DNA of 64,000 nucleotides from Hyaloperonospora brassicae (taxonomy: Eukaryota; Oomycota; Peronosporomycetes; Peronosporales; Peronosporaceae): the NCBI GenBank assembly GCA_947650285.1, contig CANTFL010000470.1, forward strand, positions 434,001 through 498,000, given 5' to 3'. Position numbers and translations under genes: made by a program. Shown here piece by piece: positions 1 through 64,000 of this stretch. The notes under the pieces were generated by a model. That model was not told the origin of the DNA. It ran no database searches and saw only the letters and a list, made by a program, of their open reading frames with translations. Each line of letters starts with the position of its first letter. The stretch's first letter is position 1.

Positions 1-857
1 GTAATCTCCACATTTCTTATCGAAGTGAGAAGGCTCATGCCAAATATTAGCTCACTTTCGCGCATATAATCCATTAAAGCGGTCAAGGCATTGCCGTTCT
101 TGCGATCCGCGATCGACGTTCAGAAGATCACGATAATCAGCATGGGAATCTGATCAGCCTTGGTAGCTATATCAAGGCGATCGATCAATAATCATCTACC
201 TTGTAGGTTGATAATGACACTTTATTTCAAATCGCCATTTGCGTGGATCTCGAACTTGCGATTTAGTACTCCCGTAGCGGCAACGCCTCCAAGGTCCATC
301 GCGGGAATCCAACCTTGTATCAAGTAAAATGGTGTATCAACGCGGATCCCAGCTTGTCATGCAATAAATGCAAATGCCAGCCGTTCTGCTTATTTGGATC
401 ACTCTGTTTGAGGTTCATCTGTGGAATACATCTTACATGCTCGTGTTTGCTTTTCCGTTACACGCTCCGCCAGCCCATTCGATTGCGGCTTGTACATCAT
501 AGTGCTCCTATGCGTTGCCGTGCAGTTTAGATAAATACTTCACATATAATGACCTAAAAGCACGATCTCCATCGTGACGTATTGCTTTTCTCGCACCAAA
601 CTGACAACACACGAATTCTTCGTAGTTATAAGCAATCGTCTAGGCAGTACGATACGAAGTGACGTTCTCGATCAAATACACTGATAACATATCGACCTAC
701 CACAGCACATATGTCTTTCCCTGAATTGATCGTAGTATAGAAGGAATATACTCCGTAGCCAAAATTTGTAAACGTAATGTCGCTTGCATGATACCTGACG
801 ATCCGCCACGATCGTTCGGGTATCTTTGCCTATCTTGCAGTCCACGCACTCACCCAT
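1..857 (-). pseudogene. Integrase fragment of element B
   Basis: The minus strand from 857 reads GECVDCKIGK, matching the end of the integrase zinc-binding region in this lineage. Near 500 it reads YKPQSNGLAERV, the conserved stretch around the third catalytic acidic residue (E of the DDE triad). Between 350 and 250 it reads RVDTPFYLIQGW, a hallmark of the C-terminal half of integrase in the same elements. The reading frame changes several times and stops interrupt it, so it cannot give a functional protein. The piece upstream of 857 is displaced by an insert at about 880-1,390. Confidence 0.6.
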
Positions 858-879
858 GTTAAACTTTAACTAGTTTAGG

Positions 880-1390
880 GAGCTGTTACGAAGAAGAAGA
901 CGGCTTACGACCGGGGATGAAAACCAAAAAGTGAGTTGTACTTATGTTGTCCTTATCTACAAAAACGAATGGCTGGTAGAAGCCGGTGACTCTCAGCCAC
1001 CGATTTCGTGCCTGTCTCCACCGCTTTTTGTTTCGCCTATCACTGGGTAATTGCGTCTCGTAATATGCCTTTAGTAAAAACTCTGCTTGGTCATATGCAG
1101 AATGAAAAGGATTGCATGGTTGTGGGGGACGTAACTGAGGGTGGGTCGCATTTCTGGTGGACCCCAAACACCAGGTCGTGAGTGTCAGTCACAATTAACT
1201 TACAAACGGCGAGACTCGAACCCGCACTCACCCGATTGGAATCCAGCTTCCCAAAAGACTGTGCCAATCTGCTGCTCAGTCGTTTCGCTTACATTCCACA
1301 ACATAACCCTGACAAAGAACAATACAACTAGTGCTAATATGCAATATACATCCTGCACATGTCGCCGCAACACCACTCACTAACCCACAT
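880..1390 (-). repeat. Insert in element B integrase with tRNA-like head (possible SINE)
   Basis: This stretch interrupts the integrase coding order of element B and matches nothing in the corresponding part of element A. On the minus strand its upstream part contains a tRNA-like structure (1,204-1,285), and near its other end is a short TTC repeat (about 886-900), a layout typical of tRNA-derived SINEs, which are known in Phytophthora. No clear target duplication was found, so the exact ends are a guess. A 93-codon minus-strand ORF inside it (886-1,167) has no recognisable domain. Confidence 0.3.
1204..1285 (-). other. tRNA-like sequence, probably decayed or SINE head
   Basis: On the minus strand there is a good T arm: stem GCGGG/CTCGC around the loop TTCGAGT, giving a near-consensus B box (GGTTCGAGTC). 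A 5-bp acceptor-like pairing (AAACG with CGTTT) and a 5-bp D-arm pairing (GACTG with CAGTC) can be drawn. The anticodon loop candidate (AGCTGGA) lacks the universal U33, so this is unlikely to be a working tRNA. Confidence 0.35.
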
Positions 1391-2368
1391 AGCATTGCAC
1401 ATTCCAGTAAAGCCTCTCCAGTGGAATTTTTAGTCGGATCCTACGGCACATGCGCCCTTTCAAATGATGGCCGACGGTAAAACTGGCGTGGTTTCGATGT
1501 AGGGAATGTTGTTGCAGCAGTTCTAAACCCACCAAGCTAATTGACTCCACACGATCATCTATTTTAGCCGACGATTTAAAAACAGAAAAAGAAACTATCC
1601 ACTTAAATACAACTCATATTTTGGTGCAATCTATGTGTATGCCTTCGGTTTCCCTGATTTGGTCTTGGCCGGAAATTCAATAAGATATGCCTTTCAGGCG
1701 AAATATAATTATTTTCCATCCTGCGACTGCTCTATACAATCGATGCGCATTTGCTGCACGGTCTATGGTTGCAAAATAGGGACTTATAGCGACTTCTTAC
1801 TGCAGGTCGATTTATTGCCGACACGTTGACTTCTAAATCGGCTACGTCGGGCATCATAACCCCATTCAGCCGGTTTAGCATGACCGGATCAGGTAGATCT
1901 ATATAGAAAGCTACGATGTAATAATGTACAGCTGCAGATCATCTATCACTTACCTGTATGCGCTCACCAATCTATCTTCATGCGCAGGATGTCTGAATTG
2001 ATGACGGTCTGACTTTCGCCGTAACTTTGTGATGCAGTTATTGCACACCAGAAGCTTTGCAGTAAATCTCCTCACGCATCTGACTGGTCAAAAAATTTAT
2101 ATGACCGATCATTTTCATTTATTTCGGGTTGGATTTGCTAGCACATCGAAGCTAAGTAACAATCCTGTTTTTTGCGCCTCGCCTAAGATAAGATCAGCGG
2201 TGAACCCAGCAGCGGCTGCCACGATATTCCCCTCTGGCAGCTTCCATATGGTTGCACTGTATGCTCCGAACTTCGTTTTACTCATGACGATCCGTCGAAG
2301 CTGGCTACTAAAAAGATTTTATCTGCTCCAAACTTGGGTGGTGGAATCCTTATGGTTTTCTTGGACTG

Positions 2369-2510
2369 TTAACGCGGGATTATCGAGATCAATACCTCAT
2401 TCAATTCTTCGCGTGGGGTCACACTAGCTGCCAATGCGCCCAGTATTTCATCTTCTTCCTTTCTGACCGAATTTTTTCTTGTGTCCATATTAATAAGAAT
2501 GTGGCGCATT
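2369..2510 (-). pseudogene. RNase H connection fragment of element B
   Basis: The minus-strand peptide EDEILGALAASVTPREELNE lies in the segment between the RT-linked RNase H and the second RNase H of this lineage. The equivalent in element A, near 15,600-15,670, reads EDEVLGACAASFTPREEVDE. Only this short stretch is recognisable; flanking frames are closed by stops. Confidence 0.55.
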
Positions 2511-2972
2511 TCATCATATTTCGTTAAAGACGGGAGGATGTAGCAGCCAGCACAAGGTTGGATACCGCGTAAGCACCGTGGTCTCGTATGATTGTACCAT
2601 CGAGTCATAAATAATCAGCATCTTAAAAAGGACCAACACTTCTTTTTCATCACCCCGCAATTATCTTCATCAGATTTCAGTGTACGACTAGAGAAATTGA
2701 CATGACAATTGATCCAATTAGTTTCCGGAAATAATGCGGCCGTTACTATCCAGTTGATGGTATACACCACGATCACTGGTGGTTGATCCGGGTCAAAAGG
2801 TTTTGTGATAGGCGTTGTGGCTACTTAATCCTTGAGCAAAGTTGAAGCAACCAACGCTTTCTCCCAACTGCCTTTCACTTTCAAAACCAGATACCCCTGT
2901 AATCTTGTCCAAATTGCGCTTGCACCCATTTCAAGGTCATGATCGCGATTTAGTTAAGAATCTGGATCACGA

Positions 2973-3161
2973 TCACGATCTTAGTGTACGTGAACGACAC
3001 TGATTCATCGCTTGTGAGACTAATTCGTGAAAATAAACTTTGCGCAGCTTATAGGACACGGACGCATGAATTGCAAAGTCCTTAATAAATATACTGCAGT
3101 ATATCAGAATTGCTAGAGAAGATTGCATCGATCTTAGCGTCCGGTGAAACGAATTGTTCAC
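2973..3161 (-). pseudogene. RT thumb/connection fragment of element B
   Basis: The minus-strand peptide RTLRSMQSSLAILIYCS followed by FIKDFAIHASVSYKL corresponds to the segment just after reverse transcriptase in Gypsy polyproteins (usually LRSxQxFLGxxNYY). Element A has RTLRSMQSFLGILI at about 14,737-14,780. It is a fragment with no intact reading frame on either side. Confidence 0.55.
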
Positions 3162-3661
3162 CTACCATTCTAAGTCTTCCGAATTAGCCCTCAAATATGC
3201 CACTGAGATTCATTGAAATATATATATTCCACCTTACGACGTTCATTGAAGTTTGTAACTTAAATAATTGACAGGTTCCACTTAACATAGACTTCCTACA
3301 GTTGCTCTGCTTTCTTTTATAAAGGCGTCCAAGATGTGGCAGGCTTAAACTATCGAACATAAACGATCTTTAACCCGATACTTATACCTAAGATCCATTT
3401 CTGCCCCCTTTCGTATATTCGCCCATCAACTCTGACTTATACGGATCCGTAGAGTTTCAGGCTACAATAATATTCAGGTTTCCGTACCGAGCGTTATCGA
3501 TCAGGCTTTGATAGAATTTGTGAAGCTTACTTTAAGCCGAAATGAAACTGTGTCTATTTTACCAAGAAAGCGGAAAAAAGGCCAAGATAGCTCTCGCACG
3601 CTCCTTCATGTCCCCCACCAACAATTCCACTCGTCATGTCCAAAAACAATGCCACATCCAT

Positions 3662-3889
3662 TTATATATGTCCGTGAACAATTTGCTGATTAGAGGCATG
3701 GGGGGATACCGTTAACCCTGTCAGCGGGTTCGCCAGACTGTAGTCGATGCACAAACGTATATTTAAATCGTTTTTCTCGATGACTATCATGATCGGTGGG
3801 GCGCACGGTGAAGTACAGGGCCGGATAATATTTGCTAATAGAAACGTTTTGACAGTATTAGCATACTTTCCTTGAATCTTTGGAGCCAT
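3662..3889 (-). pseudogene. Reverse transcriptase N-terminal fragment of element B
   Basis: The minus-strand peptide includes NIIRPCTSPCAPPIMIVIEK and LNIRLCIDYSLANPLT, the fingers region of Ty3/Gypsy reverse transcriptase (I-x-P-S-x-SPxxSPIVxVxKKxG and R-x-C-x-DYRxLN motifs). Element A has the same motifs near 14,030-14,165. The palm catalytic motif was not found downstream, so the enzyme is dead. This fragment established that the 1-8 kb tract is a minus-strand Gypsy relic. Confidence 0.65.
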
Positions 3890-5244
3890 GGACCTGACTC
3901 TTTGCGCATCAGTGTCGCTCCTAAGACATTATTATCGCAAATTCCTGCACACTCTGCCCGGAGAAGTGCATTTCCTTTTTATATGAGTAAACAGCGACTT
4001 ACCAAATTGAAATAGTGTAGCTTTTCTTGCATATGCTCAGAGGTACCCCGTGATCTCCCTCTTAGATATCATCAATTGTCACTTCCAACGTGAGGTACTT
4101 ACTTCATGTAAGAACGCCCTATGCTTATCCACACCTTGTGCATATGCTCCTCCACTTTAATGGAAATTTGATGATGTAATTTTTTGGAGCTTTTTTTCCA
4201 TCCTTTGCGTCAATCGTCGTGTTCTGAGCCATCGCATCCGTTCGACCGAACATTTTTTTTCAACCCACAATCTTTGACATTTAATTCGTATGGCTAATGG
4301 CTGGATCATTCCTGTAGAAGATCAGTCTTCCCATAATCTTTTTCTTCGTCCCTCTTCCTCTCTGACACCTTGTTACCCTCTCGTAATTTGATTTCGTACA
4401 TGATCTGCATCATCGGGTTTCATGATCGCACCGATATCAAACGGTGGTTCTGTTGACTTCCGATCTTCCGTACTGGGAGGACTTCCGACTTTAATATATC
4501 TAACACATAGTGATTTATGGTTCATATACCGTCAGATTGCTCTACTACCCTTTACTATTCTATGTAATCCGTTTTTTAGTTTTTAAACGCGATAACATCT
4601 TAGTTTGTATATGATACGGATGTCTGTCAACCAGCGATCCTGTTTTCGCTTCCTGTACGATTTTTCTTGTTTTCCGGTAGCCTCGAACGCTAATTTTTGT
4701 CATTCTGTATACCTAGATAATTCACCGACAAGTATCCTGGCGATCGGATCTACATGTCGGCTGCCAACCACAAGGTCAATAGGGCTACAGAATTTGAATT
4801 TGTATCGCTATCACTGCGGTTGGTAAGTAGCAGATAATAGATCTTCTCAGGCCCTGCAGACACAGCCGGCATTCATGCTGAGTCTCGCTACACCACAATT
4901 ATATTTGGGCGGTTGATATTGATCATCACCTCTGTCGACATCCCAACAGGAATATGTTCATAATGATCTCCTAAATTAATCGCTTGTATTTTCAACCGGT
5001 ATTGTGGTCTGCTTTCTGTTCTTTTTGACCAATACACCCTTCATCTGGTTCGAAATACAGTATCGTAGTCTACATTCAGACGCATGACCGAAAAAAAACA
5101 TATAAATTTTACTTAATATGGCCTCTTGTTCAACTTGATCGCCTACTCACAAATCGTAATAAATACAACAGCGATTCGTTCGATGCGATCTAAATAGTGG
5201 TCCGCCTCACAGTCATGAATGCATTTTTCTTCCATCCATTTGCA

Positions 5245-5457
5245 CTATTGAGTTCGGCTTCCGTCGATCTCACATGCCAACTTACGTTCAAAGCTAGTAC
5301 CGGCGATAGATATATCTGTACTAATTATAAAAAGCGTAGAAATTATTGCAATATTAATCTTGCCTACTGCTTTCACTTGCTTGAACCACTTTCTCGAGGT
5401 TTGATACTTCCTATACCTGCTCGACTCTCCAAGGGCGAGATAGAGCTCCATACTCAT
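5245..5457 (-). pseudogene. Aspartic protease fragment of element B
   Basis: The minus-strand peptide GKINIAIISTLFIISTDISI followed by AGTSFERKLACEIDGSRTQ aligns with the protease of element A (12,550-12,660), which reads GKINNEKATMLLDSGAEISI followed by VNTAFAREVGCAID. The catalytic LDSGAE box has decayed to FIISTD, so the active-site aspartate context is lost. Confidence 0.5.
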
Positions 5458-7899
5458 ACGAGATTAAGTGTAATCGTCTATTCTTTTCACACTCGAAATA
5501 AAATGTACAAGTGTATATCATCACGTATAGTAGCGGACTGGCTGATCCGATCACTAATGTCTTAGCCCGTCCGTTGTCTCAAAGCAAATACATAAATGCA
5601 GAGCATATAGCTCTCGGCTTGGTCCAGATTCAAACATGGCGAGCGTCCTAAATTATCATCTACACGTTGGGCAGAAACATCCAAGCATGCTTGATCGATA
5701 CGTACCAACTGCAGATCAAGTTGCGAATTTTCTCGCGGGGAATTTACTACTCGCATGCCTCTTTCCTTTAAGCGGCTCACATGTAACAATACTTGTCAAA
5801 TAGGCGGCCTTTTCGGCTGCACTTCCGACAAGTCATTGTCATCTAACACCCACGATCGTCATGCATTGTCTATCCGCAGTGAGTTCACGTCTATGATCGT
5901 TTAAAAATAAGTCAAACATTTACGATCTGGACCTTGTGATCGTTTGACATGACACAGTTTGAGAAATTTACCATGACGATAATGCCCATGAAATGGGTCG
6001 CTATAATCTTGTCCGTTCCTAAGTTCATCATTACCTTGTCGGTAATGAAGTTTTCTCGAAAAAACATTTTTATCTATTCTGGGATCCAAACACACAAATT
6101 GGGGTCGACCCATAAACTCATCCGATCCACATCATTTCCAATCCGATTCGATGCTTTCACTTTCTTCCACCCAAATTGCTCGCATCGTCTGGGTCGAGCT
6201 TGACGGAGTCTGATCCATATCAAAAACCGTTTTACAAACAAAAATCGTTCGACACTATAGGCATCATATTTGCCAAAATAACCATGCTCTGGTAAGCGCG
6301 CAAAGTTTCTTTCATCGATCGCAACAAAGTCGACTGCTTGACCATATTGTGATCGTTCAGCGTTTCGATGAAGTGTTTCACATGTTCGCGTCTTAAATCA
6401 GACGTCCATTATTGTTGTTAAATCTTTGTCGGGACCACCGACGAGTTCAACTGAATTAATACTCTAGTGGAGTTCCACCCGATCATTGCCTTAAGTAGTA
6501 ATATTGTCGACTTCTCGATACACCATGTACTCCATATTGGATCATGAAACATTCACTAAGGGCTTCTAGTTACGGCGATTAATCGGCTTGGTTGAATGTA
6601 CTGATTTCTAGTCGGTATCTTTAATAGATGACCGAGCACTAGACACTTATCTGCATCTGAAGATTGGCCTCGCAAGAAAAATGTATCAAATTTGTCAATT
6701 TAACTCCTGAATCGATCTTCGTCTCTGTATTAACCATCAAATTACGATAAATCCCTATTTGCCGATACTAGTAAGCTCTGCGTCGTTGTTACGCCACTTT
6801 GATCGGTCTCTGCAGCGGCTATCAACAATTGCCTAAGATCGTCCTCCATGAGATCATTAGAATTATAGTTGTAGGATCGACTATGATGCGACTCCTTTAC
6901 TGATCCCATTTCTACATTCTGGAAAATTAGCTTCTTGTGGCGTATCAAAGCCCCTCCAAAAAGCTTGACAATGTGGGAATCAGTTTAATTTTATCACATA
7001 TGCGGCGAAACCTCATCTTCTGACGTTTTCATTCCGCGCTATGTCTTTATCTTCAGATCTTAGATCTGGATCATACGGTATAATATCGAGCCACTAGAAG
7101 GTCAGGCCGGGCGCATGAATGTGGATTCGCGGCGTTCACAAAATTGCTAATGTGATTTTACCTCTCCACCGGCGCCCACACGACAGATTAACGGATGGGG
7201 TACTTCTTTTTGATATAGTACCTTTCTAATCTTGTATACTCGTCGGTAGTGCGGGATGCAATTTTCTCGATGTACTTCTGTTGATGCTAAACTTGAACGT
7301 GTTTGGGACTGGTGTGATCGCTTAAAAGTCTGCACGCAATTATACGTATGTTGTAGGGTGACCGATATGATGCACCCTGGTCTGAACAAGACCGCCTAGT
7401 CCAAAGTAGATGCTTGATACGCTTAACCTTCTACTACGCTTGAGCCATTTCGAGTTTTGACCACCCTTGCTTTCTTTCTGCGCCCTACCGTTGTTGTAGT
7501 TATATTTGTGAGAGTTTTTATACGCACCTGAATTAACAAATTAGTTACCACACTTGAAAAAACGAAAGTCGTATCTCTTGATGCCCTCGGGAGGCCAAAA
7601 TCCAAGTCGAAAGAGACGACGGGTGTCTTTTGAAGTAAATTGAACTCTGATCAAAGTTAGCCAAGTAAATTAATAAACCTACAAGTTAGCCTATCTATGC
7701 AACATGCACATGCCCCACATCGTCTGATTCATCAATATTTCTCTCGTAAGGCGTACGCTCCTTGATCGATCCCCTACCCAGAAATATAATCAAATTTCCT
7801 CTTAGATCGGACTTGTTCGCAGATCGAATACACTTCCAGATCGGTTTCACTCCCAGATCGAATTCACTCCTGAAATGGATTCGATCGTCGTGATCGACC

Positions 7900-8345
7900 T
7901 ATTTAAACATGGTGCCTAGTTAACGTAACGCAGTAACTATTCTTCAGATTAATTTTCACACCATTTTTCGATCCACTTCTTCGCAGCAACTAATGAATAT
8001 AAACTCTGATGGTGAAATACAGCCAGTGCTGCTGATCTTGGACAGCTGTAGTTCCCACGTCCTATTTGCTTATTTGCCTCGTATAATCAAGCTTGACAGC
8101 ACAAAAAATTCCAACGGCTCATTAAACAAATCTTTGAATCATCAGCTAATTTGTCTTTGGTTTGGCTAAATTAGTACTCCTCAAGATGCGTAGGCGTCAT
8201 TATAGAATAATGATTTTACCAATGAGACCCTTGAAGAATATATCCAGCACTGCAGAATCCGTTCAGACATGACTTGCCAATTAAGCTACAACGAAGCTGA
8301 ACGTCTAATTACGTGCTTCAGTTACCCCATACAGATTTAAGATGG
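7900..8345. other. Spacer between elements B and A, no gene seen
   Basis: AT-rich sequence with no open frame that looks coding. Just before it, at about 7,805-7,880, a short motif close to CAGATCGAATTCACTC recurs three to four times. This could be the edge of element B's LTR, but no second copy was found to prove it. Confidence 0.3.
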
Positions 8346-9859
8346 TGTGGAAAAGTGCAGAAGAATTACGATGGAAAGTGTGATTCGCGCCTACTGCATT
8401 AAGTGCGAGATCGATTTGATTGGTGGAGTGCTCTCGGAGATAGGCCCGTTGGCACGAATAATGGTGTCACACGACTGAGTGACAGGAAATGACTGTGGAA
8501 ATTGTGCAGATTGATCTACCTAACGGTCAAGAAGGAGTATAGTCAAGGATCGACGATTGACCGATCGCGATCCGCGATCGAAGGTTTGGATCACCAAGGT
8601 ACAAGAACCGGATCACTCAAGGGATGAACATCAACTGGAGTACTGGATCGCTAATGACAATGGGATATAGGTGAATATGGAAGCAATATAGAAGAGTGGA
8701 TCGCCAAGATAATCAAGTATGCAAAGCTTCGGACGTGACGGCGATCCGACCTTGGATGCCAGATCGAAGATGCAGCCGATCGACCACGATCTATCCTGGA
8801 GGTGTACTACTGATCGGTGTGGATCGCATGATTGGTGTGGATCACATACCGCGATCCGCGGCGCTGCGATTCACTGAACCGCGATCCACTGCAACGAGAT
8901 ATACTATGGAGCGATTCACGTGAGATATGATCGGCGTGGACACATGATCGAGGTGAATCACATAATTGGTGTGAATTATATACCGCGATCCACTACCTCG
9001 CGATCTACTGCACCGCGATCCACTATGGAGCGATCTACTATGGAGCGATCTACTATGAAGCGATCTACTATGGAGCGGATCGAGGTGGATCCCATGATAG
9101 GTGTGGATCACATACCGCGATTTATCACCTCGCGATCTACTATACCGCGATCCACTGTACCGCGATCCACTATGTAGCGATCCAATACGGAGTGTATGCT
9201 GTGGCCCACATGAGGCAAGAAGTGAATGAAATAGACAGGCGGTGCACAACAGTTGACCTAGCGAACCGATAGGCCTAGTCATAGGTTTTGGATTTGGTTG
9301 GTTGACATTAAAGATAATTGAATTTGTAACGAAAGGTACGTATCGACTTTCCCCGGGCAGGAACTTTGGACTCCCGTTGAATAGAGAGTCACCCACGTCT
9401 CTGCAAGATTCTCCCTTGGATTGCTTGGCCAGGCAAAACATCAGATCTCACCCCTCTCCCCCCAACTGCGATCGGACGCAGGGAACCTAACGGTTCAGAT
9501 TCATGATCGCGAGACGGCTCAAGTGGTCAGAAGTCTCGCGTATCAAGCATCACCCTTGGCAAAGGCGACTCTTGGAGAGCGCCCAAGTTACAAGCGATCG
9601 AGTGAAGAATTTCCACGCGATTCGCCCCTACGTTTGACCAGGTGAAGAATTTCCACCCGATCAACACCTATCCCTAAAACGGTCAAGTTCAGCTTCAGCT
9701 CAAGTCCATCAAGTAGAGCGCAACCCGTCCCACGGACGGGTACACAAGTTGAGCAAGAAGACACAGAGCACGGAATCGGGGGCCCCTCAGTTAGTCGGTC
9801 TTCCGGGCGCCAGTGGAGAGTCGGGATCACAAGGAATTTGTGATCACCACTCCACCACA
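8346..9859 (+). repeat. 5' LTR of element A
   Basis: This 1,514-bp repeat starts TGTGGAAAAGTGCAG and ends CACTCCACCACA, so it has the TG...CA ends of an LTR. It matches 20,712-22,118 along its length apart from the internal tandem arrays. The U3-like part contains repeats based on CCGCGATCCAC and TATGGAGCGATCTAC. The bases after it (TGTTGCACGTGCCC, from 9,861) could be a mutated primer-binding site; the tRNA was not identified. Confidence 0.85.
8840..9190 (+). repeat. GATC-rich short tandem array in 5' LTR of A
   Basis: About four copies of a TATGGAGCGATCTAC unit (8,995-9,075) sit between copies of a CCGCGATCCACT unit. The 3' LTR has a different arrangement of related units, so the arrays changed after insertion or came from different templates. 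Confidence 0.7.
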
Positions 9860-10645
9860 ATGTTGCACGTGCCCTGATCTTCTAGTGACTCAAGATTTCA
9901 CCGTGAGTCCCTGAGCGAAGAAGTCCAGATCAAGACCGAATGTGGGATACAAGCACCAGCGAAAGAGGAATCGTCGCAGACGCTGGAGAATGAAGTCTAT
10001 TCAGATCGGCACAGCTTTGACGGGGTCTATGACGACACTAAAATTAAAGAGGAAGATCTGTTGCACGATTTGGAAAAAAACCTCCAACGACCCCCTGAGG
10101 TTTATCGGGGGCCACCGCAATTACTTCTGCAACGAACGATCTGCAGACGGAAATGTCTAGGGGATTCCACAAACCATTTTCTTTATATCGAATAAACCAT
10201 CAGAAGTGATGAAGAAAGAAGCAAGGAGTTTTAATAACTTACATTATCTGGTTTTGGGGAAACAAGATCAAACATTCCACAAAAACAAGCACGCTGGAAG
10301 CAAGGTCAAGACGGAGAATTTGGTTTAAGACGAACCGTCAGTTGATCGCTAAGTAAAGTTTATAGATCGGCGATTAAACGAAATCAGCCGGTATTACCAT
10401 TTGAAGGAGCTGAAAAGGCTGTTGTTAAACGATCCAATGCTAAGGAGGATAAAGTTCAAGCTGACCGAATCGCTACGCGGACCAATGTTAGCACCCAAAT
10501 CAACTCCCAACGTGTCGGAGGCTCCCCGGCTTTAAATTGATATGCTAACTAAACCAAAGCTTACAGCTGGAACTTAAAACACGCAAAATTTACAAAGCGC
10601 AACGACGACCGATCTATCGTCGCAGGACAGTCGCTGCTAAATACG
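9860..10645 (+). other. Leader region of element A, no clear gene
   Basis: This lies between the 5' LTR and the first gag-like frame. Only short frames are present (for example 9,942-10,160), with basic residues and no domain I recognise. It is probably the untranslated leader plus the decayed gag N-terminus. Confidence 0.4.
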
Positions 10646-10975
10646 TTGAGTCCGCTCCTAGGCGTACACGACCCCGCAGACAACCCTCCCTCGCCGATCG
10701 GCACCACGAATAAACGGATCACGCCGCGAATCTTGATGGATCAAGTTCTCATACCGATCAGCAACTCCCCAATGGGTGAACACACTGGATTGTCCCGATA
10801 TGCTTCAGCGGAATCGGAAAAGAACTCGAACGATTCGTTCGAGATCCAACGGATGTCGCTAGGACCAAAGGGCGAAGCTCTGTTGCGGAAGACATTTGAA
10901 CGAAATGAGGCTGAAGCGCAAGCGGGAAGGCCATTGGCCACGCATTTTATAAACATGGTGGAGTCAGAACAATAA
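10646..10975 (+). pseudogene. Gag N-terminal fragment of element A
   Basis: A 109-codon frame rich in Ser, Pro, Asn and Glu precedes the recognisable gag. It contains LGPKGEALLRKTFERNEAEA, a charged helical stretch typical of retroelement gag N-termini. It is joined to the next segment only through stops and frame changes. It may be translated as part of gag in intact relatives; the assignment rests mainly on position. Confidence 0.4.
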
Positions 10976-11172
10976 AATCCTATTTTCGAGCAGCCGTGAA
11001 TGAATACGACCTAGAACAAGCTCACATGAACGCTGGACGATCGGTTAATCGCCATCCCGAACCGGAGATTGACATGCCGGATATTGAAATGGAGTCAGTT
11101 GGATCGCTTCCTAAATTAAGGCATAACTAGGGTTATGGGCATCGGGAGCAAGGAGGCAAGAGATTACCGCAG

Positions 11173-12244
11173 ATGGCTACGGCAGGAGCGGCCGAGAGTG
11201 GCGGTTTCTTTAATCAAAGGACTCGAATGTCTGCCATGGCCAAACCAAAAGAATTTTATGGAATAGAGATAAATGAAGAACGGGCCACAATATGGATCCG
11301 TAAGGTAACGTCGGTGTTCCTACGCTATCAAGCATCTGATGCGGAAAAGTGTCTGGTATTCAGCGATCTTCTCACGGTACCATCGCGTGACTGGAACAAC
11401 CAGCTGAGTCGCTCAACGAGGACTTCGTGGAAGGCACTACTAAAAGGCTAAATGGGCAAATATGGAGGGAAGAATGGAATCTCTTTTGGAAGGCTCTACT
11501 ACCATCCCCGTAAACGATCAAACGAGACCCCTTTTGAATACTTGTACCATCTAAATATGGCTGAGATTCGGGCGAAGATCCCGATGCAAAATGTACCGTC
11601 TGCTATCCGTAAGTAACATGAAAAACCATTACATCAGTACCCTGGGCGATCGCGATCTGGTGAGAATGTTGACAACTTTACGCCTTGGAGATGTAGACGA
11701 TCTAAAAGGAACGCTGCAAGAATGCGAGATCATGGAAGTCCTAGAAGCTCACGCCTCCATGGGGTCGAATACATTTCGATAGCGTCTTACGTCGCGGGTG
11801 GCCCAAATGCAAGCGAGATCGGCTTGAGCTTTGAAAGCTATCCACGTGGAAAGCGAGAGCAGTGGATCAGACGTTGAATCCAGCGGATCGGATACTGACT
11901 CGGATCGACGAAATGTGTACATGGCTGCAGCTGCGGATATCGCTTAGGAGCCAGGATACCCATTCGTCCACAACGAGAGACTTGATCAACAGAGGCACTA
12001 CGATCGTGGAAAGCCTCAAACATTGTGTACGCACTGTGGGTTGAAGAAGCATGACGATCGCGGATGTTGGAAGCGACTGACATGTCAGAAGTGCGGACGT
12101 AAAGGCCATCCTGCGGACAAGTGCTACTACGTGTGTTCCGTATGCAAGAACATCCACGACAAAGGAAAAAGCCCGATTGAACAGTTCTACAACATGATCC
12201 GTCAGTGGTATGTCCCCACCAAGCATGTAGGGATGTTGCCGTAA
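11173..12244 (+). pseudogene. Gag capsid and nucleocapsid of element A (broken)
   Basis: 11,173-11,450 encodes a capsid-like segment (FYGIEINEERATIWIRKVTS), continued with frame changes to 11,782 (GDRDLVRMLTTLRLGDVDDL). 12,023-12,244 encodes two perfect CX2CX4HX4C knuckles, CTHCGLKKHDDRGC and CQKCGRKGHPADKC, and then a decayed third cysteine cluster. Gag packages the element RNA in cytoplasmic particles; the knuckles bind the RNA. At least two frameshifts or stops separate the parts, so no full gag can be made. Confidence 0.7.
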
Positions 12245-12439
12245 CAAGCCGAGAAGATGCTAAATTAAGATGCTCGTAGCTTGAAATCTGGTACGAGCCA
12301 AGCCTTCTAGGCTCTGCGTATATCCATTTGTGCAGAGGAAGGAGGTCGACGGAAGAGATGACAAGCAGAATGATCGGCAAATACATGTGATTCCTCAAAG
12401 TGTCTGCGTTCCGTTTTAAGTGTTAGACGACGAGATGAG

Positions 12440-13210
12440 TACGCGCAATCTCCCACCAAGATGAAACTTGTCTTAGCGCCGGGCGAGTCAAGGGGATACT
12501 GGAAACATCATACACCAGAAAAATGGTTCCAGCAATCTTAAGTGGCTGGGAAGATTAACAACGAAAAGGCCACAATGCTACTGGACTCAGGAGCTGAGAT
12601 CTCGATCGTGAACACCGCCTTTGCTCGTGAGGTAGGATGTGCCATTGACTAAAATCAGAAAAAATAGTGTTTGAGGATAGGTGAGAACACGTACATGACC
12701 GAAGGACGTACCAAGATCAAGATCACCCTCAATGGGTCGCTGGTATACTATTTTGATGTGTGGGTGGGTGATAAAGTGGGTCAATAGGTGATCCTGGGTA
12801 TGGCCTTCATGGTACCCGCAGATATACGTCTGGATTTGGCTGACGGGAAGCTGGTATTGCCATATGAAGTGAGGATTCATCCAGCAGGAAGCAGACCTCT
12901 GTAAGGATCATCCATGCAGCCGATCGTGACCCCAGAACAACACTTGGTGCTGCCGGTCGGTAAATCGGTGGAGATAAGGATTGGCAACGTCCAGTCTAAC
13001 TCCAAGCTGTGGGTGAGACGGGATCCAATATGGGTAGTCACCGTGACCACCTATTTCGACCTAATATCAAGTACTTACATCTCACAAATATCAGCGACAC
13101 GGAAGGTAACCTCAATCGCGGACCGAATTTGGGCTGGATTATGGCTACCGACATGGTGTCTCGATACCCAGGCTACGGCTCGATTGGATTGCGACGGTAC
13201 AACAAGTAGC
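12440..13210 (+). pseudogene. Aspartic protease region of element A (broken)
   Basis: The retropepsin active-site box LDSGAE is intact at 12,581-12,598 in the context ATMLLDSGAEISIVNTAF. A stop follows about 20 codons later (VGCAID then stop), and others interrupt the downstream part, which still reads VYYFDVWVGDKVGQ and FDLxNI-like peptides to about 13,210. The enzyme would process gag-pol. Confidence 0.6.
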
Positions 13211-13469
13211 AGACACTAGCCTCTGAAGCTACGACTATTAGAGAGGAAGAACTACCACCCAAATACGCTAGTACGCTTGTGGATCACCCATCTTTCCCTG
13301 CGCCGACATAGATTTTAAGTCGACCGAAAGAGATTAATGAAGTAACGGATGCTCCGATCCGAGACACGAAAGTTGTTCCACATGTGGAGCCAATACAACG
13401 TGTCGTTATTACGATCGAGGAGACGGACGGGGCCATCGAGTAACCGAAGGGCCAATAAATGGAGGTAAA

Positions 13470-14880
13470 ATGACTAAGGATAGGGATACCGATCGATCAC
13501 ATGACGGATCGAGTGACGTGTTCGACGATCTCCAGGCGTATCATCGATCAAAATGCGTACTGCCTGTGATAAATTCAATTCACGAACGATCGACAATTGA
13601 TTGGGCAGGCAATCAGTCGGAGAAAGATGCCGGACCTTCACAAGATGTAAAGATAGATGAAGAGTTATGTCCGGAGGATGACCACATCTCGGTAAAGCCG
13701 GAAGTCTCTACCTATCGTAATGAAAGTGGAAAACTGTACGCCGAAGACGTGTGTCAACAGATGGCAGTATTGCCTGATATTGTAACGCCTACTGCCAAAG
13801 TCACAATTGCCGATATTCAGGTAGGCGATCCAGACTTACCACTGACTGATGACCAGAAACGATTGAGACAATTAATCTGGAGAAACAACCACCTTCTCAT
13901 TGGCAAGGGGAAAGCACTCATTACAGCCGCACGGGGGGCGAAATGCGATATTGACGTGGGAGGAGCGAGCCCTGTCGCACAGAAAGTACGGCCAGTAGCG
14001 CGTAAATTTTGTGAAAAACTGTCAGATTTTATTAAAGGACTGCTCATGGCCACGATTATCCGACCTTCAAATCATCATGTGCTTCGCCGATCGTCGTAAT
14101 TATTAGGAAGAATGGCGAAGACATTCGATTATGTATAGACTATCGACTAGTAAATCAGCTGACAAGGCTGATGGTATATCCAATGTCATTGCTCAGCGAA
14201 CTTTTACAAGACATGGACAAAGCGATGCGGTATTGCTAACTGGATATGGAGAGCGGAATTTGGGTGGTAGAGATGACAGAACGAGCAAGAATTAAATTCT
14301 GCATTCATTACGCCGTCAGGATTGTTTGAGTGGATACGGATGCCGTTTGGGTTAAAGAATGCTTTGAATGTTCACCAACGCTTGATCAAAAATGCATTGT
14401 ATGGACATATGATGATCAGTGCTGATCCGGATGCCTCCTCTATGGAGCCGTCCAAATGGATCGACGTGTTCCCAGAAGGGTAACCGGACACTAGTCAGAC
14501 ACCTTCTGTTCTAGGTAGAAGATCGTACATCGATGATATTGATTCCAGCTACATCGTGGAATGCTCTGTACGAAAGAGTAGAAGGATTGCTACGTGTATG
14601 CGACATGTGGAATTTGTCGATCAGCCTGTACAAAATTGTTTGGGTTGGCGCAAGGTGGATTATCTCGGTCATCAAGAATCACTCGCTAGATTGAAAGCCC
14701 ACCCGAAGGATTTCGGATCGCTGGTTTATATCCCGTTTCCTCGAACGCTGAGGTCAATGCAGTCGTTTCTGGGAATTTTGATTACTATAGGCGATTCATT
14801 GAAGACTTTGCAATATACGCAGCAGTGCTATACGAACTACGCAAAGCAGATTTATACGAAATCCGCCGCATGGAAAATAT
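13470..14880 (+). pseudogene. Reverse transcriptase of element A (broken)
   Basis: A 209-codon frame (13,470-14,099) covers the protease-RT linker and RT fingers (LMATIIRPSNHHV). After a frameshift near 14,090 the next frame gives RKNGEDIRLCIDYRLVNQLT. The palm motif YIDD is at 14,526-14,537, matching the YxDD metal-binding motif, and RTLRSMQSFLGILI (thumb) follows at about 14,737-14,780. Stops interrupt the palm before YIDD. RT copies element RNA into DNA; this copy is inactive because no frame spans the domain. Confidence 0.7.
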
Positions 14881-15070
14881 TGAGTCGCTTGCACCAAGTG
14901 AAAAGAGGGTTGACGACCAGAAGTGTCGGGGGGATAGCGATCCAGATTGTATCGATGTTACAGGGGCGATCGAGATTCCTGTTTTATAGGGGTCGACCCA
15001 AAAGCAGAAGATCGGAAATATCAAGGGGATAGCGATTCAGATCGTATCTGATTTACACGGAGATCTAAAA

Positions 15071-15680
15071 GTGGACGATCGGATAGATCAAAGTGATAGC
15101 GATTCAGATTGTATATGTGTAGCAGGGAGCGATTTAGCGTTTTCCTGTATTACAAGAGGCGACCTGACCTTAACGGACAGAAGTAGATGGATAAAAGCGA
15201 TGACTTCGATCACCATGTTGAACGAAAAAATTGTTAAAACTCCGATTCTTAAACACTTCGATCCGGATTGTCCTCCTTTGATTGTGGACTATGCTAGTAA
15301 TTGGGTAGTATTTGCAGCTTTGCTACAAGAACACAATGGAATATACTAATACGTAACGGTCACAAGCCGAACGCGAAAATCCAACGAGATTTACTATGGA
15401 ATGGTGGAAAAGAACTTTAGCTCTGCTTCGCATCCTAGTTATTGGCCACACTATGTTGTTGTTCATGAGAAATTAAGGTGCTCACGCGTTTCCGAGTTGG
15501 CCTGGCTGGTAGAATCTTCAAGTCTGAATGGGAGGATAGGGAGATAGGCGGCGTTGCTATCGAGCTGGACAATAGAGATCAAAAAGTGGACAAGGTAGAA
15601 GATGAAGTACTTGGTGCATGCGCTGCCAGCTTCACCCCGCGCGAAGAGGTTGACGAGATGTTGATCGCGATCGCCCTTCA
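15071..15680 (+). pseudogene. RT-linked RNase H and connection of element A (broken)
   Basis: The frame 15,071-15,349 contains TPILKHFDPDCPPLIVDYAS followed by NWVVFAALLQEHNGIY. This is the N-terminal part of the Gypsy-type RNase H, in which the Asp of the VDYAS box is a catalytic metal ligand. Stops follow at 15,349. The frame 15,478-15,780 resumes with EDEVLGACAASFTPREEVDE, the connection to the second RNase H. Confidence 0.55.
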
Positions 15681-15689
15681 TATACAGCC

Positions 15690-16240
15690 GAAAAATACTA
15701 GAAGTATGCCTCCACAAACGGTGGAGAAAAGTAAAAATCTTTGGGTGGTCAGTTTTGTTGGATCGGCCCGGACCAAATGAAAAGGCGGGGCGTACAACGC
15801 AATAGTATGAAAGCTCCCCGAGTGAAATATAGTGACTGCTTCAGCCAACTTTTCGGCGGACTTTACTGTGAAAAAGGACGAATACCATGGATTGCTACTA
15901 GGTTTCGATATCTTGGCTGATCAAACGCGGGGGTGCACCATCATTTGTGGCGATTCTAGCTTTGTAATCCGGTAGATGCGTCGAGAAATGGATTGCAAAG
16001 CGCCCGGATTGCACTTTCTACGTCACAAGGCTATGATGAACCTCCGATCGTGGCCGATCCACGAATTTCTACATGTGAAATGGGACTGGAATCAGAGTGC
16101 GGGCCGACTGGCAAGCAAGGCCATTCAACAAGATCAGGGCTTGATCGCCTTATCCTATCAAGATCGTCATGATATACGTTCGTTGAATCGGTGGGACGAG
16201 TTGTTGACACCCAAAAGTGTCGATCAGGTCGTAAAAATAG
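15690..16240 (+). pseudogene. Second, archaeal-type RNase H of element A (broken)
   Basis: After the RT-linked RNase H there is a further RNase H-like stretch: LWVVSFVGSARTK (normally a DGSA box; here the Asp is Val), then GLLLGFDILADQTRG, IICGDSSFVI (the acidic CGDS box) and KAPGLHFLRHKAMMNLRSWP. This arrangement matches the extra archaeal-type RNase H (aRNH) described in oomycete and plant Gypsy elements. Several stops and the lost first Asp make it inactive here. Confidence 0.55.
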
Positions 16241-16499
16241 ATGCCGTCACTTGGTTAGCCGTAAGGAGACGGCGATCGCCTGAAGTACTGCAAGCGAAAT
16301 TCGTTCGGCAGGTCAGAATCGATAATATTAAGCAGGCGCAAAGAGGAAGAGAAGAGTTGGATTGCCAACCTGAAGGAATTTCTAATTGGGGGCATAACGA
16401 ACCTGAATGTCGAAGAAGCGAAACTTTGTGCTCGGTTCGCGTCCGAAAATGAAGTAGACGAGAGCGTGGATTGTGTTTCCTGTCCTCGATCAACGAAAG

Positions 16500-17340
16500 A
16501 TCGGGATAATTGGGGGGGAGCTGGTTCGTTTGGTGATACCGGAACTACTGCAGCAAGGTTTTCTACACCACTACCACACCAGTCTGGAGGGCGGCCACCT
16601 CGGGATAGGCCGGACGTACCAACGAATCCGGTCAAACTTTTACTAGATAGGACTCTATCGGAGCGTCCAGCATTACGTAGGAGAATGGGTTGACTGCGCG
16701 ACGGGAAAAGGGAAACCTGTCCTTCGCGGCGAATCTCCGGGGAATGTCCATGACACTTACCCGTTTCAAATAATCGCGATGAACCACATACTGTCACTAC
16801 CTCAATCCTTCGAACGTAAACACCGAGTTGTTGTTGTGGGTGGATCTGTTCTCGGGTTACGTGATCGCCAAGGCGATTTCCTCCAGAATTGCACAAATGA
16901 TTGCTGAGAGTGACGAAGAGTGTGTGTGTTTCCAGTTTTGGGGCTAGCGAAGCGATCCGCCACGATTGAAAGCTCTGGGTTCATGTTCGATTGCTTCCGA
17001 GCGTTCAATCAAATCGTGGGGGAGAAGCAACGTGCAACTATGGCGTACCGATCCCAAGCGAATGGGAAGCAGAAAGAATGGTGCAAACACTAACGAGAGC
17101 TTTATAAATGTACGTCACGGACACGAATCAGAAAGATGGGGACGAATTCGCCGTTAGTTTGACGTACGCCATCAGATACGGCACAGGATCATGTGCGAGG
17201 AGATACTCCATCCTACTTGATCCACGATTGGGACCCACGATCAACGCTGAAAGCGACTCAGCCATTGGTAGGGACTAAACGACGGGTTATCAGAACCTCA
17301 AAGATGGAGCTATCATATATAGCGTCACTATCATCGAGCG
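16500..17340 (+). pseudogene. Integrase of element A (broken)
   Basis: From about 16,560 the frame reads HHYHTSLEGGHLGIGRTYQR, the HH part of the HHCC zinc site. The CC part is HYVGEWVDC, with the first Cys changed to Trp. The first catalytic position reads AMNHILSLP, where relatives have Asp instead of Asn. LLLWVDLFSGYVIAKAISSR and PSEWEAERMVQTLTRAL (the region of the catalytic Glu) follow in changing frames. Integrase inserts the DNA copy; both a zinc ligand and a catalytic residue are lost here. Confidence 0.6.
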
Positions 17341-17945
17341 AGAGAAGTCGTGAACGATAGGCTACGGATAGCGATCCAGGATCGGGCCGATCGACACAAT
17401 TCTGAGGACGAATCACATGAGATCGAAGTTAAATCGGAAGTATGGCTCTATTTGATTCAAGTAAATAAAAGGATACGCCCAAAAGCTGACACACATGTGG
17501 CACGGACCATTCCGGATAAGAGAATTATGCGGAAGACACGCGGTGCGGTTGGACGTTTCGGGTACTCCTAATCGACTGTTCCCAGTGGTCCGTATATCCA
17601 AGAATAAGCGAGGAAAGATCTTCCCGGATCGGTCGAGAAAACAGCTGGATTTTGAGAAGGAATATCGGCTAGATTTTAACGAAGCCCTGCTGCTGGAAAA
17701 TAACTGGGGACGCACATTAGATGAAGATGAATGTGAAGATAATAGAAGGCAACCCGGCAGACGTACCCGTTTTGGCAGAGTTCAACGCTAGTATCTCGTG
17801 CAATGGAAGGGAACGGGCGATCCGACATGAGTAGATTCTGGCCGACTTGAACTGTGGAGCCTTGCTGCAAGAGTTAGATCGCGATCGGGTCAGCAAGAGT
17901 CGTTTTGAAGTGATGCAATCACATGAAACAGCGGTGGATGAATAG
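17341..17945 (+). pseudogene. Integrase C-terminus and chromodomain-like tail of element A
   Basis: NDRLRIAIQDRADRHN (17,350 onward) and THMWHGPFRIRELCGRHAVR (about 17,486-17,545) are the GPY/F-type C-terminal module. Then come RFGRVQR, a stop, and YLVQWKGTGDPT, a chromodomain core of the YLVxWKGY type. The frame GALLQELDRDRVSKSRFEV carries on to a TAG at about 17,945. The chromodomain is expected to steer insertion to particular chromatin. Two stops and a frameshift break it. Confidence 0.6.
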
Positions 17946-18399
17946 CCGAAATGTAGAATTGGAATTGTCCTGCAAGAAGGATGCAGACGGAGTACTGGGG
18001 GATAAGTGATGTGTGGCGATCCAGGGCATTGAAGCCCGATCGAAGTGAGTGAAAATGACAAAATAGCCAATTAGATGAATTTGTGTGACGATCGACGACG
18101 GCAATAATGAGGATATGTATTAAAAGACTAAATGGAGAGACTGCCTGGATCGCCATGGACTACTTTGTAATAAACTTACCAGCCAGACGGGCGATCGACT
18201 ACCCTAGGTGACCCTCAATGTGGGATTGAAACTGGTTGCGCTAGGGTTCAGCAGATTCCAAGCGTGCCAACGCGGAGATCAGATTGGGAATGTTCTTCTG
18301 CGGATCGCCGAGGCCCATATACAAAATACGCATCTCGATAGCGACGGAAGATGCATGAAGAAAAGATCCAGCAAAAAGTAAAGATTGCAGTGTCCGTCG

Positions 18400-20560
18400 A
18401 TCCTCCCCTTACGGATGAAACGCAACACGGTCTTTCACCGGGGTCCGGATCGCGATCGCCGCTGTTTGCGCTGCTAGTAAAGCTTCGCCAGCTCCGGATC
18501 GCGATCGAACTGCTCGGAAGGCTGATATACGGCGTGGGTAGCTTCCCACAGAACCTGTCGATGCCAAGTCTCGAAGTCGCGATACACGGACACCCACTAA
18601 GCGAACCAGCCAGTTGCGTGAAAACAGACCGCAGTAAATTGGCTCGGATAGCGGTTCCAAGACTCTTGCTGGTACAGCGTCGACACTTTGGCCGTGTTGA
18701 CCAGCCGTGGAATCCACTGATTCAGGCGGTGCAGCGTTGGATCGGGAAACGGTGGATGATGGAAAAATGTACCCTTTCGGCCACGTAATATTCTTAAATA
18801 AGATAGCCACGCTCAGCTCTGCCACGCAGGTCAAGCTGACACGAGGTTACGACCACGGGTGCACGTGGTGGTGGGACCAGGATATACGATTGTGGTATCC
18901 AGTGAAACCATTCAGCCCGGGGTACCCGGGTCGAGGCCAAACGGTCGTATTCATTGGTCAGAAGCAAAACATTCTCGGCTTCCCGCACGTCACTGGTCAT
19001 GATGACCGATCCGTCGGAGTCGCTTGATGCTTCTCCAAAAAGGTTTACATTCTTGACTGGACGTTGTGCAGGTGTTGCGGATCCACTCGAAGGTAGGGGC
19101 GATTCAGACTTGGGACTGGGGGATCTCACTGTAATTGAAGCAGATGCCGATCCGGAAGAAGGCGGAACTTTCCTTGGCGATCCACGACGCCGCAATGAGG
19201 AGCGCGATTCAGACAAGGAGGCCAGAGTATCTTCTTCAGAAGAGTCGAAAGGATCTGTACCGGAGAGCGGCGGATTGATGGATGGAAGCTTTTGGGCCCA
19301 CTTACTTCACGTTTAGGAGGTGGATCGTGCTCTACTCGCGGTGTCTTGAGTCGATGGACTCCGTGCAGATTCTGACGTCGTTTTGAACTCGTCGAAAAGC
19401 GTTGATCGGGAGGGCCGTGCACATACGCGAGGTGCTCTGGATTGGGGGCGTATCGTTTTGTACTCGCGGTGCCTTGAGTCGAGGTAGTCCCGGCCGATCC
19501 TGACTTGCCTCTGGAGTTTTCAGAGCGAGTTAATCTGGAAGGTCGCGCAGAGACGCGGGGTGCTCCATCCGATTCGGGGCTTTTGACAGGTTGCACTGGT
19601 CCACTGGATCGCGGGGATCCATCGACTGATTTGGCCGAAGGGGAATCCGCCCATTTCTTCCCGGATCGCGTCATCTTCGCGGCGCGGAAACGCTTGATCG
19701 GTTGATTGGGATCCGTTACCTGGATCTCTAGCCGATTGGTGAGGTAGAGGAAGCCGTAGACGAGACATTTGAAGATTGTTGGAGCGATCCAGACGCCGAT
19801 TGAGCCAGGTGAGTCCGGAGAACGTCGCGATCGCGAATACCCGAGATACACGTCTGTTCCCAGTCCGATGGCTTGAATGCGTAGACAATCCACCGAAGCG
19901 TCCCGATACGCGAGGGCCGATCGCAGCCGCTGCAATTCCGCCTCTACGCGCAAATGGGCGCGAAGTCAATCTTGATATGTCTTCGACATTTTTTCCAACG
20001 CGATCCTGGCCGTATCAAGTTTCGTATCAACTCGGTTGAAACGTTTCTTGTACTTATATGCCTGGACCGTGGCGACTTGAAGATAGTCACGCGAATTTTT
20101 GTTCCGCGGCAGCTAGAAGCGAAGTCACCTTTTCCACTTGCTGTTGAGCGATGAACTACGTTCGAAGGCGCCGATCCTCTGAAAGTTTCGACTTCCGTTC
20201 GGCTTCTATGAGGGTCGTCTTGTGTTCTCGGACCACGTGATCCTGACCAGATGCCGTGTTAACTCCGTCTAGAATCCGTGCAACCTCTTTATCACATTTT
20301 GACGATCGGTCCAAGGGCCGAGATAATACGCTTTGACATAGGTCGCCAGGCGCGGCGCGACCTCGACGTACGATCGCTATTGAGTCTGCAGTCGGTCGAT
20401 CTGCATTTTCTTGTCCCGACACACTTCCTCCAACGAAAAATAGTCTGCGGAAATTGCGTCCTGCAGGTCCAATTAATCGTATAGTTCCGCGATCCCCGCA
20501 ACTAAATTATCGCGATCCAACGAGGATGCAGCACCCACTCGATACAAAGGCAATGTGACA
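18400..20560 (-). pseudogene. Antisense coding-like tract of element A
   Basis: Between the end of pol (17,945) and the 3' LTR the coding-like strand is minus. From the LTR side it starts with a charged, probably coiled-coil part (YFSLEEVCRDKKMQIDRLQT; KLDTARIALEKMSKTYQD; RVEAELQRLRSALAYRDASV), then a Ser/Pro/Lys-rich part starting MTRSGKKWADSPSAKSVDGS (about 19,674), then a Trp-rich part (RAEWFHWIPQSYILVP; YRDFETWHRQVLWEAT). Stops and frame changes are present, but long stretches stay open and compositionally protein-like. Function unknown; comparable to the antisense ORFs of C, D and E by position. It may be one gene or two. Confidence 0.5.
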
Positions 20561-20711
20561 TGACCTTCACAAGTCGAAATCGGCAGTGGAAGGGAAGGCG
20601 GGATCGGATTAGCAGCCTATGCCTGGAAGGTGCGGGCGATGCTCAATCCATAGGCGTTGTCGGTGCACAGTCGATCGACAATGTATGTCGATCGCCGGTG
20701 CAGAAGTCGAT

Positions 20712-22118
20712 TGTGGAGAAGTGCAGAAGAATAACGATGAAAAGTGTGAATCGCGCCTACTGCATTAAGTGCGAGATCGATTTGATTGGTGGAGTGCTCT
20801 TGGGGATAGGCCCGTTGGAACGAATGATGGTGTCACACAACTGAGTGACAGAAAATGACTGTGGGAATTGTGCAGATTGATCTACCTAACGGTCAAGAAG
20901 GAGTATAGTCAGGACCGACGATTGACCGATCGCGACCCGCGATCGAAGGTTTGGATCACCAAGGTACGAGAACCGGATCACTCAAGTGGTGAACATCAAC
21001 TGGAGTACTGGCTCGCTAATGACAATGGGATGTGGGTGAATATGGAAGCAAGCTGGAATAGTGGATCGTCAAGATAATCAAGTATGCGAAATTTGGGACG
21101 TGACGGCGACCCGACCTTGAAGGCCCGATCGAAGATGTAACCGATCGACCACGGTCTATCCTGGGTGTGTACTGCTGATCGTTGTGGACCACATACCGCG
21201 ATCCACTGTACCGCAATCCACTGTACCGCGATCCACTATGGAGAGGATCGAGGTGGATCACACAATGAGTGTGGATCACACACCGCGATCCACTATGGAG
21301 AGGATCGAGGTGGATCACACAATGAGTGTGGATCACACACCGCGATCCACTGCACCGCAATCCACTGTACCGCAATCAGCTATGGAGCAATCCACTGCAC
21401 CGCGATCCACTGTACCGCGATCTTTTATGGGGCGATCCAATACGGAGTGTCTGCTGTGGACCACATGAGGCAAGAAGTGAATTACATAGACAGGCGGTGC
21501 ACAACAGTTGACCTAGCGAACCGATAGGCCTAGTCATAGGTTTTGGATTTGGTTGGTTGACATTAAAGATAATTGAATTTGCAACGAAATGCACGCGTCG
21601 ACTTTTCCCGGGCGGGAACTTTGGCCTCCCGTTGAATAGAGAGTCACCCACGTCTCTGCAAGCTTCTCCCTTGGATTGTTTGGCCAGGCGGAATATCAAA
21701 TCTCACCCTCTCCCCCAACTGCGATCGGGTGGAGGGAACCTAACGGTTCAGATTCAAGATCGCGAGATGACCCAAGTGGTCAGAAGGCTCGCGGATCAAG
21801 AATCACCCTTGGCAAAGGCGACTCTGGGAGAGCTCCCAAGTAAACAAGCGATCGAGTGAAGAATTTCCACGCGATCCGTCCCTACGTTTGACCGGGTGAA
21901 GAATTTCCACCCGATCAACACCTATCCCTAAAACGGTCAAGTTCAGCTTTAGCTCAAGTCCATCAAGAAAAGCGCAACCCGACCCACCGACGGGTACAAA
22001 AGGTAAGAAAGAGGACACAGATAACGGAATCGGGGTATTCCCTCCGTTCGACGGTCGTCCGGGCGCCAGTGGAGAGTCGGGATCGTCTTGCAAAACGAAC
22101 GATCACCACTCCACCACA
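20712..22118 (+). repeat. 3' LTR of element A
   Basis: This 1,407-bp repeat starts TGTGGAGAAGTGCAG and ends CACTCCACCACA, matching the 5' LTR. The upstream bases contain no strong polypurine tract. It holds a tandem GATC-rich array, listed separately. Confidence 0.85.
21190..21440 (+). repeat. 57-bp tandem repeat and GATC-rich array in 3' LTR of A
   Basis: A 57-bp unit beginning CCGCGATCCACTATGGAGAG is present as two perfect tandem copies (21,226-21,282 and 21,283-21,339), flanked by several shorter CCGCGATCCACTGTA-like units. Because 57 is a multiple of three, the array opens spurious ORFs on both strands. Confidence 0.85.
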
Positions 22119-24369
22119 GTGGCACCCCCTTGGCCGACTTGATTGTCAACACAAGCGTTAGAAGAACAAAAAAACAATATGCATTCACTGTGATCTTGAT
22201 TCAATATCTTAACGAAGAACTAAATATTTTCTGTTCTCATGACTCAAGCTAACTTCCGAGAAAATATTCAGCCGACGATAAAGGCTTCATCACCATAAAT
22301 AGATAGTAATGTAGCTTTCTACTCTTTATTATTTCTGACTGCTCCGGATTGAATGAACATCTTATCCTATGTATAATACGTTCAGTATCCACTTTACCCT
22401 CCCAGCGCTAGGTTGGGCCCCATCTAATAGAAAATCGTGAAAAATCATCGACTCTATATACTCGGTTTTGCACTATACACTATGTATACGAATTACATGC
22501 GCTACCGCCCGGTTGCTAGCACAAAGAATGTTCAGAATGTCGTGATCAATCCTTGTTCTTTAAGCAAATTCATGTTTAGTATCATTTTAAGCGCTCGCAT
22601 TGTACCAACCCTATCCAAACTGTCGAAGGTACAAATATAGTTTCTACCATCTTTTGTATGAGTGTTTATAAGGCTTGGTTGGTATTACTGTATTCCTATC
22701 ATGTGTGGAATTCTTTCATAGAGCAGTTTCCTCTTTATTGCACTTTCGCGCATGTAGCGCACATATAAAAGCATTTGCACGAAGTATTCCGCTTGCAACC
22801 ACATATGTGCAAAATAATCCACTTTTAATACCCGCTGTCGTCATGTCTCGTCCATCCACAGTTTGTACACGCGTCATTTGATACAGCAATATTGGCTGTT
22901 TCTAGATCGAGCATATTTTGTACGGAATGTTAGCCGTATTTTGTGCGATTCGATGTTGCGGCCTGCGAAAAATACTATGCTGGTCGAATTTGACATTCGA
23001 TCTAGCGAGCTCTGGTTCTGAGTCACTACAACCAATTTTTACGTATTCTGCTCTCATATTAAGGTTTGTATTGGACGGCACGGGAAAGAGAATGGATCAG
23101 CCTCTGTCAACATTGTGCTTCCATCGTTGCTCTGTCCCGTAGTTTTTTCATTCTTCGGTACGAACGCGAATTTTATTTTACTGAGCCTGGACGCATGAAA
23201 ATTAACAAAATTGAGCGTTCTGCTAGATCTAGATCAGTTAAGGACTGAAATAAATGTTAAGTGTTCTCACGACGTGCGGATTTTCTCCCTCTGATGTGAG
23301 TTGTCGTCCACGCTCTAGCCACACTCAGCCGATATTGGCATTCCGATGGATTCTCACCGATTGCTTCCACGAATTGTCGTACGTTTAGTAAACATGTAAT
23401 GCATGGATCCCAACGAACCTTTACAGATACTAGTTTTACATGTTAAGTTTAGGGGTTTTAGTTGGTTGTACTAGTTTCAAGCTGTTTTCATGCGTATGTC
23501 GCCAAAAAAGACATGATTTTTGGTATCACGGAGTAACCTCGTATCATCGTTAAGTGAACTTGCTGATCCATCTCTCCGTTCAATTACCATCATCATGCAA
23601 TCGTGATAGGTACGATTTCATTGGATGAGTGGTGCAAACACTACGCATTGTATGCGTATTATCACTGACATACGGATCCACTGCGCAGTGGTTGCATCAC
23701 TCGTCATAGTTTCCGCTTTTTCGACCATTGTTCTTTGTAGTTTATAAAGTCTCTGACCGTTCATGTCCTATCTGTATATAGAATATTCGATATCGTCAAT
23801 TGGAAGGATCCGATCAATTTCATCGTCTCAAAACCCGGTGTATAAAACTCTAAGGGGTATAAAAAGACAATCAACCGGCTTGAGTAATATAACTGTCTTG
23901 GACTCGCTGATATTTAAATATAGCTCTTAGGTAATTTTGAATAAATAAAGGACAATTTTCGACATTTCTATTTAATTTACATCCTTCAATATGGGTACTT
24001 ATGTCGATCGCTTCTCAATCTTGATAGGTTCCGTTCGATTCCGTAGATTAATACAATAGCTAGGGTACAGCGACTTCCAACAGATGTCAACAGATTCATC
24101 CAATATTCCAATTCTGCTGATGCTTATTTTGATGATTCAGTGTGGGTTTCTTTCTGGATGGCTGCACTTATTGTCATCGAGTGACCGTCCGAGTCACATG
24201 GTGACAGCAAAAATGATTTGTTTTTCAAAATACATCGCCGTACGTGGGTCTCCGGTCTCTATTTGATAAATAAACACTCAAACAGCTACTGCTCTGCGCC
24301 GGAAATGTTTATAGTCGGGCAAATACTAGCTCCTTGCCAGAGGAATGCTTTAGGCTCAAAGCGCAATTA
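22119..24369. other. AT-rich interval, no gene seen
   Basis: I see only short frames with low-complexity or implausible translations on both strands, and no retroelement domain, tRNA or long repeat. It is probably old, decayed intergenic or transposon sequence. Confidence 0.4.
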
Positions 24370-24536
24370 TTTTTTAGAACGAACAGCGACTCTACAGTCA
24401 ACACGTTCAAATTACAACGAATTTACGATTCAACACGCTCAGAAAACAACGACTATACTATAACGATCTCAAAGAACAATGAATCTTCAAATTGACACGT
24501 TCGGTGAACAGCAACTTTATGTTTCAAAACGTACAG
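24370..24536. repeat. Left flank of C: decayed LTR-like sequence
   Basis: Sequence such as ACAACGAATTTACGATTC and CAACACGCTCAGAAAACAAC resembles the tract right after element C (32,231-32,300). Both flanks of C therefore seem to be pieces of one older LTR-related repeat that C was inserted into. Confidence 0.4.
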
Positions 24537-25071
24537 TGTAGCAGCGCTACACAGCTCCTTAAGTCAGAGGAAGACTTAACGCTCAATGAGCCACTCAAGG
24601 TTCACAGAACCCGACTCAAAGAGTCAACAGCTCAAAGAGCTAAGGCTTCGTTTAAAGAACCCGACTCAAAGAGTCAACAAGCTCAGAGAGCTTACGGTCC
24701 CTGTTCCAAGGGGACCAAACGATTCAAAGAATCAATCGCACTAAGTGCACAAGGAGTAGCTGCCTTAGCAAGGCGTTGCTAATTCCTTAAGATCGCAAGA
24801 CGCCTCGGAGAGGCACGTGTCTTTTGTTGATCAAAATGGGAACTGAATTTTGTTTCTTCTTTTAACCTAGAAGAACACCGTAGAACAAAGTAATTAACCC
24901 ATTCGCTAATGTCCTAAATAAAACCTCTAAAAAGATCTCGTAATCAATTGTTGACAGACATCAGTCTTCAACAATTGATACCGTGTTCGAATATTATTTT
25001 AATGAGGATCCCGTCCCTTGTGTGCACCACACCTATTGTCAACTACCAGTCGACGTGTAACCCCCGTTACA
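24537..25071 (-). repeat. 3' LTR of element C
   Basis: A 535-bp repeat. Its first 117 bp resemble C's other LTR, but from 24,654 to 25,071 it is identical to the 3' LTR of element E, and the identity continues into the interior to 25,190. It is largely a chain of short hairpins. Confidence 0.92.
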
Positions 25072-25180
25072 CCCTCCCCTACGAGACTGACATTTTCACA
25101 AAACGTCAATCGAATTTTTTTCTTAAAGAGGACGGTATGTGTGCGCTTTAACCTTCACGGTTGGCAAAACACAAAACACC

Positions 25181-26404
25181 ATGGCATCGCCACCTCATTA
25201 GTCGTCGACTCTATCGTCCTACCTCGGCATCGATGTGGAGGTGGATTATGGTAGAGATACCGATATCTATGGTAAAGAGAGGACAATGTCCGACTTACCA
25301 GTGCAAGAGACACCGCCTCACACTGCACCAAACCCATTTGCCGAGCGTGGCGAAGCCAACGTGCCATCGGCGTCGCATCAAACACCCATCGTGAGCGATG
25401 CTATCATCACCAATACGCTCGATGAGCAACAGCAGTTGGCTATCCAACTAGAGGAGAGCGCTCAGCGCCGTATGCAGCTTGCTGCAACTCTTAAGGGTTG
25501 TCGTGGCTATCTGTTCACACCACTCAATTTGAAAGAGCGTATACGCCAAACGACAGGTTGTTCTTAGGCAACGTGGGCCATTGGCGCTGAGCCAACATCT
25601 TCTGATGAGGTGGCGAGTCGACAGGTACTTTGCGAGAGGTACCTGCAACCTCACTTGACGACTCAGAGTCAATACAAGTTGCGCCTTGACACGCAAGCAC
25701 GGGGTGCACCGGTTCCAGCGATGAAGGGTATACTCACCCTCTTATTGGCAAGTGAATCTCAGGAAAAGGAAGAGAACGCTTTGTTCGCTGGGTGCATCGG
25801 AAAAGACACCTCTTCAGCGGGTAAGCTCTCAGAGCAAGTGCCGATGTGGCAGACGTTCGTCTAGAACGAAAGCTTCGGTATGATTACACCAAGCTTAAAG
25901 CCAGAGGCCAGTTGCGAACTCGCACACGCTATGCTCCGGCTGTGCCGGTTGATAAGGGTGTTGGTCAAGCGGTACCCAACTACCCACCTGCTTCCACCAC
26001 TATTGGTGAGAAGCGCTCTCGGTCGAGGGATGCCCCTGCCACGATGTTCAAAAACATCACCAGCGAATGGGCAATCCTGCCGAAGGAGTATCTCAAACTC
26101 CCACGAGTCTCCGACTCCGGGAACCCTCGCCACTTCACCAGATATTGGTATTGACCCTGACGACGACGTCGATTCAGGAGTCGCTCCACATGGAACTGGC
26201 AGTTCCCTTGCTCATCGAGCAGTGTCGGAGGTGGTCAGTATATCGAAGGAGGAGCATGAGATGGTGCTTCTTGAGCTGAGTGGTCTCCGTGAGACATTAG
26301 ATAATACCCAGAGTGCGTTTGACGCGATGCGAGCCCGTATTTGATGTGTTGGAGATGGGCAAGCCCAGATGGAGGCTCAGCTTGACCTCCTGATGCGGAT
26401 TTAG
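25181..26404 (+). pseudogene. Antisense ORF of element C (broken copy)
   Basis: This runs opposite to pol, from an ATG about 110 bp inside the 3' LTR to a TAG at 26,402-26,404. Element E has its stop at the same codon. The translation has an acidic N-terminal part (TMSDLPVQETPPHTAPNPFA), a central basic part (SRQVLCERYLQPHLTTQSQY; RYDYTKLKARGQLRTRTRYA) and a C-terminal predicted coiled coil (EEHEMVLLELSGLRETLDNT). It carries early stops and two compensating frameshifts. No domain of known function was recognised. Its last 405 bp (26,000-26,404) overlap the chromodomain coding region on the other strand. Confidence 0.6.
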
Positions 26405-27430
26405 CAACCGATGGCAAAGGCATCCTATGCGGCGCATGCGCCTCCAAGTTCACGTGAGACGGATCCCGATACGGCTTAAATAAGCCCACGTAGAACACGG
26501 GGTGTGTGCACAGTTTGCGCGGAAGGTTGAGCATAAACGCAAGTCCCTTCTTGGCGACGAATGTAAGTAATTTAATGAAGCGCGGACGCAACTTTGTCTT
26601 GAAGACGGCGTACACTACATTTTTGGGTAGGTTTTAGCATTGAGTAGAACTTGCTCTCCGACCTCATAACGTTCGATGCAACCTCTGCCTTTAGCATCAG
26701 CTTGTTCTTTCTGCTTGTCTTGGCAATCAGCCAGTGCGTCACGCCCATGTCGTAAGACATTCAATAGCGTTGCGAGAAACTCGCTTACCTGTTTTTGAAC
26801 AGTAGCACGGCTGATATCAGAAAGCCGATCGGCAACTCCTCCCCCACCAAGCCCTACACCACGCAGTGATAGCGTTAACGGAACGCGAGGGTGTGTGAGA
26901 CCATTCACATAGAACGGTATCTAGCCGGTGGAGCCATGCACGGCGTTATTCAACGCAATCTCAACGACAGGGAGCATTGAGCTTAAACGCTTAGGCTTTT
27001 CAGCGCAAACGCTGCGTAAGATATCACTAATGATGCAATTCACTCGCTGGGTTTGACCATCAGTCTGCGGATAAACCGCTGTGGACATGTCCAAACGTGT
27101 GCCGAGCACCTTGAAGATGGACTTCCAAAACTTTCCAGTGAAGCGAGGGTCTCTATCAGAGACAATTGCCAACGGCAAACCGTGCAGTCGAAACACTCGA
27201 TCAATAAACAGCTTAGCTGTACCCTCACCATCAATACTATCCGGCACCGCCGCTAAATGAGCCATCTTGCTGAAACGGTCAACAAAGACCACAATAACCA
27301 TATTGCCATTCGAATCTTTCTTAAAGCAAACAGGAAATCCATGCTGATGGACTCCCAACACCTCTTGGGTCCAGTCAAACCAGCCAGCGGCGCGGCCGCG
27401 TAAGGTGAGGGTTTCACCCGTTGACACGTT
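26000..27430 (-). pseudogene. Integrase and chromodomain of element C (broken)
   Basis: Catalytic-core motifs are SMDF (first Asp), AIVSDRDPRFTGKF (second Asp) and TDGQTQRVN; relatives have Glu where this copy has Gln, so the third catalytic residue is lost. A frameshift near 27,320 splits the core. HPRVPLTLSLRG and LNLPRKLCTHPVFYVGLFKP belong to the C-terminal module. The chromodomain (YQYLVKWRGFPES, about 26,120) is frame-shifted soon after and ends near 26,000. Integrase would insert the cDNA and the chromodomain would guide it. Confidence 0.75.
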
Positions 27431-27561
27431 TCACACGTACGCACATATGTGCTCACCCATTTGTATAGTTTGGGCCACCAATAGTATCGACTAACTGAGT
27501 CGTAGGTCTTTTCACGACCGAGATGACCACTAAACGCAGTATCATGTGCCTCATAGAGGAT

Positions 27562-28356
27562 TCAATACTTCAACTTCTCATCATGAGGGACAACGATGCG
27601 AGGGGTATCCTCCACATCCGTGCTATAGCACAACAGGCCGTGATCGACGGAATATCGATGTATCCTCGCACGTAATCGAGCCGACAATTCTATGTCCGAG
27701 TCCTTGAACTCGTCGCTCCCTAGAGCATGTAAATGAGCTATACAGTGTTCATCCTTGGCATTGGTCGTACGAATTAGGTCAGTGACCGACAACGACAGAG
27801 TCGTAACATGATCAAGCGCATAGTCAGGCCTGCGTGACAACGAATCAGCCAAAGCATTCTGCTTGCCCGGCTTATACTTCACCTCGAAGTTGTACTCGGC
27901 AAAGAACGAAATCGAACGAGCCATTCTCTGAGAGAGGAGGGGCGACTGGGTCGCAGTGCGTGTTGACGCATGATCTGCATTGATCACAAGCGGCTTCGAT
28001 CCAAGAAGATGGACTATGAATTTGACGAGAGCATACTTCATTGCAAATATCTCTTTGTCATGAACACGATAGTTCTTTTCTACAGCATTCAGCTGCCGAG
28101 ACTCAAACGCAATGACGCGTTCCCGTCCATCAGAATCTGTCTGTAACAGGGCGCTGCCTATGACAGATTTAGATGCGTCACAGACGACACTGAAAGATCG
28201 ATCAGGATCTGGCAAAGCCAAGATTGGCGCATGAAGGGGACTCTCCTTTACTGCTTGAAAATCTTCATGCTCGGTGCTAGTCCAGCACCATTCCACATCC
28301 TTTTTAAGGAGATTGGATAATGGCCGAGCCATATCTGCGTAATTCGCATGGTGCAT
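27562..28356 (-). pseudogene. RT-linked RNase H of element C
   Basis: A 264-codon open stretch. It contains FSVVCDASKSVIGSALLQTD (first acidic residue), VHDKEIFAMKYALVKF (Glu), and NADHAST where relatives have YTDHASL; the Asp is kept. KPGKQNALADSLSRRPDY closes the domain, followed by the linker to integrase. RNase H removes the RNA template during cDNA synthesis. The domain is nearly complete, but it is cut off from RT by a stop and frame change at about 28,360-28,480. Confidence 0.75.
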
Positions 28357-28481
28357 ATGTAAGTAACCGGCAAGGCCAAGCCACTCACGAAGTCCTTTTA
28401 GTTATTTGGAACCGGCCAATCGACCATGGCTCTTTCCTTAGCGGGATCCGCTCTAAGGCCTCGCTTTCCAATAAATCACCC

Positions 28482-29390
28482 TTAAAAGAAAATCTCTTCT
28501 GCACCAAAGATGCACTTAGACGCGTTGGCGTACAACTTATTCGTGCGCATGCACTCGAGCACCGCTCGTAAATGTTCAATGTGATTGTCCACATCTGACC
28601 GACCGTTCATAGCACGACTATGGAGAAAGATGTCATCAAAGTACGTCTGTGCATAACCTCGGTGAGGTCTGAACAGTTGTGTCACAAGACGATTGAATGT
28701 GGCCGGGGCATTTGATAACCCTTGAGGCACAACAAACCCCTCCCAGAGCATACTGCTCGGAGTGCTGACCGCTGCCAGCGAAATATCGCTTTCTCGCATG
28801 AGAAGCTGGTAATAACCATCAACTAAGTAGAGCGCACTGTACATTGTACATCCCACCATATTGTTCTGAAGAACATCCTTCCGAGGTATTGGTGCCTGAG
28901 CCGGGATGGTGGCCGCATTGAGCTTATTGTAGGCATGAACAATGCGCCACTTTCCGTTACGCTTTTTGACACAGAAGGTCGGTGTTGAATGGGGTGATTT
29001 GCTCTCAGGTACCATTCGTGCCGCGTGCTTTGCACGAAAGAAGTTATCATTGACGTCACACTGTTTCTTAGGTAAATGCCACTGCCGTGTTGCGCCGTAA
29101 TTAGTTCCAGGAACCAAGTCAATTTCATGACGTACACATCTATCTGGAGGCAAGACAGAAGGTGGGTTTTGACGCACCACGTCGTGAAATTTATTTACCA
29201 AAGGATAGAAAGGATCAGAAGGATTCTTAAGGATCGACGATCCACTACGGGCATCCAATGCCGCCTTTGTGTCCTCAAGGACAGACTCGTCCAAAAACGA
29301 GGATGAGTTCAACTCAATATCCGGCCGAATGACCTCTAATTCGGGTGATTCTCCTGCCGGTAAGGCTTGGCTAAATTCGCCGTCAGACAT
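28482..29390 (-). pseudogene. Reverse transcriptase of element C
   Basis: A 302-codon open frame starting MSDGEFSQALPAGE. It contains SPHSTPTFCVKKRNGKWRIV (fingers), PQGLSNAPATFNRLVTQLF (palm) and the catalytic YFDD at 28,632-28,643, so the active site is intact in this copy. It ends soon after, within LYANASKCIFGAEEI. It is expected to be expressed as part of gag-pol through the upstream frameshift site, but stops upstream prevent this. Confidence 0.8.
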
Positions 29391-30179
29391 TTAGTCTAGT
29401 TCAAAGATAGTATCCAAGGATGGAAGAGTCTCAAGACTAATATTGCCATCAATCTGGCCAGTCAACCTATTGACAAGTGTATATATTGTATTACTATTAT
29501 CACTTCGTGAATTCTTAGACGTTTGGCGCTTAGCAGTTGCCACCCGACGCTGAGATTGTTTCCTCAAAAAACCTTACGCTTCCTAGAGGCCCGGAAAATA
29601 GGGTCCCCGTGATTGCTATTTATCTTAGCACGCTCTATACGAGAGCTCATGTCTTAAGCGACATCTGGTGAAGAGTTACGTAATTCGAACACTTCACCCA
29701 GTGGATTTACACGTACCACTTCACGTACAGCATCCGGGCCTAGCCCAGAATACTCTGGCTTTTCGCCATCAATGTCAATACCGACATTCAGTGAGGGGAC
29801 ACCTCGGCCGCCCTCACTCGGTGTATTTTCACATGCCACCCCACAACATCAAAGGAATTACATTCTTGATGTCTCGGCCCTAGGCCAACCATGCCTGCAG
29901 CATACAGTGACTCAGTATCACAACGAGTATCACTCAAAATGGAGCATAACTCCTTTCACATACGGTGAGAGAGCTCCGCTCAATTTGGATGTCATTGACA
30001 TTGAAGTTAATTAACTCTGACATACCAATGTCCAGCACATTGACAACTTCCGTCAATGGATCGCGCCAATAGCGCTTTTTTTGCCTTGCGAAGATGGGTT
30101 TATGACTCTCCAAAGATTCGCTAAGAACATTGCGCGTGGCGCCTAAGGTCTTAGACCTCCAATCAATCCATGTCTCATG

Positions 30180-30640
30180 TCATTCAAGTAAAGCCATACC
30201 TAGGATGAGATCATATCTCGAATCTAAATTGTGGACAAGACAGCGTTTAATGCTGTCAAAATCTAAAAACTTCACAACTAAGTTCAAAGTAACCTTAGGC
30301 GCACTGACACGACTACCAGTCGCTAGAGGAACAGGGACCGAATCACCCTCATGCGCTTTAAGCGCTTTAGCGTATCGCTGGCTAATCAAAGGGAACGACG
30401 TCGAGCATAATTGCATGATGACCCGTAATCGAGTGAAATAGACCAATGCTTCTCAAAGCCTTTCACTTTTGCCTCAGCGACTAAAAATCCAGGCTTGTAT
30501 CCACGTTCTGTGCTATCGGGCACAGAGCTCTAGGGGGATAAGTTCTGTGTTACTCTAACTCGTAGAGAAGTAACAGATCTCAGTTCTACCCCAGTAGGGC
30601 GCCCGCACCTACTGGGTGTCGACGTTTCCCCGTGCCATAC
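30180..30640 (-). pseudogene. Protease region of element C (broken)
   Basis: The minus strand near 30,410 reads LDYGSSCNYARRRSL, corresponding to the retropepsin box of element E (LIDSGASCNYARRRSL). Ser is changed to Tyr next to the catalytic Asp, and a stop follows. Downstream, LDFDSIKRCLVHNLDSRYDL and ILGMA are the flap and ALLG-like parts. Non-functional. Confidence 0.6.
30605..30630 (-). promoter_or_regulatory. -1 frameshift signal between gag and pro-pol of C
   Basis: The minus-strand heptamer GGGAAAC (30,624-30,630) is phased G GGA AAC in the gag frame. A 9-nt spacer is followed by the hairpin CAGTAGG...CCTACTG, whose 5' arm includes the gag stop TAG; the 3' arm ends near 30,590. The same module is present in element E. 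Confidence 0.65.
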
Positions 30641-31640
30641 CAGGTTTCTGGTTGTGGCTGGGGTTTCGACCCAAATGAGTCGGTTGTTGCCTATGCAAAG
30701 GACAAGTAGGACACAAGTGTTTAGTGCTTCCTCACATGCAACAGCGTCTCACTTCCTGTCGTTGCTCGGAAACATGAAGCCCCGCTTCACCTTCATCTTC
30801 AGCATGGCTGAGATCCATCGGTTTTGGCTTACAATAAGCCGAGGTGCTCGCAGAGGTTGCCCTAGCAAAGCTTGGGTTGTACCCGTTCCAACCAAGTCTG
30901 GCCGACTTGAAGTTGTGCTCAGCATTCTGAGCGATGCTAACAGCATCCTCAAAAGTAGAGGGATGGACCCGAAACACCTCGGTCCTGGCAACGCCATTAC
31001 GAAGACCTTCCATGAAGACAGCCACATAGTCTGTATCATGGAGAGAGTCGGACTGCATAGCAGCCATCAGAGGTCTCAATTCTTGAACATAGTCCGTCAA
31101 CTCGTTCTTACCCTGAAGGGTAGACAAGAAGCGTGATCGCACGAGATAAGCCTGGTTAGGCGGCGAGAAAACTCGAAAAAGGTCGAACTTTAGCAGAACC
31201 CATGTGGGAAACACCAAGTCGACCGACGTGTTGCACGTTAAAGCCCCTTTTAGCTCCTCCATCGATATTAGAGATGGTCATCGAAACTTGCTGGTGCTCA
31301 AGTGAGATAAGGCCAGAGCTCATGTCCATCTCAATCTCACGGTTCCAGAGGGTGAGATTTCCCCCTCCTTCCCGGGGAATTGTTTAAGGTGCTCCTTGAA
31401 AGAGAAAGGCTTAGTCTCTCCTGGTGGCATTGCCACGTAGCGTGTTGGCATAGCCGGCGCTACTTGGTTTTGAACCTGCCCCAACAAGGCCATTTTATAC
31501 TGCATGAAGGTCTCGACACGTGCATCTAGCACATCAGGACCTTGTGCAGCTAGAAACTCCACATATTCTGGGTCTACGGCCGCGGTCAGCTTATCGAGCG
31601 CGACCGTTTGGGTCTCAAAGAGGAGTGTGGATTGTTCCAT
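30605..31640 (-). pseudogene. Gag of element C (broken)
   Basis: Starts at an ATG at 31,640 (MEQSTLLFETQTVALDKLTA). The capsid-like part (FDLFRVFSPPNQAYLVRSRF; YVQELRPLMAAMQSDSLHDT) is a typical retrotransposon gag domain. The zinc knuckle matches element E except that its second Cys codon is TGA. A frameshift near 31,300 separates the N-terminal 108 codons from the rest. Gag would form the particle that packages element RNA. Confidence 0.75.
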
Positions 31641-31698
31641 CCTCACAGAGGATCAGTCGTAACGACTCAGGCGTAGATTGACTACAAGTGATACCAAG

Positions 31699-32230
31699 TA
31701 TAGCGGAGCTACACAGCTCCTTAAGTCAGAGGAAGACTTAACGCTCAATGAGCCACTCAAGGTTCACAGAACCCGACTCAAAGAGTCAACAGCTCAAAGA
31801 GCTAAGGCTTCGTTTAAAGAACCCGACTCAAAGAGTCAACAAGCTCAGAGAGCTTACGGTCCCTGTTCCAGGGGGACCAAACGATTCAAAGAATCAAACG
31901 CACCGAGTGCACAAGGAGTAGCTGCCTTAACAAGGAGTTGTTACCTCCTTAACGATCACAAGACGCCTCAAAGAGGCACGTGTCTATCGGATCAAAATGG
32001 GAGCTGAATTTTATTTCTTCTTTTAAACTAAAAGAACACCTTAGAACAAAGTAATTAACTCATTCGCTAATGTCCTAAATAAACCTCTAAAAAGATCTTG
32101 TAATCAATGGTTGACAGACATCAGTCTTCAACAATTGATACTGTGTTCTAATATTATTTTAAAGGGGATCCCGTCCCTTGTGTGCACCACACATATTGTC
32201 GACTACCAGTCGACGTGTAACCCCGTTACA
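31699..32230 (-). repeat. 5' LTR of element C
   Basis: A 532-bp repeat. The minus strand starts TGTAACGGGG and ends GCTATA (a mutated GCTACA). It is more diverged from E's LTRs than C's own 3' LTR is. The probable primer-binding site on the minus strand just inside it reads TGGTATCACTTGTAGTC. Confidence 0.9.
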
Positions 32231-32535
32231 TTTAGAGAACAACGACTCTACGATTTAACACGCTCAGAGAGCAACGATTTTAAGAACGAACACGTTCAGA
32301 GAAGAGCGACTCTACTATCCAACGAGGTCAGTAAACAACGACTCTACGAGTCAGCAAAGCTCAGTGAAAATCTAGTATTCCTGGTTTAAGAGACGCTAAG
32401 AATTCAGCACAATGTGCTAGAAACTCAATGCATTAACAAGGCTTGCAAAATCTTTTAAAAATGACCTAAGACTTTGGGAGGCATGTGTCTTAAGCTGATT
32501 AAAATGGGAACTGATTCTTATTTACTTTTTGAAAC
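32231..32535. repeat. Right flank of C: decayed LTR-like sequence
   Basis: Reads as an old relative of the C/E LTR. For example, GGCATGTGTCTTAAGCTGAT and AAAATGGGAACTGA near 32,480-32,515 match GGCACGTGTCTTTTGTTGAT and AAAATGGGAACTGA in the LTR. It continues the repeat seen left of C. Confidence 0.5.
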
Positions 32536-33075
32536 GCATGGTTCAGTCCCCTGCAATTACTAAATATTATATTTTACCATCTACCAGAGCAACATCAAAA
32601 ACGTTTCTATCGTAACTGAAACGACGCTAAATTACATAAGTGATAAGTGATAAGCCACAAGATACACGTGCCTACAACGTGGCGTACCACTGTCTTGTAC
32701 ACTCGATATACATTTGGTCCCGTAAATCCTTATTCGTGCACTTGATTCTGCAGCAGCAGACCCATCATCTTGCGATATATGATTAATATTTCCGCTTATT
32801 TCAAGTTGTTTGCGGTGATAAATGTGTCCGATGCAGGTCATAGTATCATTCCTGCAGGTTTTGTCGTGAAAATTCGCACACACGAGTTGCATGAAATTCG
32901 ATCGTCTCCAATTAGTTCCAATTTAATTTCTACTTCAGTTCATCCAGTTGTAGTCTTTATTTCCCCCTGCGCGTTCCATCACTATTTTCGCGGTCTTCTC
33001 AGCCCGATTCAAGCGCTTCTATCTTCACGCATGCATTATTATACTTCTTTTACTTCGTTTTCTAAAAAACCCACG
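32536..33075. other. Interval without a recognised gene
   Basis: Short frames only. A plus-strand frame at 32,770-33,165 has no recognisable domain and runs into the inverted repeat that follows. Confidence 0.3.
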
Positions 33076-34582
33076 TATAGGGGCACACCACATTTTTGCT
33101 TCGGGCACACCCGCTCTCCTAAAATGATAAAAAGGACTTCACATTTTATGGTACAGAATAAGTAAAACACGTAGTGACTTACTACTGCTCGATATATCCC
33201 TATCTGAAACGGTCAATGCACTCATGCGCGAAATTTTATCAATCCCATCTTTGCCAGGGCAGTATCCAAACGGGCAATGCCTGCTGGGATCTCTACTGTC
33301 TCGAAGACGGAATACAATAGAACGGTACGATGCCAAGGCCTGACCATCGGCAGTGGCAACGACATCCGAGTTTCTACGGGCTTACAGCCACGAGTCGTTT
33401 GTAGCCGAGACCCCAACGATTTTCACGAGTCAAGAGCGTTAAGTCGTCGCGGACTTTGCCAAAGATTTCTTCATGACACACGCCGCTAACGTGGAGATAC
33501 TTTTGCAAGCGTGGAACAAACTTCGCGCGTGGCAGGAGGCGCGCAAGTCGAGAAAGTTTGCAGTTGAACGTTTGGGTATTGCGTGCAAATTGTGGTATGA
33601 CTTGCACGAGTCGTCGACGTGTCGGCTTGGCGCGTGTACGAAAGAGGAAGACACAGCGCCTTGACGGCTGGCCATGGGACAAGAAGACCCGAAAGTATGC
33701 TGCTGAACCATGAGAGGCTTTCGAGTCTCTTTTCCGTTTGCTACGCCAAGATTCAGTGTTCGTCTGTCGCTCGCCGTAAGTTTAGGCAAACGAGAAACCT
33801 GATGCAATGCACCACTATGATGTGCGACCTGTGACGACGGGCACCACGCAACGCAATGCGGTCGCTCGCAAGATGAGACTATTGAGGCACAAGAGGTGGC
33901 GTTTTGCACGCAACAGCCAGATTCGCGTGACGCCGGGAGAGGTGCATGAAGACGTATGTTAATATGCATGGACTTGGCGTGTGTCCGTCGAAATTATCTG
34001 TTGTGGTACGCTAAACAATAGGCCTTGTTTCACAGGATTTTTTAGCTTTGACGTCAAAAGATTGTTGCGCCGCTGAAGCATCTTCAGCACCTCCGCTACT
34101 CCACAAAGCCCATGCTATGCCAATGAGCACGACAGCGACTATCCATAGCGCGCCACTGAACTCGGACATTTTTTTCGGCTGCAGCGGACGCTGCTTGGAA
34201 ACAACTTGCTCTCGGCTGCCTCGATCTTACCTAGCTGATGGCAACCCCAGCGTATTTTCTCCTCCTTCTTCTGCTCTGCCACTTTTTCCTTCAGCATCGT
34301 CATGGCTTTACGGATATTCACATCCGTTAGGCGGTGAGTTGCAGCTCGAGTGAGCTTCTCCGTAGCTTCCTCGAGGCACGGACAAACACGTACCGCGTGC
34401 AGTATTTGTGGAATTATAGCTAACCTCGGTGACGAGGTACGTACCAACCATACCGCAAACTGTACTGTACGGTATACGTACATTATTCTACACCATAAAA
34501 TGACAAGTTCTTTCATTTTTAAGGAGGGCGGGTGTTGCCCGTAGTAAAAATGGGGTGTGCCCTAGCAAAAGGGGGTGCCCTA
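33076..34582. mobile_element. Putative DNA transposon with ~90-bp terminal inverted repeats
   Basis: The left end (33,076-33,165) and right end (34,481-34,582) are imperfect inverted repeats. The left contains TAGGGGCACACCACATTTTT and CGGGCACACCCGC; the right, read backwards, contains TAGGGCACACCCCATTTTTA and CGGGCAACACCCGC. The outermost bases are TAGGG/CCCTA. The right end has an extra copy of the GGGTGCCCTA motif. The interior has a possible decayed coding stretch on the plus strand (about 33,190-33,664) and no intact transposase, so it is degenerate or non-autonomous. The superfamily is unresolved; no target duplication was found. Confidence 0.5.
33190..33664 (+). pseudogene. Possible decayed ORF inside the inverted-repeat element
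   Basis: Read in one frame this gives ISETVNALMREILSIPSLPG, then FLRAYSHESFVAETPTIFTS, then VVADFAKDFFMTHAANVEIL and ARKSRKFAVERLGIACKLWY, with two stops. The composition is protein-like, but no family was recognised. The location between inverted repeats suggests a decayed transposase; this is inference. Confidence 0.3.
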
Positions 34583-35669
34583 GTCGTGGCCTTATATAAA
34601 AAGTGTCGGGTGGCATTACGTCAGATGCGATAGGGCAAGCTGTACAGTCGTGGACACAGCCTTGACTTCGACACTACCGATTCACCACTAGATCGTCATA
34701 TTTTATCGACACATGATGACGCTGATAAAAGGATCATCGTGATAGAATCTGTATACATAGACATTCTGTATTTCCTGATCACGCGATCACGTCCAATGAT
34801 GTTTGCTACCAAATTACCTGCTGTTTCCCATCCATGCCAGCTTCTGTTGGCAGATCAGCTGTCGTTTGGTTTCTTGCCACGTCTGCTTCTACCGGTAGGG
34901 TTATAAACAATTTTTATAGCCATCTGCAGCTGCGAGGGGTGGACAAATACTCGGCTGACACACAGTAACCTACTTATCGATATTGAGTAGACGGATGCTG
35001 ACAATGGTCTGCGCGCATTAAATCATGTCGCGATAAGCAAGATGTTCGCTTTCTATCCCTAGTCCAGGATTCAATATTTATGCGGCATTTGTGTATCCGC
35101 AAAGGTGTCAAATTGCGGGATACTCATGGGAACTTGAAATTCTGTGCAGCCCAGTGGACCAGAGCAGGGCTTCAGCTGTGACAGCTTGTCGAGATGCGTA
35201 CACGTTTGACGCAGCAACAAATGGGCGGCATCATATTACCGGTAACAAATCATATTAAATCGTCAGTAAGGTGTAAGTTAACATATCGCTGCACCTGCTT
35301 GCTCCAAGCCGACTCGTTAAGATCTGTGCTGAAACGCTACTCACCCGAGATGTTATGCAAAAGATGAACGCGTACACATGATCAACACGAAAAGCTAGCG
35401 TACTCACGGCTATGCTCGTTGGTTGACTCTACATTGTACAATGGCTTTTTTCAAATAAAATAGAATATGAATCTACTAGTGTCTGCGCATCAAAAACGAT
35501 CTCGATCGATTTGTCCAACTGCATCTACTTATCGATCCCTCAACCTCACGTCTGCTATCGAGATGTCCATAGGCACGACTCAAGCATACGCGGTCGGATT
35601 CCTGGTCCATTCTCGAATCGGAAGCCGTCAACTCCAGCACCTGATCCACACCAGCGTCAGATCCACAGC
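34583..35669. other. Upstream region of the effector-like gene, no gene seen
   Basis: No convincing frame. TATATAAAAAG at about 34,594 is AT-box-like. CCATTCT at 35,607-35,613, about 60 bp before the next start codon, fits the oomycete initiator consensus YCAYTYY, so it could be the transcription start of the downstream gene. Confidence 0.35.
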
Positions 35670-36302
35670 ATGCGCCCGCTTAACATCGTTGTCTACTCGG
35701 TTGCTGTCCTCCACGCCATGGACGTCGGTCCTCAACTAGCGGCAGCCTTGGAACAACACAAGGGAATCTCGTCGCAGGCTGCTGCAGTGGATTCACAGGT
35801 GTCGGCTGCTGATACCGTGGACCCATCAGAATCCCGACGTTTTAAAGCTCGTGATCTGTCAGACTTCATAAAGGTTGACCACGATACGTACCATGTATTC
35901 TCGACGGCAGACAGGAAGCTCGTCAAGTACCTCAAACAACAGCTGGAGTCGCACGGCATGGTCGACGTAACGTCACTTCCCAAGCCACTGCCGAGACCTG
36001 TACACTTCCTTGAGGCTTTGGGTCTTCCGCGAGACGCGCTGAAGCTTACCTTCGACGGGATGGACCCAGCGAGAAAGGATGGCTTTTGGCTTAACCTACT
36101 CGGCGTACACGATGGCTACAATCAGCTAGGTCGTCTGCGCGAATATGAGGAAGCGTACGAGAAGCACATAGCCGAATTGGCCGAGTTAGCCGAATTAGCC
36201 GAGTTAGCCGAGTTAACGGCCACGGGTAAGGAGTCCGTTAAGCCCATTGGTAAATTGGCAGCGATCGTCAAGGTGTACTTATCGCGCGTGCTTGCATTGT
36301 AA
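35670..36302 (+). CDS. Candidate secreted effector-like protein, 210 aa
   Basis: Intact ORF. I chose the ATG at 35,670 rather than the in-frame one at 35,511 because it begins a signal-peptide-like N-terminus (MRPLNIVVYSVAVLHA, hydrophobic core residues 4-14). Residues 56-59 are RRFK, where oomycete effectors carry RXLR; it is at best a degenerate version. Residues 112-168 are helical with aromatics (FW at 139-140, Y150, Y159, Y163), reminiscent of a WY-type effector fold. Residues 168-183 are five AEL repeats. It is intronless and flanked by transposons, as is common for oomycete effectors. Secretion and WY similarity are inferences; no homologue was recognised, and it could be an unrelated secreted protein. 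Confidence 0.55.
   Translation: MRPLNIVVYSVAVLHAMDVGPQLAAALEQHKGISSQAAAVDSQVSAADTVDPSESRRFKARDLSDFIKVDHDTYHVFSTADRKLVKYLKQQLESHGMVDVTSLPKPLPRPVHFLEALGLPRDALKLTFDGMDPARKDGFWLNLLGVHDGYNQLGRLREYEEAYEKHIAELAELAELAELAELTATGKESVKPIGKLAAIVKVYLSRVLAL
36171..36222 (+). repeat. 9-bp in-frame tandem repeat encoding AEL units
   Basis: A GCCGAGTTA-type unit is repeated about five times with silent third-position changes (GAA/GAG, TTG/TTA). It encodes AELAELAELAELAEL in the effector-like protein and is a likely site of length variation. Confidence 0.85.
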
Positions 36303-39300
36303 GCTGATAATACACACACAATCCTCGCATCGTCAGAGGTGTTGACCATTTGTTCCGTCTTGTCACTTTAAACGCTCTTCATCGCCTGGGCTGCTCACTC
36401 GAATCGGGACGTGCGAGTCCATCACGCTCAAGCAAGCACCGCAGAAATAGCCTCCAGCATCAGCACCAACACATATCGCTACACAGAAGAGAGCAACAAT
36501 AGTTCACGGACGAACACGCCAAAACCCTTATCTACTGCTGTTCCGCTCGCTTTTCAGCTTGGTTCGCGTGCGCGCCAAACTTCGCGGCAAAACCACGAAC
36601 CCCATCGTCGTCATCACGCAATTCACCCATGACTTGTATAGACTCAAGCACTTGCTCTATACCGACGCTTTGCGAGTTGGAATATCACACGTTGTGGTCT
36701 TTGCGATTCCGTCCGTCAGCGAAAGGCTTGACCGATAGGGCATTCTCTGACTGCAACTGATTAGCCTCGATGACATGGTCCAGGATCATCACCACTTGAC
36801 GCAGTTCCCGCTTCAACTCGACGAGGTCCTCCACGTGAGCGCCATTCAAAGAGCGCGACGCATCGCTCGACAACCCATGCAGCGCAACTGCTTGATGCCG
36901 AGCTTCTGCACAATCTCGTCAGCGACGTATTCTGCGCGAAGGTGACAATCTCGTGTTTATTGGCAAAGTCTCGACAGAAATGATCGGCATCCGGGCGCTT
37001 TGCATGGTGCCAGCTATTTGGCGCTGTACCATTCCACATTCAAACACACATGACACACAGCACAAAACAAGACAAGCGTCTTGAGACGCTCCTGGCCACA
37101 ACATGCCGTACAGAATCGATCCCAGGATGCTGCCCTACATGATATGCAGCAAAAGAATCGCAACTCGAGACGACTACCGAGCGACTCCCGCTCGAGACCA
37201 TCAGTTCGAGGCAGGGCGTGAAGATGCGTGTCCCGTTCGACGTTAGCAGCGACGAGAGATGCTCCCGAGAGAGCTACAAAGGTGTGTGGACTACCGAACG
37301 GCCGGTGCAAGTGGCAAAATTGTCGAGCATTGCGCGCTGCAGATGTCAGTACGCCATGCTGGACAAGACCTAGCAATGGGCTCTTTTTCTGAGCAGCTCG
37401 TAGGCAGTCAGCGTTTTGTTGCAAAGAGGGCGCTGCTGGTGGACGTGAATGCATATATGATTATGCCCGGGGCAGTTCTGGTTTGCGTGTAGTTTACAAA
37501 GTTCCGTGATAAATGGGTCCAGTACATTGTAATAGACGGTGCGGGCCAAGGATGAGTGCTTCCTGTCCGGGAGGTTGAGGGTTCGGAGCCTCGGCCTGTG
37601 GACAGGTGTATTCGCCTAGGCACGAGTCCAAAACCGCGCCACCCACTGGACCTAAACATGGGTCGCAGCCGGCATACGAAGTGAAGCAAATTGCAAAGGT
37701 GCGCCACCGAGTCGGAATCCTGTACGTTACTGATTGCATTGATATCTGGGCAGTTGAGGATCGCAAGTGAAGCTTTGCTGGGTAGAATGAATTGACTAAA
37801 GGGCAAGTGCTGATGATGTTATGGCTGCTGCTGCCACTGGTGCTTGCTCCCCACGTTCGGCTGCCAAGCGACTTTGCCTCGCCGCTTTTGGACGTCACAG
37901 CAGCTGACGGCAAGTGGATGACCTAGCAAAGGGACTGTGAATAGGTAACGATGTGATGTTGACGGCGAAGATGTCGCAGATAGTCACGTCTGAATCGCTC
38001 GACGCCAGATCGAGCACTTTTACTATGGTGTGTAGTGAGGACTGACGTTTGACGCCTTTGGTGACAGCAGTGCGTTTTCTCACCGATTCGTAAAGTCGCT
38101 GAAGGAGGCGCTGATGGAGGCGGAGACGAGGAGCTCCTTGCGGGCGAGTACGCCGCGAGTATAGCTATTGATCATATTGACATGGGATACCGAAAGGCGT
38201 GCCAATGCTGTGTCAAACAGGCCAAAGTGGGAGCGAAAGGGTATTCTTCTTTGTTTGAAGACATACGGTGCGATATCTTGAGTTCAAATGGTTGCACGAG
38301 CACGTAAGCTGGAATTGTTGTGATTTTTCTGTTTGTGACAGAGTAGCGGGCGTCATAAGCTCTTCGTTTGGAATTCACGCGTGGCCAGTAAGCATGTGAC
38401 GCAAGTGATCACACAGTGTAGTGTGGCAAGAACGTATGGAACGTGGGGAGGTGGCTGTACGTGCGCTGTAATATTATTGCCTGATTGATATTCATAAATG
38501 CACAGAGCAGATGAAAAGCGGGTTGTCGAAGTAGGCGTAGCCTATGTGCGTCATTACGAGCTTGGATCGGAGCACAACCTCCAATTGATCCCGACTGAGT
38601 GACATGCCAAACACCAGTCGATTCGATAGTGCTATATTTCAAGGTGTGCTGTCGTCCTTCATTTGTACCGATGTTCTTCCATAAGTTTGGTAATGTCATA
38701 AAATGCGTAGTGTCAACGGCAAGTTAGGGTGCATCGTCTATCTCATGTCGTGCTTCTGACGCGGACTTCATCGAGATCCCGCTATAAAGCCTGCGTGTAT
38801 AACTTTCGCTGATCCAAGAAGCTCATGCATCGTACCGAGTGTACTAAATACTACGGTGAGGTTTGGTATCCAGAAGATAGCATGCACACCAGTACATTTT
38901 CTTCTAGCTGGAACGCTGCACAAAATGCAATAGTGCCCATGCTGATTGAGGCTAAGACGTCTTTCACTTCCAATAAAGGGGTTGGCATGTACCAAACTTC
39001 TTGTTGTAGACTGAAGGTCGAGGAAATTATCTTTCGGCCCATAGCTTTTTCATATGATCTACCCACGAGGTCCAAGTCATTCTACTACAGTAGCTCGCCG
39101 TTGCCGTCTTCGTGCACCCACGAGTAGCATTGCACGACATCTTCCAAATCTTTTTCGGAAGAGACACCGTAGCCCGCCACGAGTCCTTCGACTTAGTAGC
39201 TACGGTCGACCCTACCTGGCGGTGACACTATCACGCCATGTACACTGCATTTGTAGCAAGTGCACCGCAGTAAAATGCAAAAGCAATACCTCTCTTTTTT

Positions 39301-39843
39301 GCTGCGTCTAAGAGCAGCAATAACGTGACAGGCGAATACGGTCGTTCGAAATATTTAAGTGCATTGCGTCAAGTTCAAACCCCGTCAGCATATGTTGGGC
39401 AACGGACACAAATGGCTGTGGCGACATAATTTCGAACGATAATGTCAGCAGCAAGATCCATCTGGTCAGCAGCTCTACTTTCAGTTGCTTCAATCCACCA
39501 TCTTGCATGACTACTACCAAACCCTGCGGGCACAAACTGGTGGCAAAGCGAAGTGAACACACGCAAGTTGACCGTTCTTCAAGCACCGACCTTTTTGACG
39601 AATTGATGCCGGTCAAAGTTTCCATGTAACTAAACGAAGGTCCTGCGAGATAAAGTGTAACACACGAGCCCACTTGTACTCATTCGGGAACCCTGACACC
39701 AGCGCGTAAGACCTCTTGAAGAAGCGGGACCCGCGTCACCGCATAGCTGGGGCTATAGGGACTAGCTAGCACCTGGAAAATCTGGCCGTAACTCCTGTTG
39801 CGCAGAACGATACCCAGGACCAGAAATAGATTGTTGTCTCTCC
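36303..39843. other. Gene-poor interval with decayed coding-like scraps
   Basis: No gene can be supported. The longest frames (minus 37,014-37,454, Cys-rich; minus 39,308-39,673; plus 38,825-39,127) match no family I know and overlap open frames on the opposite strand. A cysteine-rich minus-strand tract (37,000-37,260: CISCRAASWDRFCTACC and CAVCHVC) may be a decayed zinc-binding protein. A 37-codon ORF with a hydrophobic N-terminus lies at 37,813-37,926. Overall it looks like eroded host sequence. Confidence 0.35.
37813..37926 (+). CDS. Very small ORF with signal-like N-terminus (doubtful)
   Basis: A 37-codon ORF starting MMLWLLLPLVLAPHV and ending GKWMT. The N-terminus is strongly hydrophobic with Pro residues, like a signal peptide. 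There is no other evidence of coding; it could be chance or the remains of a secreted-protein gene. Confidence 0.12.
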   Translation: MMLWLLLPLVLAPHVRLPSDFASPLLDVTAADGKWMT

Positions 39844-39848
39844 CTAAG

Positions 39849-40239
39849 TGTAACGGAACACACCCTTGCGTAACTTAACGCAAGGGATTTGGGTGCCCCG
39901 ACGGACGTACACGTGGCAAGCGAGGAAGCGTAGGTAGGGTAAAAGTAGAACTGTTATATTAATAAATTAAGTCTTTAAACTACTGTCTCTTCGTTTGACT
40001 TAATCCAATTATACTAATATAACTGCATGTATGGTGACGTCTCGTCACCACTCATTGCGCGCGTCTTGCGGCGATTGGTGGGTTGATATCATCACGATAT
40101 CAACCAATGAACAGACCCTTTGGTCGACCCTTCAATATCACCACTTTGGTGATATTGTTTTAAAGAATATCCATCTTTATATTCTTTATTGTCACTTTCC
40201 TTAAAATGACAATTTCATGTAACGGGCTGCCCCGTTACA
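39849..40239 (-). repeat. 3' LTR of element D
   Basis: Starts TGTAACGG and ends CCCGTTACA, so the LTR itself has palindromic ends. It contains a series of perfect hairpins, among them GGTGACG/CGTCACC, GGTTGATATC/GATATCAACC and CAATATCACCA/TGGTGATATTG. Confidence 0.95.
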
Positions 40240-40250
40240 TCACCCCCCTT
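40240..40250 (-). promoter_or_regulatory. Polypurine tract of element D
   Basis: The minus strand reads AAGGGGGGTGA directly before the 3' LTR, the standard plus-strand primer for LTR retrotransposons. Elements C and E have AGGGGAGGG at the same place. Confidence 0.8.
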
Positions 40251-40354
40251 AACTGATATTCACCGTGTGACTATCGAAAACATGGAGGCCACCCGTTGGC
40301 CACCATTGGGACAGGGAGCACTTGTTGGGTCCGTTCCATTCACTTTCCGCTTGA

Positions 40355-40383
40355 CCTCGCATAGTTAACATGTCTATGCGAGG
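40355..40383 (+). promoter_or_regulatory. Hairpin holding the start codon of the antisense ORF
   Basis: The perfect 10-bp stem CCTCGCATAG (40,355-40,364) / CTATGCGAGG (40,374-40,383) has a 9-nt loop, TTAACATGT, that contains the ATG at 40,370. This would present or hide the start codon in the mRNA. Confidence 0.7.
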
Positions 40384-41959
40384 TGACTCAAGACCCACAC
40401 AGCCTGGTGCTGTGCAAGCCTCTGCGGCAGACGCTTCGTCGTCTGCCGCCCCTTCTTCGCCTGCAGCAACAGGTGCTGCAGGTGCACGCGGTATCACACC
40501 GCGTGCGCACGATGACCCTGATGTAGAGGTCATCTACTCTGGCGAGTCAGACGTGTCTGACTCGGGCAATGCTCCAGAGGCGTCTCGCTCACCGGCGACG
40601 CCTCAGTATTCGCCAAGACCACTGCCGAACGAACGGACTCGTGATTTGCATCACAGTCTGTTCGGCAGTGATGATGATGATGATCAGGGTGGTGAGTTCT
40701 ATTCTTCACCACCGCCGGCTCGTGCGTCTTCGCACGAGCGTGATGACGATGGCGCGAGCCGTGGTACCGACAAGGGTACCACTGTGAAGCGTGATGAGTT
40801 GAAGCCGTGGCGTTTGCCCGAACAACTCATCAATAGCCTGTCTCACGAGACAGGCCAACACCATCGAATACCCTTATTCGATGCAACCGAGCTTCACGGC
40901 TTGAGTTCCAGCGCGAAGAACTTTCGCGCTCAAGAAGAATTTTATCTCGATGTCTTTCTTAGACATCGATGGTACAATAGCAACCAAAAGCGTGACAAAA
41001 CATCGCTTTTGGCTGCGTGGAACGCGTTCGTCCAAAACGTAAAGAATTTTGGACGAGAAGGGTGGCTCAAGAAACTTGAGGCAACACGCCTCAGGTTCGA
41101 ACGGCGAACGCCAACCGGTGCTAGGTACCGGTTGCATTGTTTATCGAGTGAGGCAGGCATTCCTTGCCTCACATGGGGAGACCCTTGTGCGAGTTGTGTT
41201 GACAACTCGCAGCGTTCACATAGGGATGTGTACTCCCTAAATTCGCCCTGGGGAAGGGCACATCTCTCGGACGAGATGCGTGACGCGATTGCAAACTTGC
41301 AATCCGTCTACAAGCGCCTAGGGCGCGTGTTTACCGATGGGCCACAGTACTCATCGGATGGGTCTCGTCATACTGGCGGACGAGACCTTCAACATCCATT
41401 AACAGCTGAGAGCGGGGCTCCCAGCTGTTCCAAGAGGGTGGATACCCCCGCCACTGGACGAGGTAGCTCGTCCTTGATCCTGAATCGTCACGGTGATTCA
41501 AGATACGCTCCACTAGAAAGCATTGATCACCGTGAGCATCCACCAAAGGATGTGGTGGAGGAGGAAAGACCTCCTCCAGATGATTCTGTTCACCATCTCG
41601 ACCCTTACGAGATGGATCGCGCAATCGATGAATTGCGCGATGACTTGAAGCACGAGCGCGATCGGCGCTACGCTTTGACCGATACCGTGCGGAAGAACCG
41701 CAAGGGTCACGAGGCTGATCGGGCGAGGGATCGCGCCTATTATGCCACGGCGCAGCTTCAGGTCGAGGGGGATGTCCGCTCCCTATTCGGCGAGCTGGCG
41801 ACAGCTCGCGGGGAGATATCTCAGTTGAGTTCCGAGGTATCATATCTGCGCGACCAGACGGATCGTCTGGAGCGCGAACGCAAGAACTTGATGGATGTTC
41901 TTGAACTTGGGGGCTATCTTCATAGGAAGAAGAAGGCTCGTACTGACAGTACGACCTAA
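40370..41959 (+). CDS. Antisense ORF protein of element D, 529 aa, unknown function
   Basis: An intact ORF opposite to pol, starting 131 bp inside the 3' LTR. Residues 1-150 are low-complexity, rich in Ala, Ser, Pro and Asp (an acidic run SDDDDDQGG near 105). Residues about 150-330 look globular, with many Trp/Tyr residues (FLRHRWYNSNQKRDKTSLL; AAWNAFVQNVKNFG) and a Cys cluster (CLSSEAGIPCLTWGDPCASC). Residues about 405-515 are a long predicted coiled coil (ELRDDLKHERDRRYALTD; SSEVSYLRDQTDRLERERKN), ending in a basic tail (HRKKKAR) that may be nuclear targeting. The last 629 bp (41,331-41,959) also encode the pol chromodomain on the other strand. The intact frame in a copy with broken pol argues it is a real gene. 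No family recognised. Confidence 0.75.
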   Translation: MSMRGDSRPTQPGAVQASAADASSSAAPSSPAATGAAGARGITPRAHDDPDVEVIYSGESDVSDSGNAPEASRSPATPQYSPRPLPNERTRDLHHSLFGSDDDDDQGGEFYSSPPPARASSHERDDDGASRGTDKGTTVKRDELKPWRLPEQLINSLSHETGQHHRIPLFDATELHGLSSSAKNFRAQEEFYLDVFLRHRWYNSNQKRDKTSLLAAWNAFVQNVKNFGREGWLKKLEATRLRFERRTPTGARYRLHCLSSEAGIPCLTWGDPCASCVDNSQRSHRDVYSLNSPWGRAHLSDEMRDAIANLQSVYKRLGRVFTDGPQYSSDGSRHTGGRDLQHPLTAESGAPSCSKRVDTPATGRGSSSLILNRHGDSRYAPLESIDHREHPPKDVVEEERPPPDDSVHHLDPYEMDRAIDELRDDLKHERDRRYALTDTVRKNRKGHEADRARDRAYYATAQLQVEGDVRSLFGELATARGEISQLSSEVSYLRDQTDRLERERKNLMDVLELGGYLHRKKKARTDSTT

Positions 41960-42544
41960 GCCTCCCCACGTAAAACGTAGGATGCGTGCGCATCCTACGT
42001 GGCAATTCGAGTGTGTATGCATTGCCCTTGCGATGCAACACTCGAAATGGCCCAATGTACTTCGGCAGTAGTTTGCTACTGCCGACACTAGTGACTGCAT
42101 GTCCAGGTAGGTTTACCGTTGACAGTAGTACTAGGTCGTTAACCTTAAATGAAAGAATATTTGCTCTTCCATTCTTGTCTGCGTTCCGTTTCTGACGGTC
42201 CACCGCATTTGCTATGGAGTCCTGAACGAAACGGACTACCGCTTCTCGAGTCAGCAGGAAGTTCTCTGCTGACTCTTTGTTTTGTCTGGCAGTGCGCTTC
42301 GTGCGCACTGCTAAGAGATTGCTCTCTTCTTCAGCGAGGTTGTCTTCTTCCTCGCTGAAATAATCGTTGGCGATGCTGAATATACCAGCATCGTCATCAT
42401 CATCCGAATCAATAATAGCGTCTTCGCTATTATTGAGATGATCTTCTTCATCGATGTCGACTTGATCGACATCGGCATCATACGTGACGACGTTTGCGTC
42501 GACAAGTGATGAGCAATAGTCAAAACGGTTTTTGCTCGAGCGAG
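41331..42544 (-). pseudogene. Integrase C-terminus and chromodomain of element D
   Basis: Open from about 42,544 to a stop at 41,331 but in a different frame from the integrase core; a single extra base in the C-run at about 42,545-42,555 explains the shift. It starts with an acidic linker (DQVDIDEEDHLNNSEDAIID), then the GPY/F module (YIGPFRVLHRKGNAYTLELP), a Pro/Ser/Arg-rich linker, and a canonical chromodomain (FLVERILNHRDD; SYLVQWRGYPPSWNSWEP). The chromodomain would recognise modified histones and steer integration. The part below 41,959 is shared with the antisense ORF. Confidence 0.8.
42411..42434. repeat. Example of perfect coding-region hairpin in D
   Basis: AATAATAGCG / CGCTATTATT, 10-bp stem with a 4-nt loop, inside the acidic linker of pol. 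The next one follows at 42,452-42,474 (CGATGTCGA / TCGACATCG). They represent a pattern repeated across the element. Confidence 0.9.
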
Positions 42545-42559
42545 TCCCTCCCCCTTATC

Positions 42560-43484
42560 CAAGAGTTGCACTCTATAAGGGTGGGCACTCGTGGATGGCG
42601 TAGGCCATTCACGTAAAACGGTGTGTGCTGTGTTGAAGCATGCACCGAATTATTGATGGCGAATTCCACCATGGGTAGGAATTCGCCCCAACTCGGAAAC
42701 GAGTGGACATATCCTCAAAGAATCTCTTCGAGGACACGGTTCGCACGTTCCGTCTGACCATCTGTTTCTGGATGGTCAGAAGTGGACATCTTCAATCGTG
42801 GCTGAGAGTACGGAACACGGTTTGCCAAAATTCCGCCGTGAACCGAGGGTCACGGTCGGATACGAGTTCACGGGGTAACCCGTGGAGTCTAAAGACCGTG
42901 TCTAGAAAGACACGAGCACAACCTTGAGCCTTGATTGACTCAGGGACAGCAGCAAGATGGACCATCTTGCTGAATCGGTCTACAAACACAAGAATACCAT
43001 TATTCTTGTGAGCGTCTTCGGGTTTCCCGAAGACGAAGTCCATTGAAACGGACTGCCAGCACTCTGTCGGAACAGGCAGAGGCTGCAATGGCGCACGGGA
43101 TGAGGGACTAGGCTTCGCCCGTTGACAAACCTCGCAAGCACGTATGTACTTGCGGACAAACTGATACTGGCGTGGCCAGTAAAAGTCACGACTTACCGTG
43201 AGGTAAGTCTTTTCCCTTCCACGATGGCCGCTTGTTGGGGCATCGTGACACTTGTACATGACGCGCAACCGCAAATCATGATGAGCGGGTACGACGACAC
43301 GAGGCGTGTCGTCGGCAACAGCTGTATAGTACAGCAATCCGTTGCGTGTACTATACCGATCCGATGAGGATCGGTGCAAAGCCGGTAAATCCCTCATGGA
43401 TTTACTGGATGGATTCACCAGATGATCCATCAATCGCAGAAGATCCTTATCTTCCGCGTATTGCTTTCGTACGTCGTAAAGCAA
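42560..43484 (-). pseudogene. Integrase core of element D (frameshifted)
   Basis: The frame 43,484-42,792 contains the zinc-site segment (CHDAPTSGHRGREKTYLTVS; ACEVCQRAKPSP), SMDFVFGKPE (first Asp), and LVSDRDPRFTAEFWQTVF (second Asp). A one-base frameshift near 42,800 leads to TDGQTERANRVLEEIL (catalytic Glu), then a TGA at 42,715-42,717, then EFAINNSVHASTQHTPFY. All three DDE residues are present, so the enzyme was lost only recently through two lesions. Confidence 0.8.
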
Positions 43485-43614
43485 ACTTGACGACGGGACA
43501 CTGACTGACAGTGTCGCAACAGTGGGCTTATCCTCACTGTTGGATTGTGCGTCCGGCTCGAAATCGGGCCGGCGCGAAAGAGCATCCGCGACGACATTGA
43601 GTCGTCCAGGTTTT

Positions 43615-46140
43615 TTACTCCACGGAGAAGTTATACTCCGCGAAGAAAGACATCCACCTCGCCATTCTTTGCGAGAGGTGTGGGCTGTTTACGGCCGTGC
43701 GTAATGACGCATGGTCCGTGTAGACAACAAACGGTCTATCTCCCAAGAGATAGACGCGAAACTTAGCCAGTGCGTATTTCATGGCAAGGAGTTCCTTGTC
43801 ATGCACTGGGTAATTACGCTCAGCTGCTTGCAGCTGACGCGACTGATAACAGATGACGCGCTCCGCGCCATCTGCATCGAACTGCATTAACGCACAGCCG
43901 ATTGCGAAATCGCTGGAGTCACAGACCACATGAAATGGTCTGTCCTGATCTGCATTCGCCAAGATAGGCGATTGCATCAAGCTCCGCTTGATACCTTCAA
44001 AGGAACGCTGGCACTCAGCGTTCCATGACCACTTGACATTTTTCTTGAGCAAGCAAGAAAGATGAACAGTCATCTCGGCGTAGTTGCGCGAGTACTTGTG
44101 CAAGTACGCCGCAAGACCAAGGAACTTCCTTAGTACCTTGACATCGACTGGCACTGGCCAGTCGGTGATCGCCTTGATCTTTTCGGGATCAGGGCGTACG
44201 CCGTGTTTACCCACGATGCACCCAAGAAGTGGTATTTCGCTAGCCGCGAATATACACTTCTTGAGGTTTGCGTACAACTTATGCTTGCGCATAAGTTGAA
44301 GAACCTGACGAACGTGAGTTCTGTGAACTTCAACGTCCGTCTTTCCGTCCATAGCCCGGATATGGACGAACACATCGTCGAAGTAACTCGGTGCGAAGTC
44401 TCGCACCGGTCTCAACAGATTTGTTACACATCTGTTGAATGTTGCAGGGGCATTACTCAGCCCCTGTGGCATCACTAGCCACTCCCACAGCATCCCGCTG
44501 GGGGTACTCACTGCCGTGAACGGGACGTCCCGTTCACGCATCAGGATCTGATAGAATCCATCCATCAGATCCATGGACGAAAAGATGGTGCTCTTTGACA
44601 TACCATCTATGATTACGTCCTTCCTCGGTATCGGCGTCTGAGCCGGTACCGTTGCAGCATTCAACTTGTTGAATGCGTGCACTATCCGCCACCCTCCTGT
44701 GGCCTTTCGCACACAGAAGGTCGGAGAGCTGTGAGGGGATGTTGATTCCCTCACATGGCCCGCTGCTAAGCGATCGGCAAAGAACTTGTCGATCGCTATC
44801 ACTTGTTCACGAGGCAGTGGCCACTGCTTCATGACACAGTATTTCGAGCCCAGTTTGAGCTCGATCTCGTGTCGAGTGCCTTTGTCCTTAGGCAACTCGC
44901 AAGGTACGGATTCAGGGAACACATCCCTGAATTCGATCAAAACCCTATACAAAGGATTTGCCTGAAGTGACTCCCAGGATTGGGACGCGTATCGCTCAAT
45001 CCGAGTCTTCTCATCGAGGACACTTTCGTCCATCGATGAGATGCTGAGAACCCGTTCGTTCTCAGCAAATACTGTTGCCGACCGAATGTCGGTCACATAC
45101 TCGTCCTCTGTGACGAGTATGCAGATCTGCTTGACTTTGCCACTACGCAGATCACGCAAGAACCGTTTCGGTTCTAGTGTTGGCAACTGAGTTATCTCCG
45201 AAGTCATCTTCGGAGGCACAATCAGATCAAGCGTATAAGCTCCTACGCTTGATCCGTCATTAACCAAGACGTTCAACGTCTCGGTTTCTTCCTGGGAACT
45301 TGCTTCCATAGGTTGCTGAGGGCCTGATCCCTCAGCAAGCAACTCTTGAGGAACTCCTTCCTCAAGTACGTGGGGACTTTTTCCCTCGACGTATTCCGAC
45401 TGTGGCTGTGCAACCACAGTCAGGAACCGATCCTCTACGGTCGACTCTCCAGTCGACCTAGGATTTTCATGTTGCCCCTTGGGGGCAACAGACTTCTTTC
45501 TTCTAAGATGCTGCCCGCTAGGCATGCATCCATGTCCCGGTCCACTCGACTTATTCGAGTGGTGGACCTTCGGCGCAGCCTGTACTTCTGTACAGCCGCC
45601 GGGAGCTTGCTCCACAGTGTAGTGATCAACTACACTGTGATCTTGTGCAGTCGTGCTAACGACCGTACCGAAAGTGAGGCCATCGCACTCACTCGCAGAA
45701 CACCCACACGCTTGTGAACGCTCCAAGATGTTCATCAGATGGCCATCTGATGAACAAGCAGCAGGCATCTTCACGGATCGATGCTGCCAGCTCACTCTTG
45801 GCTCGTACTTTCTGAGCCAAGGTAATCCCAGGATGACATCAAATTTGTCATCCAGATCCAGTACGATGAAGTCATCATCGTACTGTTCGCCCTCTAACGT
45901 GTAGCGGATTCCTACTACACGTTTCTCAACGGTTATCGATGCGCCTGTTGCAAGGCGCACCTTCATTCTCGTAAGGGGAATGTCGCGCTCAACGAACTTG
46001 AGCCTACGACCCTCTAGTGACTGGCGACGAACAAAGTTGTTCGACGCCCCACAGTCTACTAGGGCACGAAGCGACAAATCATTCGTCGCTTCCAACTTCA
46101 AGGTGATGGGCGAAACGTCATCACAGGTGCAGAGACACAC
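43615..46140 (-). CDS. Protease-RT-RNase H polyprotein segment of element D
   Basis: A long open stretch of 841 codons. Its N-terminal part is a retropepsin with the box LVDCGASNNFVRR (near 46,050; Cys replaces the usual Ser/Thr after the Asp, as I recall for related oomycete elements) and DVILGLPWLRKYEP. RT spans the middle: SSPTFCVRKATGGWRIVHAF, PQGLSNAPATFNRCVTNLL and the catalytic YFDD at 44,374-44,385. The C-terminal RNase H has VVCDSSDFAIG, HDKELLAMKYALAKF and VYTDHASLRTAV. The frame ends where a run of six T (43,611-43,616) shifts it, just before the LSRRPDF end of RNase H. It is normally reached by frameshifting from gag; a further indel near 46,120 now separates it from that frame. 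Its 5' end has no ATG of its own. Confidence 0.85.
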   Translation of the reverse strand: MCLCTCDDVSPITLKLEATNDLSLRALVDCGASNNFVRRQSLEGRRLKFVERDIPLTRMKVRLATGASITVEKRVVGIRYTLEGEQYDDDFIVLDLDDKFDVILGLPWLRKYEPRVSWQHRSVKMPAACSSDGHLMNILERSQACGCSASECDGLTFGTVVSTTAQDHSVVDHYTVEQAPGGCTEVQAAPKVHHSNKSSGPGHGCMPSGQHLRRKKSVAPKGQHENPRSTGESTVEDRFLTVVAQPQSEYVEGKSPHVLEEGVPQELLAEGSGPQQPMEASSQEETETLNVLVNDGSSVGAYTLDLIVPPKMTSEITQLPTLEPKRFLRDLRSGKVKQICILVTEDEYVTDIRSATVFAENERVLSISSMDESVLDEKTRIERYASQSWESLQANPLYRVLIEFRDVFPESVPCELPKDKGTRHEIELKLGSKYCVMKQWPLPREQVIAIDKFFADRLAAGHVRESTSPHSSPTFCVRKATGGWRIVHAFNKLNAATVPAQTPIPRKDVIIDGMSKSTIFSSMDLMDGFYQILMRERDVPFTAVSTPSGMLWEWLVMPQGLSNAPATFNRCVTNLLRPVRDFAPSYFDDVFVHIRAMDGKTDVEVHRTHVRQVLQLMRKHKLYANLKKCIFAASEIPLLGCIVGKHGVRPDPEKIKAITDWPVPVDVKVLRKFLGLAAYLHKYSRNYAEMTVHLSCLLKKNVKWSWNAECQRSFEGIKRSLMQSPILANADQDRPFHVVCDSSDFAIGCALMQFDADGAERVICYQSRQLQAAERNYPVHDKELLAMKYALAKFRVYLLGDRPFVVYTDHASLRTAVNSPHLSQRMARWMSFFAEYNFSVE

Positions 46141-46204
46141 AATGATTGTGTATCTGGAGCAACATTCATCAAGAGATTTGCAAATTCTCTTGAGGTTGCT
46201 GGAT

Positions 46205-46244
46205 CAGTAGGGCGCTCCGCCCCTACTGACCCCGACCATTTTTT
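46205..46244 (-). promoter_or_regulatory. -1 frameshift signal between gag and pol of D
   Basis: On the minus strand the heptamer AAAAAAT (46,238-46,244) is phased A AAA AAT in the gag frame, followed by a 9-nt spacer and an 8-bp stem CAGTAGGG/CCCTACTG (arms 46,221-46,228 and 46,205-46,212, 8-nt loop). The gag stop TAG (46,223-46,225) is inside the 5' arm. The -1 frame after the site is open to about 46,090 and reads SVGAERPTDPA, resembling VGAGRPTGVEP of element E. Confidence 0.7.
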
Positions 46245-47377
46245 GATGGTCCGTCTCGCTGTTGCGGCTTCGCAACAGCGCTGGACCCACGCCCATTGCC
46301 CTTTCTGGCAAAAGGTCGTCCATTTCGCTCAGTACTGTTTGGTACTGGGCGTGGAGCACTACACTCGTATGCGTAGTGCCCTAACTTCTGACAGCGATTG
46401 CACCTCTGCACTCGCTTGTTGTTTGTAGAGCGAGGTCTCTCGCTCTCAACATAGCAGAGGTCCATTGGTTCTGGACCTCCGATCTCTTGTCGTCTCGGTG
46501 GACGATAAGAGTTTGAGCTAGCATGAGCCTGTCTCATGCTAAAGTCTTCCTGTTCCGCGGCTGATATCGCTTCTTCAAGCGTATTCAGCTCAAGGCGGAA
46601 CAGGTGGCTCCTGACGGGCCCTTCTGCGAGCCCTTGCATGAACACCGTAATCAACGTGTGTTCATGTACTGGGTTGGCAGTTATACTACTCGCAAGGAGT
46701 CGTATATGTTGTGCGTAAGCGTGCACATCACGCTTACCCTGCTTGAGTTTCAGGAGCTCTGAGCGAGCCCTAAACTCAGCACGTGGCGGCTCAAACGTTT
46801 GTCTGAGCCGGGACTTGAAGTCATCTAGCGACCTAAACACATTTGGGTCGCTACTCTCGAGTCCCAGGGACCAAGTTTTGGCACGCCCTACCAAGTGGGT
46901 CTGAGCAAATGTGAGTTTCATTTGCTCATCTTCGACGCGACAAACCCTTAGGGCTCTGTCGAGTTCGACAAACCATAGTAACAGGGAGTCCTCCGGGACT
47001 TCACTGTACTTGGAGATGTCAACTTTCATGACTTCGGGACGACGCGCATGCGCCGTCCCGCCCACAGCAGCATGGAATTGCTGCTGTCTTAACAGCTCCG
47101 TCTGTTGAGCAGCGAGTTCTCTCAACTGCTCGGCCTGTTGAGAGCCTTGCTGGTGAAGCAAGGCTACTTTCTCCCTCTCGAGAGCAAGTTCATTCTGAAT
47201 GAACTTGGCGATAGCGGCATGTTGTTGGTCTTTGTCTAGAGACTCCGACATGGTGCTGACGACGAGTTCGCCTACGGTAGAACTCATTCGTTCTACCGCA
47301 CCCCATTCGATGTCACTCAAATGGGTAAACCCTTCACGCGTGGCGTGAAAGGTGTCTTCTTCATCCAACATGAACAT
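46223..47377 (-). CDS. Gag protein of element D, 384 aa, intact
   Basis: The start at 47,377 (MFMLDEEDTF) is the first ATG after the primer-binding site. Residues about 50-110 are a Gln-rich coiled coil (EREKVALLHQQGSQQAEQLR). Residues about 125-290 form the retrotransposon gag (capsid-like) domain (LLLWFVELDRALRVCRVEDE; YAQHIRLLASSITANPVHEH). A single CX2CX4HX4C knuckle, CNRCQKLGHYAYEC, lies near residues 326-339, followed by a basic Gly/Arg tail. It would assemble cytoplasmic particles and bind genomic RNA. It ends at a TAG within the frameshift hairpin, so gag alone is the main product and gag-pol the minor one. No lesion seen. Confidence 0.9.
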   Translation of the reverse strand: MFMLDEEDTFHATREGFTHLSDIEWGAVERMSSTVGELVVSTMSESLDKDQQHAAIAKFIQNELALEREKVALLHQQGSQQAEQLRELAAQQTELLRQQQFHAAVGGTAHARRPEVMKVDISKYSEVPEDSLLLWFVELDRALRVCRVEDEQMKLTFAQTHLVGRAKTWSLGLESSDPNVFRSLDDFKSRLRQTFEPPRAEFRARSELLKLKQGKRDVHAYAQHIRLLASSITANPVHEHTLITVFMQGLAEGPVRSHLFRLELNTLEEAISAAEQEDFSMRQAHASSNSYRPPRRQEIGGPEPMDLCYVESERPRSTNNKRVQRCNRCQKLGHYAYECSAPRPVPNSTERNGRPFARKGNGRGSSAVAKPQQRDGPSKNGRGQ

Positions 47378-47386
47378 GTTGGATGA
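47361..47386 (-). promoter_or_regulatory. Hairpin over the gag start codon of D
   Basis: The perfect 12-bp inverted repeat TCATCCAACATG (47,361-47,372) / CATGTTGGATGA (47,375-47,386) has only a 2-nt centre. Codons 1 and 3 of gag (both ATG on the minus strand) lie in its arms. Confidence 0.75.
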
Positions 47387-47421
47387 TGTGGTCCTTGGAA
47401 GGACTACAAAGTGCTACCAGG

Positions 47422-47812
47422 TGTAACGGGGCACACCCTTGCGTAACTTAACGCAAGGGATTTGGGTGCCCCGACGGACGTACACGTGGCAAGCGAGGAA
47501 GCGTAGGTAGGGTAAAAGTAGAACTGTTATATTAATAAATTAAGTCTTTAAACTACTGTCTCTTCGTTTGACTTAATTCAATTATACTAATATAACTGCA
47601 TGTATGGTGACGTCTCGTCACCACTCATTGCGCGCGTCTTGCGGCGATTGGTGGGTTGATATCATCACGATATCAACCAATGAACAGACCCTTTGGTCGA
47701 CCCTTCAATATCACCACTTTGGTGATATTGTTTTAAAGAATATCCATCTTTATATTCTTTATTGTCACTTTCCTTAAAGTGACAATTTCATGTAACGGGC
47801 TGCCCCGTTACA
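47422..47812 (-). repeat. 5' LTR of element D
   Basis: 391 bp, differing from the 3' LTR at about four sites (two near the start, T/C at the TTAAT[T/C]CAA position, G/A near the end). In this copy one hairpin, ATTGTCACTTT/AAAGTGACAAT, is perfect; in the other copy it carries a mismatch. Confidence 0.95.
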
Positions 47813-47817
47813 CTAAG

Positions 47818-48407
47818 GAGGACAGGAACATGTATTTAGAATATTAAACGCACCGGCTAGACCTACTGAATATATGTAAAAGTGTTCTTTAAATCGCGCG
47901 TTTGTCTTTGTTGTGAGACATGACAACGGCAGGCAGTGGCGTCGTCCAAAACTCGCTACCGCAGTCACTTTCTTGTACTTGTGTGATGTACAATTGACAT
48001 CTATTATATCCAGATCATAATTCTAATGTATTCATTTAAACAGAGACTACTCAGTGATGTCGACGATCTCAACCGGATATGCTTATGCTCTCCGTCCATA
48101 ATAGAGCTTCTGTAGCAATAGCGAACAACCATTTATCGCTGTCAAGAGCGTTGTGTAGACAAGGTCAACTATGATTGCGTCGTCACGGCGATCAATGTGG
48201 TACTTTTATTAATCAGACTACGTCGCCAACAGAGACGCATATAGTACTATCAATAGACAGTACCCCGAGATTGCACTCATGCATGAGATGGTTGAGGTAT
48301 TAAAATTATTGTCTAGTGTTAATCTCTTCTGTCAACGCTACAACATGCAGTTTACCGGCACTGCATATTGACCTGGTCAAGTTGCACATCGCGTACGACA
48401 GTCCGCG
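47818..48407. other. Spacer between elements D and E, no gene seen
   Basis: About 590 bp of unremarkable sequence, with no frame or repeat I can interpret. The last five bases before element E (CCGCG) are the likely left target duplication of E. Confidence 0.4.
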
Positions 48408-48942
48408 TGTAACGGGGGTTACACGTCGACTGGTAGTCGACAATAGGTGTGGTGCACACAAGGGACGGGATCCTCATTAAAATAATATTCGAACACGGTA
48501 TCAATTGTTGAAGACTGATGTCTGTCAACAATTGATTACGAGATCTTTTTAGAGGTTTTATTCAGGACATTAGCGAATGGGTTAATTACTTTGTTCCACG
48601 GTGTTCTTCTAGGTTAAAAGAAGAAACAAAATTCAGTTCCCATTTTGATCAACAAAAGACACGTGCCTCTCCGAGGCGTCTTGCGATCTTAAGGAATTAG
48701 CAACGCCTTGCTAAGGCAGCTACTCCTTGTGCACTTAGTGCGATTGATTCTTTGAATCGTTTGGTCCCCTTGGAACAGGGACCGTAAGCTCTCTGAGCTT
48801 GTTGACTCTTTGAGTCGGGTTCTTTGAACCAAGCCTTAGCTCTCGGAGCTGTTGACGCTTTGAGTCGGGTTCGTAGAACCAAAGTTGCTCGTAAGAGCGT
48901 TAAGTCTCCCTCTGACTTAAGGAGCTGTGTAGCTCCGCTACA
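48408..48942 (+). repeat. 5' LTR of element E
   Basis: Starts TGTAACGGGGGTTACA (itself a hairpin) and ends GCTACA. The 3' half (48,663-48,942) is a run of about a dozen short perfect hairpins, mostly 5-bp stems with 3-nt loops, such as GACTC-TTT-GAGTC (48,804-48,816) and GGTTC-TTT-GAACC (48,818-48,830). Confidence 0.95.
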
Positions 48943-48943
48943 C

Positions 48944-48962
48944 TTGGTAGCACTAGAAGTCA
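48944..48962 (+). promoter_or_regulatory. Probable primer-binding site of element E
   Basis: TGGTAGCACTAGAAGTC starts 2-3 bases after the LTR, with the TGG expected for pairing with the CCA end of a tRNA. The D element has TGGTAGCACTTTGTAG at the same place. The tRNA was not identified. Confidence 0.5.
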
Positions 48963-49001
48963 ATCTACACCTGAGTCGGTAACGACTGATCCTTTTTGAG
49001 G

Positions 49002-50033
49002 ATGGAGCAATCTACACCCCTCTCTGAGGCCCAGAAGGTCGCGCTTGAGAAGCTGACCGCGGCCGTAGGCCCAGAGTATGTGGAGGTTCTAGCTGCACAA
49101 GGTCCCGATGTGCTCAATGCACGAGTCGAGACCTTCACGCAGTATGAAACGGCCCTTTTATGGCAGGTTCAAAACCAGGTAGCGTCGGCTATGCCAACAC
49201 GCTACGTGTCAATGCCACCAGAAGAGGCTAAGCCTCGCCCCCTTCGGGTAGACGCCAAACATTAATCCGGGAAGGAGGGCGAAACCTAACACTCTGGATC
49301 CGTGAGATTGAGATGGCCATGAGATCTGGCATTATCTCACTTGAGCACCAGCGGGTCTCGCTGGATATTTCCAAGCTCAATGGGAGGGCTAGAGAGTGGG
49401 CTCTGACATGTGGCACGTCTGTCGTCTTGGCTTTTTCCACATGAGATTCGGTTAAGTTAGACCTTTTGCTAGTTTTCTCGCCACCTAACCAGGATTATCG
49501 CGTGCGCTCACGCTTCTTGTCTACCCGTCAAGGTAAGAATGAGTTAAAGGACTATGTATAAGAGTTGAGAACTCTGATGGATGCTATGCAGGCCGACCCT
49601 CTCCCTGAGACAGGCTTTGTGACATTCTTCATGAAGGGTCTTCGCAATAGCGTTGTTAAGACCTAGGTATTTTTTATCCACCCGTCTACTTTGAAGAGGC
49701 GGTGAGCATCGCTCAAAATGCTGAGCACAACTTCAATTCGGCCAGACTTGGTTGGAGTGGGTACAACCCAAGCTTCGCGAGGGCACCTCTTCGTGCGCCT
49801 CGGCTTACTGTAAGCCAGAACCGATGAATCGCATCCATGCTGAAGATGAAGGTGAAGAGGAGCTTCATGTTGCAGAGCAACGAGAGGAAGTGAGACTCTG
49901 TTACATGTGCGGAAGCACTAAACACTTGCGTCCCACTTGTCCTTTGCGTAAGCAACAACCGGCTTCTATGGGTCGAAACCCCAGCCACAACCAGAAACCT
50001 TGTATGGCACGGGGAAACGTCGACACACAGTAG
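49002..50033 (+). pseudogene. Gag of element E (broken)
   Basis: Starts at the ATG at 49,002 (MEQSTPLSEAQKVALEKLTA). Stops and frameshifts at about 49,260-49,700 break the capsid part. The C-terminal frame 49,752-50,033 holds the zinc knuckle CYMCGSTKHLRPTC (CX2CX4HX4C) and ends at a TAG at 50,031. It would assemble particles and bind RNA. The start and the knuckle are intact, so the lesions are internal. Confidence 0.8.
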
Positions 50034-50051
50034 GTGCGGGGCGCCCTACTG
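50012..50051 (+). promoter_or_regulatory. -1 frameshift signal between gag and pro-pol of E
   Basis: GGGAAAC (50,012-50,018) is phased G GGA AAC in the gag frame. After a 9-nt spacer comes the 7-bp stem CAGTAGG (50,028-50,034) / CCTACTG (50,045-50,051). The gag stop TAG (50,031-50,033) lies in the 5' arm. Protease continues in the -1 frame and overlaps gag by over 30 nt. Confidence 0.75.
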
Positions 50052-50485
50052 GGGTAGAACCGAGGTCTGTTGATACTCGACGAGGTAGAGTGAAACAGGG
50101 CTTAGCCCCACCGAGCTATGTGCCCACCAGCCTTGAGCGTGGATACAAGCCTGACTTGTTAATCGCCGAGGCGAAGATTAAAGGCTTTGAGAAGCATTGG
50201 TCGATCCTAATCGACTCCGGAGCATCATGCAATTATGCTCGACGTCGTTCCCTTGAGGGAAGTCAGCGATACGCTGAAGCGCTCAAAGCGCATGAGGGTG
50301 ATTCAATCACCATTCGTTTAGCGAGTGGTAGTCGCGTCACGGTGCCTAAGGTTCCGTTGAACTTAGGTGTGAAGTTTTTAGACTTTGACAGCATTGAACG
50401 CTGTCTTGTCCTCGATTTGGATTCGAGATATGATCTCATCCTGGGTATGGCTTGGCTTATAGGCCATGAGCCCTGGATTGATTGA
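50018..50485 (+). pseudogene. Aspartic protease of element E
   Basis: An open stretch in the -1 frame relative to gag. The active-site box is LIDSGASCNYARRRSL (catalytic Asp near 50,211), intact here. LDSRYDLILGMAWLIG near the end is the conserved second half (ALLG-like). The enzyme would cut gag-pol inside particles. The domain looks complete, but the polyprotein is interrupted by a stop at 50,483-50,485 soon after. Confidence 0.75.
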
Positions 50486-50795
50486 AGGTCAAACCTTAGG
50501 CGCCACGCGCAAAATTCCTAGCGATTCTTTAGAGAGTCATGAACCCACCTTTGCTAGGCAACAAAAGCGCTATTGGCGCAAGCCATTGACGGAAGATGTC
50601 AATGTGCTGGACATTGGTATGTCAGAGTTAATTAACTCCAATGTCAATGACATTAATATTGAGCGGAGCTCTTTCAACATATGTGAAGGGAGTTATACTC
50701 CGTTGAGTGATACTCATGTGATACTGAGTCACTGCATGCTGCAGGCATGGTTGGCCTAGGGCCGAGAAACCAAGAATGTAGTTCCTCTGATGTGA

Positions 50796-52396
50796 GTGGG
50801 GGTGGCACGTGAAATTTTACAGAGTGATGGCGGCCGAGGTGGCACCTCACTGAATGTCGGTAATGACATTGATGGCGAGAAGCCAGAGTGTTCAGGGCTA
50901 GTCCCCGATGCTGTACGTGAAGTGGTACGTGTAAATTCACTGGGTGAAGCGTTCGAATTACGTAACTCTTTGCCAGATATCGTTCAAGACATAAGCTTTC
51001 GTATAGATTGTGCTAAGATAAATAAGAACCACGGCGACCCTATTGTCCCGGCCCCTAGAAGACGTATGGTTGCTTTGGGGAAACGATTCCAGCGTAAGGT
51101 GGCAACTGCTAAGCGCCCAACGTCTAAGAAGACACGAAGTGATAATAGTAATAATACACAATATACACTTGTCAATGGGTTAACTGGCCAGGTTGATGGC
51201 AATATTAGTCTTGAGACTCTTCCATCCTTGGATACTCTCTTTGACCTAGATGAAATGTCTGACGGCGAATTTAGCCAAGCCTTACCGGCAGGAGAATTTT
51301 CCGAGTTAGTGGTCATTCGGCCGGATTTTGAGTTGAACTCATCCTCGTTATTGGACGTGTCTGTCCTTGAGGACACAAAAGCGGCATCGGATGCCCGTAG
51401 TGGAACTTCGATCCTTTAGGATCTTCTCGATTCGTTCTATCCTTTGGTACAGGAACTTCTGGACGTGGTGTGTCACAACCCATCGTCCGTCTTACCTCCC
51501 GATAGAGGTGTACGTCATGAAATTGACTTGGATCTTGGAACTACATACTGCGTAACACGGCGGTGGCCTTTACCGAAACAACAGTGTGACGTCATTGACG
51601 AATTATTTCATGCAAAGCACGCGGCAGGAATGGTACGTGGGAGCAAATCTCCCCATATCACACCGACCTTCTGTGTCAGAAGCCTAATGGGAAGTGGCGT
51701 ATTATTCATGCTTACAATAAGCTGAATGCAGCCACCATCCCGGCTCAGGCACCAATTCCGAGGAAGGATGTTCTTCAGAACAATATGGTGGGATGAACAA
51801 TGTACAGTGCGCTCGACTTAGTCGGTGGTTGATACCAACTTCTCATGCGAGAAAGCGATATTCCGCTGACAGAAATCAGCACTCCAAGCGGTATGCTCTG
51901 GAAGTGGTTTGTTATGCCTCAAGGGTTATCAAATGCTCCGGCTACATTCAATCGTTTTGTGACACAATTGTTCAGACCTCACCGAGGATATGCACAGACG
52001 TACTTTAATGACATCTTTGTCCACAGTCGTGCTACGAACGGTCAGTCAGATGTGGACAATCACATTGACCATTTACGAGTGGTGCTCGAGTGCATGCGCA
52101 CGAATAAGTTGTACGCCATCGCGTCTAAGTGCATCTTTGGTGCATGGGAGATTCCTTTTTTAGGGTGCTTTATTGGTAAGCGAGGCCTTAGAGCGGATCC
52201 CGCTAAGGGAAAAGCCATAGTTGATTGGCCGGTTCCAAAAAACCAAAAGGACTTACGTAAATGGCTTGGCCTTGCTCACTACTTACATAAATACAGTGCG
52301 AATTACGCAGATATGGCTTGGCCATTATCCAATCTCCTTACAAAAAAGTGGAATTTTGCTGGACTAGCACCTAGCATGATGCTTCTCAAGCAGTAA
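50796..52396 (+). pseudogene. Linker and reverse transcriptase of element E (broken)
   Basis: 50,796-51,419 is the protease-RT linker, ending MSDGEFSQALPAGEFSELVV and onward, as in element C. RT follows in three frame-shifted parts: 51,444-51,725 (PSSVLPPDRGVRHEIDLDLG; ITPTFCV) and 51,845-52,396 (MPQGLSNAPATFNRFVTQLF). The catalytic motif at 52,001-52,012 reads YFND, where C and D have YFDD, so one metal-binding Asp is lost. It is therefore inactive on two counts. Confidence 0.8.
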
Positions 52397-52399
52397 AGG

Positions 52400-53016
52400 A
52401 AAGTCTCCTTCATGCGCCAATTTTGGCTTTGCCTGATCCTGATCGATCTTTCAGTGTCGTCTGTGACGCATCTGACTTTTTTATAGGCAGCGCTCTGTTA
52501 CATACAGATTCCGATAAACGGGAACGCGTCATTGCGTTTGAGTCCCGGTAGATTAAGGCTACAGAAAAGAACTATCCTGTTCATGACAAAGAGCTACTTG
52601 CAATGAAGTATGATCTCGTCAAATTTAGAGTTCATCTTCTTGGTTCTAAGCCGTTTGTGATCTATACAGATCATGCGTCACTACGCACTGCGATCCAGTC
52701 GCCTCACCTCTATCAGATAATGGCTCGTTGGCTTTCCTTCTTTGCTGAGTACAACTTCGAGGTGAAGTATAAGCCGGGCAAGCAGAATACTTTGGCTGAT
52801 GCGTTGTCACGCAGGCCTGACTATGAGCTTGCTAATGTTACGACTTTGTCGTTGTCGGTCCCTGACCTAATCCGTACGGTATATGCCAAGGATGAACACT
52901 GTGTAGCTCTTTTACGTGCTCTAGGGAGCGACAAGTTCAACGACTCAGACATAGAATTGTCGGCACATTTACGTGCGAGGCTACATCGATATTCCATCCA
53001 TCAAAGCCTGTTGTGA
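52400..53016 (+). pseudogene. RT-linked RNase H of element E (broken)
   Basis: FSVVCDASDFFIGSALLHTD (first Asp), then a stop, then HDKELLAMKYDLVKF (Glu) and VIYTDHASLRTAI (Asp), with KPGKQNTLADALSRRPDYEL closing the domain. All catalytic residues are present, but a TAG at about 52,550 interrupts the frame. Confidence 0.75.
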
Positions 53017-53019
53017 TAT

Positions 53020-54010
53020 AACACGGATGTGGAGGACACCCCTCGCATCGTTGTCCCTCATGATGATGAGTTGAAGTATCGGATCCTCTATGTGCACATG
53101 ATACTGCGTTGAGTGGTCATCTCGGTCGTGAGAAGACCTAAGGCTTAGTTAGCCAGTGCTATTGGTGGCACAAACTATACAAACGGGTGAGAACATATGT
53201 GCGTACGTGTGAAATGTGTCAACGGGTAAAACCCCCACCTTACGCGGCCGCTCCGCTGGTCGGTTTGCCTGTACCCAAGGGGTGTTGTGAGTCCATCAGC
53301 ATGTATTTCCAATTCTGTTTACCGAAATTTTCGAATGGCAATACGGTTATTGTGGTCTTTGTTGACCGTTTGAACAAGATGGCTCATTTAGCGGCGGTGC
53401 CAGATACTATTGATGGTAAGGGTACAGCTACGATGTTTATTGGTCGCGTGATTCGACAACACGGTTTGCCGTTGGCAATTGTCTCTGATCGAGATCTTCG
53501 CTTCACTAAACGTTTAAAAATCCATCTTCAAGGTGATCGGCACACGATTGGACATGTCCAAAGCGGATCATCCGCATACAGATGGTCAAACCGAGCGAGT
53601 GAATCGCATCATGGGTGACATCTTGCGCAGTGTTTGCGCTGAAAAACCTAAGCGTTGGATCTCGATGCATCCTGTCTTCGAAATTGTGTTGAATAACGCC
53701 GTGCATGCCTTCACCGGCTACACACCGTTTTTTGTGAATGGTCTCACACACCCTCGCGTTCCGTTAACGCTACCACTGCGTGGTTCAGGGCTTGTTGGGG
53801 GAGTATTGCCGATCGGCTTGCTGATATCAGCCGTGCTACTGATCAAAAACAGGTAAGTGGGTTCTCGCAACGCGATTGAATGTCTTACGACATGTGCGTG
53901 ATGCACTGGCTGTTAGCCTAGACAAGCAGAAGGAACAAGCTGATGCTAAAGGCAGAGGTTGTATCGAACGTTATGAGGTCGGAGACCAAGTTCTAATCAA
54001 TTCTAAACCC
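53020..54010 (+). pseudogene. Integrase of element E (broken)
   Basis: TYVRTCEMCQRVKPPP (zinc-site Cys pair) is followed by ISMYFQF, where relatives have SMDF; the first catalytic Asp is Tyr. AIVSDRDLRFT keeps the second Asp, and TDGQTERVNRIMGDILRSV keeps the Glu, in a different frame. YTPFFVNGLTHPRVPLTLPL ends the core. Frameshifts near 53,520 and 53,830 split it. The enzyme cannot work. Confidence 0.75.
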
Positions 54011-54216
54011 TACCTACAAATATAGAATCCGATGTCTTCAAGACAAAGCTGCGTTCGCGCTCCATTGGATCATTTACGATCGTCTTGAAATAGGAACTTA
54101 CGTTTACGCTCAACCTTCCGCGCAAACTGCGCACACACCCCGTGTTCTACGTTGACTTGCTTAAGCCGTATCGGGATCCGTCCCACGTGAAATAGAAGGC
54201 GCTTGCGCCGGGTATA

Positions 54217-54672
54217 GTGGCCTTGCCATCGGTTGTTAAATCCGTATCAGGAGGTATAGCTGAGCCTCCATCCGGCCTTGGCCCAACTCCAACGCCTGGA
54301 CACGGGCTTGGCCCAACTCCAACACCTCAAGACGGGCTCGCATCGCGTCAAACGCACTCTGTGTCTTATCTAATGTCTAACGGAGACCACTCAGCCAAAG
54401 AACCACCTTCTCATGCTCTTCCTCCGATATACCCACCACCTCCGACGCTGCTCGATGAGCAAGAGAACCGCCAGTTCCATGTGGAGCGACTCCTGAAACG
54501 ACGTTGTCGTCAGAGTCAAGACCAGTATCTGGTGAAGTGGAGAGGGTACCCGGAGTCGAATAACTCGTGGGAGTTTGAGACACCCCTTCGGCAGAATTGC
54601 CGATACGCCGTTGATGTTTTTGAGTATCGTAGCAGGGGTCATCCCTCGACCGAGAGCTCTTCTCACCCATAG
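54217..54672 (+). pseudogene. Chromodomain C-terminus of pol, element E
   Basis: A Pro/Ser-rich linker leads to FHVERLLKRRCRQSQDQYLV and KWRGYPESNNSWEFE, a canonical chromodomain, with a stop at 54,672. The domain is intact, although the upstream integrase is broken. In the linker a 24-bp unit (GGCCTTGGCCCAACTCCAAC-like) is duplicated at about 54,277-54,330. The chromodomain coding sequence is antisense to the C-terminus of the other ORF. Confidence 0.8.
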
Positions 54673-55492
54673 TGGTGGAGGCAGGTGGGTAGTTGGGTTT
54701 CGCTTGACCAACATTCACATCAATCGGCACAGCCGAAGCATAGCGTGTGCGAGTTCGCAACTGGCCTCTGGCCTTAAGCTCGGCGTAATCATACCGAAGA
54801 TTTCGTTCTAGGCGAACATCTGCCACATCGTCACTTGCTCTGAGAGCTAACACGCTGCTAAGGTGTCGTTTCCGATGCACCCGGCGAACAAAAGCGTTGT
54901 CTTCTTCTTCCTGAGATTCGCCTGCTAACAAGAGGATGGTTATACCCTTCATTGGTGGAACCGGTGCATCCCGTGCTTGCGTGTCAAGTCGCAACTTGTA
55001 TTGACTTTGAGTCGTCAAGTGGGGTTGCAGACACCTCTCGCGAAGTACCTGTCGACTCGCCACCTCATCAGAAGATGTTGGCTCAGCGCCAATGGCCCAA
55101 GTTGCCAAAGAACGACCTGTCGTTTGGCGTATACGATCTTCCACATTGACTGGTAAGAAGAAATAGCCACGAAAACCCTCAAGATTTGCAGCAAGCTGCA
55201 TACGGCGCTAAGCGCTCTCTTCTCGTTGAATATCCTTCTCTTGTTGCTCATCGAGCGGATTAGTGATGATGTCATCGCCCACAAGAAGTGTTTGATGCGG
55301 CGCCGATGGCGCGTTGGCTTCGCCACGCTCGTTAAATCGGTTTGGTGCAATAGGAGGCGCTCCCTCTTGCACTGGTGCGTCGGACATTGTCCTCTCGTCA
55401 CCATTAATATCGGCATCGCTATCATAATCCACATCAACATCGATGCCAACGTAAGACGAGAGAGTCGAGGACTCATGGGGTTGCGATGCCAT
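54236..55492 (-). pseudogene. Antisense ORF of element E, nearly intact, 418 codons
   Basis: On the minus strand the frame runs without a single indel from the ATG at 55,492 to a TAA at 54,236-54,238, where element C also stops (TAG). Only two in-frame nonsense codons interrupt it (TAG at 55,208-55,210 and at 54,377-54,379, the latter replacing a Glu codon of C). The protein has an acidic N-terminus (VDYDSDADINGDERTMSD), a central basic region (SRQVLRERCLQPHLTTQSQY; ELKARGQLRTRTRYA) and a C-terminal heptad-like part (LEVLELGQARVQALELGQGR). No known domain. Its last 437 bp overlap the chromodomain frame on the plus strand. Confidence 0.65.
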
Positions 55493-55601
55493 GGTGTTTT
55501 GTGTTTTGCCAACCGTGAAGGTTAAAGCGCACACATACCGTCCTCTTTAAGAAAAAAATTCGATTGACGTTTTGTGAAAATGTCAGTCTCGTAGGGGAGG
55601 G

Positions 55602-56136
55602 TGTAACGGGGGTTACACGTCGACTGGTAGTTGACAATAGGTGTGGTGCACACAAGGGACGGGATCCTCATTAAAATAATATTCGAACACGGTATCAATT
55701 GTTGAAGACTGATGTCTGTCAACAATTGATTACGAGATCTTTTTAGAGGTTTTATTTAGGACATTAGCGAATGGGTTAATTACTTTGTTCTACGGTGTTC
55801 TTCTAGGTTAAAAGAAGAAACAAAATTCAGTTCCCATTTTGATCAACAAAAGACACGTGCCTCTCCGAGGCGTCTTGCGATCTTAAGGAATTAGCAACGC
55901 CTTGCTAAGGCAGCTACTCCTTGTGCACTTAGTGCGATTGATTCTTTGAATCGTTTGGTCCCCTTGGAACAGGGACCGTAAGCTCTCTGAGCTTGTTGAC
56001 TCTTTGAGTCGGGTTCTTTGAACCAAGCCTTAGCTCTCGGAGCTGTTGACGCTTTGAGTCGGGTTCGTAGAACCAAAGTTACTCGTAAGAGCGTTAAGTC
56101 TCCCTCTGACTTAAGGAGCTGTGTAGCTCCGCTACA
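55602..56136 (+). repeat. 3' LTR of element E
   Basis: 535 bp. Differs from the 5' LTR at about four sites. At three of these sites where the 3' LTR of C can be compared, C agrees with this copy. Confidence 0.95.
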
Positions 56137-56141
56137 CCACG

Positions 56142-57379
56142 CATATTCCTGAGCTTACCAAGCTAGTGTCCGGGTCTTCCCGTCCCATAAGCCTTGAGAT
56201 CCTGACGGTTCTTTTCGGCGTTAAGTCCCCTTGTCCCATTAGTTAAGTTGTCACTAAAAATTTGAGTAGGTGCAGTTTTCCTTACATATGACAGGTCTTG
56301 CACATAACCTCATAGACTTATGACTCGTCAGAAAGCCCATCTTCCATCACTCCTACCAGACGTCATCCTCGTTATCCTTCAACGATAACATTTGACACAC
56401 GCCTTACATCCTTGGCGCCGGTAGCACCTTAGCAACAGATCCGAGATCAAACCATGGTTCTCAACAAAATTGGCCGTGCGATCATCATTCGATCGTAAAA
56501 GTAGCCAAACTTAGACCGAATGTCGACATGTTTAATGCTCTGGGCATCTATATAGCTTTCCAATCGGATTATAGACTTGCAATTCGTTTTTGATACCAAA
56601 ATCAGCTAAATAATCATCATATATAGCTCACCACACATATGTATACACCTAGGATTCTTGCGTCTTTTATGCGACGCAGCAATGACCACATCTTCGATGA
56701 TGCTGAGCGCGATACTATCCTGAACCTTGTACGCTCATTAAAACCCTGCACTTTCCATCGTCAGCATATAATCGACACCTTCTTGTGTCCCAACCTATCC
56801 GCGTCAAGGTTTGCCTCGCTTCACCTTCATATTTATACGGGACCACCTAACTATCGATATTGTTTATTTAGCATTCAAACAATTGGCTTCTTTTAGCTTT
56901 CTGGTAAATCGTGTAGCCGAATTCCAGTCCTTTATCATCGTCTTGTGTTCATGCATCGCCGCGCGTCGCGATACTTTTATAGATTCAAGCGATTGCAACG
57001 CGCAAGACACACCGCATGTCCAACAATGCCTATTGACGCCATAAAGCTCACTATTTGGACTACGTCAGTAGAGAAACGAACTATCTAGAACCTTGTGAAT
57101 CAATGTCGATATATTCATCTTCAATTAGGGTTCGGATACCGTTTGTCTGACCTTAAACCATGATCCTACAACATTTAATGAATCGATGCTTACTCGTCCT
57201 ACCTTTAACCCATTAATCGTTCATTTTAATACGCCTATCATAAACTCTGTTCACGAAGCTAGAAAAGCTTGATGTCAAGTGACGTCGTGAACTCAAAATG
57301 ATGTTAGCTACATCAGCACATATTGTGTTGACTGACGCATTGTCAACTTACACTCCAACAAACTTGCCACATTCCTAAG
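56142..57379. other. Interval without a recognised gene
   Basis: Short frames only. 56,639-57,044 has two overlapping plus-strand frames with no domain. Probably decayed intergenic sequence. Confidence 0.35.
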
Positions 57380-57745
57380 TCAGTTTAATATACAAGATAT
57401 CCATATATTGTGCACCGCTTGATCCATAAGAACAATTGGTTGTTTTTGTAGTTCACAAATATACTGAAAGGATGTTGTGACCATCTCCATCTCAGCATAC
57501 TTATGACCGATTAGCCACTTTACAACAAAAAATAGATAAGTCAATTTTTTTGACCCCACCTTGTTTAAAGGTTTTTGACCATCCGGCATTTCGATTCTCC
57601 CTGTAATGTTTATGTCGAGGCCCTGACCTTTTTTAGCGTTAAGAGATGCGTATATAACCTCACCTAAAGTGCCTGCATATATCATTAAAGGAAGATTGCC
57701 AATATGGACTTCAATGTGCCAAAATCCATAGCGGCGTAAAGTCAA
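57380..57745 (-). pseudogene. Possible Copia-type integrase remnant
   Basis: A 121-codon minus-strand frame: GQGLDINITGRIEMPDG, then GSKKLTYLFFVVKWLIGHKY and FQYICELQKQPIVLMDQAV. The spacing resembles the integrase core of Copia elements (LDxVHxDxxGPM, GSRYFxxFxDDxSR, FKxxxExQxxxxIKxxRxDNG). The catalytic Asp residues are not conserved, so if correct it is long dead. The match is weak; it could be chance. Confidence 0.28.
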
Positions 57746-60700
57746 GGTGTAAATATCTTTAAATAGGTGTCAGTTGCCACGTGCAGCATGAAATTATCTC
57801 ATATCGACCCACAGTTCCATCAGCATCTGGCTTCGTAAAAAACACATACTTGTTGTGGAAAACGTTAAGTGGTGACACTAAAAGTACGCTGTCTACCTAC
57901 ATGTGTTTCAATTCAAGATATCAAATCTTTGTAAATAGCGGCGGCCACTGATTTTTGCTGGTGCACTCCACAGCCTCGTCGTAGTCATGTAGTTAAATCT
58001 ACTTAAAGCGCTAGTAATGGTGTATTATTCATTAGTTGTTTCCATATCACTCGGCTTCATGATGTAGTTGCGTCTACGAGGTATGCGTTGGTCATATATT
58101 TATCCGTGCTACTGGTCTTATGCTAATAAATTTCCGCTGCATAACATTGAAGGATTTCTGACTTTAAGTCCTGTGCAAATCTTTTTCTACCTTCCTAAAT
58201 GAAATATTGGTCAGTTTTTTCACATTTTTGGACGTACTGAGATATCATCACTGTACAATTTGTTGGTAAATATAACCTACACTTTCATATCATCGATATG
58301 TTCGATACCGGTTGTCTACTTCGGGCGATTAGTCATAAAGTTGTTATCAGTAGTTAGGTGCATCGCGAATGAGGAACCAATTGACACGATGTCACTTGCA
58401 ATTCGATGTTCTAGGTCACATCTCAGTGGGCGGGACGTCATCGTAAATTTTCGTGGTGTAACTTCGAATATGTGTGCAAGATGCGTACTCAGCTGTATAG
58501 TCTTTTACTTCTAAGGTAGCCCTCATGCGTTCATAATACTCTGCCTTATATCCATGATAGTGCAATGTATCTGGTTAGCTTTGCCATTGCTTGCATGGTA
58601 GCGTCTGTCACTTAATTGCGAAACGAGACCAATATAAAATCTAACTAAAAACGAAATTAGTTATGTATACCTCTATATGGTATGTACGTGAAAAGTGAAT
58701 TCGTAGTTTAAAATTGTATTGATTATCCAACAAGAGATGCTTAATATTTACCGCAGCTATATCCGCTGTCTTAGAGAGGAACATTCGATCATGTTTTGCT
58801 TTTACTATTCTATACATGAACCAGTTACCATTATTTCCGGCGCAATCAGAGGAAATACAACCTCAAAAATTAAAGTAGATGACTCGACCGATCGCATCTT
58901 GGCTGATTTGAGCCCGCTGGCCTTGTATGATTGTATGCTCTTTGTCTTTTTACCTTATGCGTAGTTTAAACAAATAAAATACTCAGTATTTGTCTGTTTG
59001 AGAATAAAGGCAGGGTAGCAATCCGTCTTACAAATAGTGTCGTAACACATATATTCGGACGGCGATGAATTTGTGACAAATTTGGCGATTCATGTTGAGC
59101 TCATTCCGGTTATCACTTAGTACTGTTATATATGCCTTAGTTACTGGTATAGATTAACGACTATATACATGGCAATGATAACTTATACGATTCACATCAT
59201 CGACGCGTTCAAAGGTTTTTTAATGTGTGCGCAGTTAGGATGTGAAACCATTGTACCAATCAATTTGCAGTATTTAACAACACATATGTAGTTAATTTAT
59301 ATTGAACGAACATTTTGTAGAGAGCTCTCTTATGGTCTAATGATACCACATGGTACGACCAAGATAATTACACGTCCTTGTTTGGTGGTTCTGAGCGGGC
59401 TTATACCGGAAGCTGTAATGTTATATTCATTATTGTAGTTAATAGGGTTGTCAAGCAGGATCTTGTCTCTTTTTTAAATTGTGATTTGAGCCGCTGCCAG
59501 CCACCTAGTAGCTTGGTGAACACAAGCTTTCATGTTGAACGCATAACACATTTTCGGTATACTGCTTTTCCTTGGCCTTCTTTGGACATAACGCCTTAAG
59601 ATCTCCAATGATACATCCACTGAAAAGCCTTCATAAACATTGATCTTTGCGAGGCATTCTAAAGCTGTCAATCTTTCGAATTCGTAATCGAATCTACGAA
59701 ATTTGCCACGTCTCAGCTAAACGGCTTTACTCGAACTTTAATATCCGTTGTCTGTTCAAATCCATCTTGATCTACAGCCTGCAGTGGGTAGTCCATACGG
59801 CTTGACCAAGTGAAATAGCTTCATAATATACAACGTTGAATTAGCATCAAAGACAATTTTGTACAAGCCCAGAATGTCAGTACATTGTTAAACTTTACGC
59901 ACTGTCGTCTGGTAAAAAAGAATTTTGCATTGAGCTTCACTACGATGCTGTAGCCGAAATAGACAACTTCATGTTATGGGCAAAAAGGATCTTTTTGGTC
60001 AAGATGTGAAGCAATCTTCGCATCGAATGCTTCAAGGGTTGACTTCATACCAGCGAGTTCCCATCTGCCGACGATACCACTTTTAAGTTTTATTATTGAT
60101 GTGTTAACCCAAAACATCAACCTAGATCTATTAAGGCCACACAAAATTACAGATACGCTCAAAAAAATTAATTTTGACAAATATTTTAATCTGATTCGTG
60201 AAGCAGATACCAAGGTCATGAGTAAACTGGTTTCAGTCAAAAGGGTGCGGTATCAACTTAATTTGGCGACCATTCAATACAATTTTGCCTGGCTCGTTGG
60301 GTAAAGAAATACTTGACTTGATGCACGCATACGAATTTATATTCCATCAGGTCATTCTCGATGAAAAATGTAGGCTCAGGTCTCTGGGACGTATCATAGC
60401 TCACATCGACCTAAGAGAGTTAGATCCATTTGTCACCATTATAATGTGGTCGTTATGCATCAGGAAGGTGTCCGGCAGGAAATTTGCAAGTATTTTAAGT
60501 CGGGGTGTGATCCTAGAATATAAGACTAATGTTTTCGTCTATACGCATACAATTCACCTAAAATACTCGACAAACAGGAAGTTAATATTTATATTCGCCT
60601 TTTGTGACCTGCAAGTATCCCATCGTTTCCATCCGTTCTGACGAGTCACTTAGCATAGCAAATCTTCTGTCCAGCGCTAGATGGGTACTGCCGACCTATA

Positions 60701-63600
60701 TACCGACCGGTGATATTTCATCGTGTCCTAGCCATAGACCACCACATCGGGTGTAGATTCTTGGGCTGTGCCCCCAACAAATTTAGGTGAGCATATATCG
60801 TAGCTTATGATGTAGTTACACACCCCATGTAGTTGAAGTCGTGCAAAGAACGATTGATTATAGAAATTTAAAGTATAGATCGTTATTCTCCCTTGTCAAC
60901 CTGGAACATGCATACATAATGGCATCATAACTTGACCACGTGAAGTTGCTCATGTACTTCTAATATCGCAACTATTATCTCAGTTGGTCTCCATGCCGCT
61001 TGCTCTACTCGTTTCGCATGATATACCAATGTCCGACGTTTCGACCTTATCTCATCGTCCTACCCGTCAATTGGCCACTAAAATAGTCTATCAGATGCAA
61101 TCATCACTTACCTTTTATAAGTATTGCACTCGCACTTGCGCATTTACTTTAAAACCGTCACGACCTGCCAGATAAAAACATATTTACCACCATCTTCGTC
61201 GATGCTCGACTTGCCATCACAGTTCATACTGCTCAATGCTTGGTTTCATAAAGCTAACACAATCTATGTGCTGTTGTCCTTTCGCTACAGTGAAATGGCT
61301 ATTTATGTAATGATGTAGTATAATATACCGAAGCCACGGCTAGACCATCGTAGCATTATGTTACAGAGTGATGAAATTCTCGTCGCATGATAAACAAGTA
61401 TCAAGCTAATTACAAAACGACGAACGTGTATTCGACATGGCCAAAAGTACGGGTAGGGCAAAATATTATAATATCTGATCTGATTAGGGGCAGTATCGTG
61501 TTTTGAAGAGTTCAGGAAATAGGATTGTGAGCTAAAATCGAGCATAATGATGTAGTTATTACCTTGGCTTTCCTGTAGCCAGTAGGATCGATATGTACTT
61601 AAAAATTATAAAATGTGTAGTTATCACAAGAAAAAACATTATCAAACACGGAACGATATGCATCGATGAATACACCGAATAGGTAATAAATATGTTTTGA
61701 ACATTGATGGTCAACCAAAACATTAAACGTTACTATGAAATATATTCATTTGTAATTCTGATTAGTCTAATGTCAGTTGCAAGCCTTTAAGTAATACGAA
61801 ATTATGGTAGATTTAAGCAAAACTGTTCCTACACGCTATAATTGTTTATGGATTGAGCAATTTTTTTGAGATCCACAAGTTTTGTGCCTTGTGGAAATGC
61901 GCATCGATAAATTGACTAATCGGTTAAATATGTGCCTGATCATGTTTTTGTAATATGATGACAAGTTGTGTTGTTTGCGACTTTAAACGCCGTCAGTGAT
62001 TCACATGTGCACAACAAATTGACGGTATTCTTTCGATAGCTCAGTCTCATCATATCTATATTACCAAGTTAATCGTATCCTCTGTCCTAGTTGGGCTTGT
62101 TTATCATCGCTTAGGATCGACTGTGTTGCTTGCACTAATAACTATAGGCATACTATGTGTATGATAAAAAGCGTAAGTAGGGCTTTCTAACATCGTGTAA
62201 AATGCTGGCTGACTAGCTACTGACAACAATGATAAGAGTAGCAAGATATTATTTTTTACAACTTCATTTTCAAATTGGGTTGATTCGGAATATTGCGCAA
62301 TTAAGTTGTAATTCATTTTTGTATGTATTTTGGCAAAGTCAAATACTACGATTGCAAAAGATAAGTGCTCGATGAAGATATTGCTTTCATTGGCATTGAA
62401 CTTGTGTTAATTGTTTAAAGATGTACAAAAAACTAAAAAAGGTACAAACGCATACTTCACCTTTTAAAGTCTCCAAACATTGTTTTTTCCTGAATCGACA
62501 CGACAGAGTAAGAAACATCGACCAAGTCCATTTTTGAACAAAAGAAGGAATGTCATTTACATCAAAGCGTCATGATCTCTTTTTTTGCTGCAATTTGTGA
62601 ATAACTGAAATATGGGGGAGGATTCGAGGTAGAGAAATTATGAATTAGAAATATTTAATTAACGTACATAATGTCTATAACTAACTTAACTATCACATTT
62701 TTGTATATATGTGGCTTCCTACATCAATTCCTGGTTCTCCACAAATATTTTAAAAGTCGGCATATTTAAAATACAATGAAAAATTATATTGTGCAAGTTC
62801 ATCACGTTGCACATTAATTTAACACGTAAACACCATTCACTCGTCTGATATAACAAAATGTATATTCATAATAATATAATTTAAAACAAAACCTTTCCAA
62901 TACCCTTCTGGATTAAACTGCATCCGCCTTTTTGATAAAAAGTCAATAAAATTTATCCCATCAACGATCAAAAGACCAGTAAGTTACATAAATTTATCAT
63001 TTCTTAAGTCACTTCTTTACTAATTTTACAATTTTAAATTCGTACCTAAATCTCTCAACAAATTTATCAACAAATAGAATATTAAAATGATGTGGGAAAG
63101 CCGAACGACAGTAAATATTCAATTGAGATTGATCAAACAATTAATTGATGACGCTGAAATAAATATATGGTCGACGTGGAATCATCTTCCATTATAACGT
63201 TTCATAGGACTCAAAGGTATCATTGATTATTTTGTGGGACAAAGTGATTGTTTTCATAAATAAAGGGTGGTTTTGTGATCTATGTCTTAGAATTTATTTG
63301 GCCACCATTTAATATTGAACCTAATAGTGCTCAATGGATTTCTTTAATAAAGACAACAATATAATACATTCAGATGCTTCATTCATGCTGGCAAAATTTA
63401 AATAATTTTAAATAAAAAAAATTAGGAATTGCATAATTAACACCCTTTTTTCTTAGATTCACACCCTTCCTTCGAAATTTCATATATAAAATACCTTATT
63501 CATTTTAAGATTTGATTTCTGGCAAGGGTATTACTTAACAATCTAGGCCATTAATTGGCAAGTAATACGTAAGAAACAGATAAGATGCGACTTACGCCTG
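57746..63600. other. AT-rich decayed interval, no gene seen
   Basis: No supported gene. Minus-strand frames at 59,474-59,671 and 59,974-60,240 and a plus-strand frame at 60,285-60,641 have no recognisable domain. The motif ATGATGTAGTT or a close variant recurs at about 58,058, 61,306 and 61,546. From about 62.3 kb the sequence becomes strongly AT-rich. Confidence 0.35.
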
Positions 63601-63616
63601 TATCGATTCACAAATG

Positions 63617-64000
63617 TCAGTATCGATAAACATATTCCGGAAACGATAGGGCGCGTGGCTCGAGGCGCAAATATCGGTCATGCGCGCGCAAAATGCCAAA
63701 CGAGACGATCAAATAAAGCACACGACAAGCATCCGACGCCACCGTGCCGTCTGAAGTAACAAATGCGCTGGTCTGGAAGTCGATCTGAGCTTTGCGAGTT
63801 TTTTTGCACGTGTTCAGATGGCCTCTATCCATACGCGCAGTGGTCCAATTTCTCGATGACACGGGACGAAACGAGTTGTGGAACGTAATCAGAAGAAGAA
63901 ACGAGAACGCACAGCAGCACTTGTGACAGTGCGTAGCAATCGAAGTGGGAACACGCAAAGTGTGCGCGACAGGTTCAATGCCAAAGCGGTCGCACAAGAG
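63617..64000. other. GC-richer edge segment, possibly the start of a gene
   Basis: Composition changes abruptly from AT-rich to balanced at about 63,590. A minus-strand frame stays open from 63,997 to 63,617 but lacks an ATG. The plus strand in one frame reads LEAQISVMRAQNAKRDDQIK, then, after two stops, NQKKKRERTAALVTVRSN. This may be the edge of a host gene cut by the window; the strand cannot be decided. Confidence 0.25.

Follow-up and report, generated by a model that had tools for sequence, protein, structure and literature searches.

A chromodomain LTR retrotransposon of Hyaloperonospora brassicae carrying short perfect hairpins throughout its length

RESULTS

Element D and its genes

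The window, that is the whole 64,000-nt stretch of Hyaloperonospora brassicae DNA that was analysed (contig CANTFL010000470.1 of assembly GCA_947650285.1, positions 434,001 to 498,000), contains element D (39849–47812; 7,965 nt as counted), a Ty3/Gypsy LTR retrotransposon with a chromodomain, from a high-copy family bearing an antisense gene. Its features, in window coordinates, are the following.

39844–39848, target-site duplication CTAAG, left copy, flanking D
39849–47812, no strand, hairpin comb: 118 perfect stem-loops covering about one-third of the element, coding and non-coding parts alike
39849–40239, minus strand, left LTR (3′ LTR in element sense), 391 bp, with 4 differences from the right LTR
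40240–40250, minus strand, purine-rich AAGGGGGGTGA (element sense) adjoining the LTR; from its position, a probable polypurine tract
40370–41956, plus strand, antisense ORF, 529 aa, 27 hairpins
41331–41956, no strand, 626 nt in which the antisense ORF overlaps the C-terminal end of pol, both strands being open; 10 perfect hairpins
41334–42554, minus strand, C-terminal part of pol: SH3_Tf2-1 and chromodomain, 18 hairpins
42795–43688, minus strand, integrase part of pol: H2C2 zinc finger and rve core, 13 hairpins
43013–43035, no strand, hairpin with a 10-bp stem and a 3-nt loop, TTT in D and AAA in copy L010 and others (loop inversion)
43618–46203, minus strand, protease, reverse transcriptase and RNase H part of pol (PR-RT-RH), 38 hairpins
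46226–47377, minus strand, gag: Retrotrans_gag / Ty3 capsid, zinc knuckle below cut-off, 14 hairpins
47422–47812, minus strand, right LTR (5′ LTR in element sense), 391 bp
47813–47817, target-site duplication CTAAG, right copy, flanking D

The gene order (gag, then protease, reverse transcriptase, RNase H and integrase), the chromodomain at the C-terminus of the integrase (PF00385, E 1e-13) and the termini, with TG...CA LTRs, a 5-bp target duplication and a purine tract, are those of Ty3/Gypsy chromodomain elements. Directly after the LTR, CCTGGTAGCAC is a candidate primer-binding site, to which no tRNA was matched. Compared at the protein level, Ty3/Gypsy chromodomain elements of other oomycetes (Peronospora, Phytophthora, Globisporangium, Pythium) resemble D in domain content and sequence; the PR-RT-RH part shares 46–94% identity over the aligned part with oomycete proteins (120 relatives listed of 462 found), and a scan of IMG/VR using the pol protein gave no relative. 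We know of no hairpin comb in these oomycete elements. The antisense ORF protein has an acidic N-terminus, a conserved helical middle and a long C-terminal coiled coil; its AlphaFold model is a long helix (mean pLDDT 51.5) with no PDB match at E ≤ 0.001, and no relative of this ORF was found in elements C and E.

Perfect hairpins are in large excess

A hairpin was counted when an inverted repeat was perfect, with a stem of at least 7 and a loop of 2–10. By this measure D has 118 hairpins, whereas 60 dinucleotide shuffles averaged 3.8 and never exceeded 9, and stems of at least 9 numbered 65 as against 0.0 in 10 such shuffles. Codon-preserving shuffles (100 for each frame) gave the same picture: 14 hairpins against 1.2 (maximum 4) in gag, 38 against 1.7 (maximum 5) in PR-RT-RH, 13 against 0.7 (maximum 4) in the integrase frame, 18 against 1.5 (maximum 5) in the integrase/chromodomain frame and 27 against 1.7 (maximum 5) in the antisense ORF. 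The initial annotation had described hairpins all along the LTRs, gag, pol and the antisense ORF, and had named 13 of them as examples; all 13 are perfect in position, stem and loop, each ORF holds 13–38, and the excess over both kinds of shuffle that it had proposed as a check is evident.

The comb begins and ends with the element, from LTR to LTR, and the window outside D has 54 hairpins in 56 kb. Within D it is evenly distributed, the antisense gene having slightly more hairpins (17 per kb) than the other parts (12–15 per kb). Stems of 8–10 bp and loops of 4–5 nt are the commonest, with a strength of about −12 kcal/mol as RNA. The spacing originally reported was 25–40 bp; perfect stems of at least 7 occur about once per 67 bp, and when stems of at least 6 are admitted the mean gap is 34 bp, with random-like spacing. 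Since the spacing is random-like, a periodic lattice, or periodic packaging, is not supported. It had also been noted by eye that the pol genes of C and E do not show the comb; dense perfect hairpins are indeed missing there, but the LTRs of C and E bear hairpins and their internal regions are weakly structured.

Folding energies, computed with ViennaRNA, agree with these counts. The folding-energy excess (MFED) of D is 45.9% and 45.1% on its two strands and that of L010, a better-preserved copy of the same family, is 51.8% (45.8% for its pol measured against codon-preserving shuffles), while ten further strand tests on five D-family loci gave nine z values of −11 or beyond and one of −7.3. 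The MFED falls to 12.7% and 6.2% in the internal regions of C and E, to 6–15% in the sister Ty3 family, which is more weakly structured and almost devoid of perfect stems, and to 2% in nearby DNA; a Copia element from the same genome showed no structure in the one 1-kb piece folded (−0.4%).

Stems with one mismatch are also in excess (43 against 3.7). A count of one-mismatch stems by type gave 12 G.T, 12 A.C and 12 other mismatches in D, and 10 G.T, 11 A.C and 7 others in L010. Such equality implies that no G.U tolerance is limited to one strand, and hence that the hairpins function on both strands or at the DNA level; a fold of a single RNA strand with G.U tolerance was rejected on these grounds. 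At equal stem lengths the hairpin energies are narrower than the null (SD 3.1 against 4.1; 0/300), and RNA parameters show this narrowing more strongly than DNA parameters do. On the plus strand the loops are rich in T (T 219, A 140, as compared with 1312 and 1237 elsewhere; p=0.0007), a bias seen in L010 as well (p=0.03) and, at p=0.17, in copy L070.

Stems avoid the register in which third codon positions pair with each other, 23/110 using it overall: 10/65 in gag, INT and PR-RT-RH and 6/27 in the antisense ORF, but 7/18 in the INT/chromodomain frame. That stems force protein changes was rejected, since departures of D from conserved residues, judged against 22 hand-chosen pol relatives of the 120 listed, are no commoner in stems (5/100 codons with any paired base and 1/59 fully paired codons, as against 14/243 outside stems). 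The mean match of pol relatives to D is slightly lower in paired codons (0.53 against 0.58, p=0.10).

Stems among copies and lineages

Up to 29 of the 54 listed copies were compared, over aligned loci that span parts of the element (2–5.5 kb). Because stem-versus-unpaired comparisons are biased downwards when stems are defined in one copy, we rely on the smaller effects obtained with stems taken from either copy. D-family lineages that are 85–91% alike retain many stems, partly through paired changes. With stems from either copy, the ratio of third-position divergence in stems to that in unpaired sequence was 0.58, 0.56, 0.57 and 0.51 in four lineages (each p<0.01). Where both sides of a stem had changed, the changes were complementary in 5/5, 9/13, 11/17 and 9/13 pairs, as compared with 29/113 in slid controls, so that the excess of compensatory changes among copies, called for in the initial annotation, is borne out. 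Compensation is nevertheless modest, many stem differences between lineages being one-sided losses.

Among 29 copies, variants at 4-fold sites common to at least two copies are rare in stems (1/209, as against 19/458 unpaired; p=0.007). Coding singletons are not depleted there (16/1196 against 39/2821; ratio 0.97), and over all sites singletons are non-significantly fewer in stems (19/1571 against 71/3939, p=0.13). Of 12 shared stem polymorphisms none had changed on both sides; 8 are G.T, 2 A.C and 2 other, the G.T lean being on the plus strand, opposite to the genomic RNA. Private changes of old copies were scored in 32 sequences, 14 of them with at least 12 private changes given singly and the other 18 pooled, and fall nearly evenly, the pooled stem/unpaired ratio being 0.88. 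Copy L043 had a ratio of 0.19, with both of its stem changes paired, a value biased by stems having been defined in L043 itself; omitting this copy gives a pooled ratio of about 0.93.

The depletion of shared variants in stems, together with the near-even private changes of old copies, indicates that stems are maintained in the replication of the element and not by the chromosome. From these sequence comparisons, the element seems to preserve its stems as long as it is being copied and to lose them after it has become immobile in the chromosome. The near-even private changes and the unstructured Copia piece from the same genome make it unlikely that the host chromosome maintains the stems, and conversion by the chromosome was rejected on the near-even private changes.

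DISCUSSION

The folding of D resembles the genome-wide folding described in some RNA viruses but is more extreme. In those viruses, genome-scale ordered RNA structure (GORS) denotes an excess of folding energy over coding genomes relative to sequence-order-randomised controls, with a threshold of 3% MFED (PMC3950689). D shares this excess across its coding sequence, D and L010 lie far beyond the threshold, and conservation and covariation of structure among relatives, as in GORS, were found too. The panel maximum in that paper is 16% (UNAFold), as compared with the 46% and 52% of D and L010 (ViennaRNA), the programs being different (PMC3950689). Unlike GORS viruses, D is an LTR retrotransposon, and its structure consists of short local hairpins, Watson–Crick paired on both strands (PMC3950689). 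A paper on a narnavirus does not report large internal hairpins (PMC8316113). Literature searches, partly directed at retrotransposons and with most subscription papers outside their coverage, brought up no title on such an element.

Our main explanation, to which we give about an even chance, is that selection acting on the element as it replicates has made the nucleic acid of D fold throughout into strong local Watson–Crick hairpins, which act in its transcripts. The hairpins would have been built by mostly synonymous and tolerated changes and are predicted to fold as RNA in cells. The excess of imperfect stems, the narrow energies and the lack of two-sided shared polymorphisms favour selection over the pure copying of one arm from the other. 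Equal numbers of G.T and A.C mismatches would not ordinarily be expected from selection on a single RNA strand, and suit a role at the DNA level too.

As to the purpose, the sense RNA might be kept locally folded, and likewise the antisense RNA, whether this stems from the antisense gene of the element or from outside read-through of its many copies. Folded sense and antisense strands might then fail to anneal and so provide no Dicer substrate, and folded RNA might leave few open sites to 20–26-nt guides. In Phytophthora infestans, AGO1 carries Gypsy-derived sRNAs (PMC6284064). It is tempting to speculate, tentatively and with less confidence than in selection on folding as such, that this lineage drove genome-wide folding to an extreme, on both strands and through its genes and the doubly open zone, as armour against sense–antisense annealing and small-RNA silencing, all the while bearing an antisense gene of its own. 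The density in the antisense gene being only slightly higher, the comb is not restricted to the region in which antisense RNA would be expected; and the Copia piece being unstructured, Copia and D would have to face different silencing pressures. Local secondary structure has also been discussed together with small RNAs for maize transposons, where regions resembling pre-miRNAs map to more small RNAs, whereas in D short stems extend over the entire element (PMC10760457).

Alternatively, the comb may be a functionless by-product of reverse transcription, the nascent strand folding back so that one arm templates the other and near-palindromes that arose by chance are made, and kept, perfect. Template switching is able both to generate hairpins and to preserve them (PMC8794818), and one of its known products is loop inversion (PMC8604942). 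The AAA to TTT inversion at 43013–43035 indicates that template switching does happen here, and the strict Watson–Crick pairing, the equality of the strands and maintenance in replicating lineages only would all follow. In the template-switch mutations described in these two papers, arm homogenisation and loop (spacer) inversion occur as isolated events; D shares one clear inversion, and in D it is a whole element that is affected, with evidence for selection on pairing (PMC8794818, PMC8604942). Against arm copying, none of the 12 shared stem polymorphisms is two-sided, the energies are narrower than stems of equal length would give, and the sister family is weakly structured with almost no perfect stems. 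Complementary double changes in pairs synonymous on both sides were few (3/36, 2/36, 2/43 and 0/36), below the unpaired rates of 12–33% per site, although these counts use stems from one copy and are biased downwards. Conversion, moreover, should yield all-or-none identity, an argument made for the coding palindromes of Nematomorpha mitochondria (PMC6649704), and imperfect stems are in large excess in D. Those palindromes, like the hairpins of D, lie within functional coding sequence as perfect inverted repeats, and the register joining third positions, avoided in D, declines there in longer repeats (PMC6649704). Yet their arms measure 15–142 bp, with 110 in four genomes, against the 7–13 bp and far denser arms of D; and imperfect repeats are not in excess there, in contrast to D, where stems are also lost after integration (PMC6649704). 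Arm copying without function seems to us unlikely, if the strongest competitor; of the two causes offered in the initial annotation, selection on structure is the one favoured, and the loop inversion keeps the other in view.

Rather less probable is that the hairpins act not in RNA but in single-stranded cDNA during reverse transcription, through protection from nucleases or deaminases, pausing or strand transfer. The absence of a G.U preference, the T-rich loops of the plus strand, the strand made first as cDNA, and the lean of shared mismatches to G.T on that strand would suit such a role. The loop bias, however, equally means A-rich loops in the genomic RNA, the energy narrowing is greater with RNA parameters, and Copia likewise makes cDNA yet had no structure in the 1 kb tested.

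Dispersed packaging signals, hairpins being bound by Gag and condensing the genomic RNA, would be consistent with the uniformity of the comb and with the gag/capsid match and its weak zinc knuckle. We consider this improbable: the listed loops of 3–5 nt show no common motif by eye, the spacing is random-like, and the equal structure of the antisense strand and the exclusion of G.U would be left without a reason.

That the comb is an artefact reflecting base composition, codon bias or a mutational process acting across the host, for which no supporting point was found, is very improbable and was rejected on the shuffle controls, the Copia piece together with 13 further open frames, the near-even decay of stems after integration, and a hairpin density unmatched in unrelated sequence at the loci examined.

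The finding means that a mostly coding element of 8 kb can bear a strong hairpin every ~30–70 bases with no visible damage to its proteins, and with a folding excess about three times that of the most structured virus of one published panel (PMC3950689). Because one genome contains the D family in many copies of different ages, its less structured sister family and a Copia that appears unstructured, two questions become directly testable: what purpose RNA structure serves when it spans a whole genome, and whether hairpins originate by selection or by template switching. Both can be addressed in this natural, high-copy system.

RESULTS

Structure of element D and its family

D is a Ty3/Gypsy chromodomain LTR retrotransposon on the minus strand, with a CTAAG target duplication, a purine tract and coding regions for gag, protease, RT, RNase H, integrase and a chromodomain.

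39849–40239 and 47422–47812, minus-strand element: LTRs of D, 391 bp each, with 4 differences between them
40370–41956, plus strand: antisense ORF, 529 aa

Since pol is spread over several frames, this copy is broken. The family is abundant (at least 54 matches in the genome at 97–100% protein identity), and named relatives of its pol occur in Peronospora, Phytophthora, Globisporangium, Pythium and Aphanomyces. Ten relatives of the antisense ORF were detected, two of them named as Peronospora matthiolae, at identities of 35–53% with one at 84%; no relative was found in C and E, elements of a sister family in the same window. Judged by the named relatives of both genes, the 100.6-Mb genome is probably that of a downy-mildew-type oomycete. 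The predicted antisense protein has an acidic start, a conserved helical middle and a long coiled coil, and matched no known fold. It overlaps the C-terminal end of pol on the opposite strand for 626 nt (41331–41956), both frames being open, and 10 hairpins lie in this zone despite the two frames.

Hairpin density and folding energy

The initial annotation described D as built almost entirely of short perfect hairpins, coding regions included, and this was borne out. All 13 hairpins that it listed are perfect as described, and perfect inverted repeats (stem at least 7 bp, loop 2–10 nt) far exceed both dinucleotide and codon-preserving shuffles: 118 were counted against a mean of 3.8 in 60 dinucleotide shuffles, 65 stems of at least 9 bp against 0.0 in 10 shuffles, and in each of five ORF pieces the count was many-fold over 100 codon-preserving shuffles. 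The window minus D holds 54 such repeats in 56 kb. Stem length peaks at 8–10 bp and loop length at 4–5 nt; the density is almost even along D, with no periodicity. A literature search, with subscription journals mostly outside its reach, found no report of an element with such a comb of stem-loops.

The folding-energy excess over dinucleotide shuffles (MFED, 300-nt windows) was 45.9% for the sense and 45.1% for the antisense strand of D, and 51.8%, 45.4% and 37.5% for the family copies L010 (better preserved than D), L070 and L069; L010 pol still gave 45.8% against codon-preserving shuffles. Sister-family values were 14.9% (L060), 12.7% (L047), 12.7% (C) and 6.2% (E), L060 giving 10.2% on one strand and 13.5% on the other with codon-preserving shuffles. 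The opening 20 kb of the window gave 2.2%. Values were −0.4% for a 1-kb stretch of a Copia element with high copy number, which was devoid of hairpins, and −7.8% to 10.7% for 13 further open frames of at least 180 aa, unannotated and not proven genes (z −3.7 in one). A published viral transcript panel ranges from −3.6% to 16.0% (PMC3950689); its comparison with the D family is approximate, as folding programs differ.

C and E are 87% identical; five hairpin-poor loci (L054, L060–L063) adjoin matches to the C RT at 84–88% identity, and L047 is similar to them. In this sister family (L060, L061, L047) the codon-preserving excess is 10–14% on both strands, close to the top of that viral panel, and perfect hairpins are almost absent. 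The C/E LTRs (24535–25072, 48407–48944, 55602–56138) are hairpin-dense, with 15–17 stems of at least 5 bp against 2.5 expected, and their internal regions are moderately structured genome-wide.

Conservation of stems

Five family copies at 85–91% DNA identity (L070, L043, L069, L064, L071) have hairpins at many common positions. Among comparable hairpins, those of L010 are still perfect in 35/56 (L070), 27/50 (L043), 22/60 (L069) and 19/54 (L064). Where both partners had changed, the pair was complementary in 5/5, 9/13, 11/17 and 9/13 cases in L070, L043, L069 and L064, against 29/113 in total when the partner position was shifted by 3 or 6 bases. The compensation is thus real, yet modest. With stems defined from either copy of a pair, the stem/outside ratio of third-position divergence was 0.51–0.58 (four lineages, each p<0.01) and that of 4-fold-site divergence 0.43–0.62, significant in three of the four.

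Variants shared by at least two of 29 copies are depleted in stems, both in coding sequence (8/1196 vs 51/2821 unpaired, p=0.006) and at 4-fold sites (1/209 vs 19/458, p=0.007). No such depletion is seen for coding singletons (16/1196 vs 39/2821), and all-site singletons gave 19/1571 vs 71/3939 (p=0.13). Private changes of old copies, mostly post-insertion, are nearly as frequent in stems as at unpaired sites (ratio 0.88). Among the 14 copies printed, the ratio was 0.9–1.2 in seven and departed significantly from 1 only in L043 (0.19, biased because stems were defined in L043 itself) and L057 (0.23, p=0.04). Selection on the stems appears to be limited to the replication phase of the element; given the near-even private changes, the chromosome seemingly does not maintain them.

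In gag, INT and PR-RT-RH, 10 of 65 stems are in the register joining third codon positions, below one third, as expected for hairpins fitted to protein; the INT/chromodomain frame showed no shortfall (7/18). Departures from conserved residues, judged from 22 chosen relatives, affect 1/59 fully paired, 4/41 partly paired and 14/243 unpaired codons.

DISCUSSION

Of the two causes proposed initially, selection is favoured by the evidence, and copying of one arm from the other by RT is less likely as the main cause. Arm-copying would likewise operate only during replication, and would equally yield Watson–Crick stems. However, imperfect stems are also in excess (43 of length 9 with one mismatch vs 3.7 expected, beside 32 perfect ones vs 0.35), the opposite of nematomorph mitochondria, where missing imperfect repeats were taken by the authors as an argument for conversion (PMC6649704). 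Moreover, no two-sided change occurs among the 12 stem polymorphisms that copies share, hairpin energies are tuned, and the sister family has weaker structure almost without perfect stems. One event does favour copying: relative to L010, the loop of a perfect 10-bp hairpin at 43013–43035 is inverted from AAA to TTT, in the window copy alone among those compared, resembling an event seen in yeast (PMC8604942). Selection and template switching may cooperate, template switching supplying paired changes that selection would retain.

If the fold were maintained in a single RNA strand only, G.U should build up on that strand; this was seen neither in one-mismatch stems of D (12 G.T, 12 A.C, 12 other) and L010 (10, 11 and 7) nor in mismatches distinguishing the two main lineages (16, 20 and 26). 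The single-strand reading is rejected; either both strands need structure or the action is at the DNA level. A contrary lean comes from the 12 shared stem polymorphisms, of which 8 are plus-strand G.T, 2 A.C and 2 other (private changes: 45, 37 and 68). The energies of D hairpins are narrowed more under RNA parameters (SD 3.1 vs 4.1 for same-length stems of pooled bases, 0/300) than under DNA parameters (2.07 vs 2.47, P=0.003, plus strand). Plus-strand loops are T-rich in D (p=0.0007) and L010 (p=0.03), the T excess being non-significant in L070.

As to function, the almost uniform, non-periodic comb makes a packaging lattice, or a role confined to the antisense gene, less likely. Stems of this length are too short for Dicer. 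This, the equality of the strands, the antisense gene and the report that Gypsy-derived small RNAs of Phytophthora infestans are found in AGO1 and Copia-derived ones in AGO4 (PMC6284064) lead us to hypothesize that the comb would shield the transcripts of the element from antisense annealing and from guide RNAs.
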